Below the pieces are notes generated by a model that did no database searches, had not been told where the DNA came from, and saw only the letters and a program-made list of their open reading frames with translations. Positions 1 through 64,000 of a stretch of DNA of 64,000 bases are shown piece after piece. The stretch lies in assembly GCF_000722635.1 (NCBI RefSeq), contig NZ_JOKH01000005.1, forward strand, positions 329,646 through 393,645, read 5' to 3'. Position 1 is the first letter of the stretch. Each line of letters opens with the position of its first letter. The DNA comes from Endozoicomonas numazuensis. Lineage in GTDB: Bacteria; Pseudomonadota; Gammaproteobacteria; Pseudomonadales; Endozoicomonadaceae. The translations under genes and the position numbers were made by a program.

Positions 1-474
<474 letters not shown>

Positions 475-679
475 AATCGTGTTGTTTAGCCGAAGCCAAA
501 CTGCTCAATCTTACAATTAAACGTCACATTTATTTAACTCTCTGTGAGAGAGCTGAATTAACGAGTATGTTCACTTGCTTGATCAGCATTTTAAATCATT
601 CAAAAGCGCTCTCTATTGAGAACAACTTTTGTTGACTGATGCCATTCGCACAAGCGCCCACACGAATTGTCTGATAATT

Positions 680-691
680 TGTTAAAGAACT
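680..691 (-). promoter_or_regulatory. boxA antitermination element in the rRNA leader
   Basis: The minus strand reads AGTTCTTTAACA followed by AAATTATCAGACAA, closely matching the boxA region of gammaproteobacterial rrn leaders, where NusB/NusE (S10) load to prevent Rho termination. It lies about 205 nt upstream of the 16S 5' end, the usual place. Confidence 0.85.
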
Positions 692-765
692 GGATTAGAA
701 CCGGAAGGTTTTAATCGGCTGAATCAGCACTCGCTCAATGTGAGTCGCCGTTCAGCGAGGCGCTC

Positions 766-793
766 ATCTTACCGTGGCGCCGGTCGTTGTCAA
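766..793 (-). promoter_or_regulatory. rRNA operon promoter
   Basis: On the minus strand a perfect -35 TTGACA (793-788) is followed after 16 bp by TAAGAT (771-766) and then a GC-rich discriminator, GAGCGCC. This is the architecture of growth-rate and ppGpp-controlled rrn promoters. It lies about 290 nt upstream of the 16S gene. No second tandem promoter was identified. Confidence 0.8.
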
Positions 794-1184
794 GCGATCA
801 TTTCATGGAAGGGAAATAAAGGTCTTGAAAACATCGCTGAACATTCTATCCAGAAGATAAAAACCTCGTTCAGCGAGATGTGCATAACTGCACTCACCAG
901 GACATCTGCTAACAACTGCAATATACTGCTCTTGCAATAACAACCTGGCTACCGAGCCGGTACATCTCTACCCCGATCGATGGACATAGGTTACTCCTAC
1001 CCCCCCCTTCCAGAAATATCGGATAACACCTATTTTCGTGCGACAGATACCTTGAAGACCTTGCTACTCACGGTCTTCAGGAAATATAGAAGTCTGCTGT
1101 GATAATTTTCTGGAATTAGTCACCCTATATAAAAGGGGGCATAATCTCTGACCACTTCCTTCCTTGTTAAACCAGTACTTATAT
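794..1184. other. Intergenic stretch without a recognisable gene
   Basis: About 390 bases between the rRNA promoter and the PhnA-like gene. It contains a run of eight C near 1000 and an AT-rich TATATAAAA at about 1127-1135 that could be part of a promoter for the downstream gene, but no convincing -35/-10 pair, RNA gene or conserved ORF was seen. Confidence 0.5.
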
Positions 1185-1754
1185 ATGTCGATTGAAAACA
1201 CTCTGCATCAACGCAGTAACTCCAAGTGCGAGCTCTGCTCTTCTAATGATGAGCTATCCATTTACGCCGTTCCAGATTCACCAGAATCTTCTGCTGTAAG
1301 CCATGTATTAGTCTGCAGAACCTGCCTCAGTCAGATTAACCAGCCTGAAAATATCGATACCAAGCATTGGCGTTGTCTGAATGACAGCATGTGGAGCCAG
1401 GTTCCTGCTGTTCAGGTGATGGCATGGCGCATACTCAATCAGCTTGCATCTGAACCCTGGGCCCAGGATCTACTGGATATGATGTATCTGGAAGATGATA
1501 TTAAGACATGGGCAGAGGCGGGCGTTTCCGATGAAGAAGATTCAACTCCAACATTGGATAGTAATGGCACCCGTCTGGAAGCTGGGGATACTGTAACCTT
1601 GATCAAAGATCTGGATGTTAAAGGAGCAGGGTTCACAGCCAAACGTGGAACGACTGTCAAAAACATATCTTTGACCAACAACCCAGAGCATATAGAAGGC
1701 AGAGTCAACGGTGTAAGAATTGTTCTGGTTAGCAAGTTCCTTAAGAAATCCTGA
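1185..1754 (+). CDS. PhnA/YjdM-like zinc-ribbon protein
   Basis: About 189 aa. The N-terminus has two CxxC knuckles (CELC near residue 15 and CRTC near residue 45), the zinc ribbon of the PhnA (YjdM) family. The C-terminal ~65 residues, beginning TLDSNGTRLEAGDTV and ending VLVSKFLKKS, match the conserved PhnA domain, an SH3-like fold. Despite its name the family is not shown to act on phosphonates, and its biochemical role is unclear. Longer ~190-aa forms with a middle segment like this one occur in Vibrio and relatives. The frame opens at a TTG at 1164, but the ATG at 1185 gives the family's usual start; neither has a good ribosome-binding site. It appears monocistronic, with a hairpin just downstream. 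Confidence 0.8.
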   Translation: MSIENTLHQRSNSKCELCSSNDELSIYAVPDSPESSAVSHVLVCRTCLSQINQPENIDTKHWRCLNDSMWSQVPAVQVMAWRILNQLASEPWAQDLLDMMYLEDDIKTWAEAGVSDEEDSTPTLDSNGTRLEAGDTVTLIKDLDVKGAGFTAKRGTTVKNISLTNNPEHIEGRVNGVRIVLVSKFLKKS

Positions 1755-1766
1755 TTGACCAATGAC

Positions 1767-1793
1767 AGCTATAGCTCTGCATGGGCTATAGCT
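1767..1793 (+). terminator. Hairpin after the PhnA-like gene
   Basis: A perfect 9-bp inverted repeat (AGCTATAGC at 1767-1775, GCTATAGCT at 1785-1793) lies 12 bases after the stop codon. There is no strong T run, so termination is probable rather than certain. Confidence 0.45.
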
Positions 1794-1945
1794 TGACTAT
1801 TATTAATACCATCATCACAAGGTATGTGACTATGGCCGGGGGCGTCACGACAGGTGGATTTCCAACAAACTATTCATTGGGTCGAAAGAGCCCATCAGAA
1901 ATAAGGTGAAGAGTTTAGAAAAAACAGAAGGGAAAAAAGATCGCA

Positions 1946-2908
1946 ATGGATAGAATGAACCCAAAGGATGAAAGAGCCATTGGCTATAAACAAAGCTCAC
2001 CTCCCCCTCAACGTAAAAAGCCTCACAAGCTACAAGGGAGAGGCCTGGAATCTATTCAGGAAGATGTTGAACTTAAAGTCAGCCAAGAGCAGTCCACAAC
2101 ACAGCCACGTTTGGGGAGCCCATCTCCTAAACCCCGAAGAGCCAAAAAAGTAGAGACAAGACAGTTTCTTAATCCTGAGAAAGGTCGCATTCTACTGAGG
2201 CACAGAAGCCTTGGTGAAGTCATAGCATTGCTGACACCTGTTCCTCTGCCAGAAAGAGGCTACGTTGAGTCAGAAGTTATTGACGATCGAAGAGAAGCCA
2301 TGTTCACAGTACTCTCTATGGCATCCAGTATTCAGATACTTCAGCAGAAAGGAAAAAGCAGTAAAGTTAAAAGTACACAATTGCTGTCCAAGGCTGAAAT
2401 ACAGAATTTAGTAGCAAAACTTTTCGATAAACGTTCAGATGCAAAAGAAATGAAACAAGACCTGCATTTACACAAAGTCCCTGATCGTTTGTTCAAAGAT
2501 ATCAGCCATAATCTTGCCCACTGCGACAGCCCTGAAATGCTTTCTGTGCTGATAGCTACTGCCATTCAGTTACTTAAAAAACAACTGCCACCAACTGATG
2601 CTAATCATGAAGTCCTGGCTTATATCTTTCTGTATCTATGCGTCATTACGGGCCAGAACCCTGAGACTATTGATGTATCTCAACCACTGGATGATGAAGA
2701 TTTCATGAAAAGCATCATACCCCAAATCTACAATCGCGATCAGAGTCCTCCTAAAGGTGCTCACCCCATGCTGACACAACATCTAAATAACGCAAAAGAA
2801 GTGTTAACAACTAAAAAAACTGATTTGAGTGGCACTATGCCTTTATCCGAAGCAAATGAGTGGTTAACAGACGAAAATATTGAAGACGATCCGTCAGATT
2901 GGGATTAA
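1946..2908 (+). CDS. Hypothetical protein, 320 aa
   Basis: Not recognised. The ORF starts at ATG 1946 and ends just before a strong bidirectional terminator, supporting a real monocistronic gene. An A/G-rich stretch (AGAAGGGA) about 12 bases upstream could be the ribosome-binding site. The first ~70 residues are basic and rich in proline, glutamine and serine, probably disordered. Residues ~75-290 look helical, with leucine-rich stretches such as LSVLIATAIQLLKKQL and VLAYIFLYLCVITGQ. The tail is acidic (ENIEDDPSDWD). There is no signal peptide and no clear transmembrane segment. The disordered N-terminus plus helical body resembles secreted effectors or nucleic-acid-associated proteins of host-associated bacteria, but this is speculation. 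Confidence 0.6.
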   Translation: MDRMNPKDERAIGYKQSSPPPQRKKPHKLQGRGLESIQEDVELKVSQEQSTTQPRLGSPSPKPRRAKKVETRQFLNPEKGRILLRHRSLGEVIALLTPVPLPERGYVESEVIDDRREAMFTVLSMASSIQILQQKGKSSKVKSTQLLSKAEIQNLVAKLFDKRSDAKEMKQDLHLHKVPDRLFKDISHNLAHCDSPEMLSVLIATAIQLLKKQLPPTDANHEVLAYIFLYLCVITGQNPETIDVSQPLDDEDFMKSIIPQIYNRDQSPPKGAHPMLTQHLNNAKEVLTTKKTDLSGTMPLSEANEWLTDENIEDDPSDWD

Positions 2909-2954
2909 GACTTACAAATGAAGTTCTGTTGGAAGCAGCTTCCCTTGAGACATA

Positions 2955-2982
2955 AAAAAACCCGGAATAATCCGGGTTTTTT
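2955..2982. terminator. Bidirectional terminator between the 320-aa gene and atpC
   Basis: AAAAACCCGGA and TCCGGGTTTTT form a long stem with a short AT loop and A/T tracts on both sides. It can end the rightward 320-aa gene and the leftward atp operon, whose last stop codon is only about 18 bases away. Confidence 0.9.
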
Positions 2983-2999
2983 TATAAGACGCAAGTTGC

Positions 3000-3425
3000 T
3001 TATTTACCAAGCTTCTTACGAATAGCCTGCAGAGTACGCAACTGGGCAGCGGCTTCCGCCAACTGCGTTGCTGCACGGGAGTAATCAAACTCACCGCTCT
3101 GGTTGGTCAGTTCCTGTTCAGCCAGTTTCTTGGCTTCTTCAGCAGCTAGCTCATCCATATCGTCTGCACGCAGGGCCGTGTCAGCCAATACCTTTACCTG
3201 GTTAGGCTGAACTTCCAGAAATCCACCCGAGATATAAAACACCTCTTCCTCACCACCTTGGGTGATCAGGCGGATTGGGCCTGGATTCAGATCCGTCAGC
3301 AGAGGCGCGTGGCCAGGTGCAATACCCAGGTCACCCAGAGAGCCGGTAGCAATAATCATTTCTACCAGCCCGGAGAAAATCTCCTCCTCGGCGCTAACGA
3401 TATCACAGTGAACTGTGATCGCCAT
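3000..3425 (-). CDS. atpC: ATP synthase F1 subunit epsilon
   Basis: A 141-aa epsilon subunit of the F1 central stalk, which links gamma rotation to the c-ring and inhibits ATP hydrolysis through its C-terminal helices. The N-terminal beta-sandwich begins [19 protein letters not shown] and contains the family [17 protein letters not shown] motif. The C-terminal helical hairpin is rich in Ala/Glu/Leu. A GTG at 3434 would add three residues, but it overlaps the strong AAGGAGG ribosome-binding site, so ATG 3425 is the start. Last gene of the operon, 60 bases after atpD and just before a terminator. Confidence 0.97.
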
Positions 3426-3485
3426 TTGTGTCACCTCCTTTCAGGAGAGACGCCCTGCTTTATATAAAGCAGAACGCCCCGGGCA

Positions 3486-4904
<1,419 letters not shown>

Positions 4905-5765
4905 TCATACCGCTGCAGCGCCACTGACGATTTCGGACAGTTCCTGTGTGATTGCTGCCTGACGGGCCTTGTTGTATACCAACTGAAGCTCATCGATCAG
5001 GTTGCCGGCGTTATCGGTTGCATTCTTCATTGCAATCATTCGCGCGGCTTGCTCACAGGCGTTATTCTCAACTACTGCCTGGAATACCTGGGATTCGATA
5101 TACCTGACCAACAGGCCATCCAGCAACTGCTTGGCGTCAGGTTCGTAAATGTAGTCCCAGGGTCTTTTCAGTGACTCATCTTCATCTGGAACCAGAGGCA
5201 ACAACTGCAATACCTCAGGGGACTGGGTCATGGTGTTGACGAAGCGGTTATGAACAACGTACAAGCGGTCAATTTCACCGTTTTCGTACTTGTCCAGCAT
5301 CACCTTTACACCACCGATCAGATCAGCAATGTTAGGCGAGTCACCAATATGGGTTGTGGCTGCCACGACGTTCCCGCCGTAACTACGGAAAAATCCAACT
5401 GCTTTGCTGCCGATCAGGCAAAGATCTATCTCAGCATCCTGATCTTTCCATTGAGTCATGCTTTCAATGGTTTTTTTGAACAGGTTGATGTTCAGACCTC
5501 CACAGAGGCCCCGATCCGTGGAAACGATGATAAAACCGACTCGCTTCACCTCACGTTCTGACATGAAGGTGTGCTTGTACTCGGCATTGGCATGAGCAAC
5601 GTGCCCCACTACCTGGCGAATACGTTCAGCATAAGGACGGCTGGTTTCTCTCCGTTCCTGAGCTTTGCGCATTTTACTCGCCGCCACCATCTCCATGGCG
5701 CTGGTGATCTTCTGCGTACCTTTAATGGACGATATCTGCGTCCGGATCTCTTTTGCGCCTGCCAT
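4905..5765 (-). CDS. atpG: ATP synthase F1 subunit gamma
   Basis: 286 aa, normal length. The rotor shaft of F1: long N- and C-terminal helices form the coiled coil that rotates inside the alpha3beta3 head. The start [20 protein letters not shown] and the [13 protein letters not shown] segment are characteristic, as is the C-terminal [17 protein letters not shown] motif. The internal [16 protein letters not shown] segment is also conserved. Lies between atpA and atpD in one transcription unit. Confidence 0.98.
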
Positions 5766-5825
5766 TGTGTTTCCTCAGCTACCGGTGACGGCTACCGAGG
5801 CAGGCAGCCGTCAACCATGAGCCTG

Positions 5826-7367
5826 TTACCAGGACTGGGTGGCCTTGAACTTTTCAATGGCCACTTTGATACCCTCTTCAATTTCACCGTTGTAATCTCC
5901 AGATTCATTGATGCGAGCCATCAGCTCACTGAATTCAGAGTTAACAAAGCTCAGCAGGGCAGCTTCAAAGTCCAGGATCTTGTTCAGCTCAACGCCTTCC
6001 AGGTAGCCTTTTTCAGCGGCATAGATGACAACACCCATCTCGGCAACGGACATTGGTGCGTACTGTTTCTGTTTCATCAGTTCAGTAACACGCTGACCAT
6101 GCTCAAGCTGCTTACGGGTAGCTTCATCCAGATCAGAAGCAAACTGGGCAAAGGCTTGCAGCTCACGATACTGAGCCAGAGCCAGACGGATACCACCGCC
6201 CAGTTTCTTGATGATCTTGGTCTGGGCTGCACCACCTACACGGGATACAGAAATACCGGCATTCATCGCAGGACGAATACCCGCATTGAACAGATCGGTT
6301 TCCAGGAAGATCTGACCGTCAGTAATAGAAATTACGTTGGTCGGTACGAATGCAGATACGTCACCTGCCTGGGTTTCGATGATTGGCAGAGCCGTTAAAG
6401 AACCGGTCTGACCTTTCACTTCACCATTCGTCAGCTTTTCAATGTGCTCAGCGTTTACACGAGAAGCACGCTCCAGCAGACGGGAATGCAGGTAGAAAAC
6501 GTCCCCTGGGTAAGCTTCACGACCTGGTGGACGACGAAGCAGCAGGGAGATTTGACGATAAGCCCAAGCCTGTTTGGTCAAATCATCGTAAACAATCAGG
6601 GCGTCTTCACCCAGATCGCGGAAGTATTCGCCCATAGAGCAACCAGCAAACGGTGCCAGGAACTGCATTGCAGCTGGGTCAGAAGCACCCGCAGCAACAA
6701 TGATGGTGTGTTCCATTGCGCCGTGCTCTTCCAGCTTGCGTACTACGTTGGCAATAGAAGATTGCTTCTGACCAATCGCTACGTACACACACTTGATGCC
6801 AGTACCTTTCTGGTTGATGATCGCGTCGATGGCCAGAGCGGTTTTACCGGTCTGACGGTCACCGATGATCAGCTCACGCTGACCACGACCAACTGGAACC
6901 ATTGCGTCGACGGACTTGTAACCTGTTTGAATCGGCTCGTCTACAGACTGACGAGCGATAACGCCTGGCGCTACTTTTTCGATTGGGGAGGTTTCGGTAG
7001 CTTCAACAGGACCTTTGCCGTCGATGGGGTTACCCAGCGCGTCGACAACTCGTCCCAGCAACTGCCTGCCAACAGGAACTTCAAGAATTCGACCGGTACA
7101 TTGAACAGTCTGACCTTCTGCCAACTGCCCATAGTCACCTAATACAACAGCGCCGACGGAGTCTTGCTCCAGGTTCAACGCCATACCATATACACCGCCG
7201 GGGAATTTTATCATTTCCCCGTACATAACGTCCGCAAGACCGTGTATACGTACAATACCGTCAGTTACACTGACGATGGAGCCCTCATTGCGGGCTTCAC
7301 TGGACACATCAAGCTGCTTTATGCGGCTCTTGATGATGTCACTGACCTCGGAAGGATTCAGTTGCAT
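5826..7367 (-). CDS. atpA: ATP synthase F1 subunit alpha
   Basis: 513 aa, the same length as E. coli AtpA. Non-catalytic nucleotide-binding subunit of the F1 hexamer. It begins [20 protein letters not shown], the membrane-distal segment that binds delta. The Walker A loop GDRQTGKT is at residues 169-176. The arginine-finger region appears as [13 protein letters not shown]. Spacers are 23 bases to atpH and 60 bases to atpG, consistent with polycistronic expression. Confidence 0.99.
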
Positions 7368-7390
7368 AGCTTACCTGCCAAACCTTGTAA

Positions 7391-7924
7391 CTATGAAATC
7401 ATCGCATCGGCAAGCTTAGTCAAGCGTGAGCGGACACTACCGTCGATAACGAGGTCTCCAGCTTTCACGATGACGCCACCGATCAGGTAGTTATCTACCT
7501 GTGTATGCATTCGTACTGAGCGACCAAGACGTTTTTCAACCTTCTTCGCGATCTTATCCTGCTGTTCATCCGACAGCGGGAAAGCCGAAGTAACGACTAC
7601 ATCCTGATAACTCTGATCTTGTGCCTTCATCTGCTCGAAGATCGCGTCGATCTGGGGAAGCAGAAAAATGCGTTTTTTATTCGTAAGGATCCGAATGTAA
7701 TTCTCGACTTCAACCGTAAGGCTGCCTTCGCACAGTTTGATAAAGGCGTCTGCCTTCATGTCCCCGGTTGTGGACGGGTCTTTCAACATCCTGCCCACAG
7801 CCTCACGCCTGGACACGCTCGCACATAAAGTTAGCATCTGAGACCACTCACACAGCTGGTCATTTTCTTTTGCTAACTTAAAGGCGGCCTTGGCATAGGG
7901 ACGGGCACATGTGGTTAATTCCAT
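7391..7924 (-). CDS. atpH: ATP synthase F1 subunit delta
   Basis: 177 aa, typical length. The delta subunit sits on top of F1 and joins it to the b-subunit peripheral stalk. The N-terminal ARPYAKAAFKLAKEND motif and the C-terminal block (DNYLIGGVIVKAGDLVIDGS, then VRSRLTKLADAMIS) are the conserved ends of the family. It starts 12 bases after the atpF stop, so translation is probably coupled. Confidence 0.97.
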   Translation of the reverse strand: MELTTCARPYAKAAFKLAKENDQLCEWSQMLTLCASVSRREAVGRMLKDPSTTGDMKADAFIKLCEGSLTVEVENYIRILTNKKRIFLLPQIDAIFEQMKAQDQSYQDVVVTSAFPLSDEQQDKIAKKVEKRLGRSVRMHTQVDNYLIGGVIVKAGDLVIDGSVRSRLTKLADAMIS

Positions 7925-7936
7925 GGTCTATCCCCT

Positions 7937-8407
7937 TTAGAGTTCCGCAACCAGGTCATCAACCAGACGGCTGTTAGCAGACTCATCCAGGTTTTCACCC
8001 AAAATACGCTCAGCACCCGCTACAGCAAGAGCTGCCACCTGAGTACGCAGAACTTCACGTGCTCTGTTGGCTTCCTGCTCAATGTCAGCCTGTGCAGCAA
8101 CCTTAATGCGATCAGCTTCTTCGCGGGCCTGCTCTTTAGCTTCATCAACGATCTGTGCAGAACGCTTGTTAGCCAGTTCAATGATTTCCTGCGCCTTTTC
8201 ACGGGCTTCACGCAGTTCTTCAAGAACTTTTTCCTGAGCCAGTTCCAGCTCTTTCTGACCACGAGCTGCAGCGTCCAGTCCGTCAGCGATTTGTTTCTTA
8301 CGGTCATTAAGGGCCTGCATGATGGGTGGCCATACATACTTCATGCAGAACCAGACAAAGACAGCAAAAGCGATTGTCTGACCAATGATAGTTGCATTGA
8401 TATTCAT
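7937..8407 (-). CDS. atpF: ATP synthase Fo subunit b
   Basis: 156 aa, as in E. coli. One N-terminal membrane helix ([20 protein letters not shown], then WPPI) is followed by a long charged helix rich in Ala, Glu, Lys and Arg that dimerises to form the peripheral stalk. The start [10 protein letters not shown] is the usual one. It is preceded by an unusually long spacer of 190 bases after atpE. Confidence 0.97.
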
Positions 8408-8597
8408 GCGAACTCCAAATGCTCCAGTTGTTTTGTTTCAAACCCGACAGTACAGTCTTATACGACTATGAATAATCAGTGCGATTACTGAACCGGGTTT
8501 TGCTTCGGCTTTTGTTCCGACTCTGGCTACTTATAAAACACTACTCAATAAGTAACCGGCCGTACTGCAACACCTAGCCGGGCACTAAACTGCAGCT

Positions 8598-8879
<282 letters not shown>

Positions 8880-9024
8880 TTAGATAAAATCAGTAAGTTT
8901 TGCTTTGATCCGGGTTGCAGTTTCTCCTTTCGACAACGCTGCAACCCAAATTTGTAAAACGCTTTTTTGATGAAGGCTGTCGTTTAATTCAGCCTTCATC
9001 TATAGCCTTTCGGCCATCAAACGA

Positions 9025-9924
<900 letters not shown>

Positions 9925-9960
9925 TCATCATTGTATAAATCCTTCGTCAGCAAACCAGCT

Positions 9961-10395
9961 TTAGCTCTTAATGAGCAAGGGGGTCAGCCAGTTTACCGCC
10001 TGAATCAAAGCAAATGCACCGAATAACGCCAAAGGTTCGATTGACGGCATCAGTGTAAAAATCAGAACGAACGCCAGGACTGTTAACGCAAACTTCCCAG
10101 CTTCACCCTGATAAAAAGACCTGGCTATTTTCTGTGCTGCACTGGCTCCCCGATAACGAAATGCTTTCCAGACCAGAAAAGCATTGGGGATACTGCATGC
10201 CAAACCACCTGACAGAGCGGATATAGCGTAAGACTTACTCAGAGGTAACAAAAGCAACGACAGACATACTGTAGCCAACAGCTGGGCAACGACAACTCGA
10301 TGCATACGAGGTTGTTGCAAATGCGGGTATTTCTCCCGACTCCCAGATCTTAACATTACATCTCTTTTTTGTTTCCACGTCCTTACAAAAGACAT
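9961..10395 (-). CDS. atpI: ATP synthase accessory protein AtpI
   Basis: 144 aa small membrane protein, first gene of the atp operon. AtpI is a non-essential factor implicated in c-ring assembly and Mg2+ handling. Four hydrophobic segments are visible (around residues 33-52, 60-75, 100-115 and 120-140). The N-terminal ~30 residues are basic. Internal methionines at residues 14 and 31 are possible alternative starts, because the ribosome-binding site at the first ATG is weak. Confidence 0.88.
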   Translation of the reverse strand: MSFVRTWKQKRDVMLRSGSREKYPHLQQPRMHRVVVAQLLATVCLSLLLLPLSKSYAISALSGGLACSIPNAFLVWKAFRYRGASAAQKIARSFYQGEAGKFALTVLAFVLIFTLMPSIEPLALFGAFALIQAVNWLTPLLIKS

Positions 10396-10489
10396 GGATT
10401 CCAGTACTTGGCCTGAAAACTCTCTCCAGACCTGATAAGTCTTTATCCGCCCCCCCTCAGAAACTAGCAGGGGTTTCAGCCTTTGCGGT

Positions 10490-10530
10490 GTGTGAAGTAC
10501 GGTGAAACATCAGATGACAAAACTTCACAC
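10490..10530. repeat. 9-bp inverted repeat in the atp leader
   Basis: GTGTGAAGT (10490-10498) and ACTTCACAC (10522-10530) are perfect inverted copies 23 bases apart. They lie between the putative atp promoter and atpI, so they could form a leader hairpin or a dyad operator. Confidence 0.5.
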
Positions 10531-10572
10531 AGCTGAAAATCTTAGAACTTTTTTCACCCTCCGGCGCGCGCA

Positions 10573-10602
10573 AGTATACTAGTGACATGCACCTACGTTC
10601 AA
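10573..10602 (-). promoter_or_regulatory. Probable atp operon promoter
   Basis: On the minus strand TTGAAC (10602-10597) and TATACT (10578-10573) are separated by 18 bp and followed by a run of G and C (TGCGCGCGCCGG). A GC-rich discriminator is typical of promoters under stringent control. It would give a leader of roughly 170 nt before atpI, containing the inverted repeat at 10490-10530. Confidence 0.6.
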
Positions 10603-10680
10603 CTAATATCTTAAGGGGTAGCGCTTATACGACTGCGGAATACGAATATCACGCGGCCTCTAAACAATTACACCTAATAG

Positions 10681-11583
10681 TTAACTGTTTAAAGGTTTGT
10701 CATCCCAGCCCAAAATAAATTCAGAGACTTTCTTGATCACTCCGCTTCGATATTTTTTCCTGTTCAGTAACAGGTAAAAATGGCGATTCAGTGTCAAATC
10801 TGCCACACCGATTGTCGATAGCAGGCCCGCTTTTTTGGCTCGCCACACTGCCAGGTTTGAAATACAGCCAATACCCAGCCCTTCCATAACGGCCTGCTTG
10901 ACCGCTTCTGCCCGATTCAGACTCATAATAACGTTGGGTGTACACAAACGAGTTGCCAACACTTCATCAAACAACTCTCGTGTACCTGAACCAGGTTCCC
11001 TGAGTATCCACTCTTCTTCTTTAAGGGCTTGAAGACCAACTGTCTTCCCGGCCATTGGATGGTCAGGATGACAGATAATCACCAACTCATCTTCACGCCA
11101 AGGAACCACTTCAATATCCGGATGCAGACAACTGCCTTCTACCACGGCGAGGTCAATCTCCATCGCCAGCAATCTTTGCTGGATGCTCCGTGTATTATCA
11201 ACAGCCAGTTCAGCTCTGATATGGGGGAACTCCCTGAAAAAATCCCCCAATATACGGGGCATCAGGTTGTTACCGATGGTAGAACTCGCATGAATCTTCA
11301 GAGTTCCCTGTTCGTAGCAGCTATCTTCTATAAACTGGGTTTCAATCTCGTGGGCTCGATCAATCAGCTCAGCAGCCATTGGCAGCAATGCTCGCCCAGA
11401 GTCGTTCAATGTCATTGAGGCACCAGCGTGCCTATCAAACAAAGGTCCTAAATGTTTTTCAAGCTCGGAAAGAGCCATACTGGCAGCAGGTTGTGAAATA
11501 AACAGGGATTCTGCCGCCGCAGTGACTCTACCGGACTGGGCGACCGCCTTGAAGATTTCAAGCTGTCTCAATGTGATATGCAT
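10681..11583 (-). CDS. LysR-family transcriptional regulator, YeiE-like
   Basis: 300 aa, normal LysR length. Residues 3-60 form the winged helix-turn-helix (MHITLRQLEIFKAVAQSGRV, AAESLFISQPAASMALSELE). Residues ~90-290 are the periplasmic-binding-like effector domain. The opening and the motifs KIHASSTIGN, DIEVVPWREDELVIICHP and WILREPGSGTRE resemble YeiE of enterobacteria, a regulator linked to sulfite and iron responses. One residue is missing in the usual LG-x-x-LFDR motif (HLGPLFDR). It is separated from the atp promoter by about 80 bases and probably transcribed on its own. The effector ligand cannot be told from sequence. Confidence 0.88.
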   Translation of the reverse strand: MHITLRQLEIFKAVAQSGRVTAAAESLFISQPAASMALSELEKHLGPLFDRHAGASMTLNDSGRALLPMAAELIDRAHEIETQFIEDSCYEQGTLKIHASSTIGNNLMPRILGDFFREFPHIRAELAVDNTRSIQQRLLAMEIDLAVVEGSCLHPDIEVVPWREDELVIICHPDHPMAGKTVGLQALKEEEWILREPGSGTRELFDEVLATRLCTPNVIMSLNRAEAVKQAVMEGLGIGCISNLAVWRAKKAGLLSTIGVADLTLNRHFYLLLNRKKYRSGVIKKVSEFILGWDDKPLNS

Positions 11584-11779
11584 CTACTGCTCCGATATCA
11601 ATTGCCAACTCAAAAAGGACGGAACGACCTCAGGTGGCATAAATTAAGGACAATTGAAACCAATCTCAAGAGACATAAACCAATCTTATATCTCTCGCAT
11701 AGATAATTGATTTTTAATTATAAAGCTAATTTCTCATACTCCTCCCATCTCGTTAAAACATTAAGTATCAGGAGTTAGT

Positions 11780-11935
11780 ATGAGCGAACAAAGCATCAAG
11801 ACCTGGGTGGAATTGAAGAAAATGACCCCAGCCTTTAAGGAAGTACTTCGCTATAAGCACATTGTAAAGAAGACCACCTCATCTCTCGATAACCTGGAGG
11901 ATTTCTGCAAAGAAGCCGACAAGGTTCTGAAATAA
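11780..11935 (+). CDS. Small charged protein, 51 aa (paralogue 1)
   Basis: ATG at 11780 follows a good AGGAG ribosome-binding site. The product is 51 aa, hydrophilic, rich in lysine and probably helical, with no membrane segment or signal peptide. It is clearly related to the 54-aa product at 12139-12303. Shared residues include W-V-x-L-K-K near the start and S-L-x-x-L-x-x-F-x-x-EADK-x-LK at the end. Two paralogues in tandem with matching ribosome-binding sites argue that this is a real gene. The family is not recognised, and no function is proposed. Confidence 0.65.
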   Translation: MSEQSIKTWVELKKMTPAFKEVLRYKHIVKKTTSSLDNLEDFCKEADKVLK

Positions 11936-11966
11936 GCTCACCCCTTTTAGTTAACATGCTATCGAA

Positions 11967-12060
11967 GACCCATAAGACCTCCTTATAAGACTCTCTTGAT
12001 TTATTGATTATCCAGAGGGTAAAGCGACTCCATATAATGAAATCACCATCACCAGACCAG
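11967..12060 (+). promoter_or_regulatory. Promoter module of small gene 2 (duplicated block, copy A)
   Basis: This 94-base block aligns without gaps to 12579-12672, about 68 of 94 bases identical by hand count. Both copies contain a perfect TATAAT (here 12033-12038) and a conserved TTGATTATCCAG centred about 27 bases upstream of it. The TTGATT lies 23 bases from TATAAT, too far for a standard -35, so the conserved block may be an activator site. The conserved CACCATCA lies just after the -10. Confidence 0.6.
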
Positions 12061-12078
12061 TAAAACAAACCATCGCAA

Positions 12079-12109
12079 GAATCTTTTAAACCCGTACACA
12101 AAAAGATTC
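12079..12109 (+). promoter_or_regulatory. 5' leader hairpin of small gene 2
   Basis: GAATCTTTT (12079-12087) and AAAAGATTC (12101-12109) form a perfect 9-bp stem in the leader, about 20 bases before the ribosome-binding site. It could influence translation or RNA stability. Confidence 0.45.
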
Positions 12110-12138
12110 ATGTGATGATCATTAGATCAGGAGTGGCT

Positions 12139-12303
12139 ATGCACAGCGAATATGATGATCCAGCTGTAAGACATTGGGTCGATCTTAAAAAACAAACTTC
12201 CGTTCTTGAAAGAATTGTAAGCTGCAAACAAAAAAGGAAGCATACATCAACACTCGATAGTCTCGGAGCTTTTTTTCGAGAAGCTGATAAGCATCTAAAG
12301 TAA
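12139..12303 (+). CDS. Small charged protein, 54 aa (paralogue 2)
   Basis: Starts at ATG 12139 behind AGGAG (12129-12133); an upstream in-frame ATG at 12112 has no comparable site. The 54-aa product begins MHSEYDDPAVRHWVDLKKQT and ends GAFFREADKHLK. It shares the WVxLKK and L-x-x-F-x-x-EADK-x-LK patterns with the 51-aa product upstream. It is hydrophilic and basic in the middle, without a signal peptide or membrane segment. The gene has its own promoter block and a strong downstream terminator, so it is an independent transcription unit. Function unknown. Confidence 0.7.
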   Translation: MHSEYDDPAVRHWVDLKKQTSVLERIVSCKQKRKHTSTLDSLGAFFREADKHLK

Positions 12304-12327
12304 TACCGTCTTGAAAAAGTTACCGAG

Positions 12328-12433
12328 TTTTGTCCACCCTCCCGACCTCATGAAGGACAAAATCCGATAGCTTTTTCCAGGCTAAATAGTGTGCGACAAG
12401 GTATTAGGCTACTTATTAGTAGCCCTTTTTTTA
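12328..12433 (+). terminator. 3' structured region and terminator of small gene 2
   Basis: An 8-bp stem (TTTTGTCC at 12328-12335, GGACAAAA at 12355-12362) is followed by a conserved linker containing GTGCGACAAGGTATTAGGCT. The intrinsic terminator follows: GGCTAC (12407-12412), GTAGCC (12419-12424) and a long T run. The linker recurs at 12918-12940 before another terminator. Confidence 0.75.
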
Positions 12434-12578
12434 TTATTAGCATTTTAATGTCGATAAATTCAGCCCAGCTTATAGTGTGTTTCAAAACAAAAACAGTTAT
12501 ACCTTTCTGTCATTTCTTTCTTCTTATAAATCCACTTAAAGGCTGATAGACAGGGCTCTTGCTCATATTAATGCAGCT

Positions 12579-12672
12579 GACCCATAAAGTAAGCTTATAA
12601 GAGTATGTAGTTTTATTGATTATCCAGGCAGACATTCATCTCCCTATAATCGACTCACCATCATCAGATCAG
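12579..12672 (+). promoter_or_regulatory. Promoter module, copy B (no intact gene downstream)
   Basis: Ungapped match to 11967-12060, including TTGATTATCCAG and a perfect TATAAT at 12645-12650. Downstream, only ATG-CAC plus four codons precede a stop, so the small gene present after copy A is missing or decayed here. Confidence 0.6.
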
Positions 12673-12961
12673 CAACAACGCCATGCACTTTACTGCTTTC
12701 TAATTCCGACAATGAAAGCTTGATAAGTGCAACAGAGATTTAGAGTCATCATTGACTCAACAATTTAAAATATTAAATATATTTGTTATTAAAAACAGAA
12801 AAAAGGTCAACTCTAAACGCTTAAAGCGTCTAAGCAGTGAAAGTGCTATCGAATGTTGTCTATTGAGACCCATCATCATTATCAAGACAAAATTCGATAG
12901 CTTTTTCTAAGCTGACCAGTGTGCGACAAGGTATTAGGCTGCCCCTGGCAGCCGTTTTTTT
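12655..12961 (+). ncRNA. Candidate structured RNA or decayed third small-gene module
   Basis: Between promoter copy B and a strong terminator lie about 300 bases without an ORF. Visible structure: GAGTCA/TGACTC (12743-12758); a long stem of GCTATCGAAT (12845-12854) with ATTCGATAGC (12892-12901), extended after one mismatch by TTGTCT/AGACAA; and the terminator GGCTGCC/GGCAGCC plus T7 (12937-12961). The part from about 12885 to 12940 is nearly the same as 12355-12410. A retained promoter, a conserved 3' part and lost coding capacity suggest either a small RNA or a pseudogene remnant. Confidence 0.45.
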
Positions 12962-13034
12962 ATCTACCCTCTTAATTACTCACTTCAAATCTGCGAACTC
13001 ATTCAGAGTTAATTAGCATTTCTTATGCTTGGAT

Positions 13035-14966
13035 TTAGATAGGCAAATACAACATCAATGCAACAAAGTTGAGAAGCAATATCTGCCATAACGTTCCAGA
13101 CTGAATCATTGCGGCATCAGAAGTAGGAGTAGTTGAAGGAGTAGGCATTAAATAATGGATTTGTTCCTCATTTAATGAGCTCAGTTGAGACATCGCCAGC
13201 AGATACACAGGTTGGTTATTTGCCAGGATAGCCGCTTCTTTTAATCCTTGCAGAGACTTTCTCCTCCTGGGAAAAAACTCTGTTAACTCTCGCTGAAAAT
13301 AGTCAACGGCACGATTATATTCCTCAGAGATAATGACGACAGCTGCAGTTGGCTCAGTTCCACTCGCTTGAACCGGTTGATAAGTGACTCCTGACCTTCC
13401 CATCTCCATATAAAGCTCGCCAATATATTCGAGTAATGGCTTCACTACCAAGGGAACACCATGATCCCAGTGCATATTCAGGTATTGAGACTCAACGGCC
13501 AAAACTGTTCTTAGCGCACCACTCAAATCTTGCTTGTGTCTCAGCTCTTCCGCTTTCAACTGTTCAACCATAATAGGTATGGCATCGCTGTTCATAGGAG
13601 AAAGATGGAGACTCGTATCTGTGAGCAACTGCTGTAGCTGATTTCTGAAAGTTTCCGCAACTGCATATTGCTGCTGAGTTAAAGCATTCCAGCTCTTCAT
13701 GAAATAAAAAGCGGTTTTCCCCCAGCCAGACATCTGATTATCCGAAGTAGCTTGCTGGCTCAACGTCCTTAAATGAGCACTCTCTTGGGGTAGTTCCAAC
13801 ATCAGATAAGTTTGTTCGAAAGCCAAATAAGTTCGCATAACTCGAGTATCTGCATCGGTTGTGCCTGATTTAGCCTGAAGATTTGAAATTCTCTGGTACA
13901 GATCACTCGAATCACTCCAGGCTTCATCATAAAGACCTGCCTGCAAGAGAGCATACACACGCCATAAATGTTCATGAAAAGCGAGTGATGAATCACTCAA
14001 TCTCAAATCTGTTGCTCTCCGAAGTGACTTATTCCAAGCCGACTGATTTATAGCATAGACATTCACCCAATCTCCTCTGGCAAAATAATAATGAGTGGGC
14101 ATATGAGATAAATGCACAGAACTGGTGTTCTTCCCAGACTCATTCAATGACTGTAACCAAAAAGCAGATTTTTGAGCAGCAGGCATTGTTCTGGCCAGAT
14201 GCGGACTTTCAGAAGCATGTGTCAGGTAATGATGTAAACCAGGATGGTTCGCCAGCTCAGTTCTCTCTAATAGAGCACTCATTTCATTAATCACTGAAAT
14301 TTCCAGCGGATAATCCCTCACGCTCTGCCGGGTAGCTAAATGAGCAAGACTCCTGAAAACCAGAATTTCTGACTCAAGTTGGTCATTATCTGTAACTTGC
14401 TGATCAAGATACTGGTAGAACAGCTGAACGTTTGAGCCCGACTCAAAAGGCGGCTTGCTGCGACTGTTATCAGCATTACTGAATAATTTTTGTGCTGCCG
14501 TTATAAGTATCCGCTCTGATGTACTGAAGGTTTCTGTAGCATTGTTTTTTGCTTCATTCAGCCTGGCCAGTGTGCTGTCTCCTGCATCAAAGTCACGCGT
14601 AAACCAAAGAATCTGGTAGCTGCACATGAGCTCTCCCCAGATGGCCATGACAAAATCCTGTCCATTATGATCTTGCTGAAGATGTTGAGCATTTCTGAAT
14701 GCAGCCCTGGCTTCAGGGTATTCGAAGGCATGAAGAAGCTTCAGACCTGTTATAAAAGAAGATCGGGCTGTCTCAATGACAGGTTCAGACAAGGAAAAAG
14801 AGATTTCTCCCAGATCTTTTCCTCCCTGCCAAGGGCCATATACTTGACCATTGTCGTAGCTGTAGGGCGTTGACGATCTTTTCGTGTAGACATCAGCATT
14901 TAAAGATTGACAGGAAAAGAAAAAGATAGCCAAAAGCGCAAAGTAAAAGCTCTTAAAGAGATTCAT
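13035..14966 (-). CDS. Secreted tetratricopeptide-like protein, 643 aa
   Basis: The N-terminus (MNLFKSFYFALLAIFFFSCQ) is a signal peptide; SCQ suggests a possible lipoprotein cysteine at residue 19. The body is helical with TPR-like repeats. The GLKLLHAFEYPEARAAFRNA segment followed by an AIWGELMCSY segment is typical of a family of TPR proteins found near metallohydrolases. Histidine-rich motifs HPGLHHYLTHASE and SHMPTHYYFARGDW are conserved-looking. The last ~18 residues are hydrophobic and could be a C-terminal membrane anchor, after a Pro/Thr/Ser-rich spacer. It lies 69 bases downstream of the DUF3604 gene on the same strand, suggesting co-transcription and a joint envelope role. The exact function is unknown. 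Confidence 0.7.
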   Translation of the reverse strand: MNLFKSFYFALLAIFFFSCQSLNADVYTKRSSTPYSYDNGQVYGPWQGGKDLGEISFSLSEPVIETARSSFITGLKLLHAFEYPEARAAFRNAQHLQQDHNGQDFVMAIWGELMCSYQILWFTRDFDAGDSTLARLNEAKNNATETFSTSERILITAAQKLFSNADNSRSKPPFESGSNVQLFYQYLDQQVTDNDQLESEILVFRSLAHLATRQSVRDYPLEISVINEMSALLERTELANHPGLHHYLTHASESPHLARTMPAAQKSAFWLQSLNESGKNTSSVHLSHMPTHYYFARGDWVNVYAINQSAWNKSLRRATDLRLSDSSLAFHEHLWRVYALLQAGLYDEAWSDSSDLYQRISNLQAKSGTTDADTRVMRTYLAFEQTYLMLELPQESAHLRTLSQQATSDNQMSGWGKTAFYFMKSWNALTQQQYAVAETFRNQLQQLLTDTSLHLSPMNSDAIPIMVEQLKAEELRHKQDLSGALRTVLAVESQYLNMHWDHGVPLVVKPLLEYIGELYMEMGRSGVTYQPVQASGTEPTAAVVIISEEYNRAVDYFQRELTEFFPRRRKSLQGLKEAAILANNQPVYLLAMSQLSSLNEEQIHYLMPTPSTTPTSDAAMIQSGTLWQILLLNFVALMLYLPI

Positions 14967-15035
14967 AACGATAGGGCTCCATTTCGTCAGAGCTCTATCA
15001 CTATAGATCAGAATTTCACTTTGCTTTAATACCTT

Positions 15036-16925
15036 CTAAGAAGGGGTATACCAGATCGGGGAAGACCAGGCTCTTTCCTGAATTATGGGCTGATGATCAG
15101 GGGAACAACAACCTTCAAGACCTTCATCAATTGTTTCGGGCTTGCTGCAATCGACTTTGCTGGCACTGCAAATGTACTGGCTCCAGCGGCAGCTTGGGTT
15201 CTCAATGACCCGTGTATAGTAAAATGCACTCTGCTCAGGATTAAATTCCGGATCCTGCCATACCGTACAAAGGCTGGCGTAGCCCTCCCCCTTTCTTTCA
15301 CATGTATTCAGATCAACCGAGGCTCCATTGTCAGGATTACCTGCCACCTCGAATACTTTTTCCCGGCTCTGGCCTTTATTATCAATCCAGCCTTTAATAA
15401 CCTGAACACGTTGTAACGAAGTCCCAGGGCTATTTTTTGTACCCGGATCCTTCAGTGCAGAAATAGCAAAAGAGGGTGCTTTTTCACTGATAGTGAGGTC
15501 TCCCCCCATAGGAACGCCCCTTGTGTACCCCTCCTTTATAAAGTCATGGCTCTTACAAAGGTTTTCAGGGTAATCATGCCCCCCAAAGAATCGAACTGAA
15601 ATTCTTGGCCCGCTGGTGCCATACGCTTCTCTGCGTTGCATTGCAGCAAACAATGACTCCCGGGTATTTTCTTCCGCCCAGAGAACAGCCAAACCACCCG
15701 GGTTAAATTCCAGAGCATCAGGTAATCCTGCTTTTACTTTATCTTTGTTGGGACTGCCCGCACCGCCATGCCCAATAAAATTATCCTCATCTGTAGCACC
15801 TGGAGCCCCCAAATGAGTATCGGTACTGGCAATCATGCCGAATTTAAAGGGGTTTTCTCCCAGCTTTTTTTCCTGCTGTAAGCCTTCAACCAAAACCTGT
15901 CGTAGAAACCCTCCATTAGACTTTGGAGCTTCTTTCATAAAACTGAACGTTCTACCGGAAAACTGGTTATAGGGAAGCTGTTCAAAATTACAAAGCTCGT
16001 CAGCATTCCCCAAAGGAGCATCCTGACTAAAGTAACACTCGGAACTGCCTTTATGCTGCATCACTTCCACAAGCTTTTCATAGGATGCCCTGAGTTTTGC
16101 ATCTTCTGATGTGATCGGTGTTCCATCCTTTATTACGGTTGGGAACATCAGACCATTACTCAGGTTAGAATTATGGGGAATCGTCAAGGCGTCACAACCG
16201 GATTCATTCGAGCGACACTCTTCTTCAAGAGATTGAAACAGCTGTTCAGCGGAAGGTCCGTCGATATAACTGACTGGCAACTCAGGCACCTGACTGTTTT
16301 TGAAGATAACATTGCGATGGATGTTTTGACTGTCTGGAGCACCTGTCCACTCATAGCCAATAAACGAGGTAAATTGGCAACGGTCATTTGCACTTTCTGC
16401 AGCTGCTTGTATTTGCTGCCATGGACCTATGGCGGCCTTACGACATAGCTCACCATTTTCACCACAGAAACCCAGTCGTTTTCCTTCGGACATACCGACC
16501 AGATTAAAAAGAAAATAGCCGCCACGGGGAAAGTCCCTCAGCATCCAGCACTGCCAGGATGAATAGAGTTCACTGTCAGGATTATTACAGACACTCACCT
16601 CACCCAGAAGTTCTGCATGATCACTGACCATGGCAAAATCCAGAGGTCTGCTTAATTGCAGATACCGTAGTGCTTTTCCGTTCTCATCCCAGGGCTGAAC
16701 CCCCAGCTTTTTACCACGTGCAAATTCATAAGCCTGTTCCGGAGTCGTTCGAGTATCCTGGGTACTGGCATCCAGGGAATATCGGGAGTGAATATGGGTA
16801 TCACCAAAAAAAGCGGTTCGTAAAGGATTGTAATCTTCACAAACCACTGAACGATTGGAAAAAGCGGTGGATGCTGTCATACATAAAATTACAGCAAGTA
16901 GTGATCGCACATATTTAAACGACAT
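15036..16925 (-). CDS. DUF3604 family protein (PHP-like metallohydrolase fold)
   Basis: 629 aa with an N-terminal signal peptide (MSFKYVRSLLAVILCMTAST...AFS), so exported. It matches the DUF3604 family: FFGDTHIHSRYSLDA near residue 40 resembles the HxH metal motif of PHP phosphoesterases, with further candidate ligands in SDHAELLGE, IPHNSNLSNG and STDTHLGAPG. At least a dozen cysteines suggest disulfides in the periplasm. The substrate of the family is not established. Followed by the TPR-like gene after 69 bases; a decayed transporter and cpdB lie upstream on the same strand. Confidence 0.85.
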   Translation of the reverse strand: MSFKYVRSLLAVILCMTASTAFSNRSVVCEDYNPLRTAFFGDTHIHSRYSLDASTQDTRTTPEQAYEFARGKKLGVQPWDENGKALRYLQLSRPLDFAMVSDHAELLGEVSVCNNPDSELYSSWQCWMLRDFPRGGYFLFNLVGMSEGKRLGFCGENGELCRKAAIGPWQQIQAAAESANDRCQFTSFIGYEWTGAPDSQNIHRNVIFKNSQVPELPVSYIDGPSAEQLFQSLEEECRSNESGCDALTIPHNSNLSNGLMFPTVIKDGTPITSEDAKLRASYEKLVEVMQHKGSSECYFSQDAPLGNADELCNFEQLPYNQFSGRTFSFMKEAPKSNGGFLRQVLVEGLQQEKKLGENPFKFGMIASTDTHLGAPGATDEDNFIGHGGAGSPNKDKVKAGLPDALEFNPGGLAVLWAEENTRESLFAAMQRREAYGTSGPRISVRFFGGHDYPENLCKSHDFIKEGYTRGVPMGGDLTISEKAPSFAISALKDPGTKNSPGTSLQRVQVIKGWIDNKGQSREKVFEVAGNPDNGASVDLNTCERKGEGYASLCTVWQDPEFNPEQSAFYYTRVIENPSCRWSQYICSASKVDCSKPETIDEGLEGCCSPDHQPIIQERAWSSPIWYTPS

Positions 16926-16988
16926 AGGTTTATTTTTTATTGTTCTTGTGAGGCTCAGTAGATCAACTATTTAAAGCGCATGCAACAA

Positions 16989-17286
16989 TTAGCTGCTCAA
17001 AGAGATCCAGATCAGTCTTATAGTCAGAAGAGTCACAACCCAGCGAAATATAGATGTAAAAGAAAAGTCGGGCAGATAGCGCCATCACAGACCCCAACGC
17101 ACACTGCGCCAGTCAAACACTGGTATTACTAAAAAACTGCACCACTCCATGAACGGGCACAATAGCTGCTACAGGGATCAAACCTGGCATCAGCGTAATC
17201 AGTAAGACTCCTCCTACCCCAAGCACCGCAGTTACCGCCGAAGTTAAAAAAGCAGCCAGGATCAAAAGGAGGTGGGTGAATTCCAT
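16989..17286 (-). pseudogene. Decayed TauE/SafE-type permease (N-terminal fragment)
   Basis: On the minus strand an ATG at 17286 opens a 57-codon frame ending at 17113. It reads as the first two membrane helices of a TauE/SafE (YfcA-like) transporter, with TSAVTAVLGVGGVLLITLMP and VHGVVQFFSNTS. Shifting frame by one base at about 17117 continues as FDWRSVRWGL, a stop, then WRYLP, the expected next loop of the family. After that homology fades. A frameshift, an in-frame stop and loss of most of the ~250-aa protein show it is dead. The limit at 16989 is the end of the shifted frame and is approximate. Confidence 0.7.
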
Positions 17287-17331
17287 ACAGCGTTCTCATA
17301 AATCAGCCATGAGTGAAAGATATTCACACAC

Positions 17332-17360
17332 AAAAGGGACAACAAATTGTTGCCCCTTTT
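17332..17360 (-). terminator. Terminator after cpdB
   Basis: An almost perfect 12-bp stem (17332-17343 with 17349-17360, one mismatch) ends in TTTT on the minus strand, 43 bases after the cpdB stop codon. Confidence 0.7.
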
Positions 17361-17403
17361 ATACCATAGCTAAGTCGTTAACTTTAAAGGTAATAGACAG
17401 CTA

Positions 17404-19377
17404 TCAACGACGCTTCTGAGACAGATCAATCTGGTAGACAGCAAAGCCAGCCTTATTCGTTCCAGACTTATCCATCTTATAAACGGAGTTTTTCTGAATG
17501 AACGCCTCTGCTTTTTTGCTTGGAGACGTTTCAACCACCACATTCAAGTCCACCTTGCTATCGATCGGTGCGATGCTCCAGTTGTTAGTAGCACTGGGAA
17601 CAACCTGACCTTTTTCTTTGGTCGTTCGGCTGATGTAATCCGCCAGTACCTGGCGGTTTTCGTCAGGAGAAGCAAAGGCAATAAACTTCTCGCCGGTACC
17701 TGCAAAGTTGCCACCACCAAACGCACGATAATTATTGGTGGCCAGAATAAATGGTTGATCGTCTTTTACCGGTTTTCCATTCAGTGTCAGCTCAGTTATA
17801 CGACGTGAGTCAGGGTTAATCAGCTGACCATCACTATTAAAACGTGCTGGCTGTGTTACATCAATCTGATACTCAACCCCTTCAACCACATCGAAATTAA
17901 AGGTACGGAAACCGTTCCAGTTGATTAAATGCTGTTGCTCAGTACTGGAAGGATCAATCTGGTTAAACTGCCCGGCAGCCATCTCCAGATAATCTTTCAG
18001 TTCTTTGCCCGTCATCTTCAAGGCAACCAGAGTATTGGGGTACAGATAAAGATCAGCAGCATTACTGAAAGTCAGGGTTCCGGCTTCTACTTCGGTATAG
18101 CCATTCGGGTCATCTTTACGACCACCGGCCTTGAAAGGGGCTGCTGCTGAAATTACAGGAATATCGTCCAGATCCGGATCGCCCTGAATAAAGCGCTTAA
18201 CGTAGGCAATTTGGGCATCATTGACGATTTGAACGGTCGGATCATCCTGAACCAGAGCCAGGAAGCTGTACATACTGTCAGAAGCTTTACCAATCGGCTG
18301 GTTCACAAAATCACGAGTCCCTTTGTGCTCTGCTTTTACTGCTTTGAGTACAGCTTCGTCAGACTTGGCAAGAGACTGATTGTTAGCACGATCAAAAATT
18401 GGACGACTGACCGCCTTTCCATTTATCACTTCCCACTGACCTTGACTGTCATCCAGTACCAGATCAACCACACCCAGATGATCACCCCAGCGACCCGGCA
18501 TAACAGAAGGCACACCATTAATAGTGCCTTTTTCCAGGTCCACTCCCTTCAGACTGGCAAAAGTATCACTGGGGAAGACGGCATGAGAGTGGCCAAACAT
18601 GATCGCATCAATACCTTCAACTTGCGTGAGGTAATAAACCGAGTTCTCAGCCATGGTCTTGTAGGGTTCCTGACTCACACCGGAATGAGGGATAGCGATG
18701 ATGACTTCAGCACCCTCTTTCTTCATCTGGGGTATCAACTCTTTTGCTGTTTCGGTGATATCTTTGGCAATCACCTTGCCTTCCAGATTCTTTTTGTCCC
18801 ACTGCATAATTTGCGGAGGTACAAATCCGATGTAACCCACTTTTACTGTTTGCAGCTTACCTTCGGTATCCGTGAACTGTTGCTCTTTAATCAGATAAGG
18901 TTTGAAAAGATGCTTACCGGTTCTGGCGTCATAAATATTGGCACTGACATAAGGGAAGTTGGCACCACTGATCGCTTTGTCCAGGAAATCGAGACCATAG
19001 TTAAACTCATGGTTACCAATATTGCCGACATCATAATCCATCAGGTTCATGGCTTTATAGACGGGGTGGACATCGCCTTTTGCTAATCCTTTATCTGCCA
19101 TGTAATCACCCATAGGTGACCCCTGGATCAGATCGCCATTATCCACCAGGATACTGTTTTCAACTTCAGAACGAGCCTCACGGATCAGAGTTGCAACACG
19201 AGCATAACCAAACTGATTAGTTGCCTGCCCCTTGTAGTAGTCGAAATCCATGATATTAGTGTGAATATCGGTGGTTTCGAGCACTCTCAGCTCAACAGTG
19301 GCCGCCTGCGAGAGACCGCTCAGTGAAGCTAGACCTGCAAAAACAGCTGTAAAAAGAATCGTTCTCTTCAAACGCAT
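17404..19377 (-). CDS. cpdB: 2',3'-cyclic-nucleotide 2'-phosphodiesterase/3'-nucleotidase, periplasmic
   Basis: 657 aa, close to E. coli CpdB (647). The signal peptide is [20 protein letters not shown]...QAA. The N-terminal metallophosphatase domain has the dimetal motifs [37 protein letters not shown] and FGHSHAVFP. The C-terminal 5'-nucleotidase-type domain contributes substrate binding ([15 protein letters not shown] and [15 protein letters not shown]). The enzyme hydrolyses 2',3'-cyclic nucleotides and 3'-nucleotides to nucleosides for uptake, as scavenging of phosphate and nucleosides. It stands alone, with a terminator downstream. Confidence 0.96.
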
Positions 19378-19654
19378 GGAAGACCCTGATGCTGTGGATG
19401 ATATCTGGCAGCGAAGTTTATATTTGTTATCCCCATCTTAATATCAGGGTATTTCGCAAAATAACCCAATATCACGTAATCCCGAAAACCTTACCTTGAA
19501 GATAACTATGAACGATAAAAGAACCGATATTTAGAGGGGACAACCTATTTTCCAAGCCAGACGGGTTAGACTTATGCAGGGAAGCTCTACTCTCCTAGCC
19601 GGTGTTTATCGATTTAACCAAAGCAGCTGTTTAAAAAGCAGTCAAGATGAGCTC

Positions 19655-19700
19655 ACCTCCAACCTCAACCTCCAACCTCAACCTCAACCTCCAACCTCAA
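19655..19700. repeat. AACCTC(C) simple sequence repeat
   Basis: About seven imperfect copies of ACCTCC/AACCTC in 46 bases, in the 432-base gap between cpdB and eptA. Apart from this repeat and the hairpin at 19718-19748, the gap holds nothing recognisable. Such tracts are prone to slippage. Confidence 0.75.
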
Positions 19701-19717
19701 GCTCCAGCTTGCTTTCG

Positions 19718-19748
19718 CCCGATGACTGATTTGAATTTAGTCATCGGG
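19718..19748. terminator. Hairpin downstream of eptA
   Basis: CCCGATGACT and AGTCATCGGG form a perfect 10-bp stem 61 bases past the eptA stop. There is no strong T tract on the minus strand, so its role as eptA terminator is probable only. Confidence 0.45.
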
Positions 19749-19809
19749 TTATAAGCCGTATTTCAATTCAGGTACCGCTCTGAATGATATTATTACACGA
19801 CCAGACTCA

Positions 19810-21450
19810 TTAGCGGCAAGTACTAAATAAGTCTCTTTTTGGGTCTCTGGCTTCTGTCTGAATGTCCATAATCCCTAACATTGAATCAAATATATTATCT
19901 TGGGAAAACTGGCCGTTCTCAGCTTTTTTTCTTAAACACTGCATATCAATCCCTTTTTTTTCAAAGAATCCCTCAGAAAACCATGCGAGCATAGGGACAT
20001 GAGTTTGTTGCTCTGGTGCAAACTTATATGGAGTACCGTGCAAGTAGAGACCACTTTCTCCCAAAGACTCACCATGATCAGAAATAAAGAACAGAGCAAC
20101 ATTGTAACGATGCTCATAAGATTTAAGCTTCTTTATCGTTTCTGATAAAACATAATCTGTATATCGAATTGTGTTATCGTATGTGTTAACTATCTGTTCA
20201 CTGGAGCAATTTTCTATATCACTACGATCACAAACAGGCTGAAAAAATGTCATTTCCTTGGGATAACGCTGATAGTATGTTGGTCCATGACTGCCAATTA
20301 AATGGAGAACGGCAAACTGATCTCCGTCCATATTTTTATCAATATGTTTTTCAAGCTCATTTAATAATTCCATATCATAACAAGTGCTTCCATTGCATTG
20401 ATCATCAACCACATCATGATCTACTTCTATATTTTCTATGTTTCTGGCTACGCCTTTATCGCCTCCGTCATTCTCTAACCACAAAAGAGAAACACCAGCA
20501 CGCTTCATGATATCTAACAAGTTATCCTGACTATTAGCACGAGACTTACTATAGTCATCTTTCTGAAGTTGTGAAAACATACAAGGTACAGAAACTGCTG
20601 TTGCGGTGCCACAAGAAGAAACATTTTTAAAGGGAATCAGGTCATACTTCTTGGTAAAAGGATTAGTAGGTCTTGAATACCCTAGCACTTCAAAGTTTTC
20701 AGCTCTGGCTGTTTCCCCCAACATGAAAACAAAGAGTGTTGGTTTTACATCCTTTTCTTTATCTTTAATATAAGCATCTAATCCAATCTCTTTATAAGCA
20801 CCCGGGCGTGATAAATAGTTTTCATTAACGTATTTAAAACCACTATTTATATATTGAGTAGGTATTATCATTTTTACTAGATATGCGTTGTTTCGACCTA
20901 CAGAGCTATAGTCTTTATAGCAAAAGAAGGCGATGATTAGAACACCTATTAAAGAAAAAGATAAAATTAACAACTTTGAAAAAATGAACTTTATCAGTCT
21001 ATCTCCAACTGTCAGCTTGGTCTTAAAAAGAATAATCGATGGAATAATACCAATTAAAAAGATCCAAGCAATGGAGTAAAAACTGATATAAGATGTAGAT
21101 TCAATTAAGTTAGTCTCCGCTACATTTTCAACCATGCCACTATCAAAATAAACACCATAATTTACTGTGCCGTATAGAACAACACTACTAGTAACTATAA
21201 GAAAAATAAAAACAGCTTTCGTAATATAAGGCCAACTTAAAAGGTTAAATAGAAAACTCAATACAAAGAAAAAGAAAAAAGGAACTGATATAAGAAATAG
21301 AAGGCTATAGCTCTCTAATCCACCCAGTATTTCCTTGATCCTAAAAAGGACTGGGAAGTTAAATACCAATGCATAATAGAGTGCAATAACAATAGCTACA
21401 GAATTATAACTGTATTTTTTTTTAAAGAAACTTTGAACAAACTCTCGCAT
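19810..21450 (-). CDS. eptA: Phosphoethanolamine-lipid A transferase (EptA/MCR type)
   Basis: 546 aa. Five hydrophobic segments in the first ~180 residues form the membrane domain, followed by a periplasmic alkaline-phosphatase-fold domain. Glu246 in LGETARAENF is the metal ligand and Thr284 in SCGTATAVSVPCMFS the nucleophile that carries phosphoethanolamine. HLIGSHGPTYYQRYP and SDHGESLGESGLYLHG supply other metal and substrate residues. Paired cysteines match the disulfides of the family. The enzyme moves phosphoethanolamine from phosphatidylethanolamine to lipid A, reducing binding of cationic peptides. dgkA lies 9 bases upstream and recycles the diacylglycerol by-product. The DNA is visibly more AT-rich than the flanking genes, hinting at transfer. 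Confidence 0.92.
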   Translation of the reverse strand: MREFVQSFFKKKYSYNSVAIVIALYYALVFNFPVLFRIKEILGGLESYSLLFLISVPFFFFFVLSFLFNLLSWPYITKAVFIFLIVTSSVVLYGTVNYGVYFDSGMVENVAETNLIESTSYISFYSIAWIFLIGIIPSIILFKTKLTVGDRLIKFIFSKLLILSFSLIGVLIIAFFCYKDYSSVGRNNAYLVKMIIPTQYINSGFKYVNENYLSRPGAYKEIGLDAYIKDKEKDVKPTLFVFMLGETARAENFEVLGYSRPTNPFTKKYDLIPFKNVSSCGTATAVSVPCMFSQLQKDDYSKSRANSQDNLLDIMKRAGVSLLWLENDGGDKGVARNIENIEVDHDVVDDQCNGSTCYDMELLNELEKHIDKNMDGDQFAVLHLIGSHGPTYYQRYPKEMTFFQPVCDRSDIENCSSEQIVNTYDNTIRYTDYVLSETIKKLKSYEHRYNVALFFISDHGESLGESGLYLHGTPYKFAPEQQTHVPMLAWFSEGFFEKKGIDMQCLRKKAENGQFSQDNIFDSMLGIMDIQTEARDPKRDLFSTCR

Positions 21451-21459
21451 GAGGCACCA

Positions 21460-21825
21460 TTAAAGAAATCTATAAAGAACAGTCAGCCAGGTTAATGCTG
21501 CTAGAATAAGCGCAGACATCACAGCTGCTGATCCCATATCTTTTGCTCTTCCGCTGAGTTCATTCCAGTCACTCCCAGTCCTATCTACAACCGCTTCTAT
21601 TGCTGAATTTAACAGTTCAGTGATAATAATAATGATCAAACTGCCAATGAGAGCCAGCATTTCAAATCGATTTAAAGGAAGGTAAGAAGCTATTCCAAAA
21701 CCAATGATAAGAAGAATAATCTCTTGTCGAAATGCAGCTTCATTTTTCCATGCAGCCCTAAAGCCTTTTATCGAGTACATGGATGCATATAAAATTCGAG
21801 TAAAGCCTGTTTTTCCGGGCTTCAT
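21460..21825 (-). CDS. dgkA: Diacylglycerol kinase
   Basis: 121 aa, typical of the small trimeric membrane enzyme. It has three membrane helices and the family signature ELLNSAIEAVVDR, with catalytic Glu and Asn residues, then SGRAKDMGSAAV. It phosphorylates diacylglycerol to phosphatidic acid. It is directly upstream of eptA (9-base gap) in the same unit; the known logic is that EptA releases diacylglycerol, which DgkA recycles. Confidence 0.96.
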   Translation of the reverse strand: MKPGKTGFTRILYASMYSIKGFRAAWKNEAAFRQEIILLIIGFGIASYLPLNRFEMLALIGSLIIIIITELLNSAIEAVVDRTGSDWNELSGRAKDMGSAAVMSALILAALTWLTVLYRFL

Positions 21826-22053
21826 AGATTAACCTTTTTTAAGCACTAAATTATAAAGTGCTTTGATACTAGTTAGATGCTTTTATCTTGTCGCCCTCGG
21901 ATTTCACTGATTTAAAAATAAAAACCTCCGGAGTATGTAGATTTATTTTATTATTTAATCACTCTTTTTTAATTTTCTTAATTTTATATTAATTTTCCAG
22001 TGATATAAGTCTATATATCTGACATACAAGAACCCTTACTATTATCTTTGCAC

Positions 22054-23769
22054 ATGAATACGATAATTAATTTTCAGCGAAAGCATCCGCTGCTTTCCAT
22101 TTATCTTTTTTTGGTTTACTTCTCGCTGGTTCCCCAGATATTAGTCGCCATAACCTCGTTTTCCGGTATAACAGGGATTCGAGATACACTACTGATGACC
22201 ACAATCTGGCTCGTCCCTTTTGTTATCTGGCCACGGCAGACAGCGATAATCAGTGCTTTTCTTGGATTTCTATTAGGTTTTCTCTCTTTAGGAAGTTTGG
22301 GTTACTGGCTCATTTACAAGCAGGAAATGTCACAAAGCGTTTTCTTTATAGTCCTGGAATCCAATGTTCAGGAGATGAGTGAATTCATCAGCTCCTACAT
22401 GCGTTGGTGGTACCCACTGGTATTCATAGCCTACCTTATCCCACCTTTGATCTTTTGGTCTTGCCTTCGAAAACTGGACTTTCAAATAGGCCCAAAGCTA
22501 CGCAGCATTATAGTTGCTTCTGCTTTTCTGGTCATAGTCACACCAGTTATCACTACAACTATGAATAAGGACCTGAAGGCAGGTATTCGACATTTGGGAG
22601 ACCGGTTAGAACCTACAACTCCATGGAATATGGTTATCGGTTATCTGAAGTACCGGGATCAGCTGGCTGATATGCAGAAATTGCTCAATGAAGCCGACAA
22701 GCTCCCTCCACTTGATCATTTAACTGAATCGAACAGCAGCCAACCCAAAACAGTTGTACTGGTGATAGGTGAATCAGAAAATCGCCAGCGTATGAGCCTC
22801 TATGGTTATCCTCGCAAGACCACGCCATTATTAGATGAAATGTATGAAAAGCAACCAGACTCCCTTTATGTATTCAGAGACGTAGTCACACCTCGTCCTT
22901 ACACTATTGAAGCACTGCAACTCATTCTTTCGTTTGGCGACTCTACACATCCTGAAGCAGCGACAAACGCCCCCAACCTGTTAATGATGATGAAGCAGGC
23001 AGGTTATCACATCACCTGGATTACCAATCAGCAGACCCAGACAAAGCGCAACACCATGCTGACCACTTTATCTCAAATGGCTGATAAACAGATTTATCTA
23101 AACAATAACCGTCGCCAGGATACAGATCATCATGATGAAGTAGTACTGACTCCCTTTGAAAATGCGCTAAAAAGTCATGCCGGCGAGAAGAAAATGATCG
23201 TGGTACATCTTATTGGCAGCCATAGAAAGTATAATTATCGGTATCCAAAAAGTTATGAAGTTTATACTGATCGCAATCAGATGCCGGATTGGGTACCAGA
23301 AGAGGACGTTGACCCCTATAACAACTATGACAATTCTGTCCGTTACAATGACATGATTGTTTCATCACTTATTCAGGATTTGGACCATGTTGGTGAATCA
23401 GCCTCCCTTCTATATCTGTCAGATCATGGAGAGGAGGTCTACGATACCGCTGACGCTATTTTCTCGGGTAGAAATGAAGCGGATCCGACTCCTGCAATGT
23501 ATACCGTTCCCTTTTTAATCTGGGTAAATGATAAATACAAAACGCAGCAAGATACCAGCCATTGGGAGCAATATCTGGATCGCCCCTATTCATCAACTGA
23601 TCTGATCTACACCTGGGCTGACCTTGTTGGTCTTGACTTTGATCAAAAGGATACGAGTCGAAGTATTCTCTCTGAAAACTTTCATCCCTCTCCCAGATGG
23701 ATTGGAGACCCTCTCATGCCAAAAAGTCTTCGAACTTTTGACTCAATATCGAATCAGGATCAACCGTAA
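22054..23769 (+). CDS. cptA: Phosphoethanolamine transferase, EptC/CptA type
   Basis: 571 aa from ATG 22054; the frame opens at a TTG six bases earlier, and neither start has a strong ribosome-binding site. Collinear with E. coli EptC (CptA): N-terminal membrane helices with GIRDTLLMTTIWLVPF and IYKQEMSQSVFFIVLESN, then the sulfatase-fold domain. Landmarks are VIGESENRQRMSLYGYPR (metal Glu), VTPRPYTIEALQ (nucleophilic Thr), HLIGSHRKYNYRYP, LSDHGEEVYD and ARNE-like GRNEADPTPAMYTVPF. In enterobacteria this enzyme adds phosphoethanolamine to a heptose of the LPS core. It is divergent from dgkA-eptA across a 228-base AT-rich gap, making a compact LPS-decoration locus. Confidence 0.92.
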   Translation: MNTIINFQRKHPLLSIYLFLVYFSLVPQILVAITSFSGITGIRDTLLMTTIWLVPFVIWPRQTAIISAFLGFLLGFLSLGSLGYWLIYKQEMSQSVFFIVLESNVQEMSEFISSYMRWWYPLVFIAYLIPPLIFWSCLRKLDFQIGPKLRSIIVASAFLVIVTPVITTTMNKDLKAGIRHLGDRLEPTTPWNMVIGYLKYRDQLADMQKLLNEADKLPPLDHLTESNSSQPKTVVLVIGESENRQRMSLYGYPRKTTPLLDEMYEKQPDSLYVFRDVVTPRPYTIEALQLILSFGDSTHPEAATNAPNLLMMMKQAGYHITWITNQQTQTKRNTMLTTLSQMADKQIYLNNNRRQDTDHHDEVVLTPFENALKSHAGEKKMIVVHLIGSHRKYNYRYPKSYEVYTDRNQMPDWVPEEDVDPYNNYDNSVRYNDMIVSSLIQDLDHVGESASLLYLSDHGEEVYDTADAIFSGRNEADPTPAMYTVPFLIWVNDKYKTQQDTSHWEQYLDRPYSSTDLIYTWADLVGLDFDQKDTSRSILSENFHPSPRWIGDPLMPKSLRTFDSISNQDQP

Positions 23770-23872
23770 AATATCAACAGAAGAGAAGATGAATCATCTT
23801 TGCTGGGACCAGTATCAGCTTTAGATTTAACTGATAATTTTAAAGTGGGCAGTGGCTGACTACCAATGTACC

Positions 23873-24202
23873 TTATATTTCGTACGGAAAGAACTTCTGT
23901 GATGCAGAATAGCAAGGGCATCGATTCCCATCACCTGGGTTTGTCTGACCAAAAATGGCAATAGCTCTAATACAAAGGAACGCAGAGACTTCATGAAGAA
24001 GGTGCTGAAGCTTATTCCCAGCAAAAGCCTGTTCCGACTCGGACAGGATATGCTTCGGCGAACTGAAGCATAAATGATCAAAAAATAAGCAAATTAGTTT
24101 TGTAATACTGTTAAAAGGTTTGTCCCGTACATAGACTTCATGCATTACCTGTTCTGCTACTGCTATTTCTTTATTATCTTGCTCGGATAGCTGATCTATC
24201 AT
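23873..24202 (-). CDS. Hypothetical protein, 109 aa (doubtful)
   Basis: Begins 3 bases after the stop of the 161-aa gene on the same strand, so it could be its operon partner. The first ~45 residues (MIDQLSEQDNKEIAVAEQVM and on) look protein-like. The rest is cysteine-rich and irregular, while a second frame over 23860-24081 reads as a plausible helical sequence. The gene may therefore be frameshifted or degenerate. Not recognised. Confidence 0.35.
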   Translation of the reverse strand: MIDQLSEQDNKEIAVAEQVMHEVYVRDKPFNSITKLICLFFDHLCFSSPKHILSESEQAFAGNKLQHLLHEVSAFLCIRAIAIFGQTNPGDGNRCPCYSASQKFFPYEI

Positions 24203-24205
24203 CAG

Positions 24206-24691
24206 TTATCCGATGAGTGCCAACCACTCTAGTTGTTGATTAGCCAGCATGCTTTCTAACTCTTTAATCAACGACTCTTCATTATCAAACAAAACAAGCC
24301 CTTTATTAATCTTCAATAAATGCAAGGCTACAGCCTTCGATGCGCTATCAATATCGATATTATATGATCCATCAATACCTGAAAGATAAGATCTGATCAG
24401 GTTTAAAACTCTGTCCTCTACTCTGAAAAAAGCAGTTTGTGGCTTATAAAAATTAGCGATTAAACCAAGGGCCTGGATAGCATCTTGAAGGTGATTAGGC
24501 TTTACAAACCAACTGAGTAGTTGATCAGGATCTTCATTAAACAGTGTCTGATAGAAAACATAGTCTGCATTCACTATGTGGGAGAAAACTCTGGCCCGTT
24601 GAGGACTGCCCTCAAACAGAAGGTTGGCTAACCGACTGTGATTTTTTGCTTGGCTCTGAATCTTGCTGCCAAAAAATCGCCTGAAGTCCAT
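24206..24691 (-). CDS. Hypothetical protein, 161 aa
   Basis: Starts MDFRRFFGSKIQSQAKNHSR. Predicted mostly helical, soluble, without a signal peptide or known motif. The leucine-rich C-terminal half (ASKAVALHLLKINKGLVLF, then an ELESMLANQQLEWLALIG tail) could be a helical repeat. It reads away from an AT-rich intergenic region and may be followed by the doubtful 109-aa gene. No family recognised. Confidence 0.55.
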   Translation of the reverse strand: MDFRRFFGSKIQSQAKNHSRLANLLFEGSPQRARVFSHIVNADYVFYQTLFNEDPDQLLSWFVKPNHLQDAIQALGLIANFYKPQTAFFRVEDRVLNLIRSYLSGIDGSYNIDIDSASKAVALHLLKINKGLVLFDNEESLIKELESMLANQQLEWLALIG

Positions 24692-24954
24692 CTTTATACC
24701 CCTGTCTGGTGTTCCCAGATCTATTTATTATGGATTTTTATTCAAGGCCGCTAACAGCATACGTTAGATTTTACTGAAAGTAGAAGGATTTATTTAAAAT
24801 AAAATTATCTCTTAATTCATCAGCTTAAAATTTGATTCGAATAAGCCGTCATATCATTCACAAAACCTTAGAAAATGACATTTATTTTAAAATATAAATA
24901 GATATTAAGCAGAAAAGATCAATAAGTAACGCCATATGGAATCGAATATTTCTG

Positions 24955-25079
24955 GCTTACTGGACAGATGTCCTGCAAGGCGTAACGGCGGGAGCATAGC
25001 CAGTGCAACGAAGTCACGACTGCATGGATGCAGGAAGTAGGGCAACGCAGGAGCAGTTGCCGAGAGTGCCTGAGCAATG
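24955..25079. repeat. GC-rich hairpin-rich block in an AT-rich gap, repeat-like
   Basis: The 488-base gap between the 161-aa gene and parB is very AT-rich except for about 125 bases of sharply different composition. This block contains a perfect CTGCAT/ATGCAG stem, a GCAAC/GTTGC stem and further short inverted repeats. The look is that of an intergenic repeat unit or a remnant of a mobile element. No ORF. Confidence 0.4.
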
Positions 25080-25117
25080 AGTCTGAAAATATGATTTCAT
25101 AGGGTTGGGTACTTATA

Positions 25118-25165
25118 GCCTGACTACCCTTTCATGGTTTCATTGAAGAAACAGGGTAGCCAGTC
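25118..25165. terminator. Long hairpin after parB
   Basis: GCCTGACTACCCT (25118-25130) and AGGGTAGCCAGTC (25153-25165) pair with few mismatches just beyond the parB stop. No clear T run, so termination is likely but not proven. Confidence 0.45.
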
Positions 25166-25179
25166 TTAAAAATCAGAAC

Positions 25180-26082
25180 TCATTGAATATGGGCCAGAAC
25201 CCCGTCCAACTCATCCAGGCTGTTATAGGAAATAACCAGCTTTCCTTTGCCTTTAGCACTATGGGTAATCGCGACCTTGGCTCCAATTCGATCGGAAAGG
25301 TCGTCTTCAAGACGCTTGATATCAGGGTCAATTTTCTTCTGGGTCTTTTTCTTACCCTGCTCTTTTTCCTGAATCATTCGACGGATAAGTGCTTCCGTCT
25401 GGCGAACAGAGAGTCCTTTAGACACAACGGTTCTTGCAGCTTCAAGCTGTTCCATATCAGAGAGAGGCAATAAGGCACGAGCATGCCCCATTTCCAGGTC
25501 ACCATACTCCAACATTTTTTTTACATCGGGGCTTAAAGACATCAAACGTAAGGTGTTTGCAACAGCCGTTCTTGATTTTCCAACGGCTTCAGCCACTTCC
25601 TGCTGGGTCAGTTCAAACTCTTTCTGGAGTCTGGACAGTGCGATCGCTTCTTCAATGGGATTAAGGTCTTCCCGTTGAATATTCTCAATCAGAGCCATAG
25701 CTATGGCCGCTTCGTCCGGCACGTCTCGAATCAGAGCTGGCACTTCAGACAGACCGGCAATTTGTGCAGCTCTCCAGCGGCGCTCTCCGGCAATAATTTC
25801 ATAACGGTTCTGCGACAGTGGGCGAACGATGATGGGTTGCATCACCCCCTGGGCTTTTATGCTTTCAGCCAGCTCTTCCAGAGCATCTGGATGCATGTCC
25901 CGACGCGGCTGATACTTTCCCCGAACCACAAATTCGACGGGAATTTCTTTCAGTTCCTTGTCCTGAATCGCTTCACCCTCAGGTGTTCCTGTTGGATTAG
26001 TCAATTCATCGGATACCGATGAAGAAAGGTTTGCACCTCCCATCAACGCACTTAAATTGGTGCCAAGACGTTTTTTAGCCAT
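25180..26082 (-). CDS. parB: Chromosome partitioning protein ParB
   Basis: 300 aa, usual length. The N-terminal CTPase domain carries the GERRWRAAQIAGLSEVPALI motif (around residue 98). The central helix-turn-helix (ELTQQEVAEAVGKSRTAVAN) binds parS; the C-terminal domain dimerises. ParB loads at parS, spreads as a CTP-dependent clamp and is moved by ParA to segregate the origin. Two perfect parS sites are in recF, about 18-19 kb away. The start codon overlaps the parA stop by one base, so the two are translationally coupled. Confidence 0.97.
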   Translation of the reverse strand: MAKKRLGTNLSALMGGANLSSSVSDELTNPTGTPEGEAIQDKELKEIPVEFVVRGKYQPRRDMHPDALEELAESIKAQGVMQPIIVRPLSQNRYEIIAGERRWRAAQIAGLSEVPALIRDVPDEAAIAMALIENIQREDLNPIEEAIALSRLQKEFELTQQEVAEAVGKSRTAVANTLRLMSLSPDVKKMLEYGDLEMGHARALLPLSDMEQLEAARTVVSKGLSVRQTEALIRRMIQEKEQGKKKTQKKIDPDIKRLEDDLSDRIGAKVAITHSAKGKGKLVISYNSLDELDGVLAHIQ

Positions 26083-26894
26083 CAGGTCCCTGTCTTCCTT
26101 TCAGTCTTGAGCTCTCGAACACTTTTTTCGTGTCTGCGAACCAGCTCACCGGCCAGTGCCAGATAAGCAACAGCCCCTCGGGAGGTTCGATCATAAGCCA
26201 GCACTGGCTTGCCATGACTTGGGGCCTCAGCCAAACGCACATTGCGTGGAATAACGGTACGATACACCTGGTCACCAAAATGACCAATCAATTGTCTGGA
26301 AACTTCATTGGTCAAACCAATGCGGGGGTCATACATAGTCCTGAGCAGACCTTCAATGTGCAACTTAGGATTAATCGTTTGTCTGATACCCGTAATGGTT
26401 TCCATCAATGCAGTTAAACCTTCCAGTGCATAATATTCGCACTGCATGGGAATAATGACACCTTCCGCTGCAGCCAGGGCATTGAGTGTCAGCATATTAA
26501 GCGACGGAGGACAATCAATCAGAATAAAATCATATCGATCACTGACAGCAGCCAGGGCATTTCTCAGCCGGGTCTCCTTGGCCTCCAACGACATAAGTTC
26601 AACTTCTGCTGCAGTCAGGTCGGCATTCGTTGGAACCACATCATAACCCGCTTCTTCAGTGCTCTGAATAGCCTGATCGATGGTGCACCGCCCGGTCAGA
26701 ACATGATACGACGAATACTCCAGATCATGTTTATTGATACCGCTACCCGTGGTGGCATTCCCCTGAGGATCTATATCAATCAGTAGCACCTTTCGTTTGG
26801 TGGCTACCAGGGAGGCGGACAGGTTGATGCAGGAAGTGGTCTTCCCTACTCCACCTTTTTGGTTCGTTACCGCAAGAATTTTTCCCACTGCCAA
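26082..26894 (-). CDS. parA: Chromosome partitioning ATPase ParA
   Basis: 270 aa. Deviant Walker A KGGVGKTT at residues 13-20 (NQKGGVGKTTSCINLSASL), Walker A' LLIDIDPQGNATTG and Walker B FILIDCPPSLNMLTLNAL. It is a short chromosomal (Soj-type) ParA without an N-terminal DNA-binding domain. It binds the nucleoid as an ATP dimer and relocates ParB-parS complexes. Lies between rsmG and parB, the classic gidAB-parAB order, 46 bases after rsmG. Confidence 0.97.
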   Translation of the reverse strand: MAVGKILAVTNQKGGVGKTTSCINLSASLVATKRKVLLIDIDPQGNATTGSGINKHDLEYSSYHVLTGRCTIDQAIQSTEEAGYDVVPTNADLTAAEVELMSLEAKETRLRNALAAVSDRYDFILIDCPPSLNMLTLNALAAAEGVIIPMQCEYYALEGLTALMETITGIRQTINPKLHIEGLLRTMYDPRIGLTNEVSRQLIGHFGDQVYRTVIPRNVRLAEAPSHGKPVLAYDRTSRGAVAYLALAGELVRRHEKSVRELKTERKTGT

Positions 26895-26940
26895 TTGCTA
26901 CCGTATCGTCGTTGTGTTTGTTAAAAGCTGTCTGTTTAAA

Positions 26941-27585
26941 TTACACGTCTGCCTTCAGGATAACCAGATGCCTCTGTGCTTCACAACCCGGGACATCCAG
27001 AGCATGACTTTCCAACATGGATATTTCCGGCCTTGTTTGCTTGAGGTCGACCAGTTCCTGCTCAGGAAAAAGGCCCTTCATCGCCAGGAACTTGCCATCT
27101 TCCCTGATCAGATGACGGGTCCCATTGATCATATCAACCAGAGAACTGAAAGCTCTGGACATGATAACGTCAAAAGGCTGCTCTGCCTCAAATGATTCTA
27201 CCCGGCAATTCGCTACAGTGACATTAGCAAGGCCCAACTCAGTTTTGGCCTGAGTCATAAAACGAGTTTTCTTACCGTTGCTGTCTAGCAATGTAAATTG
27301 TTTTTTTGGATTCAGGATAGCCATAGGAATCCCCGGCAGGCCAGGTCCTGAGCCTACATCCATCAGATAACCCCCTTCCATGAAGGGCGCAATACTCAAA
27401 CTGTCGAGTATATGGCGAGACACCATTTCCAACGGATCGCGAACTGCTGTCAGATTATAGGCTTTATTCCACTTGGCAAGTAGCTCTACATAACGCGTCA
27501 GCAAGTCTGCCTGACTATCAGTCAATGACAGAGATTGCGCAGCTGCGCCCTCGCAGATGCGTTCACGTAAGGACAGAAATGACAT
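26941..27585 (-). CDS. rsmG: 16S rRNA (guanine527-N7)-methyltransferase
   Basis: About 214 aa from the ATG at 27585. The frame opens 22 codons further upstream (27651), but homologues begin near MSFLSLRERI. Class I SAM-dependent methyltransferase; SAM motif LMDVGSGPGLPGIPMAIL and the WNKAYNLTAVRDPLEMVSRH block are typical of RsmG (GidB). It methylates N7 of G527 in 16S rRNA; loss gives low-level streptomycin resistance. It normally follows mnmG directly, but here a 103-codon reversed ORF lies between them. Confidence 0.95.
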   Translation of the reverse strand: MSFLSLRERICEGAAAQSLSLTDSQADLLTRYVELLAKWNKAYNLTAVRDPLEMVSRHILDSLSIAPFMEGGYLMDVGSGPGLPGIPMAILNPKKQFTLLDSNGKKTRFMTQAKTELGLANVTVANCRVESFEAEQPFDVIMSRAFSSLVDMINGTRHLIREDGKFLAMKGLFPEQELVDLKQTRPEISMLESHALDVPGCEAQRHLVILKADV

Positions 27586-27737
27586 CAAGAAACAGTCCGG
27601 ATAGGGTACATGGATTAAGAGTCTCACAGCTTGCTGGATAGTGTATTGCAAATAGCGGATTCAGTCGAATTCAGAACTTGGGAATCAGACGGTATTTTTC
27701 GTAGCCACGTTGATAAAAAAGCAGTATCAATAGAGTT

Positions 27738-28049
27738 ATGAAAAAAATAATCAAACGACTTTCTAAGACTATTGTCAGCAGACTTAAGTCAGGGATAAAG
27801 ATTTTGTTTGGGGATATTTCAGCCTCTGGTCTTTCAATCAGGGAACAAACTCAGCTCATCACCGACTTTTCTGCCTCTGTCATCGATACCCAAAAGCCAG
27901 CCTTAAAGACGGCATCTAAAAAGCAATATTTTTTACACAAAGGTAGATTAGCCTCTCGCCAAAGACTAAAAACAAAGCGCCAGGCCTTACGTGATAAAGC
28001 TTTGCTAGCGTCTCAAAAGATTCGGCACAGGCCTGGCTTTTTGAGATAG
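27738..28049 (+). CDS. Hypothetical basic protein, 103 aa
   Basis: Lysine- and arginine-rich throughout (MKKIIKRLSKTIVSRLKSGI at the start, KTKRQALRDKALLASQKIRH near the end), with no signal peptide or membrane helix. It is on the strand opposite to its neighbours and interrupts the usual mnmG-rsmG pair, ending 28 bases from the mnmG stop. The ribosome-binding site is weak. Could be a nucleic-acid-binding protein or a chance ORF. Confidence 0.4.
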   Translation: MKKIIKRLSKTIVSRLKSGIKILFGDISASGLSIREQTQLITDFSASVIDTQKPALKTASKKQYFLHKGRLASRQRLKTKRQALRDKALLASQKIRHRPGFLR

Positions 28050-28077
28050 AAAGCCAAGCCGTGTGATCTTATCTGGA

Positions 28078-29964
28078 TCAGGCTACCATCGAACGTTTTT
28101 TAAGATGAATCAGCAATAGTGATACAGCGGCAGGCGTCATCCCCTGAATTCTGGAAGCACGGCCCAGAGTTTCAGGCCTGTTGTCGGTCAACTTCTGCTT
28201 CAATTCGTTAGACAAACCTTCGATGGAGCTGTAATCCAGCCTTTCAGGAATCTTTGTTCCCTCATAACGTCGCAGTCTATCAATCTCTTCTGTCTGCCGA
28301 TTGATATAACCTTCATATTTTGTGGCAATCTCAACTTGCTCACACACCTGAGCATTTTCTTCTGGCTCACCTGAGAGCGCAGCAACATCTTCATACGTCA
28401 ATTCAGGACGACGAAGCAGCTCCTGAAGGCTGTATTCACGACTGATCGGGTTAGAAAGCTTACCCTCTATTTTGGCTGAAGCTTCTGTTTTTGGATGAAT
28501 GTACGTTGTCCGAAGACGTTCATTTTCCTTTTCAATAAGCTCTTTCTTTTCACAAAAGGCTGCCCAGCGCACATCATCCACCAGGCCCAGTTCACGGCCT
28601 TTTTCCGTCAGACGCAGGTCAGCATTATCTTCACGCAGAATCAAACGGTATTCAGCGCGGCTGGTGAACATTCGGTAAGGTTCACTGGTGCCATTGGTAA
28701 TCAGATCATCAACCAGAACGCCTATGTAGGCTTCATCTCTGCGAGGACACCAGCTGTCTTTACCCTGAGCTCTCAGGCCCGCATTTAAACCTGCCAACAG
28801 CCCTTGTGCCGCAGCTTCTTCATAACCTGTTGTGCCATTAATTTGTCCAGCAAAGAACAAACCGTCGATGGCTTTGGTTTCCAATGAGTACTTCAGACCT
28901 CTTGGATCAAAATAATCGTACTCGATGGCATAACCCGGACGGGTAATATGAGCATTTTCCAGACCACGAATAGATCGCACCAGATCTACCTGAACATCGA
29001 AAGGAAGACTGGTAGAAATACCGTTGGGATAAAGCTCATTGGTATTCAACCCTTCAGGCTCAAGAAACACCTGATGAGAATTTTTATCCGCGAAGCGAGT
29101 GATTTTGTCTTCAATGGAAGGACAATATCTTGGACCAATACCCTCAATAACCCCTGTAAACATGGGTGAACGATCAAGACCGCCACGAATGATTTCATGT
29201 GTCTGTTCGTTGGTATGTGTGATGTAACAAGACACCTGACGAGGGTGTTGATCCACGGACCCCAGATAAGACATGACCGGGATGGGGGTGTCGCCCGGTT
29301 GTTTTTCCATGACTGAGAAATCAACAGAACGAGCATCAATACGGGCAGGTGTTCCGGTTTTCAGACGCTCAACAGCCAGATCCAGACCCCTTAGCCGGTT
29401 AGCCAGAGCAATGGAAGGAGGATCTCCTGCCCGGCCACCGCTGTGATTCTCCAGGCCAATATGAATTTTACCGCCAAGGAAGGTACCTGCGGTCAAAACC
29501 ACATTATTGGACAGAAAACGAACGCCCATATTGGTGACAACACCGTTCACCTGACCTTGTTCGACAATCAGGTCGTCTGCAGATTGTTGAAATATCCACA
29601 GATTGTCCTGATTTTCCAAAATATTCCTGATGGCTTCTTTATAAAGCGCCCGGTCGGCCTGAGCTCGAGTGGCTCTGACAGCGGGGCCTTTACGAGCATT
29701 TAATACCCGAAACTGGATACCGGACAAATCTGTTGCCAGTCCCATTGCACCACCAAGGGCATCCACTTCTTTAACCAGATGACTCTTACCAATCCCACCA
29801 ATAGCCGGATTACAGGACATCATCCCCAGAGTTTCGATGTTGTGGGTCAACAAAAGTGTTTTAACACCCATGCGTGCAGAAGCCAAGGCTGCCTCTGTAC
29901 CCGCATGGCCGCCACCTATCACTATCACATCAAACCGGGTTGGAAAGTCCACTGCCAAGGTCAC
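28078..29964 (-). CDS. mnmG: tRNA uridine-5-carboxymethylaminomethyl modification enzyme MnmG
   Basis: 628 aa, matching E. coli MnmG (GidA, 629). The N-terminal FAD Rossmann motif [21 protein letters not shown] is at residues 13-33; [19 protein letters not shown] completes the FAD site. The C-terminal helical domain with [17 protein letters not shown] and [16 protein letters not shown] binds MnmE. MnmG works with MnmE (encoded about 6 kb away) to modify the wobble uridine of several tRNAs. A likely promoter lies about 45 bases upstream, beside a DnaA-box cluster, as in E. coli. Confidence 0.98.
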
Positions 29965-30006
29965 ATTACCTGTATTCGTTCATAGGTCGATTAGAAAAGA
30001 GCGCGG

Positions 30007-30035
30007 ATTATACATCAGCTCTCCCGTTCACAACA
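30007..30035 (-). promoter_or_regulatory. Likely mnmG promoter
   Basis: The minus strand has a perfect TATAAT (30012-30007) followed by a GC-rich CCGCGC discriminator. The -35 is weak (TGTTGT at 17 bp). It sits about 45 bases before the mnmG start. In E. coli, transcription from this position influences oriC. Confidence 0.5.
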
Positions 30036-30171
30036 TGCATCCTTTTCATCACAGAGGTTTTTCAACCTCTCTAACCGCTGCCTCGTAGCTTAAAGGGGCT
30101 TTGACAAAGGGTTTAGTCGTAAAGCCCGAATTTTTCTATGTCCCTCTACTACATCCTTCAGGGTCGTTACT

Positions 30172-30532
30172 TGTGAATAACAGTAAATACAATTGCCATC
30201 GCTAACGTAGTGTTTATTAGATGTTTTTATTGTATATAGTGTGAGTACTTTCTGTGGATAAGCAATAAAACTCTTTATATATCATTGTTTTATAAAATGA
30301 ATAAGTCTGTCAGTCTGCTGTTGGAATCCTCCGGTTAAGGTGTTCTTTAGCTGTGGATAAAACAGCCTTTATCCACAGCATGAATTCATCAAGATCTTAT
30401 CCCTATATCTATGAATAGCTTCTCAATGTAGCTTTCCACAGCTCAGATTTTGCAGATTTCCCTGACTGAAAGTGTGATGAGAGCTGTGTTTGCAAAGTAT
30501 TTAGACTTATAAAAACTTATTTTTTATCCACA
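30172..30532. other. DnaA-box cluster upstream of mnmG, candidate origin (oriC 1)
   Basis: The 824-base gap before the iron-transport gene contains four perfect 9-mer DnaA boxes: TGTGGATAA at 30253-30261 and 30352-30360, TTATCCACA at 30369-30377 and 30524-30532. There is also an 8/9 match at 30172-30180 and partial TTTCCACA/TGTGGTT sequences. AT-rich DNA flanks the cluster, especially 30600-30720. The location next to mnmG equals the E. coli oriC position. No ORF is evident. Function as origin is inferred. Confidence 0.65.
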
Positions 30533-30679
30533 AGCGGATATATGAAATTGTGGCTATGGGTATGCCCACTCTCATATACCTGTGGTTGAGAAATTCATGT
30601 TGATCAGGCACTTAAAAAATAAGAGTCCAGCTAGATGCTTTGGTAGATAGGAAAGGTGAGTGAATAGAACTAAATAATT

Positions 30680-30696
30680 AGTACTTATGTACTTAA
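30680..30696. repeat. AGTACTTATGTACTTAA motif, copy 1
   Basis: Near-palindrome AGTAC-TT-ATGTACT in the AT-rich part of the mnmG-side origin region. It matches 40374-40390 in the rpmH-dnaA gap at 15 of 17 positions. Confidence 0.6.
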
Positions 30697-30788
30697 ATAA
30701 CTGGCGATCAGAAGGGATTTCTGTAGAATACGCGAATGATAATGTTTCTTGTTTAGATTGATGTTATAAAAATCAACGGTTGTCGCTC

Positions 30789-31802
30789 ATGTTAAAAAAA
30801 ACCCTTATCGCACTCTCCGCTACTAGCCTTATGGCTGCATCTGCAATTGCTCAGGCTGCAGAAGTAGTAAACGTATACTCTTACCGCCAACCCTTTCTGG
30901 TTGAACCTCTGTTTGCAGATTTCACTAAAGACACAGGCATTAAAGTGAATGTTGTTTTTGCTAAGAAAGGTCTGAGTGAACGTCTGGAGCGCGAAGGCAA
31001 ACTGAGTCCTGCTGATCTTGTTTTAACTACTGACATCAGCCGACTGATGAATCTGGTCGAGAAAGATCTTAGCCAACCGGTAAAAAGCCAATCCATTAAT
31101 AAAGACATTCCAGTCCAGTACCGAGATCCGGATGGAGAATGGTTTGCTCTGACCAAGCGTGTCAGAAACATTTACAGCACCAAGCGCACTGGTAAGCCAG
31201 AAAGCATTACTTACGATGACCTGGCTGATCCTAAGTACAAGGGCAAAATTTGTACCCGCAGTGGCAAAAATGCTTATAACGTTGGTCTGGTAGCTTCCTA
31301 TGTTGCTCACAATGGAGAAAAAGCTACCCGTGAATGGCTGGAAGGGTTCAAGGAAAACCTGGCTCGTCGTCCTCAAGGTAATGACCGCGCTCAGGTTAAA
31401 GCCATAAAAGAAGGCGTTTGTGATCTGTCCATCGGTAACAGCTACTACTACGGCGCCATGATGGCCAATGATGAACAGCGGCCATGGGCTGAGTCTGTCT
31501 ACATCAACTTCCCGGATCAGAAAGGCAATGGCTCACATGTAAACGTCAGCGGCATGGTTCTGACCAAATATGCACCGAACAAAGACAATGCGGTCAAACT
31601 GATGGAATTTTTGGCTGGCGATAAAGCTCAGGCCACTTATGCTGAAGTCAACATGGAATACCCGGTAAATCCTGAGGTTCCTGTCTCCAAGATAGTGGCT
31701 TCGTGGGGTGAGTTTAAATCTGACGACCTGCCTGTCTATAAGCTGGCAGAGAACTACGCTACAGCTCAGAAACTGTTGGACGAAGTACGTTTTGATCTGT
31801 AA
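30789..31802 (+). CDS. Fe(3+) ABC transporter, periplasmic iron-binding protein
   Basis: About 337 aa from ATG 30789 (an earlier in-frame TTG at 30780 lacks support). The signal peptide is MLKKTLIALSATSLMAASAI...QAA. The mature part begins EVVNVYSYRQPFLVEPLFADF and carries the ferric-binding-protein pattern with paired tyrosines in SIGNSYYYGAMM, the usual iron ligands (FbpA/FutA/HitA/IdiA group). It delivers Fe3+ to the permease encoded next. A TGATAAT half-site at about 30738-30744 could belong to a Fur box, but its other half is poor. First of three genes forming a complete importer. Confidence 0.93.
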   Translation: MLKKTLIALSATSLMAASAIAQAAEVVNVYSYRQPFLVEPLFADFTKDTGIKVNVVFAKKGLSERLEREGKLSPADLVLTTDISRLMNLVEKDLSQPVKSQSINKDIPVQYRDPDGEWFALTKRVRNIYSTKRTGKPESITYDDLADPKYKGKICTRSGKNAYNVGLVASYVAHNGEKATREWLEGFKENLARRPQGNDRAQVKAIKEGVCDLSIGNSYYYGAMMANDEQRPWAESVYINFPDQKGNGSHVNVSGMVLTKYAPNKDNAVKLMEFLAGDKAQATYAEVNMEYPVNPEVPVSKIVASWGEFKSDDLPVYKLAENYATAQKLLDEVRFDL

Positions 31803-31930
31803 TTGAATTGAGCTCTGTCATGGTCAGTCCATGCAGTTTGAAAAAGACATGCAAATTCTACTGATATTCATTCCGGTTTCTGTAGAATTCGCTGCTTGGC
31901 AGAGCTCAGCAGATACTTAAACAGACTTTC

Positions 31931-33658
31931 ATGAAACATGCGCCTACAGCTATAGAATCTTCCATAGCACTGGAAAATGACCATACTCCACTCTCTTCAG
32001 AACGTGGCGGTACAAGGTCGTTTTCGCGTCAAGGCCTTTCAATATACTGGAGAGCTGGCAGCTGGTTGCTGGCTCTTCTGCTTTTCACACCAGTATTGGC
32101 TCTGGTCTATGAAGCATCAGCCCCTACAGGTGAGATTTTCTCTCATCTGCGAAATACCGTGCTGGGTACGTACATTCTTAATACGGTATTGCTGATCTCT
32201 GGTGTTGGAATTCTGGGTTTGATTCTTGCCCTTCCCGCAGCCTGGGTAATGGCAAACTGTGAAATTCCCGGTAAACGTTATCTGCAATGGCTTCTGGTAC
32301 TCCCCTTGGCCATGCCTTCGTATATCGTCGCCTATATTTACACCGATCTGCTTGAATTCGCCGGGCCTATCCAAAGGTTGTTAAGAGACCTGACCGGTTG
32401 GAAAAGTGCTGCTGATTATTATTTCCCTGATATTCGCAGTCTGGGAGGTGCCGTTATTATTCTGGCCCTGGTGCTTTATCCCTATCTTTATCTTCTGGCC
32501 AGAACTGCTTTTCTTGAGCACTCTCAAAGTCAGATACTGGCTAGCCGATTACTCGGCTGTTCGCCGGTTTCCAGTTTTCTCAGAGTCTCCGTTCCCATGG
32601 CAAGACCCGCCATTATTACCGGACTGGCATTAATGGGCATTGAAACCCTGGGAGACTTTGCCACTGTCGATTACTTTGCAGTCCCTACTTTAACGACAGC
32701 TGTCTATGATACCTGGCTGGGTTATGGCAGTTTAAATGCTGCCGCTAAACTCTCTGCCATTATGCTGGTTGTAGTAATGCTACTGATCTCATTAGAAAAA
32801 TACAGTCGCAGAAGACAGCAGCTCTACCAAAAAAATACGGGACAGGATCATAAAAAAGCCAGCCCTCTAATGGGCTGGAAAAAAATACTGGCTCTTTTCT
32901 GGTGCTGGATGCTGGTCATCCTTGGGTTTCTTTTACCCGCTATGGTTTTACTGGATTATGTTTTTAAATATTTCAGTGAATCCTGGAATGTTGAATTACT
33001 GACATACAGTCTAAATAGTTTGAAAGTCTCTCTGGGTGCTGCAACATTTGCGACAATGATTGCTCTGTTTTTGGGGTTGTATCAACGACTGCAGAAAAGT
33101 CGTTTGGCCAGTATTCCTTCCCGTCTGGTATCAACAGGCTACGCCTTACCGGGAAATGTTCTGGCAATCGGTGTTCTGACCCCATTAACACTGTCCGATC
33201 ACGGGCTGAATGGTATTATTATGGCCTTTGAATATCCGCCTGTCGGTCTGATTTTCAGCGGTTCTATTTTTGCCATTATTTTCGCTTACACTGTGCGTTT
33301 TTCAGCAGTCGCTGTAGGTAGCGTCGAGTCCAGTCTGGGAAGAGTTTCTCCCTCTCTTGATATGGCCAGTAGAACGCTGGGATGTAAGCCTTCAGAAATG
33401 GTCAGGCGAGTCCACATTCCCATGGTTAGAAAGGGTTTGTTGACTGGCTTTCTGCTGGTTTTCATAGAGTCCATGAAAGAGCTTCCGGCAGCGCTTCTAT
33501 TAAGACCTTTTGGTTTCGAGTCACTGGCAACCTGGGTGTTTCAGTTTGTTTCTGATGAAAAACTGGAGCAGGCGGCATTAGCTGCTTTGATACTGGTTCT
33601 GGCCGGACTGGTCCCCCTGATACTTCTGAACCGATCACTGGAGGCAGAACAAAAATGA
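31931..33658 (+). CDS. Fe(3+) ABC transporter, permease with two fused domains
   Basis: 575 aa, about 12 hydrophobic segments. Two MetI-type permease halves, each ending in an EAA-like loop that contacts the ATPase: ASRLLGCSPVSSFLRVSVPMARPA in the first half, read as short conserved pieces, and ASRTLGCKPSEMVRRVHIPM in the second. This fused layout is typical of FbpB/SfuB ferric permeases. The first ~35 residues are a cytoplasmic polar extension. It follows the binding protein after 128 bases and overlaps the ATPase gene by 4 bases. Confidence 0.93.
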   Translation: MKHAPTAIESSIALENDHTPLSSERGGTRSFSRQGLSIYWRAGSWLLALLLFTPVLALVYEASAPTGEIFSHLRNTVLGTYILNTVLLISGVGILGLILALPAAWVMANCEIPGKRYLQWLLVLPLAMPSYIVAYIYTDLLEFAGPIQRLLRDLTGWKSAADYYFPDIRSLGGAVIILALVLYPYLYLLARTAFLEHSQSQILASRLLGCSPVSSFLRVSVPMARPAIITGLALMGIETLGDFATVDYFAVPTLTTAVYDTWLGYGSLNAAAKLSAIMLVVVMLLISLEKYSRRRQQLYQKNTGQDHKKASPLMGWKKILALFWCWMLVILGFLLPAMVLLDYVFKYFSESWNVELLTYSLNSLKVSLGAATFATMIALFLGLYQRLQKSRLASIPSRLVSTGYALPGNVLAIGVLTPLTLSDHGLNGIIMAFEYPPVGLIFSGSIFAIIFAYTVRFSAVAVGSVESSLGRVSPSLDMASRTLGCKPSEMVRRVHIPMVRKGLLTGFLLVFIESMKELPAALLLRPFGFESLATWVFQFVSDEKLEQAALAALILVLAGLVPLILLNRSLEAEQK

Positions 33659-34713
33659 TAGCCCTGGATATTGCAGGCCTGAGCTGCCGCTATGAACAGA
33701 CGAGCGTACTTTCTAACCTCAGTCTTCAGGTTGAAGAAGGAGAGATTGTTTGCCTGTTGGGTAGGAGTGGATGTGGTAAAACAACGCTTCTGAAAGCTAT
33801 TTCAGGGTTACTCCAACCTTCGGCTGGTAGCATTTCTTTACATGGTCAGAAAGTCAGTTCAGCTCATGGTAGTTTCCCCCCCGAACAGCGCGGAATAGGC
33901 ATGATCTTTCAGGATTATGCTTTATTTCCACATCTAACCGTTTTTCACAATATTGCTTTTGGTCTAAAAGATTTGTCTCGCAGAGATATTCGCAAACGTG
34001 TTGATGAAATGCTGGAGCTGGTTAACCTGTCTGGCCTTGATAAGCGCTACCCTCATGAACTTTCCGGTGGTCAGCAACAACGAGTAGCTATTGCCAGAGC
34101 ATTAGCCAATAACCCTTCATTGCTGTTATTGGACGAGCCTTTTTCCAACATCGATAGTCAGGTCAGACAAAGACTGGTAAGGGAGATTCGGGACATTCTA
34201 AAGCAACAGAAAGTTGCGGGTCTTTTTGTCACCCATAGCCGGGATGAAGGTTTTGCTTTTGCCGATTCTGTTGCCATCATGCATGAAGGAAACATTCTAC
34301 AAAGAGGTCATTCCTTCGATGTTTACAATCGGCCTGCTAATCGTTTTGTAGCGGAATTTATGGGGTCAGGTAATCTCCTCCCCTGCGAAGTGATTAACAA
34401 CCGTACTGTTTCAACACCAGTAGGTATCGTGGAATCATCCAGTGAGATTTCAGCAAATCCGGGACAGTCTGCAGAGCTCTTTATTCGCCCACAAATGTTA
34501 TCCATAGAAAAATGTCAGTGTAAAAACCCTGTTGATCCTGCTCAGATCAAGAGCCAGCAATTTATGGGCACCAGTTTGAGGACAGAAGTAAAACTGAAGG
34601 AAAGTGTTCTGGTTGTGGAAAACTCAACCCCATTCCCCGTCAGTACTCCTGTGGATATCTCGGTACAACCTCATGAACTGGTATTGTTCGATCAACAAGG
34701 CCACTCACTTTGA
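33655..34713 (+). CDS. Fe(3+) ABC transporter, ATP-binding protein
   Basis: 352 aa, FbpC type. Walker A GRSGCGKTT at residues 36-44, Q-loop in MIFQDYALFPHLTV, signature LSGGQQQRVAIARAL, Walker B LLLLDEPFSNID, switch His in FVTHSRDE. Residues beyond ~240 form the C-terminal regulatory (TOBE-like) domain found in ferric and related importers. The ATG overlaps the permease stop (ATGA), indicating translational coupling. The stop lies inside the terminator hairpin that follows. Confidence 0.94.
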   Translation: MIALDIAGLSCRYEQTSVLSNLSLQVEEGEIVCLLGRSGCGKTTLLKAISGLLQPSAGSISLHGQKVSSAHGSFPPEQRGIGMIFQDYALFPHLTVFHNIAFGLKDLSRRDIRKRVDEMLELVNLSGLDKRYPHELSGGQQQRVAIARALANNPSLLLLDEPFSNIDSQVRQRLVREIRDILKQQKVAGLFVTHSRDEGFAFADSVAIMHEGNILQRGHSFDVYNRPANRFVAEFMGSGNLLPCEVINNRTVSTPVGIVESSSEISANPGQSAELFIRPQMLSIEKCQCKNPVDPAQIKSQQFMGTSLRTEVKLKESVLVVENSTPFPVSTPVDISVQPHELVLFDQQGHSL

Positions 34714-34722
34714 AGTGGCCTT
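34697..34722 (+). terminator. Hairpin at the end of the iron transporter operon
   Basis: AAGGCCACT (34697-34705) and AGTGGCCTT (34714-34722) pair perfectly across the stop codon of the ATPase gene, followed by TTCC. Confidence 0.55.
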
Positions 34723-34785
34723 TCCGCCCTTATCCAGATCGTTCATACTGACCAACCTTAATATTAAAGCCAAGGCGATTACAGG

Positions 34786-35223
34786 ATGTTGGATTTCCTT
34801 TTCACGGCCATTGATGACCGGGTCATTGATTTCGAAACGCTGAAACTTCACGAAAAACCTAACCAGTACCTCGTGCTACCAGAAGGTGAGTTCGCCGCAG
34901 CTCCTCACCAGAGCAGTCCTGTTCTGAACGTTAGTATCGAGGAGTTGAAGAAACAGTTTTCAGAGATTGTGGAAAATCAGGATAAGGTTGAAGTCCTGCG
35001 TACCAGTGATGATGGTCAACAAGTCGATTATGTTCAGCGAACGGCTTTTATGGGCTACCCAGACACGATTACGGTTCGCTTTTACAGTCAGGGAGAAGAT
35101 AGCAGTACACTGGCCATCTATTCCCGTTCAAGCTATGGCTACTCTGATTTGGGAGCAAATCAGGAACGAATTTCTCTCTGGCTGGACAGTCTTAAGAGCT
35201 CTTTGGCAACGCCTGACCAGTAA
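34786..35223 (+). CDS. DUF1499 family protein, 145 aa
   Basis: The C-terminal part IYSRSSYGYSDLGANQERISLWL is the hallmark of DUF1499, as is the middle segment on which a chain of short beta strands is expected (DYVQRTAFMGYPDTITVRFY). No signal peptide is visible. The function of the family is unknown. It follows the iron-transport operon after a hairpin, with 72 bases between, so it may be partly co-transcribed or separate. Confidence 0.75.
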   Translation: MLDFLFTAIDDRVIDFETLKLHEKPNQYLVLPEGEFAAAPHQSSPVLNVSIEELKKQFSEIVENQDKVEVLRTSDDGQQVDYVQRTAFMGYPDTITVRFYSQGEDSSTLAIYSRSSYGYSDLGANQERISLWLDSLKSSLATPDQ

Positions 35224-35302
35224 AAGTCATCCCGGAAGTCATTATTTATGTCCTGTCTTCGGGATTATCTAATTATTAGCGGTCTACTTTTTCTCGGGTG
35301 AA

Positions 35303-35330
35303 CGCTTTCTCCAGTACACAGGAGAAAGCG
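35303..35330. terminator. Hairpin between DUF1499 gene and mnmE
   Basis: CGCTTTCTCC and GGAGAAAGCG form a perfect 10-bp stem with an 8-base loop between two convergent genes. T runs are lacking, so it may be a bidirectional transcription barrier or RNA-stabilising hairpin. Confidence 0.5.
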
Positions 35331-35422
35331 CTATAAAAGCAATCAGTCGTATGATGCACAGATACAGGCTGTGATGGGTTCAGGGTTTATGCCGCGTCGA
35401 AACAGACCCCTGAAAAAGCAGA

Positions 35423-36799
35423 TTACTTTCCTATACAGAATGAAGAGAAAATCCTGCCCAACAGATCATCGCTGGAGAAATCTCCGGTGATCTCACCCAG
35501 TGCTTTTTGGGCATGGCGCAGATCTTCTGCCAAAAGCTCTCCTGCTCCCATGTATTCAAGCTGCTTTTGACCGTTATCCAGAAACTCTTCCGCTCTGCGT
35601 AATGCATCAAGATGACGACGACGAGCAGAAAAACCTCCTTCCATTGCTCCCTCATAACCCATACAGGCCTTCAGATGCTCTCTGAGCGCGTCCAGGCCAT
35701 GTTCTCTCATTGCACACGCCCTGATTAGGGGAACGCCTTCAGCGTCCTCTACGCCTGCCTGTTCGCCTGTGAGGTCAATCTTGTTACGAATGACAGTCAG
35801 CTTCTCTCTGGAGGGTAAACGATCCACAAATTCAGGCCAGATATCATGAGGGTCTGTTGCATCAGTGGTTGATCCATCCACCATCAGAAGAACCCGATCT
35901 GCATCCTCAATTTCCCTGAAGGCTCTTTCTACGCCAATTTGCTCGACTTTATCGTCAGTCTCACGCAGACCGGCCGTATCGATAACGTGTAAAGGCATCC
36001 CATCAATATTGATATGCTCTCTCAGCACATCCCGAGTGGTACCGGCAATATCGGTAACAATGGCAGAGTCTCTCCCGGACAGGGCATTCAGAAGGCTGGA
36101 CTTACCCGCATTGGGACGACCAGCAATGACAACGGTCATCCCTTCATGCTGAATAGCCCCCTGCCCCGCTTCTTTCATAACCTGTGACAAATTACAGATT
36201 ATGGTTTTAAGATCTCCCGCCACTTTACCATCAGCGAGAAAGTCGATCTCTTCCTCAGGGAAGTCGATGGCGGCTTCAACATAAATTCTCAGTTCGATCA
36301 GAGACTCTACCAGGTCATTCACCCTTTTGGAGAAGGCACCTTGCAACGATCGAAGGGCTGATCTCGCAGCCTGTTCTGAAGTACTGTCGATCAGATCCGC
36401 TATGGCTTCAGCCTGAGCCAAATCCATCTTGTCATTTAAAAAGGCTCGTTCAGAAAACTCACCGGGGTTTGCGAGCCTGATGCCCAAGGCATTAATTCTT
36501 TTCAGCAGCATATCCAGAATCACCGGACCGCCATGCCCCTGGAACTCTATAACATCCTCTCCAGTGAATGAGTTTGGATTCGGGAAATAGAGAGCCAGAC
36601 CTTCATCCAGAACCTGATCCAGCTCATCATAGAAAGGACCGTAATGGGCATACCGAGGTTTTGGCTCCATTTTCAGAATGTCTCTGGCGACCCTTAAAGC
36701 TTCAGGACCGGAAACTCTGATGATACCTACCCCGCCTCTACCGGGAGCGGTAGCTTGGGCTGCAATGGTGTCTTTATGGAGATTACTGAGATCGGACAT
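35423..36799 (-). CDS. mnmE: tRNA modification GTPase MnmE
   Basis: 458 aa from ATG 36799; the frame stays open upstream to 36895, but [20 protein letters not shown] is the family's N-terminus. The N-terminal folate-binding domain ([14 protein letters not shown]) is followed by a helical domain with an inserted G domain: G1 [10 protein letters not shown]3 [11 protein letters not shown]4 NKID. The C-terminal CIGK carries the conserved cysteine. With MnmG it installs the cmnm5 group on wobble U34 of tRNAs. It follows yidC in the usual order but is separated from it by a reversed 124-aa ORF. Confidence 0.97.
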
Positions 36800-36968
36800 A
36801 AGCCAGGTCGGAGATAACAAATGGGTGACGTAGTCTAATCCAAGGAAGAAGCTGGCGCCATGGCCGTTAAGAAGCTGATACGTCAGTATTACCAACAGGT
36901 TGGTCAGTCAAAGTCTGTGAATAGAAAGGTACAGTCTCCTCTCAAGTCATTTAACGGGGGACTTCTCT

Positions 36969-37343
36969 ATGAGCCTGAACATCAGTATGCCAAGCCTTGC
37001 GACCATTGGATCAAACATTGCAGCCCTTCCAGGAAAAATTGCCGAAGGCATTTGCAGCTTTGGACGTATGGTGAGAAGAAATACGACAGGAAGACTTTTA
37101 GAAAGCACCGTAAACCGGGCGATCCGAGACGGTTCCCATGAGAAGATTGTCTCAACACCTACTAAAAAAACCGTAGGTGAAAGAGGCACTACTGTGGTCA
37201 AAGGTAAGACTCACTACAATCTAACAAATGCAAAAGGTGAAGTGGTTCGCTCTCGAGGATTTAGTGAATACTGCCTGGATATGGCTCTCAAGCCTGTCAT
37301 GAAGGTTTTGATGAACAGTGAAAATCCTGCAACATCTTTGTAA
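36969..37343 (+). CDS. Hypothetical protein, 124 aa
   Basis: ATG 36969 follows a purine-rich GGGGGA at a good distance, and the ORF ends just before a strong terminator, so it is probably expressed. The product is basic (repeated Arg/Lys around residues 33-80), with a hydrophobic, Ala/Ile-rich N-terminus (ATIGSNIAALPGKIAEGI) that could be an amphipathic helix. It lies on the opposite strand within the otherwise conserved yidC-mnmE pair, a sign of insertion in this lineage. Not recognised. Confidence 0.55.
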   Translation: MSLNISMPSLATIGSNIAALPGKIAEGICSFGRMVRRNTTGRLLESTVNRAIRDGSHEKIVSTPTKKTVGERGTTVVKGKTHYNLTNAKGEVVRSRGFSEYCLDMALKPVMKVLMNSENPATSL

Positions 37344-37372
37344 TACATCATGCTGGGGTAATACTCAGCTAT

Positions 37373-37406
37373 AAAAAAAACGGACCATAATTGGTCCGTT
37401 TTTTTT
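37373..37406. terminator. Bidirectional terminator between the 124-aa gene and yidC
   Basis: CGGACCA/TGGTCCG with A8 on the left and T8 on the right. It can terminate both the rightward ORF and the leftward yidC transcript, separating yidC from mnmE transcription. Confidence 0.92.
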
Positions 37407-37420
37407 GAGAGAAGTCAGAC

Positions 37421-39100
37421 TCAGGTGTCTTCTTTCTCGATCTTTTTGGTAATGAAGTACTGCTGAATGATAGACAACGTGTTGTTTGTCACCCAGTACA
37501 GTACCAGTCCTGCAGGGAACCACAGGAAGAATACCGTAAAGATCAGGGGCATCAGCTTCATCACCTTAGCCTGTACAGGATCAGGTGGTGTTGGGTTCAA
37601 CATCTGCTGAATAAACATGGAAGCACCCATGATCAGAGGCAGAATGAAGTAAGGGTCCATCTGAGACAGATCCTGAATCCAACCCAGCCATGGCGCCTGA
37701 CGCAGATCGACGGATTCCTGCAGCACCCAATAGAGGGCTATGAACACAGGCATTTGTACAAGAATGGGTAGACAGCCACCCATTGGGTTAACTTTCTCCT
37801 TCTTGTACATCTCCATCATCGACTGAGACATCTTCTGGCGATCGTCACCGTACTTTTCTTTCAGCTCCTGCATCTTCGGCCCCAGCTTGCGCATTTTAGC
37901 CATAGAGCGGAAGCTAGCCTGGTTCAGCGGGTAGAATACCGCTTTCACACAGACAGTCAGCAGGATGATCGACCAACCCCAGTTGCCCACCAGAGAGTGG
38001 ATAAACTGTAACAGCATGAACAGAGGCTGAGCCAGGAACCAGAGGATACCGAAATCCATGGTCAACTGGAGGCCTTCTGCCAGGTTTTTCAGAGCAGGTT
38101 GATCTTTAGGACCAGAGTACAGAGTTGCGCCAATTATTACTTTTTCACCAGGATTTGCTACCAGTGGGTCGTTATAGAAACCCACCATGTAGAACTCATT
38201 GTTACGTGAGACCTGAGTGTAGTAAGTATGAGGCTGGTTCTGACTGGGTACCCAAGCACTTACAAAGTAGTGCTGTAGAATCGCCGCATAACCGCCATTC
38301 ACTTTCTCTTTGAAAGCTTCTTTCTGGAAGTCGTCAAAAGCCAGTTTCTTATAGGGCTCGTCACTAGAACGAACAGCAGCTCCCAAGTAAGTATTCATGG
38401 GAGCACTGGAGTTCACAGAACTGGGATCTTCAGAGCCATCACGCTTTAGCTGAGCGTAAAAGGTATCCCGCCATACTTTGTTACTGTTGTTGTCGATCTC
38501 ATAGGCCATTTCGACCTCATAAGTACCACGCTCAAAGGTATAGCTTTTGGTTACCTGAACATCGCCAGTTGTTCGGGTCAGCTTAACGGTCAGCTGATCC
38601 TGACCGGTTGGCAATGTGTAGTGGGTCTGCTCTGTACTGTAGAGTGGTCTCTGATTCTGGTCATTGGTAGGACCGTCAGTAGAAATCAAACCGCTTTGAG
38701 CCGTATAGACACAAGTTACTTCACCCGGTGTACAGTCGGGTTTATTAACCAGCAGTTGAAAAGGAGTAGCTTTCTCTCCTTCTTCAGGCAACCAGGCAGG
38801 ATATTTGGGAAGACTGAGCCCAATAATGTCACCACCGGCCGGGTCAATCTGAACGTCCAGAGTATCTGTTTTAACGCTGATCAGTTGAGCGGAGGTCTGA
38901 ACCTTGGCATCCAGAATTTCTGGAGAGGAAGATGATGACGTGATAGTGGGTAAATCAGAACCACTTTGAGAAGTGGAGACATTAGCCACAACAGCATCGC
39001 TGGCCGGCCTGGTCTGATTGTAATCTTCATTCCATTGCTGAAGTGTCAGTACACCAACAACGGCTATAGCACCTATCAAGAGTGTTCTTTGCAGATCCAT
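37421..39100 (-). CDS. yidC: Membrane protein insertase YidC
   Basis: 559 aa, gammaproteobacterial type. N-terminal membrane anchor (MDLQRTLLIGAIAVVGVLTL), a large periplasmic beta domain (residues ~60-340) and the conserved five-helix insertase core from ~345 (NWGWSIILLTVCVKAVFYPL, KYGDDRQKMSQSMMEMYKKE, NPMGGCLPILVQMPVFIALY). It inserts Sec-dependent and independent inner membrane proteins, including the ATP synthase c subunit encoded in this window. The start overlaps the 3' end of yidD by 25 bases. Confidence 0.98.
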   Translation of the reverse strand: MDLQRTLLIGAIAVVGVLTLQQWNEDYNQTRPASDAVVANVSTSQSGSDLPTITSSSSSPEILDAKVQTSAQLISVKTDTLDVQIDPAGGDIIGLSLPKYPAWLPEEGEKATPFQLLVNKPDCTPGEVTCVYTAQSGLISTDGPTNDQNQRPLYSTEQTHYTLPTGQDQLTVKLTRTTGDVQVTKSYTFERGTYEVEMAYEIDNNSNKVWRDTFYAQLKRDGSEDPSSVNSSAPMNTYLGAAVRSSDEPYKKLAFDDFQKEAFKEKVNGGYAAILQHYFVSAWVPSQNQPHTYYTQVSRNNEFYMVGFYNDPLVANPGEKVIIGATLYSGPKDQPALKNLAEGLQLTMDFGILWFLAQPLFMLLQFIHSLVGNWGWSIILLTVCVKAVFYPLNQASFRSMAKMRKLGPKMQELKEKYGDDRQKMSQSMMEMYKKEKVNPMGGCLPILVQMPVFIALYWVLQESVDLRQAPWLGWIQDLSQMDPYFILPLIMGASMFIQQMLNPTPPDPVQAKVMKLMPLIFTVFFLWFPAGLVLYWVTNNTLSIIQQYFITKKIEKEDT

Positions 39101-39414
39101 GATGTCCGAGCCAAAGAGTCTTGGTGATGAATATGATCGTCTGATGTCCGGTGTTGCTTGTCAGAGGGAGCTGGCACCGGATCAAAACCTCCTGGATGCC
39201 AGGGATGGCAACGCAGCAGTCGTTTCAAGGTCAGATAACTGCCTTTCAGAAAACCATGATGTTCGAGTGATTCCTGAGCATAGCTGGAACAGCTGGGATA
39301 AAAGCGACAATGCCTGGCCATAATCGGGCTCAAGCAATAACGATATACCTTGATCAGTCCCATGGCTATGCGTTTGGGCAAAAGCATGAAAAAGTTCATA
39401 ACAGGTCGGATCAT
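39076..39414 (-). CDS. yidD: Membrane protein insertion efficiency factor YidD
   Basis: The core LIKVYRYCLSPIMARHCRFYP, SCSSYAQESLEHHGFLKGSY and LRCHPWHPGGFDPVP is diagnostic of YidD, a small amphipathic protein aiding YidC. The frame is open back to 39540; homologues suggest a start near MIRPVMNFFMLLPK, so ATG 39414 (112 aa) is proposed, with 39399 also possible. The C-terminal tail is longer than usual and overlaps yidC by 25 bases. It sits between rnpA and yidC as expected. Confidence 0.88.
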   Translation of the reverse strand: MIRPVMNFFMLLPKRIAMGLIKVYRYCLSPIMARHCRFYPSCSSYAQESLEHHGFLKGSYLTLKRLLRCHPWHPGGFDPVPAPSDKQHRTSDDHIHHQDSLARTSWICKEHS

Positions 39415-39552
39415 GTCGGCTTTACTCTGTCTGTACCGAATCGACAGGAAACAGATCGGCTGATTTGTGTGAGACAGTATGACTGGCCTTCTGAAGAGTG
39501 ACTGGAGGCAATAACTACCTCCACTGTCACGCAGCTCCATAGAACGCCTGCT

Positions 39553-39939
39553 TCAGGCTATGGCTTCCATTTTGGAAACCTTCCGCTCATTCCTACGTCT
39601 GGCTAGTTTAAACCATTGGTTGGTGAGCAGTTTATTGATATCGCAGTCTTCAAGCTCACCTAGACCTTTTCTGGCCAAAACAACAATATCCAGGTTTCCC
39701 AATTCGTCCTGATGGAGACGAAAGGTTTCCCGGATATGCCGTTTGACTCGATTACGGCCGGTAGCTTTACGGATATTTTTTTTGGCAATCACCAACCCCA
39801 ACCGGGGATGGTCAAGCTTACTCTCACAAGCCAGTATCAACAAATGCCGACTACTGACCTTGATATCCGTATGGTCAAAAACCTGCTTAAAATCAGCTGC
39901 TGAGCAAAGTCGCACATCGCGACCAAATGTGAAGCTCAC
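39553..39939 (-). CDS. rnpA: Ribonuclease P protein component
   Basis: 128 aa basic protein that binds the RNase P RNA and helps 5' maturation of tRNAs. The signature GRNRVKRHIRETFRLHQ is at about residues 60-77; PRLGLVIAKKNIRKA precedes it. Located 13 bases after rpmH, the standard co-transcribed pair. Confidence 0.97.
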   Translation of the reverse strand: MSFTFGRDVRLCSAADFKQVFDHTDIKVSSRHLLILACESKLDHPRLGLVIAKKNIRKATGRNRVKRHIRETFRLHQDELGNLDIVVLARKGLGELEDCDINKLLTNQWFKLARRRNERKVSKMEAIA

Positions 39940-39952
39940 CTGTCAATCCAAA

Positions 39953-40087
39953 TCAGGCTGCCAGACGCTTGCGACCTTTAGCACGACGTCGGTTGATAAC
40001 CGCACGACCGTTCTTGGTAGCCATGCGAGCACGGAAACCGTGAGAACGCTTACGCTTCAAATTGCTGGGCTGAAATGTTCTTTTCAT
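39953..40087 (-). CDS. rpmH: 50S ribosomal protein L34
   Basis: 44 aa. It begins [20 protein letters not shown] and ends [12 protein letters not shown], an almost universal sequence. First gene of the rpmH-rnpA-yidD-yidC cluster, with a good promoter 38 bases upstream. It borders the dnaA-side origin region. Confidence 0.98.
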
Positions 40088-40124
40088 GACGTTTCTCGTT
40101 TTATCGATTTACAAAAAGACGGGC

Positions 40125-40153
40125 ATTCTAAGTAATTGAGCCATTAGCGTCAA
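40125..40153 (-). promoter_or_regulatory. rpmH promoter
   Basis: On the minus strand TTGACG (40153-40148), a 17-bp spacer and TAGAAT (40130-40125), then GCCCG. Well-formed sigma-70 promoter at the expected place for rpmH-rnpA. Confidence 0.75.
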
Positions 40154-40373
40154 TTTGCATTTGTCAAGAGTTTGCCACTGAGGCTAAAGGCTTAATCCCT
40201 AGGGGGGTGGCAGCTTTCTGCAGATATTCATAATAGCCAGTGTGAAATGACATTTTTATAGGGGAAATTACTTTCGTCCATTTGGCAGAAAAAAAATTGA
40301 AGACTTTGTTTTTTAAACAGCATTGGCGAATGGAAATTTTTCTAAGAGACCGATCAATATGAAAAAAATATAT

Positions 40374-40390
40374 AGTACATATGTACTTGA
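40374..40390. repeat. AGTACATATGTACTTGA motif, copy 2
   Basis: Contains a perfect 14-bp palindrome AGTACATATGTACT. Matches 30680-30696 at 15 of 17 positions. Located 47 bases from the first DnaA box of the rpmH-dnaA gap. Confidence 0.65.
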
Positions 40391-40436
40391 GTAATGTTGT
40401 TTTGTTTATGTAATAAATATTAAGGAGTCCTTTTTG

Positions 40437-40754
40437 TGTGGATAAGTGCCATAAAGCCAGTAAGGCTCTGGTCTGGTCCTTGTGTGTGATTGTGTAGAAA
40501 ATGAGCGATTATGCTGTTTCTTAGCTGCAGACAGCTTGTGTATAACTTGGCACTTTATACACAGCAAGAAAAGGCATGCTAGTTATGCACAGCTCACCAA
40601 GAATCCTTAAGCCTTTATTAACACAGCCTTTTCCACATTATTTTTTCATAAAGAAGCCGCTGGTTTTTAAGCGGTTTTGATTGATAACTAACTGATCTTT
40701 AAAGAAAATATTGACTCTTCGGGTTGAAGATGAAGAAATTTAAGGTGTGGATAA
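40437..40754. other. DnaA-box cluster between rpmH and dnaA, candidate origin (oriC 2)
   Basis: The 845-base gap has two perfect boxes (TGTGGATAA at 40437-40445 and 40746-40754) and four 8/9 matches (40537-40545 TGTGTATAA, 40555-40563 TTATACACA, 40583-40591 TTATGCACA, 40629-40637 TTTTCCACA). AT-rich DNA lies on the left (40260-40440). This is the Pseudomonas oriC position and also the expected site of dnaA autoregulation. No ORF is seen in the gap. Confidence 0.7.
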
Positions 40755-40932
40755 CTTTTCTCTGAAAGGATACAATTAAAGCTGTTTTTTTGCTTATTCT
40801 TCCCATGTTTCTTCAGTATTCTGCTGTGGAAGAATACGTGTTTCTGGACAGATTCTGTTTCCTGCCTTTAGTGAAGTCGACCAGCAGGCAGGCTGACTGA
40901 CTTCCATTTCACCCATTTTCAGGAGAGCGCCT

Positions 40933-42495
40933 GTGCCTTTAGAGCTCTGGCAAAAGTGTGTGGACTTGCTTCAAGATGAACTGTCCTCACAGCAGTTCAA
41001 TACCTGGATTCGCCCATTGAAAGTGATGGGTGATGAGCACGATCTTTGCCTGCTGGCTCCTAATCGTTTTGTTGCGGACTGGGTGAAAGAGAAGTTTCTG
41101 CCCCGCGTTGAAGAGATTCTTGATGAACTCACCGATGGCCAGTCTCCTGCAGTAGCACTGGCAGTATCTAACCGACGTCCTCAGTCTCTCAGTCGCCGAG
41201 TTTCAGCGCCTGTGAGCAGACCTGTTCGTACAGAGACGGCAAAGCCTGCTGGTGAAGAAGAAAAGGTTGTGACCGGGCTGGTATCGAGTCTCAGTCAGGC
41301 TGCAGGTTCCTCTTCCAGCCACCATGAACCATCACGGATGGTTGAGCCACCTGTTCTTCAGAAGAAAGTTAATCCTCTAAAAGTAAAAGAGGATACTGTA
41401 AGCAGTCATCAGCCTGTTGAAAAAGAAAAACCTTCAGCAGGTCGACAAATAGAAGTCGAAGGTTCAATAAAACATAACAGTTCACTGAATGCCCACTTTA
41501 CCTTTGATACTTTTGTAGAAGGTAAATCAAACCAATTGGCACTCGCAGCTGCTCGTCAAGTAGCTGAAAATCCGGGTGCTGCATACAATCCGTTATTTTT
41601 ATACGGCGGTGTTGGTCTAGGTAAAACACACCTTATGCATGCTGTGGGTAATTCACTTGTTCGTCAAAATCGTAATGCCAGAGTCGTATATCTGCATTCT
41701 GAACGCTTTGTTGCCGACATGGTTAAAGCACTGCAATTAAACGCGATTAATGATTTCAAACGGTATTATCGTTCGGTCGATGCATTACTGATTGATGACA
41801 TTCAGTTCTTTGCCGGTAAAGAGCGTTCTCAGGAAGAATTTTTTCATACCTTCAATGCTTTGCTTGAAGGAGGTCAGCAAATGATCCTGACCTGTGATCG
41901 ATACCCAAAGGAAATCAATGGTGTTGAAGAACGATTAAAATCTCGTTTTGGCTGGGGTCTGACTGTAGCAGTTGAGCCTCCAGAATTAGAAACTCGAGTA
42001 GCCATATTAATGAAGAAGGCAGAGCAGCAAAAAGTGGATTTACCCCATGAAGCTGCCTTTTTTATAGCCCAGCGTATTCGATCCAATGTTCGTGAACTTG
42101 AAGGCGCCTTGAAAAGAGTGATTGCCAGTGCCCACTTCATGGGGCGCAAGATTGATATTGATCTGATCAGGGAATCTTTGAAGGATCTGCTCGCTTTGCA
42201 GGATAAGCAGGTCAGTATTGATAATATTCAACGAACAGTGGCAGAGTACTACAAGATCAAAGTAGCGGATATTCTGTCCAAACGCCGTAGTCGTTCAGTA
42301 GCCCGTCCCAGACAGATTGCCATGGCTCTTTCCAAAGAACTGACGAGTCATAGTTTGCCTGAAATAGGCGATGCGTATGGAGGACGAGATCATACTACTG
42401 TGCTTCATGCCTGTCGGAAGGTTAAAGAGCTGGTGGGTGAGGATGGTGAAATCCGTGACGACTACAAAAACCTTTTGAGATCCCTGACTAGCTGA
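40933..42495 (+). CDS. dnaA: Chromosomal replication initiator DnaA
   Basis: 520 aa, longer than E. coli DnaA (467) because domain II, the flexible linker at about residues 80-185, is expanded and rich in Ser, Pro and Lys. Domain I begins [23 protein letters not shown]+ domain III has Walker A GGVGLGKT at 225-232 and Walker [21 protein letters not shown]. Domain IV carries the DnaA signature [15 protein letters not shown] for box recognition. Translation starts at GTG 40933, seven bases after AGGAGA. It unwinds the origin and regulates itself. dnaN follows after 84 bases. Confidence 0.98.
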
Positions 42496-42579
42496 GCACC
42501 TTCAGCTGGCAGATATTTAATGAATTCAGGAAGAAAGTCGCAGGGACTTCCTTCCAGGTAGCCAAGAGAAAGGAAAGCG

Positions 42580-43683
42580 ATGAAATTTACCATTAATCGG
42601 GAAGCATTGCTCAAGCCACTGCAACTGGTGGCTGGCGTTGTTGAGCGCAGACAGACACTACCTGTATTGTCCAACGTCCTGATGGTGGTGGACGGTGATC
42701 AGCTCTCTCTGACAGGTACTGACCTGGAGGTAGAGCTGGTTGGTAGAGTCACACTGGATGAAGTCTCTGAGGGAGGGGAAATCACTGTCCCGGCCCGTAA
42801 ACTGATGGATATCTGTAAATCTCTTCCGGAAAACGCACTGATTGAATTTTCCCAAGATGAGCAGCGTGTCAAACTCAAAGCAGGCCGTTCTCGCTTTACC
42901 CTGTCGACATTACCTGCCAATGAATTTCCAAGCATTGAGGAAGAAGCGGGGTCTATGACGTTCACTATTGGTCAGACCCGCTTGCGTCGACTGATTGATC
43001 GTACTGGATTTGCAATGGCGCAGCAGGATGTTCGCTATTACCTGAACGGAATGCTGATTGAAGTAAGCCAGAACACATTGCGCTCTGTTGCCACTGACGG
43101 CCACCGCTTGGCTATGTGTACTGTTGATGCTGACATTAATCAGCAGGATCGTCACCAGGTTATTGTGCCTCGTAAAGGTATTCTGGAGATGGCTCGTCTT
43201 TTGACTGAAGGCGATGAAATGGTACACATCTCTATTGGTGCCAATCACATCAGGGCTAAAACCGGCGACTTTATGTTCACTTCCAAATTGGTGGACGGTA
43301 AATTCCCGGATTATGATCGTGTTGTTCCTCGTGGTGGTGACAAGATTATTATTGGTGATCGCCAGGAGCTGCGTCAGGCGTTTCAGCGTGCTTCTATTCT
43401 TTCCAATGAAAAGTACCGAGGCATTCGTCTGATTCTTTCTGATGGTATGTTGAAGGTTATGGCGAATAACCCAGAACAGGAAGAAGCAGAAGAAGAGATC
43501 AATCTGGCGTACCATGGTGAAACCATGGAGATTGGCTTTAACGTCAGCTACTTGCTGGATGTTCTGTCAGTTATCTCTGGTGAATCCGTTAAAATTACGC
43601 TTTCAGATACAAACAGCAGTGCCCTACTGGAAGAATCTGATACCAGTGACTCGACTTATGTTGTTATGCCAATGAGACTTTGA
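42580..43683 (+). CDS. dnaN: DNA polymerase III subunit beta (sliding clamp)
   Basis: 367 aa, same length as in Pseudomonas. Three repeated clamp domains; start MKFTINREALLKPLQLVAGV and C-terminus TYVVMPMRL are characteristic. The dimeric ring tethers DNA polymerase III and other partners to DNA. A good ribosome-binding site (AGAAAGGAAAG) precedes the ATG. Between dnaA and recF as usual. Confidence 0.98.
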   Translation: MKFTINREALLKPLQLVAGVVERRQTLPVLSNVLMVVDGDQLSLTGTDLEVELVGRVTLDEVSEGGEITVPARKLMDICKSLPENALIEFSQDEQRVKLKAGRSRFTLSTLPANEFPSIEEEAGSMTFTIGQTRLRRLIDRTGFAMAQQDVRYYLNGMLIEVSQNTLRSVATDGHRLAMCTVDADINQQDRHQVIVPRKGILEMARLLTEGDEMVHISIGANHIRAKTGDFMFTSKLVDGKFPDYDRVVPRGGDKIIIGDRQELRQAFQRASILSNEKYRGIRLILSDGMLKVMANNPEQEEAEEEINLAYHGETMEIGFNVSYLLDVLSVISGESVKITLSDTNSSALLEESDTSDSTYVVMPMRL

Positions 43684-43801
43684 TGAAGGTTTTGTTACCA
43701 TCATTTAAGGCTTTTTCTGCTCAGAGAGGTTTTTTATCACTGAAAAGCCTCTCATCAAACGCTTTAGTGAATACTGTCATCATTGAGAGTCCTATAGACA
43801 A

Positions 43802-47363
<3,562 letters not shown>

Positions 47364-47371
47364 ACCCTGTA

Positions 47372-47408
47372 GAGATCAGAGCTGCTTGATAAAAGTAGCT
47401 CTGATCTC
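47372..47408 (+). terminator. Terminator hairpin after gyrB
   Basis: GAGATCAGAGCT (47372-47383) and AGCTCTGATCTC (47397-47408) make a perfect 12-bp stem, 8 bases after the gyrB stop. T run is weak, but the stem is strong and lies between converging genes. Confidence 0.7.
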
Positions 47409-47415
47409 AATTTCA

Positions 47416-47909
47416 TTAATCCTCTTTAGGATACATAAAGGTATTGTGAACCCATAAAGCGTCCGCTAAACATTTGTAAGTTCCCTGCCAGCTGTCCCCC
47501 TCCCTGATGTTGACTGTAATTTTATCCTGACCACGTTCATCCTCTGTAATAGAGACGTTTCTCACATAGAGCTGAATATCCTTTTTAAGGTCATCGGGAA
47601 CCATGAAGTCTTCGAGTCTTAAGTTGTAGGTGGGCTTGGTTGTTTGATGAGTTCGACTGAAAACTTTAGTTGCAGAAGCCCCTTTGAGGCTGAATGAATA
47701 AGTCCAGTCACTGTCATCATTGCCAGGTCGCTTCGTTTATCCAACTGACACTTACTGGTATCCAGAACGCCTCTGAACTCACTACCGTGAGTGTAAGCAT
47801 TCTCTACCCACTTAAAGACTTCTCCTGCTTCTGTGGATGATGTTGAAAAGAGCCCGAGGGCAAGAGTAGAGCTGGAAAACAGGACTGAAAGAGGTCTTTG
47901 TAAAAACAT
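47416..47909 (-). pseudogene. Frameshifted small secreted protein, VirK-like
   Basis: Two minus-strand frames join into one plausible protein. Frame one (from about 47909) has a signal peptide (MFLQRPLSVLFSSSTLALGL), then GEVFKWVENAYTHGSEFRGV and LDTSKCQLDK. After a single-base shift between about 47722 and 47737, frame two continues with SDWTYSFSLKGASATKVFSR, PTYNLRLEDFMVPDDLKKD and SWQGTYKCLADALWVHN. Frame two has a stop at 47737-47739, so it cannot extend further up. The layout (signal peptide, D-x-S-x-C, late Cys) resembles VirK-type periplasmic proteins, a weak assignment. Either a recent pseudogene or a sequencing error. Confidence 0.6.
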
Positions 47910-48172
47910 AATGCAGAACCTGGGAAGTATGAGATTGATCAATTAAGAGGAATGACAGTTAAACTCTTTTTGGGGTGGTGTTGGTTGAATGAGGGGCTAG
48001 ATTGAATGAGCTCAGTATAGTTCTTGTTCTTATAACAACACAAAAAAGTAATTAAATTAGCTATAACATGAAACAGAATTTTTAATCATTTCGTATTCCA
48101 CGGGCAGTGCTGTCTATGGCGACCTGTCTTCATGCAGTATACTTGGGGCTTCTGATTCGACAGTTGATAGAC

Positions 48173-48751
48173 ATGTACCACTCAGTAATTCGTGCAGAAC
48201 TCGAAGAAGCCCAGCAAGTTCTGGAGCGCTTTCTTAATGATGACACCTGTATTGATGCTATAGATAAGGCTGCGAGGCTGTTGGCGGAATCCTTTAAGCA
48301 AGGGGGAAAGGTGATTTCTTGCGGTAATGGGGGTTCTCATTGCGATGCTATGCACTTTGCTGAAGAGCTAACAGGACGCTATCGCGACAATCGTCCTGCC
48401 TATCCTGCTATCGCTATCTCAGATGTCAGTCACATGTCCTGTGTCTCTAATGATTATGGCTATGAGTATGTATTCTCACGTTATCTGGAAGGCGTTGGTT
48501 TTGAAGGAGATGTACTGTTTGGCCTCAGTACCAGTGGTAACTCAGGCAATATTCTGAAAGCGATAGAGGCTGCCCGCCAGAAAGGAATGAAAGTGATTCT
48601 GTTGACAGGCAAGGATGGCGGAAAAATGGATGGCCTGGCGGATGTAGAAATCCGGGTTCCACACTTTGGCTATGCAGATCGGATTCAGGAAATTCACATC
48701 AAAGCTATTCATATCATGATTCAACTGATTGAAAAGCACATGGCTGATTGA
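48173..48751 (+). CDS. gmhA: Phosphoheptose isomerase
   Basis: 192 aa from ATG 48173, exactly the E. coli GmhA length; the frame is open 22 codons further upstream but [20 protein letters not shown] is the family start. SIS domain with [28 protein letters not shown] and LTGKDGGKM motifs. Converts sedoheptulose 7-phosphate to D-glycero-D-manno-heptose 7-phosphate, the first step towards ADP-heptose for the LPS inner core. gmhB of the same pathway lies 0.9 kb away. Confidence 0.97.
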
Positions 48752-48767
48752 TGAGTACCTGAAGGTC

Positions 48768-48795
48768 ATTCATCACCTTTTTACAGGTGATGAAT
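48768..48795. terminator. Bidirectional hairpin between gmhA and the acyltransferase gene
   Basis: ATTCATCACCT (48768-48778) and AGGTGATGAAT (48785-48795) form a perfect 11-bp stem with a T-rich loop between convergent genes. Confidence 0.65.
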
Positions 48796-48806
48796 GATGT
48801 ATTTTA

Positions 48807-49547
48807 CTAGGCGACTTTATGCTTGTTGTTCACGTCATCCAAAGTGTTGGAAATCCAACCCCGGGTTTCGTTATTAATCTCCAGAGCAGTCCTGTCTTTG
48901 GTTTCTACTACTGGGCCAATATGAAGCTGGATGACTCCCGGCTTTTTCAGAAAACGATCCATCGGCCAGCAAACAGCAGCATTGTGAGCAATGGGTAGTA
49001 CTTTCACATCAGCCTTTCGAGCCAGATTGACTCCACCTCTTGAGAACTTGCCCAGCTTGCCATTAGGATTACGGGTTCCTTCCGGGAAAATCAGTACCCA
49101 TCTCCCTTCATGCAGTGCAGTGGTACCCTGCTCTACTACATCATTTAAAGCGGCTCTGGGGTCATCACGGTTAATAGCAATAGGTTTAATCAGCCTGAAA
49201 GCCCAGCCAAAGAATGGAATGTTAAGCAGTTCTTTTTTGATAACCTGAGCTTGAGGACTGAATTGAGTCTGGAGGAAAAAGGTTTCCCAGGTACTTTGGT
49301 GATTACTAATGATGACGCAAGGTGTATCCGGAATATTCTCTTTGCCATGAATTTCATAGCGAATACCACAAATAAACCTGGCCAGTCCCATGGCAATAAC
49401 CGCCCAGTACTTTACCAATACTTTATGGCGTGTATTCATGGGCACAAAGGGAACAACAAAAACCAGTACAGTGGACCAGAGAACAGTAAAGGTAGCCAGC
49501 AGAAAATAAAATAACGCTGTTCTTATGGATTGCACGACGAATGACAT
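48807..49547 (-). CDS. 1-acyl-sn-glycerol-3-phosphate acyltransferase (PlsC family)
   Basis: 246 aa. Two N-terminal hydrophobic segments anchor it in the inner membrane. The acyltransferase motifs are NHQSTWE (an HX4E version of HX4D), IAINRDDPRAAL, FPEGTRNPNG and LPIAHNA. It would make phosphatidic acid from lysophosphatidic acid. A homologue lies at the same place, next to gmhB, in Pseudomonas. 66 bases downstream of gmhB on the same strand, so likely in the same transcript. Confidence 0.9.
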   Translation of the reverse strand: MSFVVQSIRTALFYFLLATFTVLWSTVLVFVVPFVPMNTRHKVLVKYWAVIAMGLARFICGIRYEIHGKENIPDTPCVIISNHQSTWETFFLQTQFSPQAQVIKKELLNIPFFGWAFRLIKPIAINRDDPRAALNDVVEQGTTALHEGRWVLIFPEGTRNPNGKLGKFSRGGVNLARKADVKVLPIAHNAAVCWPMDRFLKKPGVIQLHIGPVVETKDRTALEINNETRGWISNTLDDVNNKHKVA

Positions 49548-49613
49548 TTATAACCTATCTTGTTTATCCTTGAATACCAACCCGCTATTGATAAGGGGTA
49601 GAGGTCAGCATTG

Positions 49614-50159
49614 TTATGACTGTTCACCGAGAATAAAGTTAGTAAATGCTGTCAGGTCTTCAAATACAGGCACATTGTCGAGACCTTCACCTTTATTCAG
49701 TGTTCTGATGCCTTTTCCCGTTTTCACCAGGGCTACCTTACACCCCATAGCTTGTCCTGCCTGAAGATCTCTCAGTGAGTCTCCTACAACCCAGGCAGAT
49801 TCAGCAGGTAAATTCAGGGTTTCTTCAATCTGTTCTATCATGCCTGGCAAAGGTTTTCTGCACCGGCATTGATCATCTGGGCCATGAGGGCAGAACTTAA
49901 TGCAGTCGATCTTGCCACCTTCAGCGGCAATCAGGTCCAGCATTTTTTGATGCATAGCTCTCAGTGTATCTTCAGTAAAGTAACCCCGGGCCAGGCCTGA
50001 CTGGTTCGTTGCTATCGCAATGGGGTAACCTGCCCTGCTAAGCCTGGCTATTGCCTTAATACTGCCAGGCAGAGGAATCCATTCATCTACCGTTCGAATG
50101 TAATTATCGGAGTCTTCATTAATGACTCCATCTCGGTCAAGAATGATCAATTTGCTCAT
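49614..50159 (-). CDS. gmhB: D-glycero-beta-D-manno-heptose 1,7-bisphosphate 7-phosphatase
   Basis: 181 aa from ATG 50159 (a TTG three codons earlier is also in frame). HAD phosphatase with nucleophile motif LDRDGVINED, zinc-binding cysteines in FCPHGPDDQCRCRKP, and VGDSLRDLQAGQAMG. Removes the 7-phosphate in ADP-heptose synthesis for LPS. Lies between the glyS terminator and the acyltransferase gene, as in Pseudomonas. Confidence 0.95.
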   Translation of the reverse strand: MSKLIILDRDGVINEDSDNYIRTVDEWIPLPGSIKAIARLSRAGYPIAIATNQSGLARGYFTEDTLRAMHQKMLDLIAAEGGKIDCIKFCPHGPDDQCRCRKPLPGMIEQIEETLNLPAESAWVVGDSLRDLQAGQAMGCKVALVKTGKGIRTLNKGEGLDNVPVFEDLTAFTNFILGEQS

Positions 50160-50251
50160 AATTTTCAAAAGGCAGGTTGGTACCCAAGGTATTGGAAAAG
50201 TATTTTGCTACTGTTTGGTTCGCTGAGAAACAAAATAATTTTCTGGAAGAT

Positions 50252-50279
50252 AAAAAAAGTGCGGCATAAAAGCCGCACT
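50252..50279 (-). terminator. Intrinsic terminator of glyQS
   Basis: Perfect 8-bp GC-rich stem AGTGCGGC/GCCGCACT followed by T7 on the minus strand. It lies about 220 bases past the glyS stop, so the palindromic element at 50338-50499 would be transcribed within the glyS 3' end. Confidence 0.9.
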
Positions 50280-50337
50280 CACTGTATCAAGCTTTGATCA
50301 GGATTTCTGTAAAAAAGACAGACCTGAACGCAACCTG

Positions 50338-50499
50338 GGAGGCTAACCGAGAATAGCGTCCGAGCATAAAATTCAGTAGAACGAGTCAGCTTTTTCACTG
50401 AATTTGTGCGAATAGTTGACCTATTTAAGCAAATTCAGTGGAAAAGATGGCCGTTCTTTCTGGATTTTAGGCCGGGCTGTCTATTCTCGGTCAGCCTCC
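50338..50499. repeat. MITE-like palindromic element, copy 1 (long)
   Basis: About 162 bases bounded by 19-bp inverted repeats with one mismatch: GGAGGCTAACCGAGAATAG (50338-50356) and CTATTCTCGGTCAGCCTCC (50481-50499). A second, nested inverted repeat (50390-50405 with 50431-50446) would make a long internal hairpin. No ORF. The right end touches the glyS stop codon. The same end sequence occurs in short form at 53636-53668 and diverged at 60217-60247. Confidence 0.75.
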
Positions 50500-52598
50500 T
50501 AGAGTAAAGAAATATCTGCAACATGAAGGAACAGGCTGCGTAGTTGCTTCAAAAGAGCATAGCGGTTCAAGCGAACCTGCTCATCTTCAGCATTAACCAA
50601 TACTTCATCAAAGAAGCGGTCAACGGAGTCCTTCAGGGGAGCCAGACTTTCCATGGCTACAGAGTATTGCCTTTGTTCCAGAATGGGCGCGACTTTCTCT
50701 TTGCTGTCTGCCAGAGCGCTAGCCAGAGATTTTTCTGCCGCTTCTGTCATCAACGCAGGATCAACGGAGTCCGGAATAACCAGATCACCGGCTTTAGCCA
50801 ATATGTTAGATACACGCTTGTTCGCTGCTGACAGGGTTTCGGCTTCAGCCATTTGACTAAAGCTGTTCACTGCCTTAACGCGCTGATCAAAGTCGAATGG
50901 ACGAGAAGGTTTCAAGGCCTTAACAGACAGGAAGACCTCAACAGGAATCTGTTCGTCCTGATACCAGGAACGGAAGCGCTCCAGCATGAAATCCAGAACG
51001 GTTTCTGTCAGCCCTTTCTTGTTGGCTGATGACTCTTCAGCGGGCAGTTGCACACCTTGTGATTTATAACCTTCGATAGACTGGTTAATCAGGTCACGCA
51101 GGTCCAGATCCAGCTTCTTCTCAACAATAATGCGAAGCACGCCCAAGGTCGCTCTTCTCAGAGCAAATGGATCTTTGTTACCTGATGGCGGCTGATTGAT
51201 GCCAAAGATACCGGTAATAGTATCAATCTTGTCTGCAATGGCTACGGCACAACCTGTCAGGTTCGATGGCAGCTCATCGCCGGCAAAGCGAGGCATGTAC
51301 TGTTCATTCAAAGCAAGGCAAACCTCTTCAGGTTCACCATCATTTGCTCCGTAGTACTGCCCCATAATGCCCTGCAGTTCCGGGAATTCCAGAACCATTT
51401 CTGAAGTCAGATCTGATTTGCAGAGTTCTCCGGCTCGCACAGCCAGCTGTTCCTGACCACCTTCCTGTTTAGCGATGAAACCAGCCAGTTTTGCAATTCG
51501 GTCGGTCTTATTGAACAGCGATCCCAATTGAGCCTGGAAGATGATGGGTTTCAGAGTCTCCCTGCGTGCGTCAAGACTGGTTTTTTTGTCGGTATCGAAG
51601 AAAAATTTGGCATCTGCCAGACGAGGTCTAATTACCCGTTCATTACCGGATACTACATGTTCGGGTTGCAGACTTTCAATATTGGAAATGGTTATAAAAT
51701 GGGGAAGAAGATTTCCTTCGTTAGACACTACGTGGAAATACTTCTGGTGCTCTTTCATGGATGAGATCAGCGCTTCAGCAGGTACTTCCAGAAATTCATC
51801 GTCAAAACGGCCTGACAGAGCCACCGGCCACTCGTTCAAAGCGGTCACTTCATCCAGCAGATCGACATCAATGACGGCTTCGCCACCTAATCCGGTAGCG
51901 ACGTCTGTTACTTGCTTTTTGATGAGGTTGCGACGTTCTTCAAAAAGCGCCATAACCTTACCCTGCTCTCTCAGTAGGTTCTGATAATCTGCTGGCTGGT
52001 TGATGGTCAGAGGCTGATTGGCATGGAATCGGTGACCACGAGTCTGATTACCTGACTTCAGCCCCAGAATTTCGCAATCGACGACTTCTTCTCCCATCAG
52101 CATGACAAGCCAATGAACAGGACGTACAAACTCAGTACGACGAGCTCCCCAGCGCATACGCTTGGGTATAGGCAATTCATTCAGGGATTGGCTGATAATC
52201 TCTGGCAGCAGCTGGGTTGTCTCGGAGCCTTGTTGAACGGCACGGTATACCAGCCAGGCACCTTTATCGGTTTCCAGAGTTTCCAGCTGATCGACGGTCA
52301 CACCGTTAGAGCGGGCAAAACCTTCAGCGGCTTTTGTTGCTTTACCTTCTGCGTCAAAAGCGGCCTTTACGGCAGGGCCACGGCGCTCCATCTGTTGATC
52401 TGGCTGGGCGGTTTCCAGTCCCTTTATCAGCAGAGCCAGACGACGAGGAGCAGCAAATGCTTCAAAGCTGTCAAAAGACAGTTGAGCACTTTTCAGACGA
52501 TCAACAATACCTTGAGTAAAGGCATTGGAAAGCTTTTTCAGAGCTTTTGGTGGCAGTTCTTCGGTACCCAGCTCGACCAGGAAATCTTTCTGACTCAT
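50499..52598 (-). CDS. glyS: Glycine--tRNA ligase subunit beta
   Basis: 699 aa from ATG 52598, which overlaps the glyQ stop by one base behind AGGAGAAGAAG; the GTG one codon earlier is less likely. It begins [20 protein letters not shown], the family N-terminus, contains an HD-like central region and ends with an anticodon-binding-type domain (LNRYALLKQLRSLFLHVADI). Beta subunit of the alpha2beta2 glycyl-tRNA synthetase. The stop codon abuts a palindromic element, and the terminator is beyond that. Confidence 0.98.
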   Translation of the reverse strand: MSQKDFLVELGTEELPPKALKKLSNAFTQGIVDRLKSAQLSFDSFEAFAAPRRLALLIKGLETAQPDQQMERRGPAVKAAFDAEGKATKAAEGFARSNGVTVDQLETLETDKGAWLVYRAVQQGSETTQLLPEIISQSLNELPIPKRMRWGARRTEFVRPVHWLVMLMGEEVVDCEILGLKSGNQTRGHRFHANQPLTINQPADYQNLLREQGKVMALFEERRNLIKKQVTDVATGLGGEAVIDVDLLDEVTALNEWPVALSGRFDDEFLEVPAEALISSMKEHQKYFHVVSNEGNLLPHFITISNIESLQPEHVVSGNERVIRPRLADAKFFFDTDKKTSLDARRETLKPIIFQAQLGSLFNKTDRIAKLAGFIAKQEGGQEQLAVRAGELCKSDLTSEMVLEFPELQGIMGQYYGANDGEPEEVCLALNEQYMPRFAGDELPSNLTGCAVAIADKIDTITGIFGINQPPSGNKDPFALRRATLGVLRIIVEKKLDLDLRDLINQSIEGYKSQGVQLPAEESSANKKGLTETVLDFMLERFRSWYQDEQIPVEVFLSVKALKPSRPFDFDQRVKAVNSFSQMAEAETLSAANKRVSNILAKAGDLVIPDSVDPALMTEAAEKSLASALADSKEKVAPILEQRQYSVAMESLAPLKDSVDRFFDEVLVNAEDEQVRLNRYALLKQLRSLFLHVADISLL

Positions 52599-53563
52599 CA
52601 CTTCTTCTCCTGTGTCTTGCTTTCTTCCAGGCTGGCCAATACTTCTGCACGAATATCGTCGCTTGCCATTGGGAAGCCCAGCTTATGACGTACATCGAAG
52701 TAAGCTTTGGCTACGGCTCTGGCCAGAGTTCTGACTCTTAGAATAAAGCGCTGGCGCTCTGTGACAGAGATGGCATGACGGGCATCCAGCAGATTGAACG
52801 TATGTGATGCTTTCAATACATATTCATAGGCTGGAAGCGGTAGATCTGCTTCAACCAGACGTTTGGACTCACCTTCGTAAAAATCAAACTGGTGGAACAG
52901 TTCTTTGGTATCAGCGTGCTCAAAATTGAAAGTAGACATCTCTACTTCCTGCTGATGGAAAACATCGCCGTAAGTTACTGTGCCTTGAGGGCCTTCAGTC
53001 CAGGTCAGGTCATATACGTTATCAACGCCCTGGATATACATGGCCAGACGTTCAAGACCGTAAGTGATTTCGCCTGTGACCGGATAACATTCTATCCCGC
53101 CTACCTGTTGGAAGTAGGTGAACTGAGTAACTTCCATACCATTCATCCAGACTTCCCAGCCAAGGCCCCAGGCTCCCAGAGTTGGGGATTCCCAGTTATC
53201 TTCCACAAAGCGAAGATCGTGAACCAGCGGGTCTATACCCAGCTCTTTGAGAGAGTCGAGATAAAGTTCCTGAATATTGTCTGGAGACGGTTTCATTACA
53301 ACCTGAAACTGATAGTAATGCTGAAGACGGTTTGGATTCTCTCCGTAGCGACCATCAGTGGGTCGTCGGCTTGGCTGAACATAGGCCGCGTTCCAGTTTT
53401 CTGGGCCTATAGCACGGAGAAAAGTGGCAGGGTGAAAGGTGCCTGCACCCACTTCCATGTCCAGTGGCTGCAAAATGACACAGCCCTGGCGAGCCCAGAA
53501 CTGCTGAAGGGCCAAAATCAGGCCCTGAAATGTTTTGATATCAGGCGTGCTTTGAGAAGTCAC
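52598..53563 (-). CDS. glyQ: Glycine--tRNA ligase subunit alpha
   Basis: 321 aa, slightly longer than E. coli GlyQ (303). Class II synthetase catalytic subunit: [40 protein letters not shown] and the [20 protein letters not shown] block that shapes the active site. It activates glycine and pairs with GlyS. Start ATG 53563; a short palindrome lies 73-105 bases upstream. Confidence 0.98.
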
Positions 53564-53635
53564 AGTACTACCTCATGGAGGCTCAAAATTAGGCTTTATT
53601 CCTCTATCCCGGCTGCCAATAGCTACGACAATTCA

Positions 53636-53668
53636 GGAGGCCGAGCTATTTATTCTCGGTCAGCCTCC
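53636..53668. repeat. Palindromic element, copy 2 (short)
   Basis: GGAGGCCGAG and CTCGGTCAGCCTCC face each other around an AT loop; the right half TATTCTCGGTCAGCCTCC is identical to the end of the long element after glyS. It lies upstream of glyQ. Confidence 0.75.
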
Positions 53669-53882
53669 CTGATCCGGGTGCTTGCAATACCACTGACAGC
53701 TTGAGCATGAAACAGCCCACTGTGCATTAAGAGCGATGGCATTTTCTATAAACAGCCGCGGATTATACCGTTTTGGCTGTGGGGCGGATACCGTTGAAAC
53801 TCTCTGAAAGTGTCCGTTGTGTATAAGGCTGCCGAAGAAGGGGAAGTCTTTGTTGGGGACTATCAATAGAATTTGAAGAAAA

Positions 53883-53912
53883 TGTGGATAAGCTGTTAGT
53901 AGTTGTGCATAA
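53883..53912. promoter_or_regulatory. DnaA boxes upstream of the 1527-aa gene
   Basis: One perfect TGTGGATAA (53883-53891) and one 8/9 match TGTGCATAA (53904-53912), 12 bases apart and in the same direction, in the 506-base gap between glyQ and the giant ORF. Could make local expression sensitive to DnaA or be a minor DnaA-titration site. Confidence 0.45.
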
Positions 53913-54069
53913 CTTTGTTGCTAACTGCTCAGGCTCAATTCATAAAGCAAAATTACAAATCAAAACAATATAGCCGTTCAAAAAAGAAACCTTGATCAAA
54001 ACCTGAACTATTTTCCTTGGAGTGAGATGAATCTGAACTAAATATTGTTCCTGTAACAGATATTGATAT

Positions 54070-57000
54070 ATGACTCTAAGAACTTTATGGATACAACTGG
54101 GTTTGCTTGGATGCTCTACTCTGCCTGCTCTCCTCATGAGCAGTGTGAATGGCGCTGATCACAATTACATTGAAGTCAGTATTGGTGAAGGTGAAATTGA
54201 AAGCTGTTATACCTGTGATCTTGTGTTCGACAAAGAGGCTGTATTATCAAAGCAAGCAATAATATCTGATATCGGTGATGAAGATCCTGAGGATTCAAGT
54301 GATCTGGTTTTTCCCGTCTCAAGCACTCATGTTGCGGAGTGTCGTCCTGGTACTGTTCATCAAAAATCAGATTATCAATTTCATTTCAGAGCCTCTTTAT
54401 CCATTGTAAATGTTGATTCACAAAGTAACGTTGAATGGTTAGCCAAGGCGTTCAGGTATGCTGTTGTTTTCTGGCTGACAAAACCCTTCAGTCAGTGGTT
54501 GGCAGTAATTAAAGAGGCTCAACCAGAAGGCTTTAGTCAGTATGACCCAAAAAAGTGGAGTAACAGAGAGATTCCTGAGAGGGCAGGGTCTGTCCCGAAA
54601 AGTAAATACCTACTGAAATCGATTCTACCCAAGCAACGACATTTTTTACCTGGAATGCCAGGCCTTTCAGGGGGATCTTTGATGGGAGGCGGCTTTCTTA
54701 TTCAGGATGAACTTTATCAACCTTCGGCTCCTGTTGTTGAGAACCTGCCCACTGAACTTCTGGTTATTGATTTTACTCACAATGCCCAGATTCAGGCTGT
54801 TCTGATTGAAGTGCTGGATCTGCTTTCTGTGTTGGGCGATTCCGCTCTGACAGAAGTGGGGCTTGATCTTTCATATTTTGAAGGCATGGCGCTGGGTGAG
54901 CTCATGCACTATCGAAATTTGTTAAGGGATTATCTGGAAAGGCTTGAGCAAAACGGATTGCTGGAAGAGGTTGCGAATACTCCTTCTGCCGTTGTTTTCA
55001 GAGAGTTTGTGTTAATGATATTGGCTGACCTGGATGAATTTCAAAGAATCCAGTCAGTGAGAGTTAATAATCCAAACCCTCCAGTAACCAGTCGTCCTCA
55101 GTCTTTGGCGGGAGAAATTCTTTCCAGGCTCCGGTATCTAAGATCGGGTGAGTCAAGTAAAAAACTGAAGCTTGCAATTATGCAAGCCTACATAGCTGAA
55201 GTAGAGAAATACCGACCGAGCATTGAGAAAAAGATTGAACAGGAAGTGGCTGATTTTAGGGAGAGTGAACGTTTCCAGAGAATGACACGCGAAGAGAGAA
55301 AGCTTCATATAGAAAAGAAAAAACAGGAAGTACTGGGGCACTTGATTGATCTGGAAAAAGGTTCTTCCTATTGGGAGAGAACCATGAGGCTGATTTTATC
55401 AAACAGACTGGATGTTCTGACGGCAGATCTTGCTGACGTAGATGGAGAGCCTGTTGATATGGATGGAAAAGAAAAGAGCACTTCAGCTCCTCCTCCGGGT
55501 AATGATGATGAAGTTGAGGAAGATAATAAAGAAGAACAACCGGATGAAGAGCCTGATACTACAGGAAATCATGATCACTCTTCTGATGGCAATCGGGATC
55601 CGCATGGTGATGGAGCGACAGAAGAATTATCCGCCTCAGGACATGGCGGTTTTCTGATACAGAACCCTTTATATACATCATTTCTGGCTGATCTTTTTTC
55701 CAGTTACCACCTGATTGAAGAAGGTTCTCAAGATACGTTTATAGCCAGTCTTATATTCATTCTTGGATCAGGTACAGAGAACTTCCAACAAAAACATGAA
55801 GAACTTCGTAAGCGTCTGATCAAGCTATTTAAAGAGGAAGTAGCTTACAGCCATCTCCAGCAAGACTGGGAAACTCTAGGGTTGGATGAGCTGATAAAAC
55901 TCATTCTGGATCATGGTCGTTATGCTTATCTGACTCAGGAAGTCATGAAACTGTACACAGAGCAGGACGCTGAACAGATGTTATCTGCGGCTGAAGATTT
56001 AAATATGGGCAGACAATCAATACAGGTTTCGGTAACTGATCCACAACAATCAGACGGTCTGGTGATCAATTTTTCTCATAACCGGGTCCTTTACGATGAG
56101 CGATCAACTTTTATCAGTTTGTTAAGAGAGCGACTTGAACGACTTGAGTTGCATACTCGGATAATGTCTCTGACCCGATCAAAAAAACTTTCTTTTTCTG
56201 AAGTCGAGATTCGCCGATGGAGAGAACAATGTGCGAGAGATGGTCAGCGGCTGCCGATCATTTTCAGATACCTGGTAGAGGGACAGGCAGCTGAAAGTTA
56301 TGTTCTTGGGGATACCGCTAACCTGATCAGTGATGTCAAAAAGCGTTTTCCGAAGATCGATATTACCGGTCTGGAAGCTGAAAAAAAGAAAGCATCAGGT
56401 GCCAGAAAGTTGCAGCTGGAGAGACAGATTGCAGAGCTAAGATCTGAGTCGGCTAGAAATGCAGGTATTGAGACTTCAGCCAAAGTGGCCAGTGTCTGCG
56501 AATTACCCGAAATCCTTGACCCTCAGCTGCCTGGTCTGGAGGTCCTTCTTTATATGGTTTTGAATCAGGACTCTCCCAATTCGCTCAGAGGCGCTGTTTT
56601 TGGCACTGACCGTTTGTTAGGGCGAGACAATCTTTTGGGTTTCCTAATGCCGGAAGGATGGATGATCAGCCCCTCCAACCGGGAGGATACTATCGAATCG
56701 GCAACACCTGTGGTGGTCGAGCTCACCTCGAGTGGTCGATTAAAGCTGCTCTTTCATAAAGAGTTTGATACCTGGGTGGTTCCTGACAGTAAAAAGCAGC
56801 TGGATGGAGTGTTTACCGTCAGCATGGAGTATGAATTCCAGATTACCGGTCAGCAGCTAAAACTTGAGTACAGTGGTTTTAGTTATACAGGTCATGTTCG
56901 TGATGATGTTCTTGAAGAGGGCCGTGAAGAGCTTGAAAGAAAGATGAAAGAGCGTTCTGCGAATTTCAGAGAGAGAATGATTCAACGAGTAGGAGCCAGC

Positions 57001-58653
57001 GATAAAAAGCCAGGAGAGCTCCAACAACGTTTTGACCGGGAGCAGCTGGGCGATAGTAAAAAAACAGTAGAGTGGTCTGAGGAGAGAGTCAGAGCCATTA
57101 ATAAAATGTGGCAGGAAATCAATGCTCAAATGATTGAAATAGAGCAGGCAAATTTAAGAAGTTGGTCAAGATTCCAGGAGTATTACAGACGTCTTGAAAG
57201 CATGATGGCCAGTGTTGAGTGGGAGTACAAGAAACTTCTGGATGCAGAAAAACATCACTATGAAAACACAGTAAAGCAGTTTGTCCCCGAGTCTCTGGCT
57301 GCCAGAGAGTATGCCCAGGTTCATCAGCAAGCTGAGCACTACAGAGAGCGATTAATAGAACTGGAAAAACAGTTAGCGAGAATGAAATCCGTTTCTCGAC
57401 AGACAGAAGAAGAGCTCGGGCAGGAAAGAGTTCGTTATCTTCAGGCGTCAGAAGAACTGGAAGCTATATCCTACGATGTTGATATCAGAGGGGCTTTATA
57501 CAAACAGGCCAGGGCTTTACCTCCTTTAGAGCAGGAAAATCTCCTCCACCTGTTTGAATCGGTCAAGCTGATGGTCAGCCATGCCACATTAACGGTGACT
57601 GAAAAACTCAGTCAACTGTCACAGGAAAAGATACGCCATTTGAGTACTCCATCGAAGCCTTCAGCTTTGAATCGCAATGGATCTCAGAGTCAGGAAGACC
57701 TTTTGCAAACGTCTCAAAAGAAAGTTTCTGAAGAGGGTAGAAGAAGTCATGGTCTGAGAAGAAATGCGAGATACAGATCTGAAGGAGCTATTAACTGGTT
57801 GGGGGTTAAAACGTCACAAGATTCATCACCGTCTTCCACACCCGGTAGAAGGGTGTCGGATTATCTGAAGCCCCCTGCCTGGCTCGGAAAAATGTGGAGA
57901 GCGATCAGTCGACCTGACCTGGATATGAACATGAGTGGTCCCAGAGAGTTCAGCCGAGACGGTACGATGCGGGATTACTCCAGAGGTCGAGCAAACGATC
58001 GATTGACTGACTATCCAGTAGTAGACTCAGTTTTCCCTCCTAACATACTGGTTTCGTCACCTGACTCGGAACAGAACTCCAACGGTCAACATGGCAGTGG
58101 AGAGTTACTGGGCCTGCTTGATTCAGAAACCCCTCCGGGAAATCTGCTGCCTTTTCCTCAGCCGGGCTTTCACTCTCAACTTTCAATGCTTGAAGGGCTA
58201 CGGGTTCAAAGAGACTTTCATGAGCACACGTTAAGTGCTTCTGAGACTATTAGGTATCGAGTTGATCATAGAAGGAGTGATAGTCAGCTTGAGATTCAGC
58301 TGCTGAGAGTATCCAGGTCGCCTGTTCAATTGAGTGAGAGCGTACGGGTCTATCTCTCGGCTTATGCTCAAGATCCACGATTCATTCGTCTGATCAGTGG
58401 CTATGTTGAGACAGATTTTCACGGAGATCTAAGAAGCTTTGCAGAAGATCTGAAACTCTATGTTCTCAACCTCCCTCTTATAGAAAGCTCTGCATTGGAG
58501 CCCACTGCTCTTGAACAACAAGTTGCTAATTTATTGAATCAATTCATAGATTCTATGGGTGAAGAGAGTCTGGCAAACGCTCTGACCAGGATTCTCGGAG
58601 AGCAGATTCTGAAAGATTTACAGAGAATATTCCCTTCGGCTACTGATGTTTGA
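54070..58653 (+). CDS. Very large secreted protein of unknown function, 1527 aa
   Basis: Not recognised. An N-terminal export signal is clear (MTLRTLWIQLGLLGCSTLPA, then SVNGAD); LLGC could alternatively be a lipobox. A CYTC pair lies near residue 45. Two related segments begin GGFLIQ-D/N-x-LY (residues ~207 and ~526), and each is followed by a V-I-D/N-F-T/S-HN motif (232-238 and 665-671), suggesting an internal duplication. A strongly acidic, low-complexity linker covers ~475-520. Residues ~950-1190 are rich in Glu, Arg, Lys and Leu with heptad character, probably coiled coil. The region 1210-1400 is Ser/Arg/Pro-rich and likely disordered; the end is helical. Transcribed alone, ending at a hairpin. 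Possibly a surface or effector protein. Confidence 0.75.
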   Translation: MTLRTLWIQLGLLGCSTLPALLMSSVNGADHNYIEVSIGEGEIESCYTCDLVFDKEAVLSKQAIISDIGDEDPEDSSDLVFPVSSTHVAECRPGTVHQKSDYQFHFRASLSIVNVDSQSNVEWLAKAFRYAVVFWLTKPFSQWLAVIKEAQPEGFSQYDPKKWSNREIPERAGSVPKSKYLLKSILPKQRHFLPGMPGLSGGSLMGGGFLIQDELYQPSAPVVENLPTELLVIDFTHNAQIQAVLIEVLDLLSVLGDSALTEVGLDLSYFEGMALGELMHYRNLLRDYLERLEQNGLLEEVANTPSAVVFREFVLMILADLDEFQRIQSVRVNNPNPPVTSRPQSLAGEILSRLRYLRSGESSKKLKLAIMQAYIAEVEKYRPSIEKKIEQEVADFRESERFQRMTREERKLHIEKKKQEVLGHLIDLEKGSSYWERTMRLILSNRLDVLTADLADVDGEPVDMDGKEKSTSAPPPGNDDEVEEDNKEEQPDEEPDTTGNHDHSSDGNRDPHGDGATEELSASGHGGFLIQNPLYTSFLADLFSSYHLIEEGSQDTFIASLIFILGSGTENFQQKHEELRKRLIKLFKEEVAYSHLQQDWETLGLDELIKLILDHGRYAYLTQEVMKLYTEQDAEQMLSAAEDLNMGRQSIQVSVTDPQQSDGLVINFSHNRVLYDERSTFISLLRERLERLELHTRIMSLTRSKKLSFSEVEIRRWREQCARDGQRLPIIFRYLVEGQAAESYVLGDTANLISDVKKRFPKIDITGLEAEKKKASGARKLQLERQIAELRSESARNAGIETSAKVASVCELPEILDPQLPGLEVLLYMVLNQDSPNSLRGAVFGTDRLLGRDNLLGFLMPEGWMISPSNREDTIESATPVVVELTSSGRLKLLFHKEFDTWVVPDSKKQLDGVFTVSMEYEFQITGQQLKLEYSGFSYTGHVRDDVLEEGREELERKMKERSANFRERMIQRVGASDKKPGELQQRFDREQLGDSKKTVEWSEERVRAINKMWQEINAQMIEIEQANLRSWSRFQEYYRRLESMMASVEWEYKKLLDAEKHHYENTVKQFVPESLAAREYAQVHQQAEHYRERLIELEKQLARMKSVSRQTEEELGQERVRYLQASEELEAISYDVDIRGALYKQARALPPLEQENLLHLFESVKLMVSHATLTVTEKLSQLSQEKIRHLSTPSKPSALNRNGSQSQEDLLQTSQKKVSEEGRRSHGLRRNARYRSEGAINWLGVKTSQDSSPSSTPGRRVSDYLKPPAWLGKMWRAISRPDLDMNMSGPREFSRDGTMRDYSRGRANDRLTDYPVVDSVFPPNILVSSPDSEQNSNGQHGSGELLGLLDSETPPGNLLPFPQPGFHSQLSMLEGLRVQRDFHEHTLSASETIRYRVDHRRSDSQLEIQLLRVSRSPVQLSESVRVYLSAYAQDPRFIRLISGYVETDFHGDLRSFAEDLKLYVLNLPLIESSALEPTALEQQVANLLNQFIDSMGEESLANALTRILGEQILKDLQRIFPSATDV

Positions 58654-58661
58654 TGATGGTG

Positions 58662-58687
58662 GCAGTCTGGATTTGAAGCCAGACTGC
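58662..58687. terminator. Hairpin between the 1527-aa gene and trkH
   Basis: GCAGTCTGG (58662-58670) and CCAGACTGC (58679-58687) form a perfect 9-bp stem between two convergent genes; usable in both directions. Confidence 0.65.
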
Positions 58688-58694
58688 ACTCTTT

Positions 58695-60143
58695 TCAGTA
58701 TTTCCAGAATGTGGGTGTAAACAATACCAGCAGCGTGAAGATTTCCAGACGACCCAGCAGCATGGCAAAGCAGAGAATCCATTTTGCAGTATCAGGAAGG
58801 GAGTCGTAATTTTCAGCGGCTTCGCCCAAAGCAGGTCCCAGATTATTCATGCTGGAAGCTACGGTCGAAAATGCAGTAGTCAGATCTACCCCCGTTGCCA
58901 TCACTGCCAGTATTAAGACGGCAAACAGGAATACATAGGTGGCAAAGAATCCCCAGACTGCTTCACCGACCCGGCTATGGACGGCTTTTCCTCCCAACTT
59001 GATCGAGAAAATAGCATTGGGATGAACCAGACGACGAAGTTCTCTCATCCCCTGTTTGAAGATCAGTAGAACACGGATCACTTTCATCCCGCCGGCCGTG
59101 GACCCTGCACAGCCCCCTGCAAAGCTGGTCATAAACAGTAGCAGTGGCAGGAAGGTTGGCCAGGCTGAGAAGCCGCTGGTGGCGTAACCTGTTGTGGTTG
59201 CAACAGAAACCACTTCAAAAATACCGTGATCCAGCGAGTCAGCGAGATCATAGGTTCCGGAGAAGTAGAGACCAGCCACTGTGATGAATGAGACGACCAG
59301 TAGAATGAGCAGGTAAGCTCGAACTTCAGGGTCTTTCCAGTAATGATGAGTGGATTTATTGCGCCAGGCAAAAAAGTGAAGAGCGAAGTTGATGCCAGCA
59401 ACCAGCATGAAAAAGGTGGCAGTGGCATTAATCAATGGTGAATCAAAATAGCCAATACTGGCATCATGGGTTGAGAAACCACCAATGGCTATTGTCGAAA
59501 AGCTGTGGCTTACGGCATCAAAAAGATTCATCCCCGCTAACCAATAGCCCAGGGCGCAAACTGCAGTGAGTGTGAGATAAAGCAGCCAGAGTGCTTTGGC
59601 CGTTTCTTTGATTCGGGGAGTCAGTTTGTTGTCTTTAATAGGACCCGGCGTTTCTGTCCGGTAAAGCTGCATTCCCCCTACTCCCAGCATGGGCATAATG
59701 GCAACAGCGAGAACAATGATCCCCATACCACCCAGCCACTGGAGTTGCTGGCGGTAAAAGAGAATCGACTTGGGCAGGTCATCAATGCCTGTGAGTATTG
59801 TTGCTCCGGTAGTCGTCAGGCCTGACATGGACTCAAAAACAGCATCGGTCACACTGAGAGCCGGATCTGTCATCAACAGCAGAGGTAGAGCACCCATCCC
59901 CCCAAGCACAACCCAGAAAAGAACAGTAATGATGAAACCGTCGCGGGTACGCAAGTCTGCTTTGATCCTTCTGAAGGGAAACCAGAAAAAGAAACCGATC
60001 AGGAATGTCAGGAAAAAAGTATATAAAAACAGTGAAACTTCAGCTTCTCCATAAATTAAAGCCACCGCCAAAGGCGGAAGGCTGGAGAAACTGAACAGCA
60101 TCAAAAGAATACCCAGGACAGGTAAAACGACAGAAAACTGCAT
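58695..60143 (-). CDS. trkH: Trk system potassium uptake protein TrkH
   Basis: 482 aa, typical length. A multi-pass channel subunit with four pore-loop repeats: SGLTTTGATILTGID, STIAIGGFSTHDAS, SVATTTGYATSGFSAWP and TVASSMNNLGPALG carry the selectivity-filter glycines. The FAGGCAGSTAGGMKVIR segment is the conserved gating-loop region. It imports K+ under control of TrkA, encoded next to it. Reads in the same direction as trkA, with 220 bases between that include a palindrome. Confidence 0.96.
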   Translation of the reverse strand: MQFSVVLPVLGILLMLFSFSSLPPLAVALIYGEAEVSLFLYTFFLTFLIGFFFWFPFRRIKADLRTRDGFIITVLFWVVLGGMGALPLLLMTDPALSVTDAVFESMSGLTTTGATILTGIDDLPKSILFYRQQLQWLGGMGIIVLAVAIMPMLGVGGMQLYRTETPGPIKDNKLTPRIKETAKALWLLYLTLTAVCALGYWLAGMNLFDAVSHSFSTIAIGGFSTHDASIGYFDSPLINATATFFMLVAGINFALHFFAWRNKSTHHYWKDPEVRAYLLILLVVSFITVAGLYFSGTYDLADSLDHGIFEVVSVATTTGYATSGFSAWPTFLPLLLFMTSFAGGCAGSTAGGMKVIRVLLIFKQGMRELRRLVHPNAIFSIKLGGKAVHSRVGEAVWGFFATYVFLFAVLILAVMATGVDLTTAFSTVASSMNNLGPALGEAAENYDSLPDTAKWILCFAMLLGRLEIFTLLVLFTPTFWKY

Positions 60144-60216
60144 AAGCCCCTGTTTTTCTAGTTATACAGACAACGGCCATGCTGTCTGATTTGGTTATCG
60201 TTATGTGCGTGAGGTC

Positions 60217-60247
60217 GGAGGCCAAGCGGTCTACTCTTGGTCAGTCC
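60217..60247. repeat. Palindromic element, copy 3 (diverged)
   Basis: GGAGGCCAAG and CTTGGTCAGTCC pair around GCGGTCTACT. The element matches copies 1 and 2 in layout and in several bases (TCTACTCTTGGTCAG against TCTATTCTCGGTCAG). Located in the trkA-trkH spacer. Confidence 0.6.
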
Positions 60248-60363
60248 TGATACTAATGCACCAATCCTTCCCCCGGATGATGCAACAGTACTTCAAGTCA
60301 GCGGTGTATTTTTTCAGTAGCGGGAAAAAAGAAACGGCTGACTTTATTTTCGAAATGTATCCT

Positions 60364-61737
60364 TTAAAAGAAGCCCAGTCCAACCTGAAAGAGTTGTTCT
60401 ACTTCATGAATACGTTTTTTATTGGTCAGGAACAGGATGATATGGTCTCCGGATTCTATACGAGTTGTGTCGTGGGCTATCAACACTTCATCGTTTCTGA
60501 CAATGGCTCCGATGGTTGTTCCAGGAGGCAGCTCAACCTGTTGAACGGTTTTACCAACTACCCTGGATGAATTTTCATCACCATGGGCAATCGCTTCAAT
60601 GGCTTCTGCTGCACCCCGTCGGAGCGAGTGCACATTCACGACATCACCACGGCGAACGTGCTTGAGCAGACTGCCAATCGTGGCCTGTTGCGGAGAAATC
60701 GCAATATCAATCTCACCCCCCTGAACCAGATCTACGTAAGCAGGGTTATTGATCAGAGCCATAACTTTTCTGGCCCCCAGTCGCTTCGCCAACATGGCAG
60801 CCATAACGTTGGCTTCATCATCGTTGGTCAGGGCACAGAAAATATCCGTTTCTTCAATATTTTCAGAAATCAGCAATTCTTTATCGGACGCATTGCCATT
60901 AAAAACCATGGCTTTTATCAGCGTTTCTGACAGGAACTGACAACGCTCCATATTTTGCTCAATGATTTTTACCTTGAAATCATTTTCAGCCGATTGAGCC
61001 AGACGCAAACCAATGTTACCGCCACCAGCAATAATGATGCGCTTGTAATCATCATCCAGTCTCTGCAGTTCGCTCATGACAGCCCGGATATGACAACGGT
61101 CAGCAATGAAAAAGACTTCATCGTCTGCCTCAATCACTGTTGTGCCTTTGGGCATAATAGCTTTGCCTCTACGGAAGATGGCAGCTACACGGGTATCAAC
61201 ATTGGGCATGTGTTCACGGAGGTAACGGAGCTCCTGACCCACCAGTGGACCACCGTAATAGGCTTTCATGGCCACCAGCTGAGCACGGCCGTCGGCGAAG
61301 TCCAGAACCTGGAGTGCGCCAGGACGCTCAAGGAGTCGTCGAATGTAATTCGTGACCACCTGTTCGGGGCTGATTAATACGTCGATAGGCAGTGCATCAT
61401 CACCGAACAGATTTTCTTTGTTCAGATAAGCCGCCTGACGAATCCGGGCAATCTTGGAAGGTGTGTGGAACATGGTATAGGCAATTTGGCAGGCGACCAT
61501 GTTAACTTCATCACTGTTGGTCACCGCTACCAGCATATCAGCATCATCAGCACCCGCCTGTTTAAGTACAGATGGGAAAGAGGCCATGCCCTGAATAGTC
61601 CGGATATCAATGCGGTCCTGCAATTCTCTCAGGCGCTCACCATTGGTATCGACAACCGTGATGTCGTTCTCTTCATTGGCCAGATTTTCTGCCAGGGTTC
61701 CGCCCACTTGTCCGGCACCGAGAATGATGATCTTCAT
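60364..61737 (-). CDS. trkA: Trk system potassium transporter subunit TrkA
   Basis: 457 aa. Two RCK modules, each with an NAD-binding Rossmann motif ([20 protein letters not shown] at the start and [20 protein letters not shown] at about residue 234) plus TrkA-C domains. Cytoplasmic regulatory ring that gates TrkH in response to nucleotides. Its start overlaps the rsmB stop by 4 bases, placing it in a fmt-rsmB-trkA-trkH unit like that of Pseudomonas (fmt-rsmB-trkA). Confidence 0.97.
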
Positions 61738-63137
61738 AGATTTTCCTGTTTGCTCTTTATGGGCTGATGGCTCTTTATGGGCTGATGGCTCTTATTGGCA
61801 GTGGAAAGTTCATTATCAATAGTTGGCGCTTTAGTATCGTTTTCCACTTTCTTCAGCAGGCTATAGAAAAAACCGTCTCCTGAGCCGGGCAAAATCTGTC
61901 GGCCAAAGCCTGTATCCAGTCCCCATTCGCCGGCAAGGGGTTGAAGTCTGGCGTCTTCGCATTGATCGAGGAAGGCTGAAATCTGCTTGCTGTTCTCTGC
62001 GGGCATAATAGAGCAGGTTGCATACAGCAGTGTGCCACCGGGCTTGAGCAATGACCACATAGTATTAAGAATCTTGCCTTGAAGTTCGGCAAGAGCATCA
62101 ATGTCTTCGGGCTTGCGAAGTAACTTAATATCAGGGTGACGGCGAATAACGCCTGTCGCTGAGCAAGGAGCATCCAGCAGAATGTGATCGTACTTCTGTC
62201 CATCCCACCATTGTTCAGGTTGTGTGCCATCTCCTGTCATCAGTCTGGCTTTGAGGCCAATACGATCCAGATTTTCCTGCACACGAACCAGACGCTTTTC
62301 ATCAACATCCAGAGCATCCAGTTCAATACCAGGATTCATTTCCAACAGCTGACAGGTTTTACCGCCTGGCGCACAGCAAGCATCCAGAACCCGATCTCCT
62401 TCTTTAACCGAGAGAAGATTGCCAGACAGCTGAGCAGATTCATCCTGCACACTGACTACGCCGTCGAAAAAACCAGGGAGCTGATCGACCGAGGTGGCTC
62501 TGGCCAAAGTGATCCCTTGTGGGGATACCAAAGAAGAGGAAGCCTGAATACAGTCGTCCAGCAATTTTTTAAGGTAGCGATCACGCTTGATATGCTGCTC
62601 ATTGACCCTCAGGGTCATAGGCGGAGATTGATTATTGGCTCGAGTGATATCCTGCCAATGATCCGGCCAGGCTTTGCGAATCTTGCCAATCAACCACTGT
62701 GGATGGGCGGTAAGACAAATGTCGTCTGAGTCGGACAGTGCGTTCAGCTCTTCTTCCTGACGCTGTGCAGATCGCAGTACACCATTTACCAGGCCTCGGG
62801 CCCAGGCTTTGCCCAGTGTTCGAGTCACCTGAACAGTTTCACCAATCGCGGCATGGGCTGGAATACGGGTGTAAAACAGCTGATAGAGCCCTACCAGAAT
62901 CAGACTGTGAATCGTCTGTTCTTTCGCCTTCAGTGGCTTATCCATCAGAAAGCTAAGCCAGCTATCCAGACGAAAATAGTAACGTAATGTGCCATAGCAG
63001 AGCTCTGCCAGAAGTGGCTGATCTTTTTGACGCAACCCCTCCTGATATTCAGGAAGAACCTGATTCAGAGACTCACCGGAGACAACACGGTTGATGACTT
63101 TGGCGGCAGCCAGTCGAACGGATGATTGTTTAGCCAT
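61734..63137 (-). CDS. rsmB: 16S rRNA (cytosine967-C5)-methyltransferase
   Basis: 467 aa. An N-terminal NusB-like RNA-binding domain (residues ~5-130) is followed by the SAM methyltransferase: [13 protein letters not shown], the NOL1/NOP2/Sun block [16 protein letters not shown] with catalytic Cys, and the second Cys in [13 protein letters not shown]. It makes m5C967 in 16S rRNA. Compared with E. coli (429 aa) it has a C-terminal extension with a repeated SHQPIK, produced by an 18-bp tandem DNA repeat. The start overlaps the fmt stop by one base. Confidence 0.96.
61752..61795. repeat. 18-bp tandem repeat in the 3' end of rsmB
   Basis: GCTCTTTATGGGCTGATG occurs twice in direct tandem (61752-61769 and 61770-61787) plus a partial third. 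It encodes the repeated SHQPIK at the RsmB C-terminus. Copy number may vary between strains without breaking the frame. Confidence 0.85.
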
Positions 63138-64000
63138 CAGCTGAATTTTTTCCCGGGTACAAACATATCCCTGCGGCTGTTTAGCAGGTCCTGCACTGAC
63201 ATGGCACGGCTGCCAGATAACTGCACATTAGTCAGACGGAGGATGCCTTCTGCAGTAGCAATATCCAGACCTGACTTGTCTGCCTTAATCAGGGTACCTG
63301 GAGCCTCATCGCTGTTACCTTCCACTCGCTCAGCTTCCCATACCCGAATAGCATTGTCTTCAAGCTCTGTTGTAGCCACTGGCCAGGGATTAAAAGCACG
63401 TACCAGGCAATCCAGTTTTTCCGCAGGCTGGGTCCAGTCTATTCGAGCTTCTTCCTTACTCATCTTATGGGCATAACAAGCGCAGCTGTCATCCTGTTTT
63501 TCTGCAGTGATAGTGCCTTTGGCAATCGCATCAATGGCTTCGATCAGGGCGGGCTGACCCACTTCGATAAGACGGTCATGCAAGTCGGAAGATTTGTCGG
63601 TTATGTGGATGGGGCAGCAGGCTTTAATCAGCATATCACCCGTATCCAGCCCTTTATCCATCTGCATGATGGTAACGCCGGACTCCTCATCCCCTGCCGC
63701 AATCGCACGCTGGATAGGAGCGGCTCCTCGCCATCTGGGCAAAATAGAACCGTGCACATTGATACAACCATATGTTGGAATATCCAGAACACTCTGAGGC
63801 AGAATCAAACCATAGGCTACCACAATCATAAGGTCTGGCTTCAGTGCAGCCAGTTGTTCCCGGGCTTCCTCATCCTTTTTAAGGGACAGTGGCTGAAACA
63901 CCGGAATATCATGTTGCAGAGCCAGCTCTTTCACAGGGCTTGGCTTGAGCTTGCGGCCCCGTCCAGCCGGCCTGTCTGGCTGTGTATACACTGCAACCAC
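63137..64000 (-). CDS. fmt: Methionyl-tRNA formyltransferase (5' end outside the window)
   Basis: The 287 visible residues cover most of the protein; the first ~25-30 residues lie beyond 64000, and the apparent first codon is the window edge. [20 protein letters not shown], then [40 protein letters not shown] (catalytic Asn/His) and KGLDTGDML are the formyltransferase motifs. The C-terminal tRNA-binding domain follows, with [11 protein letters not shown]. It formylates initiator Met-tRNA using 10-formyl-THF. Directly upstream of rsmB, overlapping by one base, as in E. coli and Pseudomonas. Confidence 0.97.

What the first reader, a model, noticed from the sequence alone, without database searches (positions are those of the whole stretch)
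11760..12970. Repeated modules of tiny paralogous genes with conserved promoter blocks and structured 3' ends
Two adjacent ORFs of 51 and 54 aa are paralogues (shared WVxLKK and EADKxLK ends) with matching AGGAG sites. A 94-base promoter block before the second (11967-12060) recurs ungapped at 12579-12672, with TTGATTATCCAG and TATAAT conserved. The 3' region with GTGCGACAAGGTATTAGGCT before a strong terminator recurs too (12391-12433 and 12918-12961). Duplication with divergence of spacers but preservation of control elements suggests selection on a small-protein or RNA system not matching any family I know.
Basis: partly seen in the sequence, partly recalled or inferred. Interest (0 to 1): 0.72.

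Follow-up and report, generated by a model that had tools for sequence, protein, structure and literature searches.

The report
LysR-controlled small-protein and RNA array
Next to a regulator gene, these marine bacteria carry a family of tiny proteins that matches no family in the libraries searched; in this species the gene unit is repeated three times, and the third copy has lost its protein but appears to have been kept as a structured RNA.

Summary
The two ORFs (pepA, pepB) belong to a small-protein family found here only in Endozoicomonadaceae: open frame in 26 of 38 genomes, in pieces in a 27th, dN/dS 0.03-0.15. No match in 372 genomes of the order outside the family or in the other 368 of 369 class genomes. 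The same 27 genomes carry an orthologue (57% identity or more) of the divergent YeiE-like LysR gene; the other 11 have neither, and in G024 both are broken. The 'promoter block' reads as a LysR-type operator-promoter: T-N11-A dyad near -65, conserved box near -41, then a -10. The third drives no pep ORF: a structured RNA of about 305 nt, in 4 genomes, resembling the pepB transcript without its ORF. Best reading: a dedicated LysR switch controlling small proteins, a likely dual-function mRNA and an ORF-less RNA descended from it. Expression, ligand and targets are untested.

The parts
10681..11583 (-). YeiE-like LysR-type regulator gene, divergent from the array
   Evidence: LysR HTH and substrate domains; YeiE model 291 bits, cutoff 480; PDB 8sbf, 8sbh, 7erp; orthologue at 57% or more in 27 of 38 family genomes
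11675..11740 (+). LysR-type operator-promoter A: T-N11-A dyad 11675-11689, TTGATT box from 11707, likely -10 (CATACT) 11735-11740
11780..11935 (+). pepA, 51-aa small protein
   Evidence: dN/dS 0.03-0.07, 3 of 3 pairs
11972..12038 (+). LysR-type operator-promoter B: dyad 11972-11986, box from 12004, -10 12033-12038; inferred start about 12045
12070..12118 (+). SL1 leader hairpin of the pepB transcript, loop with CCGUAC
   Evidence: z -7.8; arm-swap test
12139..12303 (+). pepB, 54-aa small protein
   Evidence: dN/dS 0.04-0.15, 9 of 10 pairs
12313..12377 (+). SL2 hairpin in the pepB 3' UTR
12388..12410 (+). Conserved linker AGTGTGCGACAAGGTATTAGGCT (candidate seed), copy 1
12407..12432 (+). Intrinsic terminator of the pepB transcript
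   Evidence: one stem pair changed on both sides: GC to AU
12584..12650 (+). LysR-type operator-promoter C, before the ORF-less unit: dyad 12584-12598, box from 12616, -10 12645-12650
12657..12961 (+). RNA unit without a pep ORF, about 305 nt (inferred transcript)
   Evidence: homologues in G019, G027, G028
12682..12733 (+). SL1 of the ORF-less RNA; loop UCCGACA identical in 4 of 4
   Evidence: (z -4.9)
12839..12907 (+). SL2 of the ORF-less RNA
12918..12940 (+). Conserved linker, copy 2
12937..12961 (+). Intrinsic terminator of the ORF-less RNA

Best explanation
A dedicated LysR-type regulator (YeiE-like, divergently encoded) binds a T-N11-A dyad near -65 and a second site near -41 and, when it senses its effector, activates a tandem array of three transcription units. 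Units 1 and 2 make PepA and PepB, about 50-aa basic soluble proteins predicted as two helices, members of a small-protein family seen here only in Endozoicomonadaceae. Unit 2 is probably also a dual-function RNA: leader hairpin, ORF, 3' hairpin, conserved linker, U-rich terminator. Unit 3 is a paralogue of unit 2 that lost the ORF but kept operator, leader hairpin, 3' hairpin, linker and terminator, and so works as an RNA alone, most likely a base-pairing regulator through the linker. Shown by sequence: operator pattern, synteny, co-occurrence and joint decay, protein-level selection, RNA structure and conservation. Inferred: LysR binding and activation, the effector (a sulfite-like anion is a guess from YeiE), what the proteins do, and base pairing.
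For: Operator: with spacing left free (20-45 nt), 19 of 33 upstream regions held dyad and box, all 19 at 28 nt. With that spacing fixed, a relaxed pattern is in 30 of 32 and a strict one in 29 of 32; the patterns were drawn up from these same sequences, so the independent test is the background: of 24 strict hits in 528,040 nt (20 loci, both strands) all 24 are at this locus, and of 45 hits in 38 whole genomes 30 are here and 15 elsewhere, against 10 for the reversed pattern. Dyad centre -65/-66 and box -40/-41 from the inferred start in the three window units. LysR orthologue in 27 of 38 genomes, the same 27 that hold the small gene open (26) or broken (G024); 0 of 11 others (Fisher p 8e-10, not corrected for phylogeny). 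dN/dS 0.037-0.148 in 9 of 10 pepB pairs (tenth saturated; dS above 1 in most, so rough) and 0.027-0.073 in 3 of 3 pepA pairs. SL1: z -4.2 to -7.8 in 5 of 5 pepB leaders and -2.6 to -4.9 in 4 of 4 ORF-less RNAs (stretches trimmed by eye to the hairpin, which helps z). Own arms pair best in 4 of 5 rows and 4 of 5 columns for leaders, 4 of 4 and 4 of 4 for the ORF-less RNAs. 3' modules: z -3.0 to -6.0 in 7 of 7; 93.1% of cells paired against at most 50.7% when slid; covariation score reached by 0 of 500 shuffles. The linker is identical in 6 of the 7 aligned modules (two degenerate pepB modules, G027 and G028, were not aligned), while LysR fourfold-site identity is 0.45-0.64 in the 6 of 10 pairs computed. 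Hfq is encoded in the genome.
Against: No expression, binding or phenotype data. SL2 covariation is modest: 4 pairs with changes on both sides (17 of 500 shuffles reach that) and further pair types no more than shuffles (337 of 500). The arm-swap test fails for G027's 5' arm and G028's 3' arm of the leader. G027's linker differs, its pepB linker and terminator, like G028's, are degenerate, and G026 has no unit 3. Short GTG-started frames of 13-14 codons run through linker and terminator in the four ORF-less RNAs, so a peptide there is not excluded. No target found for the linker: four local stretches z -0.4 to 1.3, one duplex at 33655 at a background rate of 1.2%. A second LysR copy in G018 (62%) has no small gene or operator nearby; LysR and the small gene are about 2.8 kb apart in G030 and on different contigs in G015. 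Structure model pTM only 0.35. The 3' module is confined to 5 of 38 genomes.
Confidence: 0.6

Rival explanations
1. Unit 3 is a decaying third pep gene: the ORF is gone and the promoter and terminator are relics with no function.
For: No pep match in unit 3 at E up to 1; G026 lacks unit 3; that ORF loss leaves relics is a common course (general knowledge).
Against: In G027 and G028 unit 3 keeps operator, linker and terminator (G027's linker with changes) while the pepB copy of linker and terminator decayed; SL1 arms of unit 3 pair best with their own in 4 of 4 and its loop is invariant in 4 of 4, with LysR fourfold identity near saturation. In the alignment of the four units, the spacer between SL1 and SL2 has 0-4 conserved columns of 20 in five windows (161-260) and window 101-120 has 1, against 8-17 in the other fourteen.
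Confidence: 0.2
2. The small proteins bind their own leader hairpin SL1 (autoregulation), and unit 3 is a decoy RNA carrying SL1 that titrates them, CsrB-like in logic (CsrB recalled).
For: The proteins are basic (pI 9.2-10.5 in 7 of 7 computed); SL1 with a similar loop (CCGUAC or UCCGACA, likeness judged by eye) is kept in the pepB leader and in unit 3.
Against: pepA has no such leader hairpin (by eye); G026's leader loop lacks CCGUAC; one SL1 per RNA; no match to a known RNA-binding family.
Confidence: 0.15
3. The conserved block is bound by another regulator, and the LysR gene is only a neighbour.
For: No binding assay; the operator search was by pattern only.
Against: T-N11-A dyad in the classic LysR-type position, of the published CTATA-n9-TATAG type (PMC5002191, passages; comparison by eye); joint presence and joint decay of LysR and the small gene.
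Confidence: 0.08
4. A type I toxin-antitoxin or similar selfish array.
For: Tandem small ORFs with structured RNAs.
Against: Peptides are hydrophilic (GRAVY -0.61 to -0.88 in 7 computed), unlike membrane-type toxins; in G000 no complementary copy of the linker at up to 3 mismatches; the small gene sits beside LysR in 24 of 27 genomes (coordinates).
Confidence: 0.03

Closest known systems
WatR and watS1-watS5 of Methylomonas sp. DH-1 (PMC10355033; abstract, section 10 and passages seen)
   Same: A LysR-type regulator controls several homologous genes for about 50-aa peptides through T-N11-A sites in their promoters.
   Different: WatS1-4 have a predicted transmembrane segment; the Pep proteins are basic and hydrophilic. 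In what I read, no tandem array and no ORF-less RNA paralogue is described.
SgrR/SgrS-SgrT of enteric bacteria (PMC4021124; passages seen)
   Same: RNA with a small ORF, then a conserved region just before the terminator, mostly with an extra stem-loop upstream of it, and a conserved intergenic region beside the regulator gene.
   Different: SgrR is not LysR-type (recalled); no Rfam match here; here an ORF-less version sits beside the coding one in the same genome.
GcvA/GcvB (PMC1557403; passages seen)
   Same: Regulator gene divergent from a small RNA gene that it activates; GcvA is LysR-type (passages).
   Different: gcvB gives noncoding RNA without a peptide paralogue in what I read; no Rfam match here.
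YeiE/YeiH of Salmonella (PMC12880088; passages seen)
   Same: YeiE-like LysR gene with a divergent target gene; the window protein resembles the YeiE structure entries.
   Different: The target there is yeiH (a membrane protein, recalled), not a small protein; the window LysR misses the YeiE and PRK10837 cutoffs, while a paralogue at G000:C3:611670 passes the latter.

Membership tests
LysR-type regulator with classic divergent operator | LysR HTH and substrate-binding domains | tested here: met
   PF00126 and PF03466 above cutoffs
LysR-type regulator with classic divergent operator | T-N11-A dyad near -65 and second site near -35 | tested here: met
   by sequence; start site inferred from the -10
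LysR-type regulator with classic divergent operator | Binding and activation by the LysR protein | not testable with these tools
   Needs gel shift, footprint or reporter
YeiE | Score above the NCBIfam YeiE cutoff | tested here: not met
   291 bits against 480 (PRK10837 subfamily: 263 against 281)
WatS | About 50-aa peptides with one transmembrane segment | tested here: not met
   Length fits, but GRAVY is -0.61 to -0.88; two helices predicted. No dedicated transmembrane predictor was run
SgrS or another Rfam RNA family | Match to a curated covariance model | tested here: not met
   window, gathering: only 16S rRNA; 11600-13100, E up to 5: four hits, all below their gathering scores; best Ocean-VII 20.2 bits against 53.5, E 0.0047
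Hfq-dependent base-pairing small RNA | Intrinsic terminator with U tail; Hfq encoded by the host | tested here: met
Hfq-dependent base-pairing small RNA | Conserved seed with a target mRNA | tested here: inconclusive
   Linker conserved; no target above background; only the window's start regions were tried
Known small-protein family | Match in Pfam, NCBIfam, PHROGs, PADLOC or PDB sequences | tested here: not met
   none, except phrog_6725 at E 0.046 for one relative; (profile against PDB, E up to 10): three kinases, best E 0.0099, judged spurious

The most novel reading that the evidence does not exclude
A dual-function mRNA duplicated and split in place: one copy keeps protein plus RNA functions and its neighbour keeps only the RNA, both under one dedicated LysR switch. 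In the boldest form, the small protein reads the shared leader hairpin, and the ORF-less RNA is its decoy, so regulator, protein and RNA form one closed circuit.
Probability: 0.15. Interest if true: 0.8.

Novelty: new variant of a known kind. Interest (0 to 1): 0.52.

Why it matters
It would add a small-protein family that the searched libraries lack to a group of marine animal symbionts, give it a dedicated regulator, and offer a side-by-side case of a coding RNA and its ORF-less paralogue, which makes the question of how dual-function RNAs gain or lose their ORF directly testable across related species.

Tried and rejected
Sigma-70 promoter reading of the block: rejected, spacing 23 nt and no consensus hit in the blocks. 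Known RNA families: none at gathering score except 16S rRNA at the window's edge. A pep ORF in unit 3: no pep match there at E up to 1; one search shows only short shared frames, the clearest 13-14 codons from a GTG in the linker, which I take as a by-product of linker conservation but did not exclude as a peptide. Other copies of the linker: none at up to 3 mismatches in 38 genomes beyond this locus; the covariance model hits only this locus in 5 genomes, on both strands because SL2 is nearly palindromic, plus one weak hit in G023, E 0.079. The terminator-only hit in G006 (E 0.005) was taken as chance. Linker target: a duplex before 33655 at -21.2 kcal/mol, at -19.7 or better in 5 of 5 genomes, rejected because 1.2% of 4000 random 120-nt stretches reach -21.1 and the site lies in conserved coding sequence (by eye). 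PDB profile hits to kinases: judged spurious. The alignment of two RNAs (A2) failed because I gave a wrong stretch of L040; not used. MAFFT alignments A4 and A5 are not structure-true, so pair counts were not made on them; the arm-swap test was used instead. Rows dropped: G015 from the operator count (only 67 nt upstream); the degenerate pepB modules of G027 and G028 from A3; G027 LysR from the fourfold count because my anchor string missed it. A fold search of the protein model was not obtained. One paper look-up gave nothing useful (PMC3658693, one passage).

Full report
What is there. The window lies in a 6.34-Mb genome (G000), placed with Endozoicomonas by its relatives: G019, of the same genus, matches the E. 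arenosclerae ab112 contig by length and position. In detail: two paralogous ORFs of 51 and 54 aa, a control block before the second ORF and again downstream, and a repeated 3' module with terminator. Two corrections: a third, more diverged control block lies before the first ORF, and the downstream block drives no pep ORF.

The small proteins. A search with the 54-aa protein matched 26 of 38 family genomes (E up to 0.1); a profile of 25 relatives (A1; of the 29 peptides collected, four identical or nearly identical to others were left out) added broken pieces in G024 at E 5.8e-5 and 1.7e-4. In the order, 12 of 391 genomes matched, all in this family, which had 19 members in that draw; in the class, 1 of 369, the own genome. 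Among named genomes 14 loci were found, labelled Endozoicomonas, Kistimonas or Parendozoicomonas except one labelled Salinisphaera whose contig length equals G010's. Invariant residues include W13, L16, K17, F45, E48, A49 and K51. dN/dS is 0.037-0.148 for 9 of 10 pepB pairs (the tenth has saturated dS; dS is above 1 in most, so the ratios are rough) and 0.027-0.073 for 3 of 3 pepA pairs. Seven computed proteins are basic and hydrophilic; the model shows helices 8-35 and 38-53 at mean pLDDT 78 but pTM 0.35. No family was found (weak hits are in the membership table).

The regulator. The gene is divergent from a LysR gene. From the coordinates I count 24 of 27 genomes with the two within about 500 nt; the exceptions are G030 (about 2.8 kb), G011 (an insertion that looks like a transposon within the operator) and G015 (different contigs). 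LysR orthologues, taken as 57% identity or more (the next matches are at 50% or less), occur in 27 of 38 genomes: the same 27 that hold the small gene, open in 26 and broken in G024, where the LysR frame is broken too. The 11 others have neither; the LysR search was cut at E 1e-70, and G017 and G031 hold only 47-48% relatives. Fisher p is 8e-10, without phylogenetic correction. G018 has a second LysR copy (62%) without the small gene. The protein is nearest to 8sbf, a LysR-family entry, and also matches the YeiE entry 8sbh, but it misses the YeiE and PRK10837 cutoffs, while a paralogue elsewhere in the genome passes the second.

The control block. Aligned over genomes it is ATAA-N7-T[T/G]AT, 17 nt, T[T/C]GATT, then a -10: a T-N11-A dyad as published for LysR-type regulators (PMC5002191, passages). 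With free spacing, 19 of 33 regions held both parts, all at one spacing. With the spacing fixed, the relaxed form is in 30 of 32 upstream regions (28 small genes, G015 left out for lack of sequence, plus 4 ORF-less units) and the strict form in 29. Relaxed misses: G011, whose operator lies about 1.7 kb upstream, and G027's third unit, whose supplied stretch was too short and which the strict form does find. Strict misses, by the letters shown: G011, G012, G030. The pattern was made from these sequences, so the background counts matter: in 20 loci (528,040 nt, both strands) all 24 strict hits are at this locus; over 38 genomes there are 45 hits, 30 here and 15 elsewhere, against 10 for the reversed pattern. 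The regulator thus looks dedicated, within the limits of a pattern. In the window, dyad centres lie at -65 or -66 and boxes at -40 or -41 from starts assumed 12 nt after the -10's first base.

The RNAs. In five genomes (G000, G019, G026, G027, G028) the pepB transcript has a leader hairpin, SL1, with z from -4.2 to -7.8 (stretches trimmed by eye). Own arms pair best in 4 of 5 rows and 4 of 5 columns (G027's 5' arm and G028's 3' arm fail). Four genomes (not G026, where a sequence resembling a transposase gene follows, by eye) have the ORF-less unit, with its own SL1 (z -2.6 to -4.9; own arms best in 4 of 4 rows and columns) and invariant loop UCCGACA. Of nine 3' modules, the seven not degenerate were aligned: z -3.0 to -6.0; 93.1% of 203 cells are paired, against at most 50.7% when slid; the covariation score is reached by 0 of 500 shuffles, pairs changed on both sides (4) by 17 of 500, further pair types (11) by 337 of 500. 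The linker is identical in 6 of these 7. LysR fourfold sites are 0.45-0.64 identical in 6 of 10 pairs, so this conservation is not shared recency. A covariance model finds the module only here, in 5 of 38 genomes, with degenerate pepB copies in G027 and G028, and a weak hit in G023. pepA is lost in G027 and broken in G028 (by eye).

How it probably works. The regulator senses an effector and activates all three units; PepA and PepB act as soluble effectors; unit 2's RNA and unit 3 act as RNAs, probably through the linker. The layout of unit 2 (ORF, stem-loop, conserved stretch, terminator) recalls SgrS (PMC4021124, passages), and the host encodes Hfq. LysR control of several about 50-aa peptides is known from WatR (PMC10355033, abstract, section 10 and passages), and control of a divergent RNA gene by a LysR-type regulator from GcvA/GcvB (PMC1557403, passages). 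The effector is unknown; sulfite is a guess from YeiE (PMC12880088, passages). No target was found.

Novelty. Searches for Endozoicomonas with small protein and sRNA and with smORF found 0 papers, and with LysR and sulfite 1 paper (listing only). The parts are of known kinds; I know of no description of the small-protein family or of an ORF-less neighbour of this sort, on those searches alone. I rate it a new variant of a known kind.

Noticed in passing
L051:4750-6375 (G011): An insertion that looks like a transposon (by eye) splits the operator from the small gene, with ATTGATTT at both ends.
   Followed up: partly
L156:4622-8700 (G024): LysR and small gene are both broken, and a second degraded copy of the small gene lies about 2.8 kb further on.
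   Followed up: partly
L157:5235-6182 (G018): A second LysR copy, 62% identical to the window's, without a small gene or operator found nearby.
   Followed up: partly
L175:611-4567 (G000:C3): A closer YeiE relative lies in the region of a TauD-like dioxygenase gene and an antiporter-like gene (both named by eye).
   Followed up: no
L078: A contig labelled Salinisphaera sp. G21_0 has the same length as the Endozoicomonadaceae contig G010:C251; the label is probably wrong.
   Followed up: no
window 13035-14966: A 643-aa ORF without a significant Pfam or NCBIfam family ends next to the array; a 74% relative is in G019.
   Followed up: no
window 15036-16925: DUF3604 protein (PF12228, 597 bits).
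   Followed up: no
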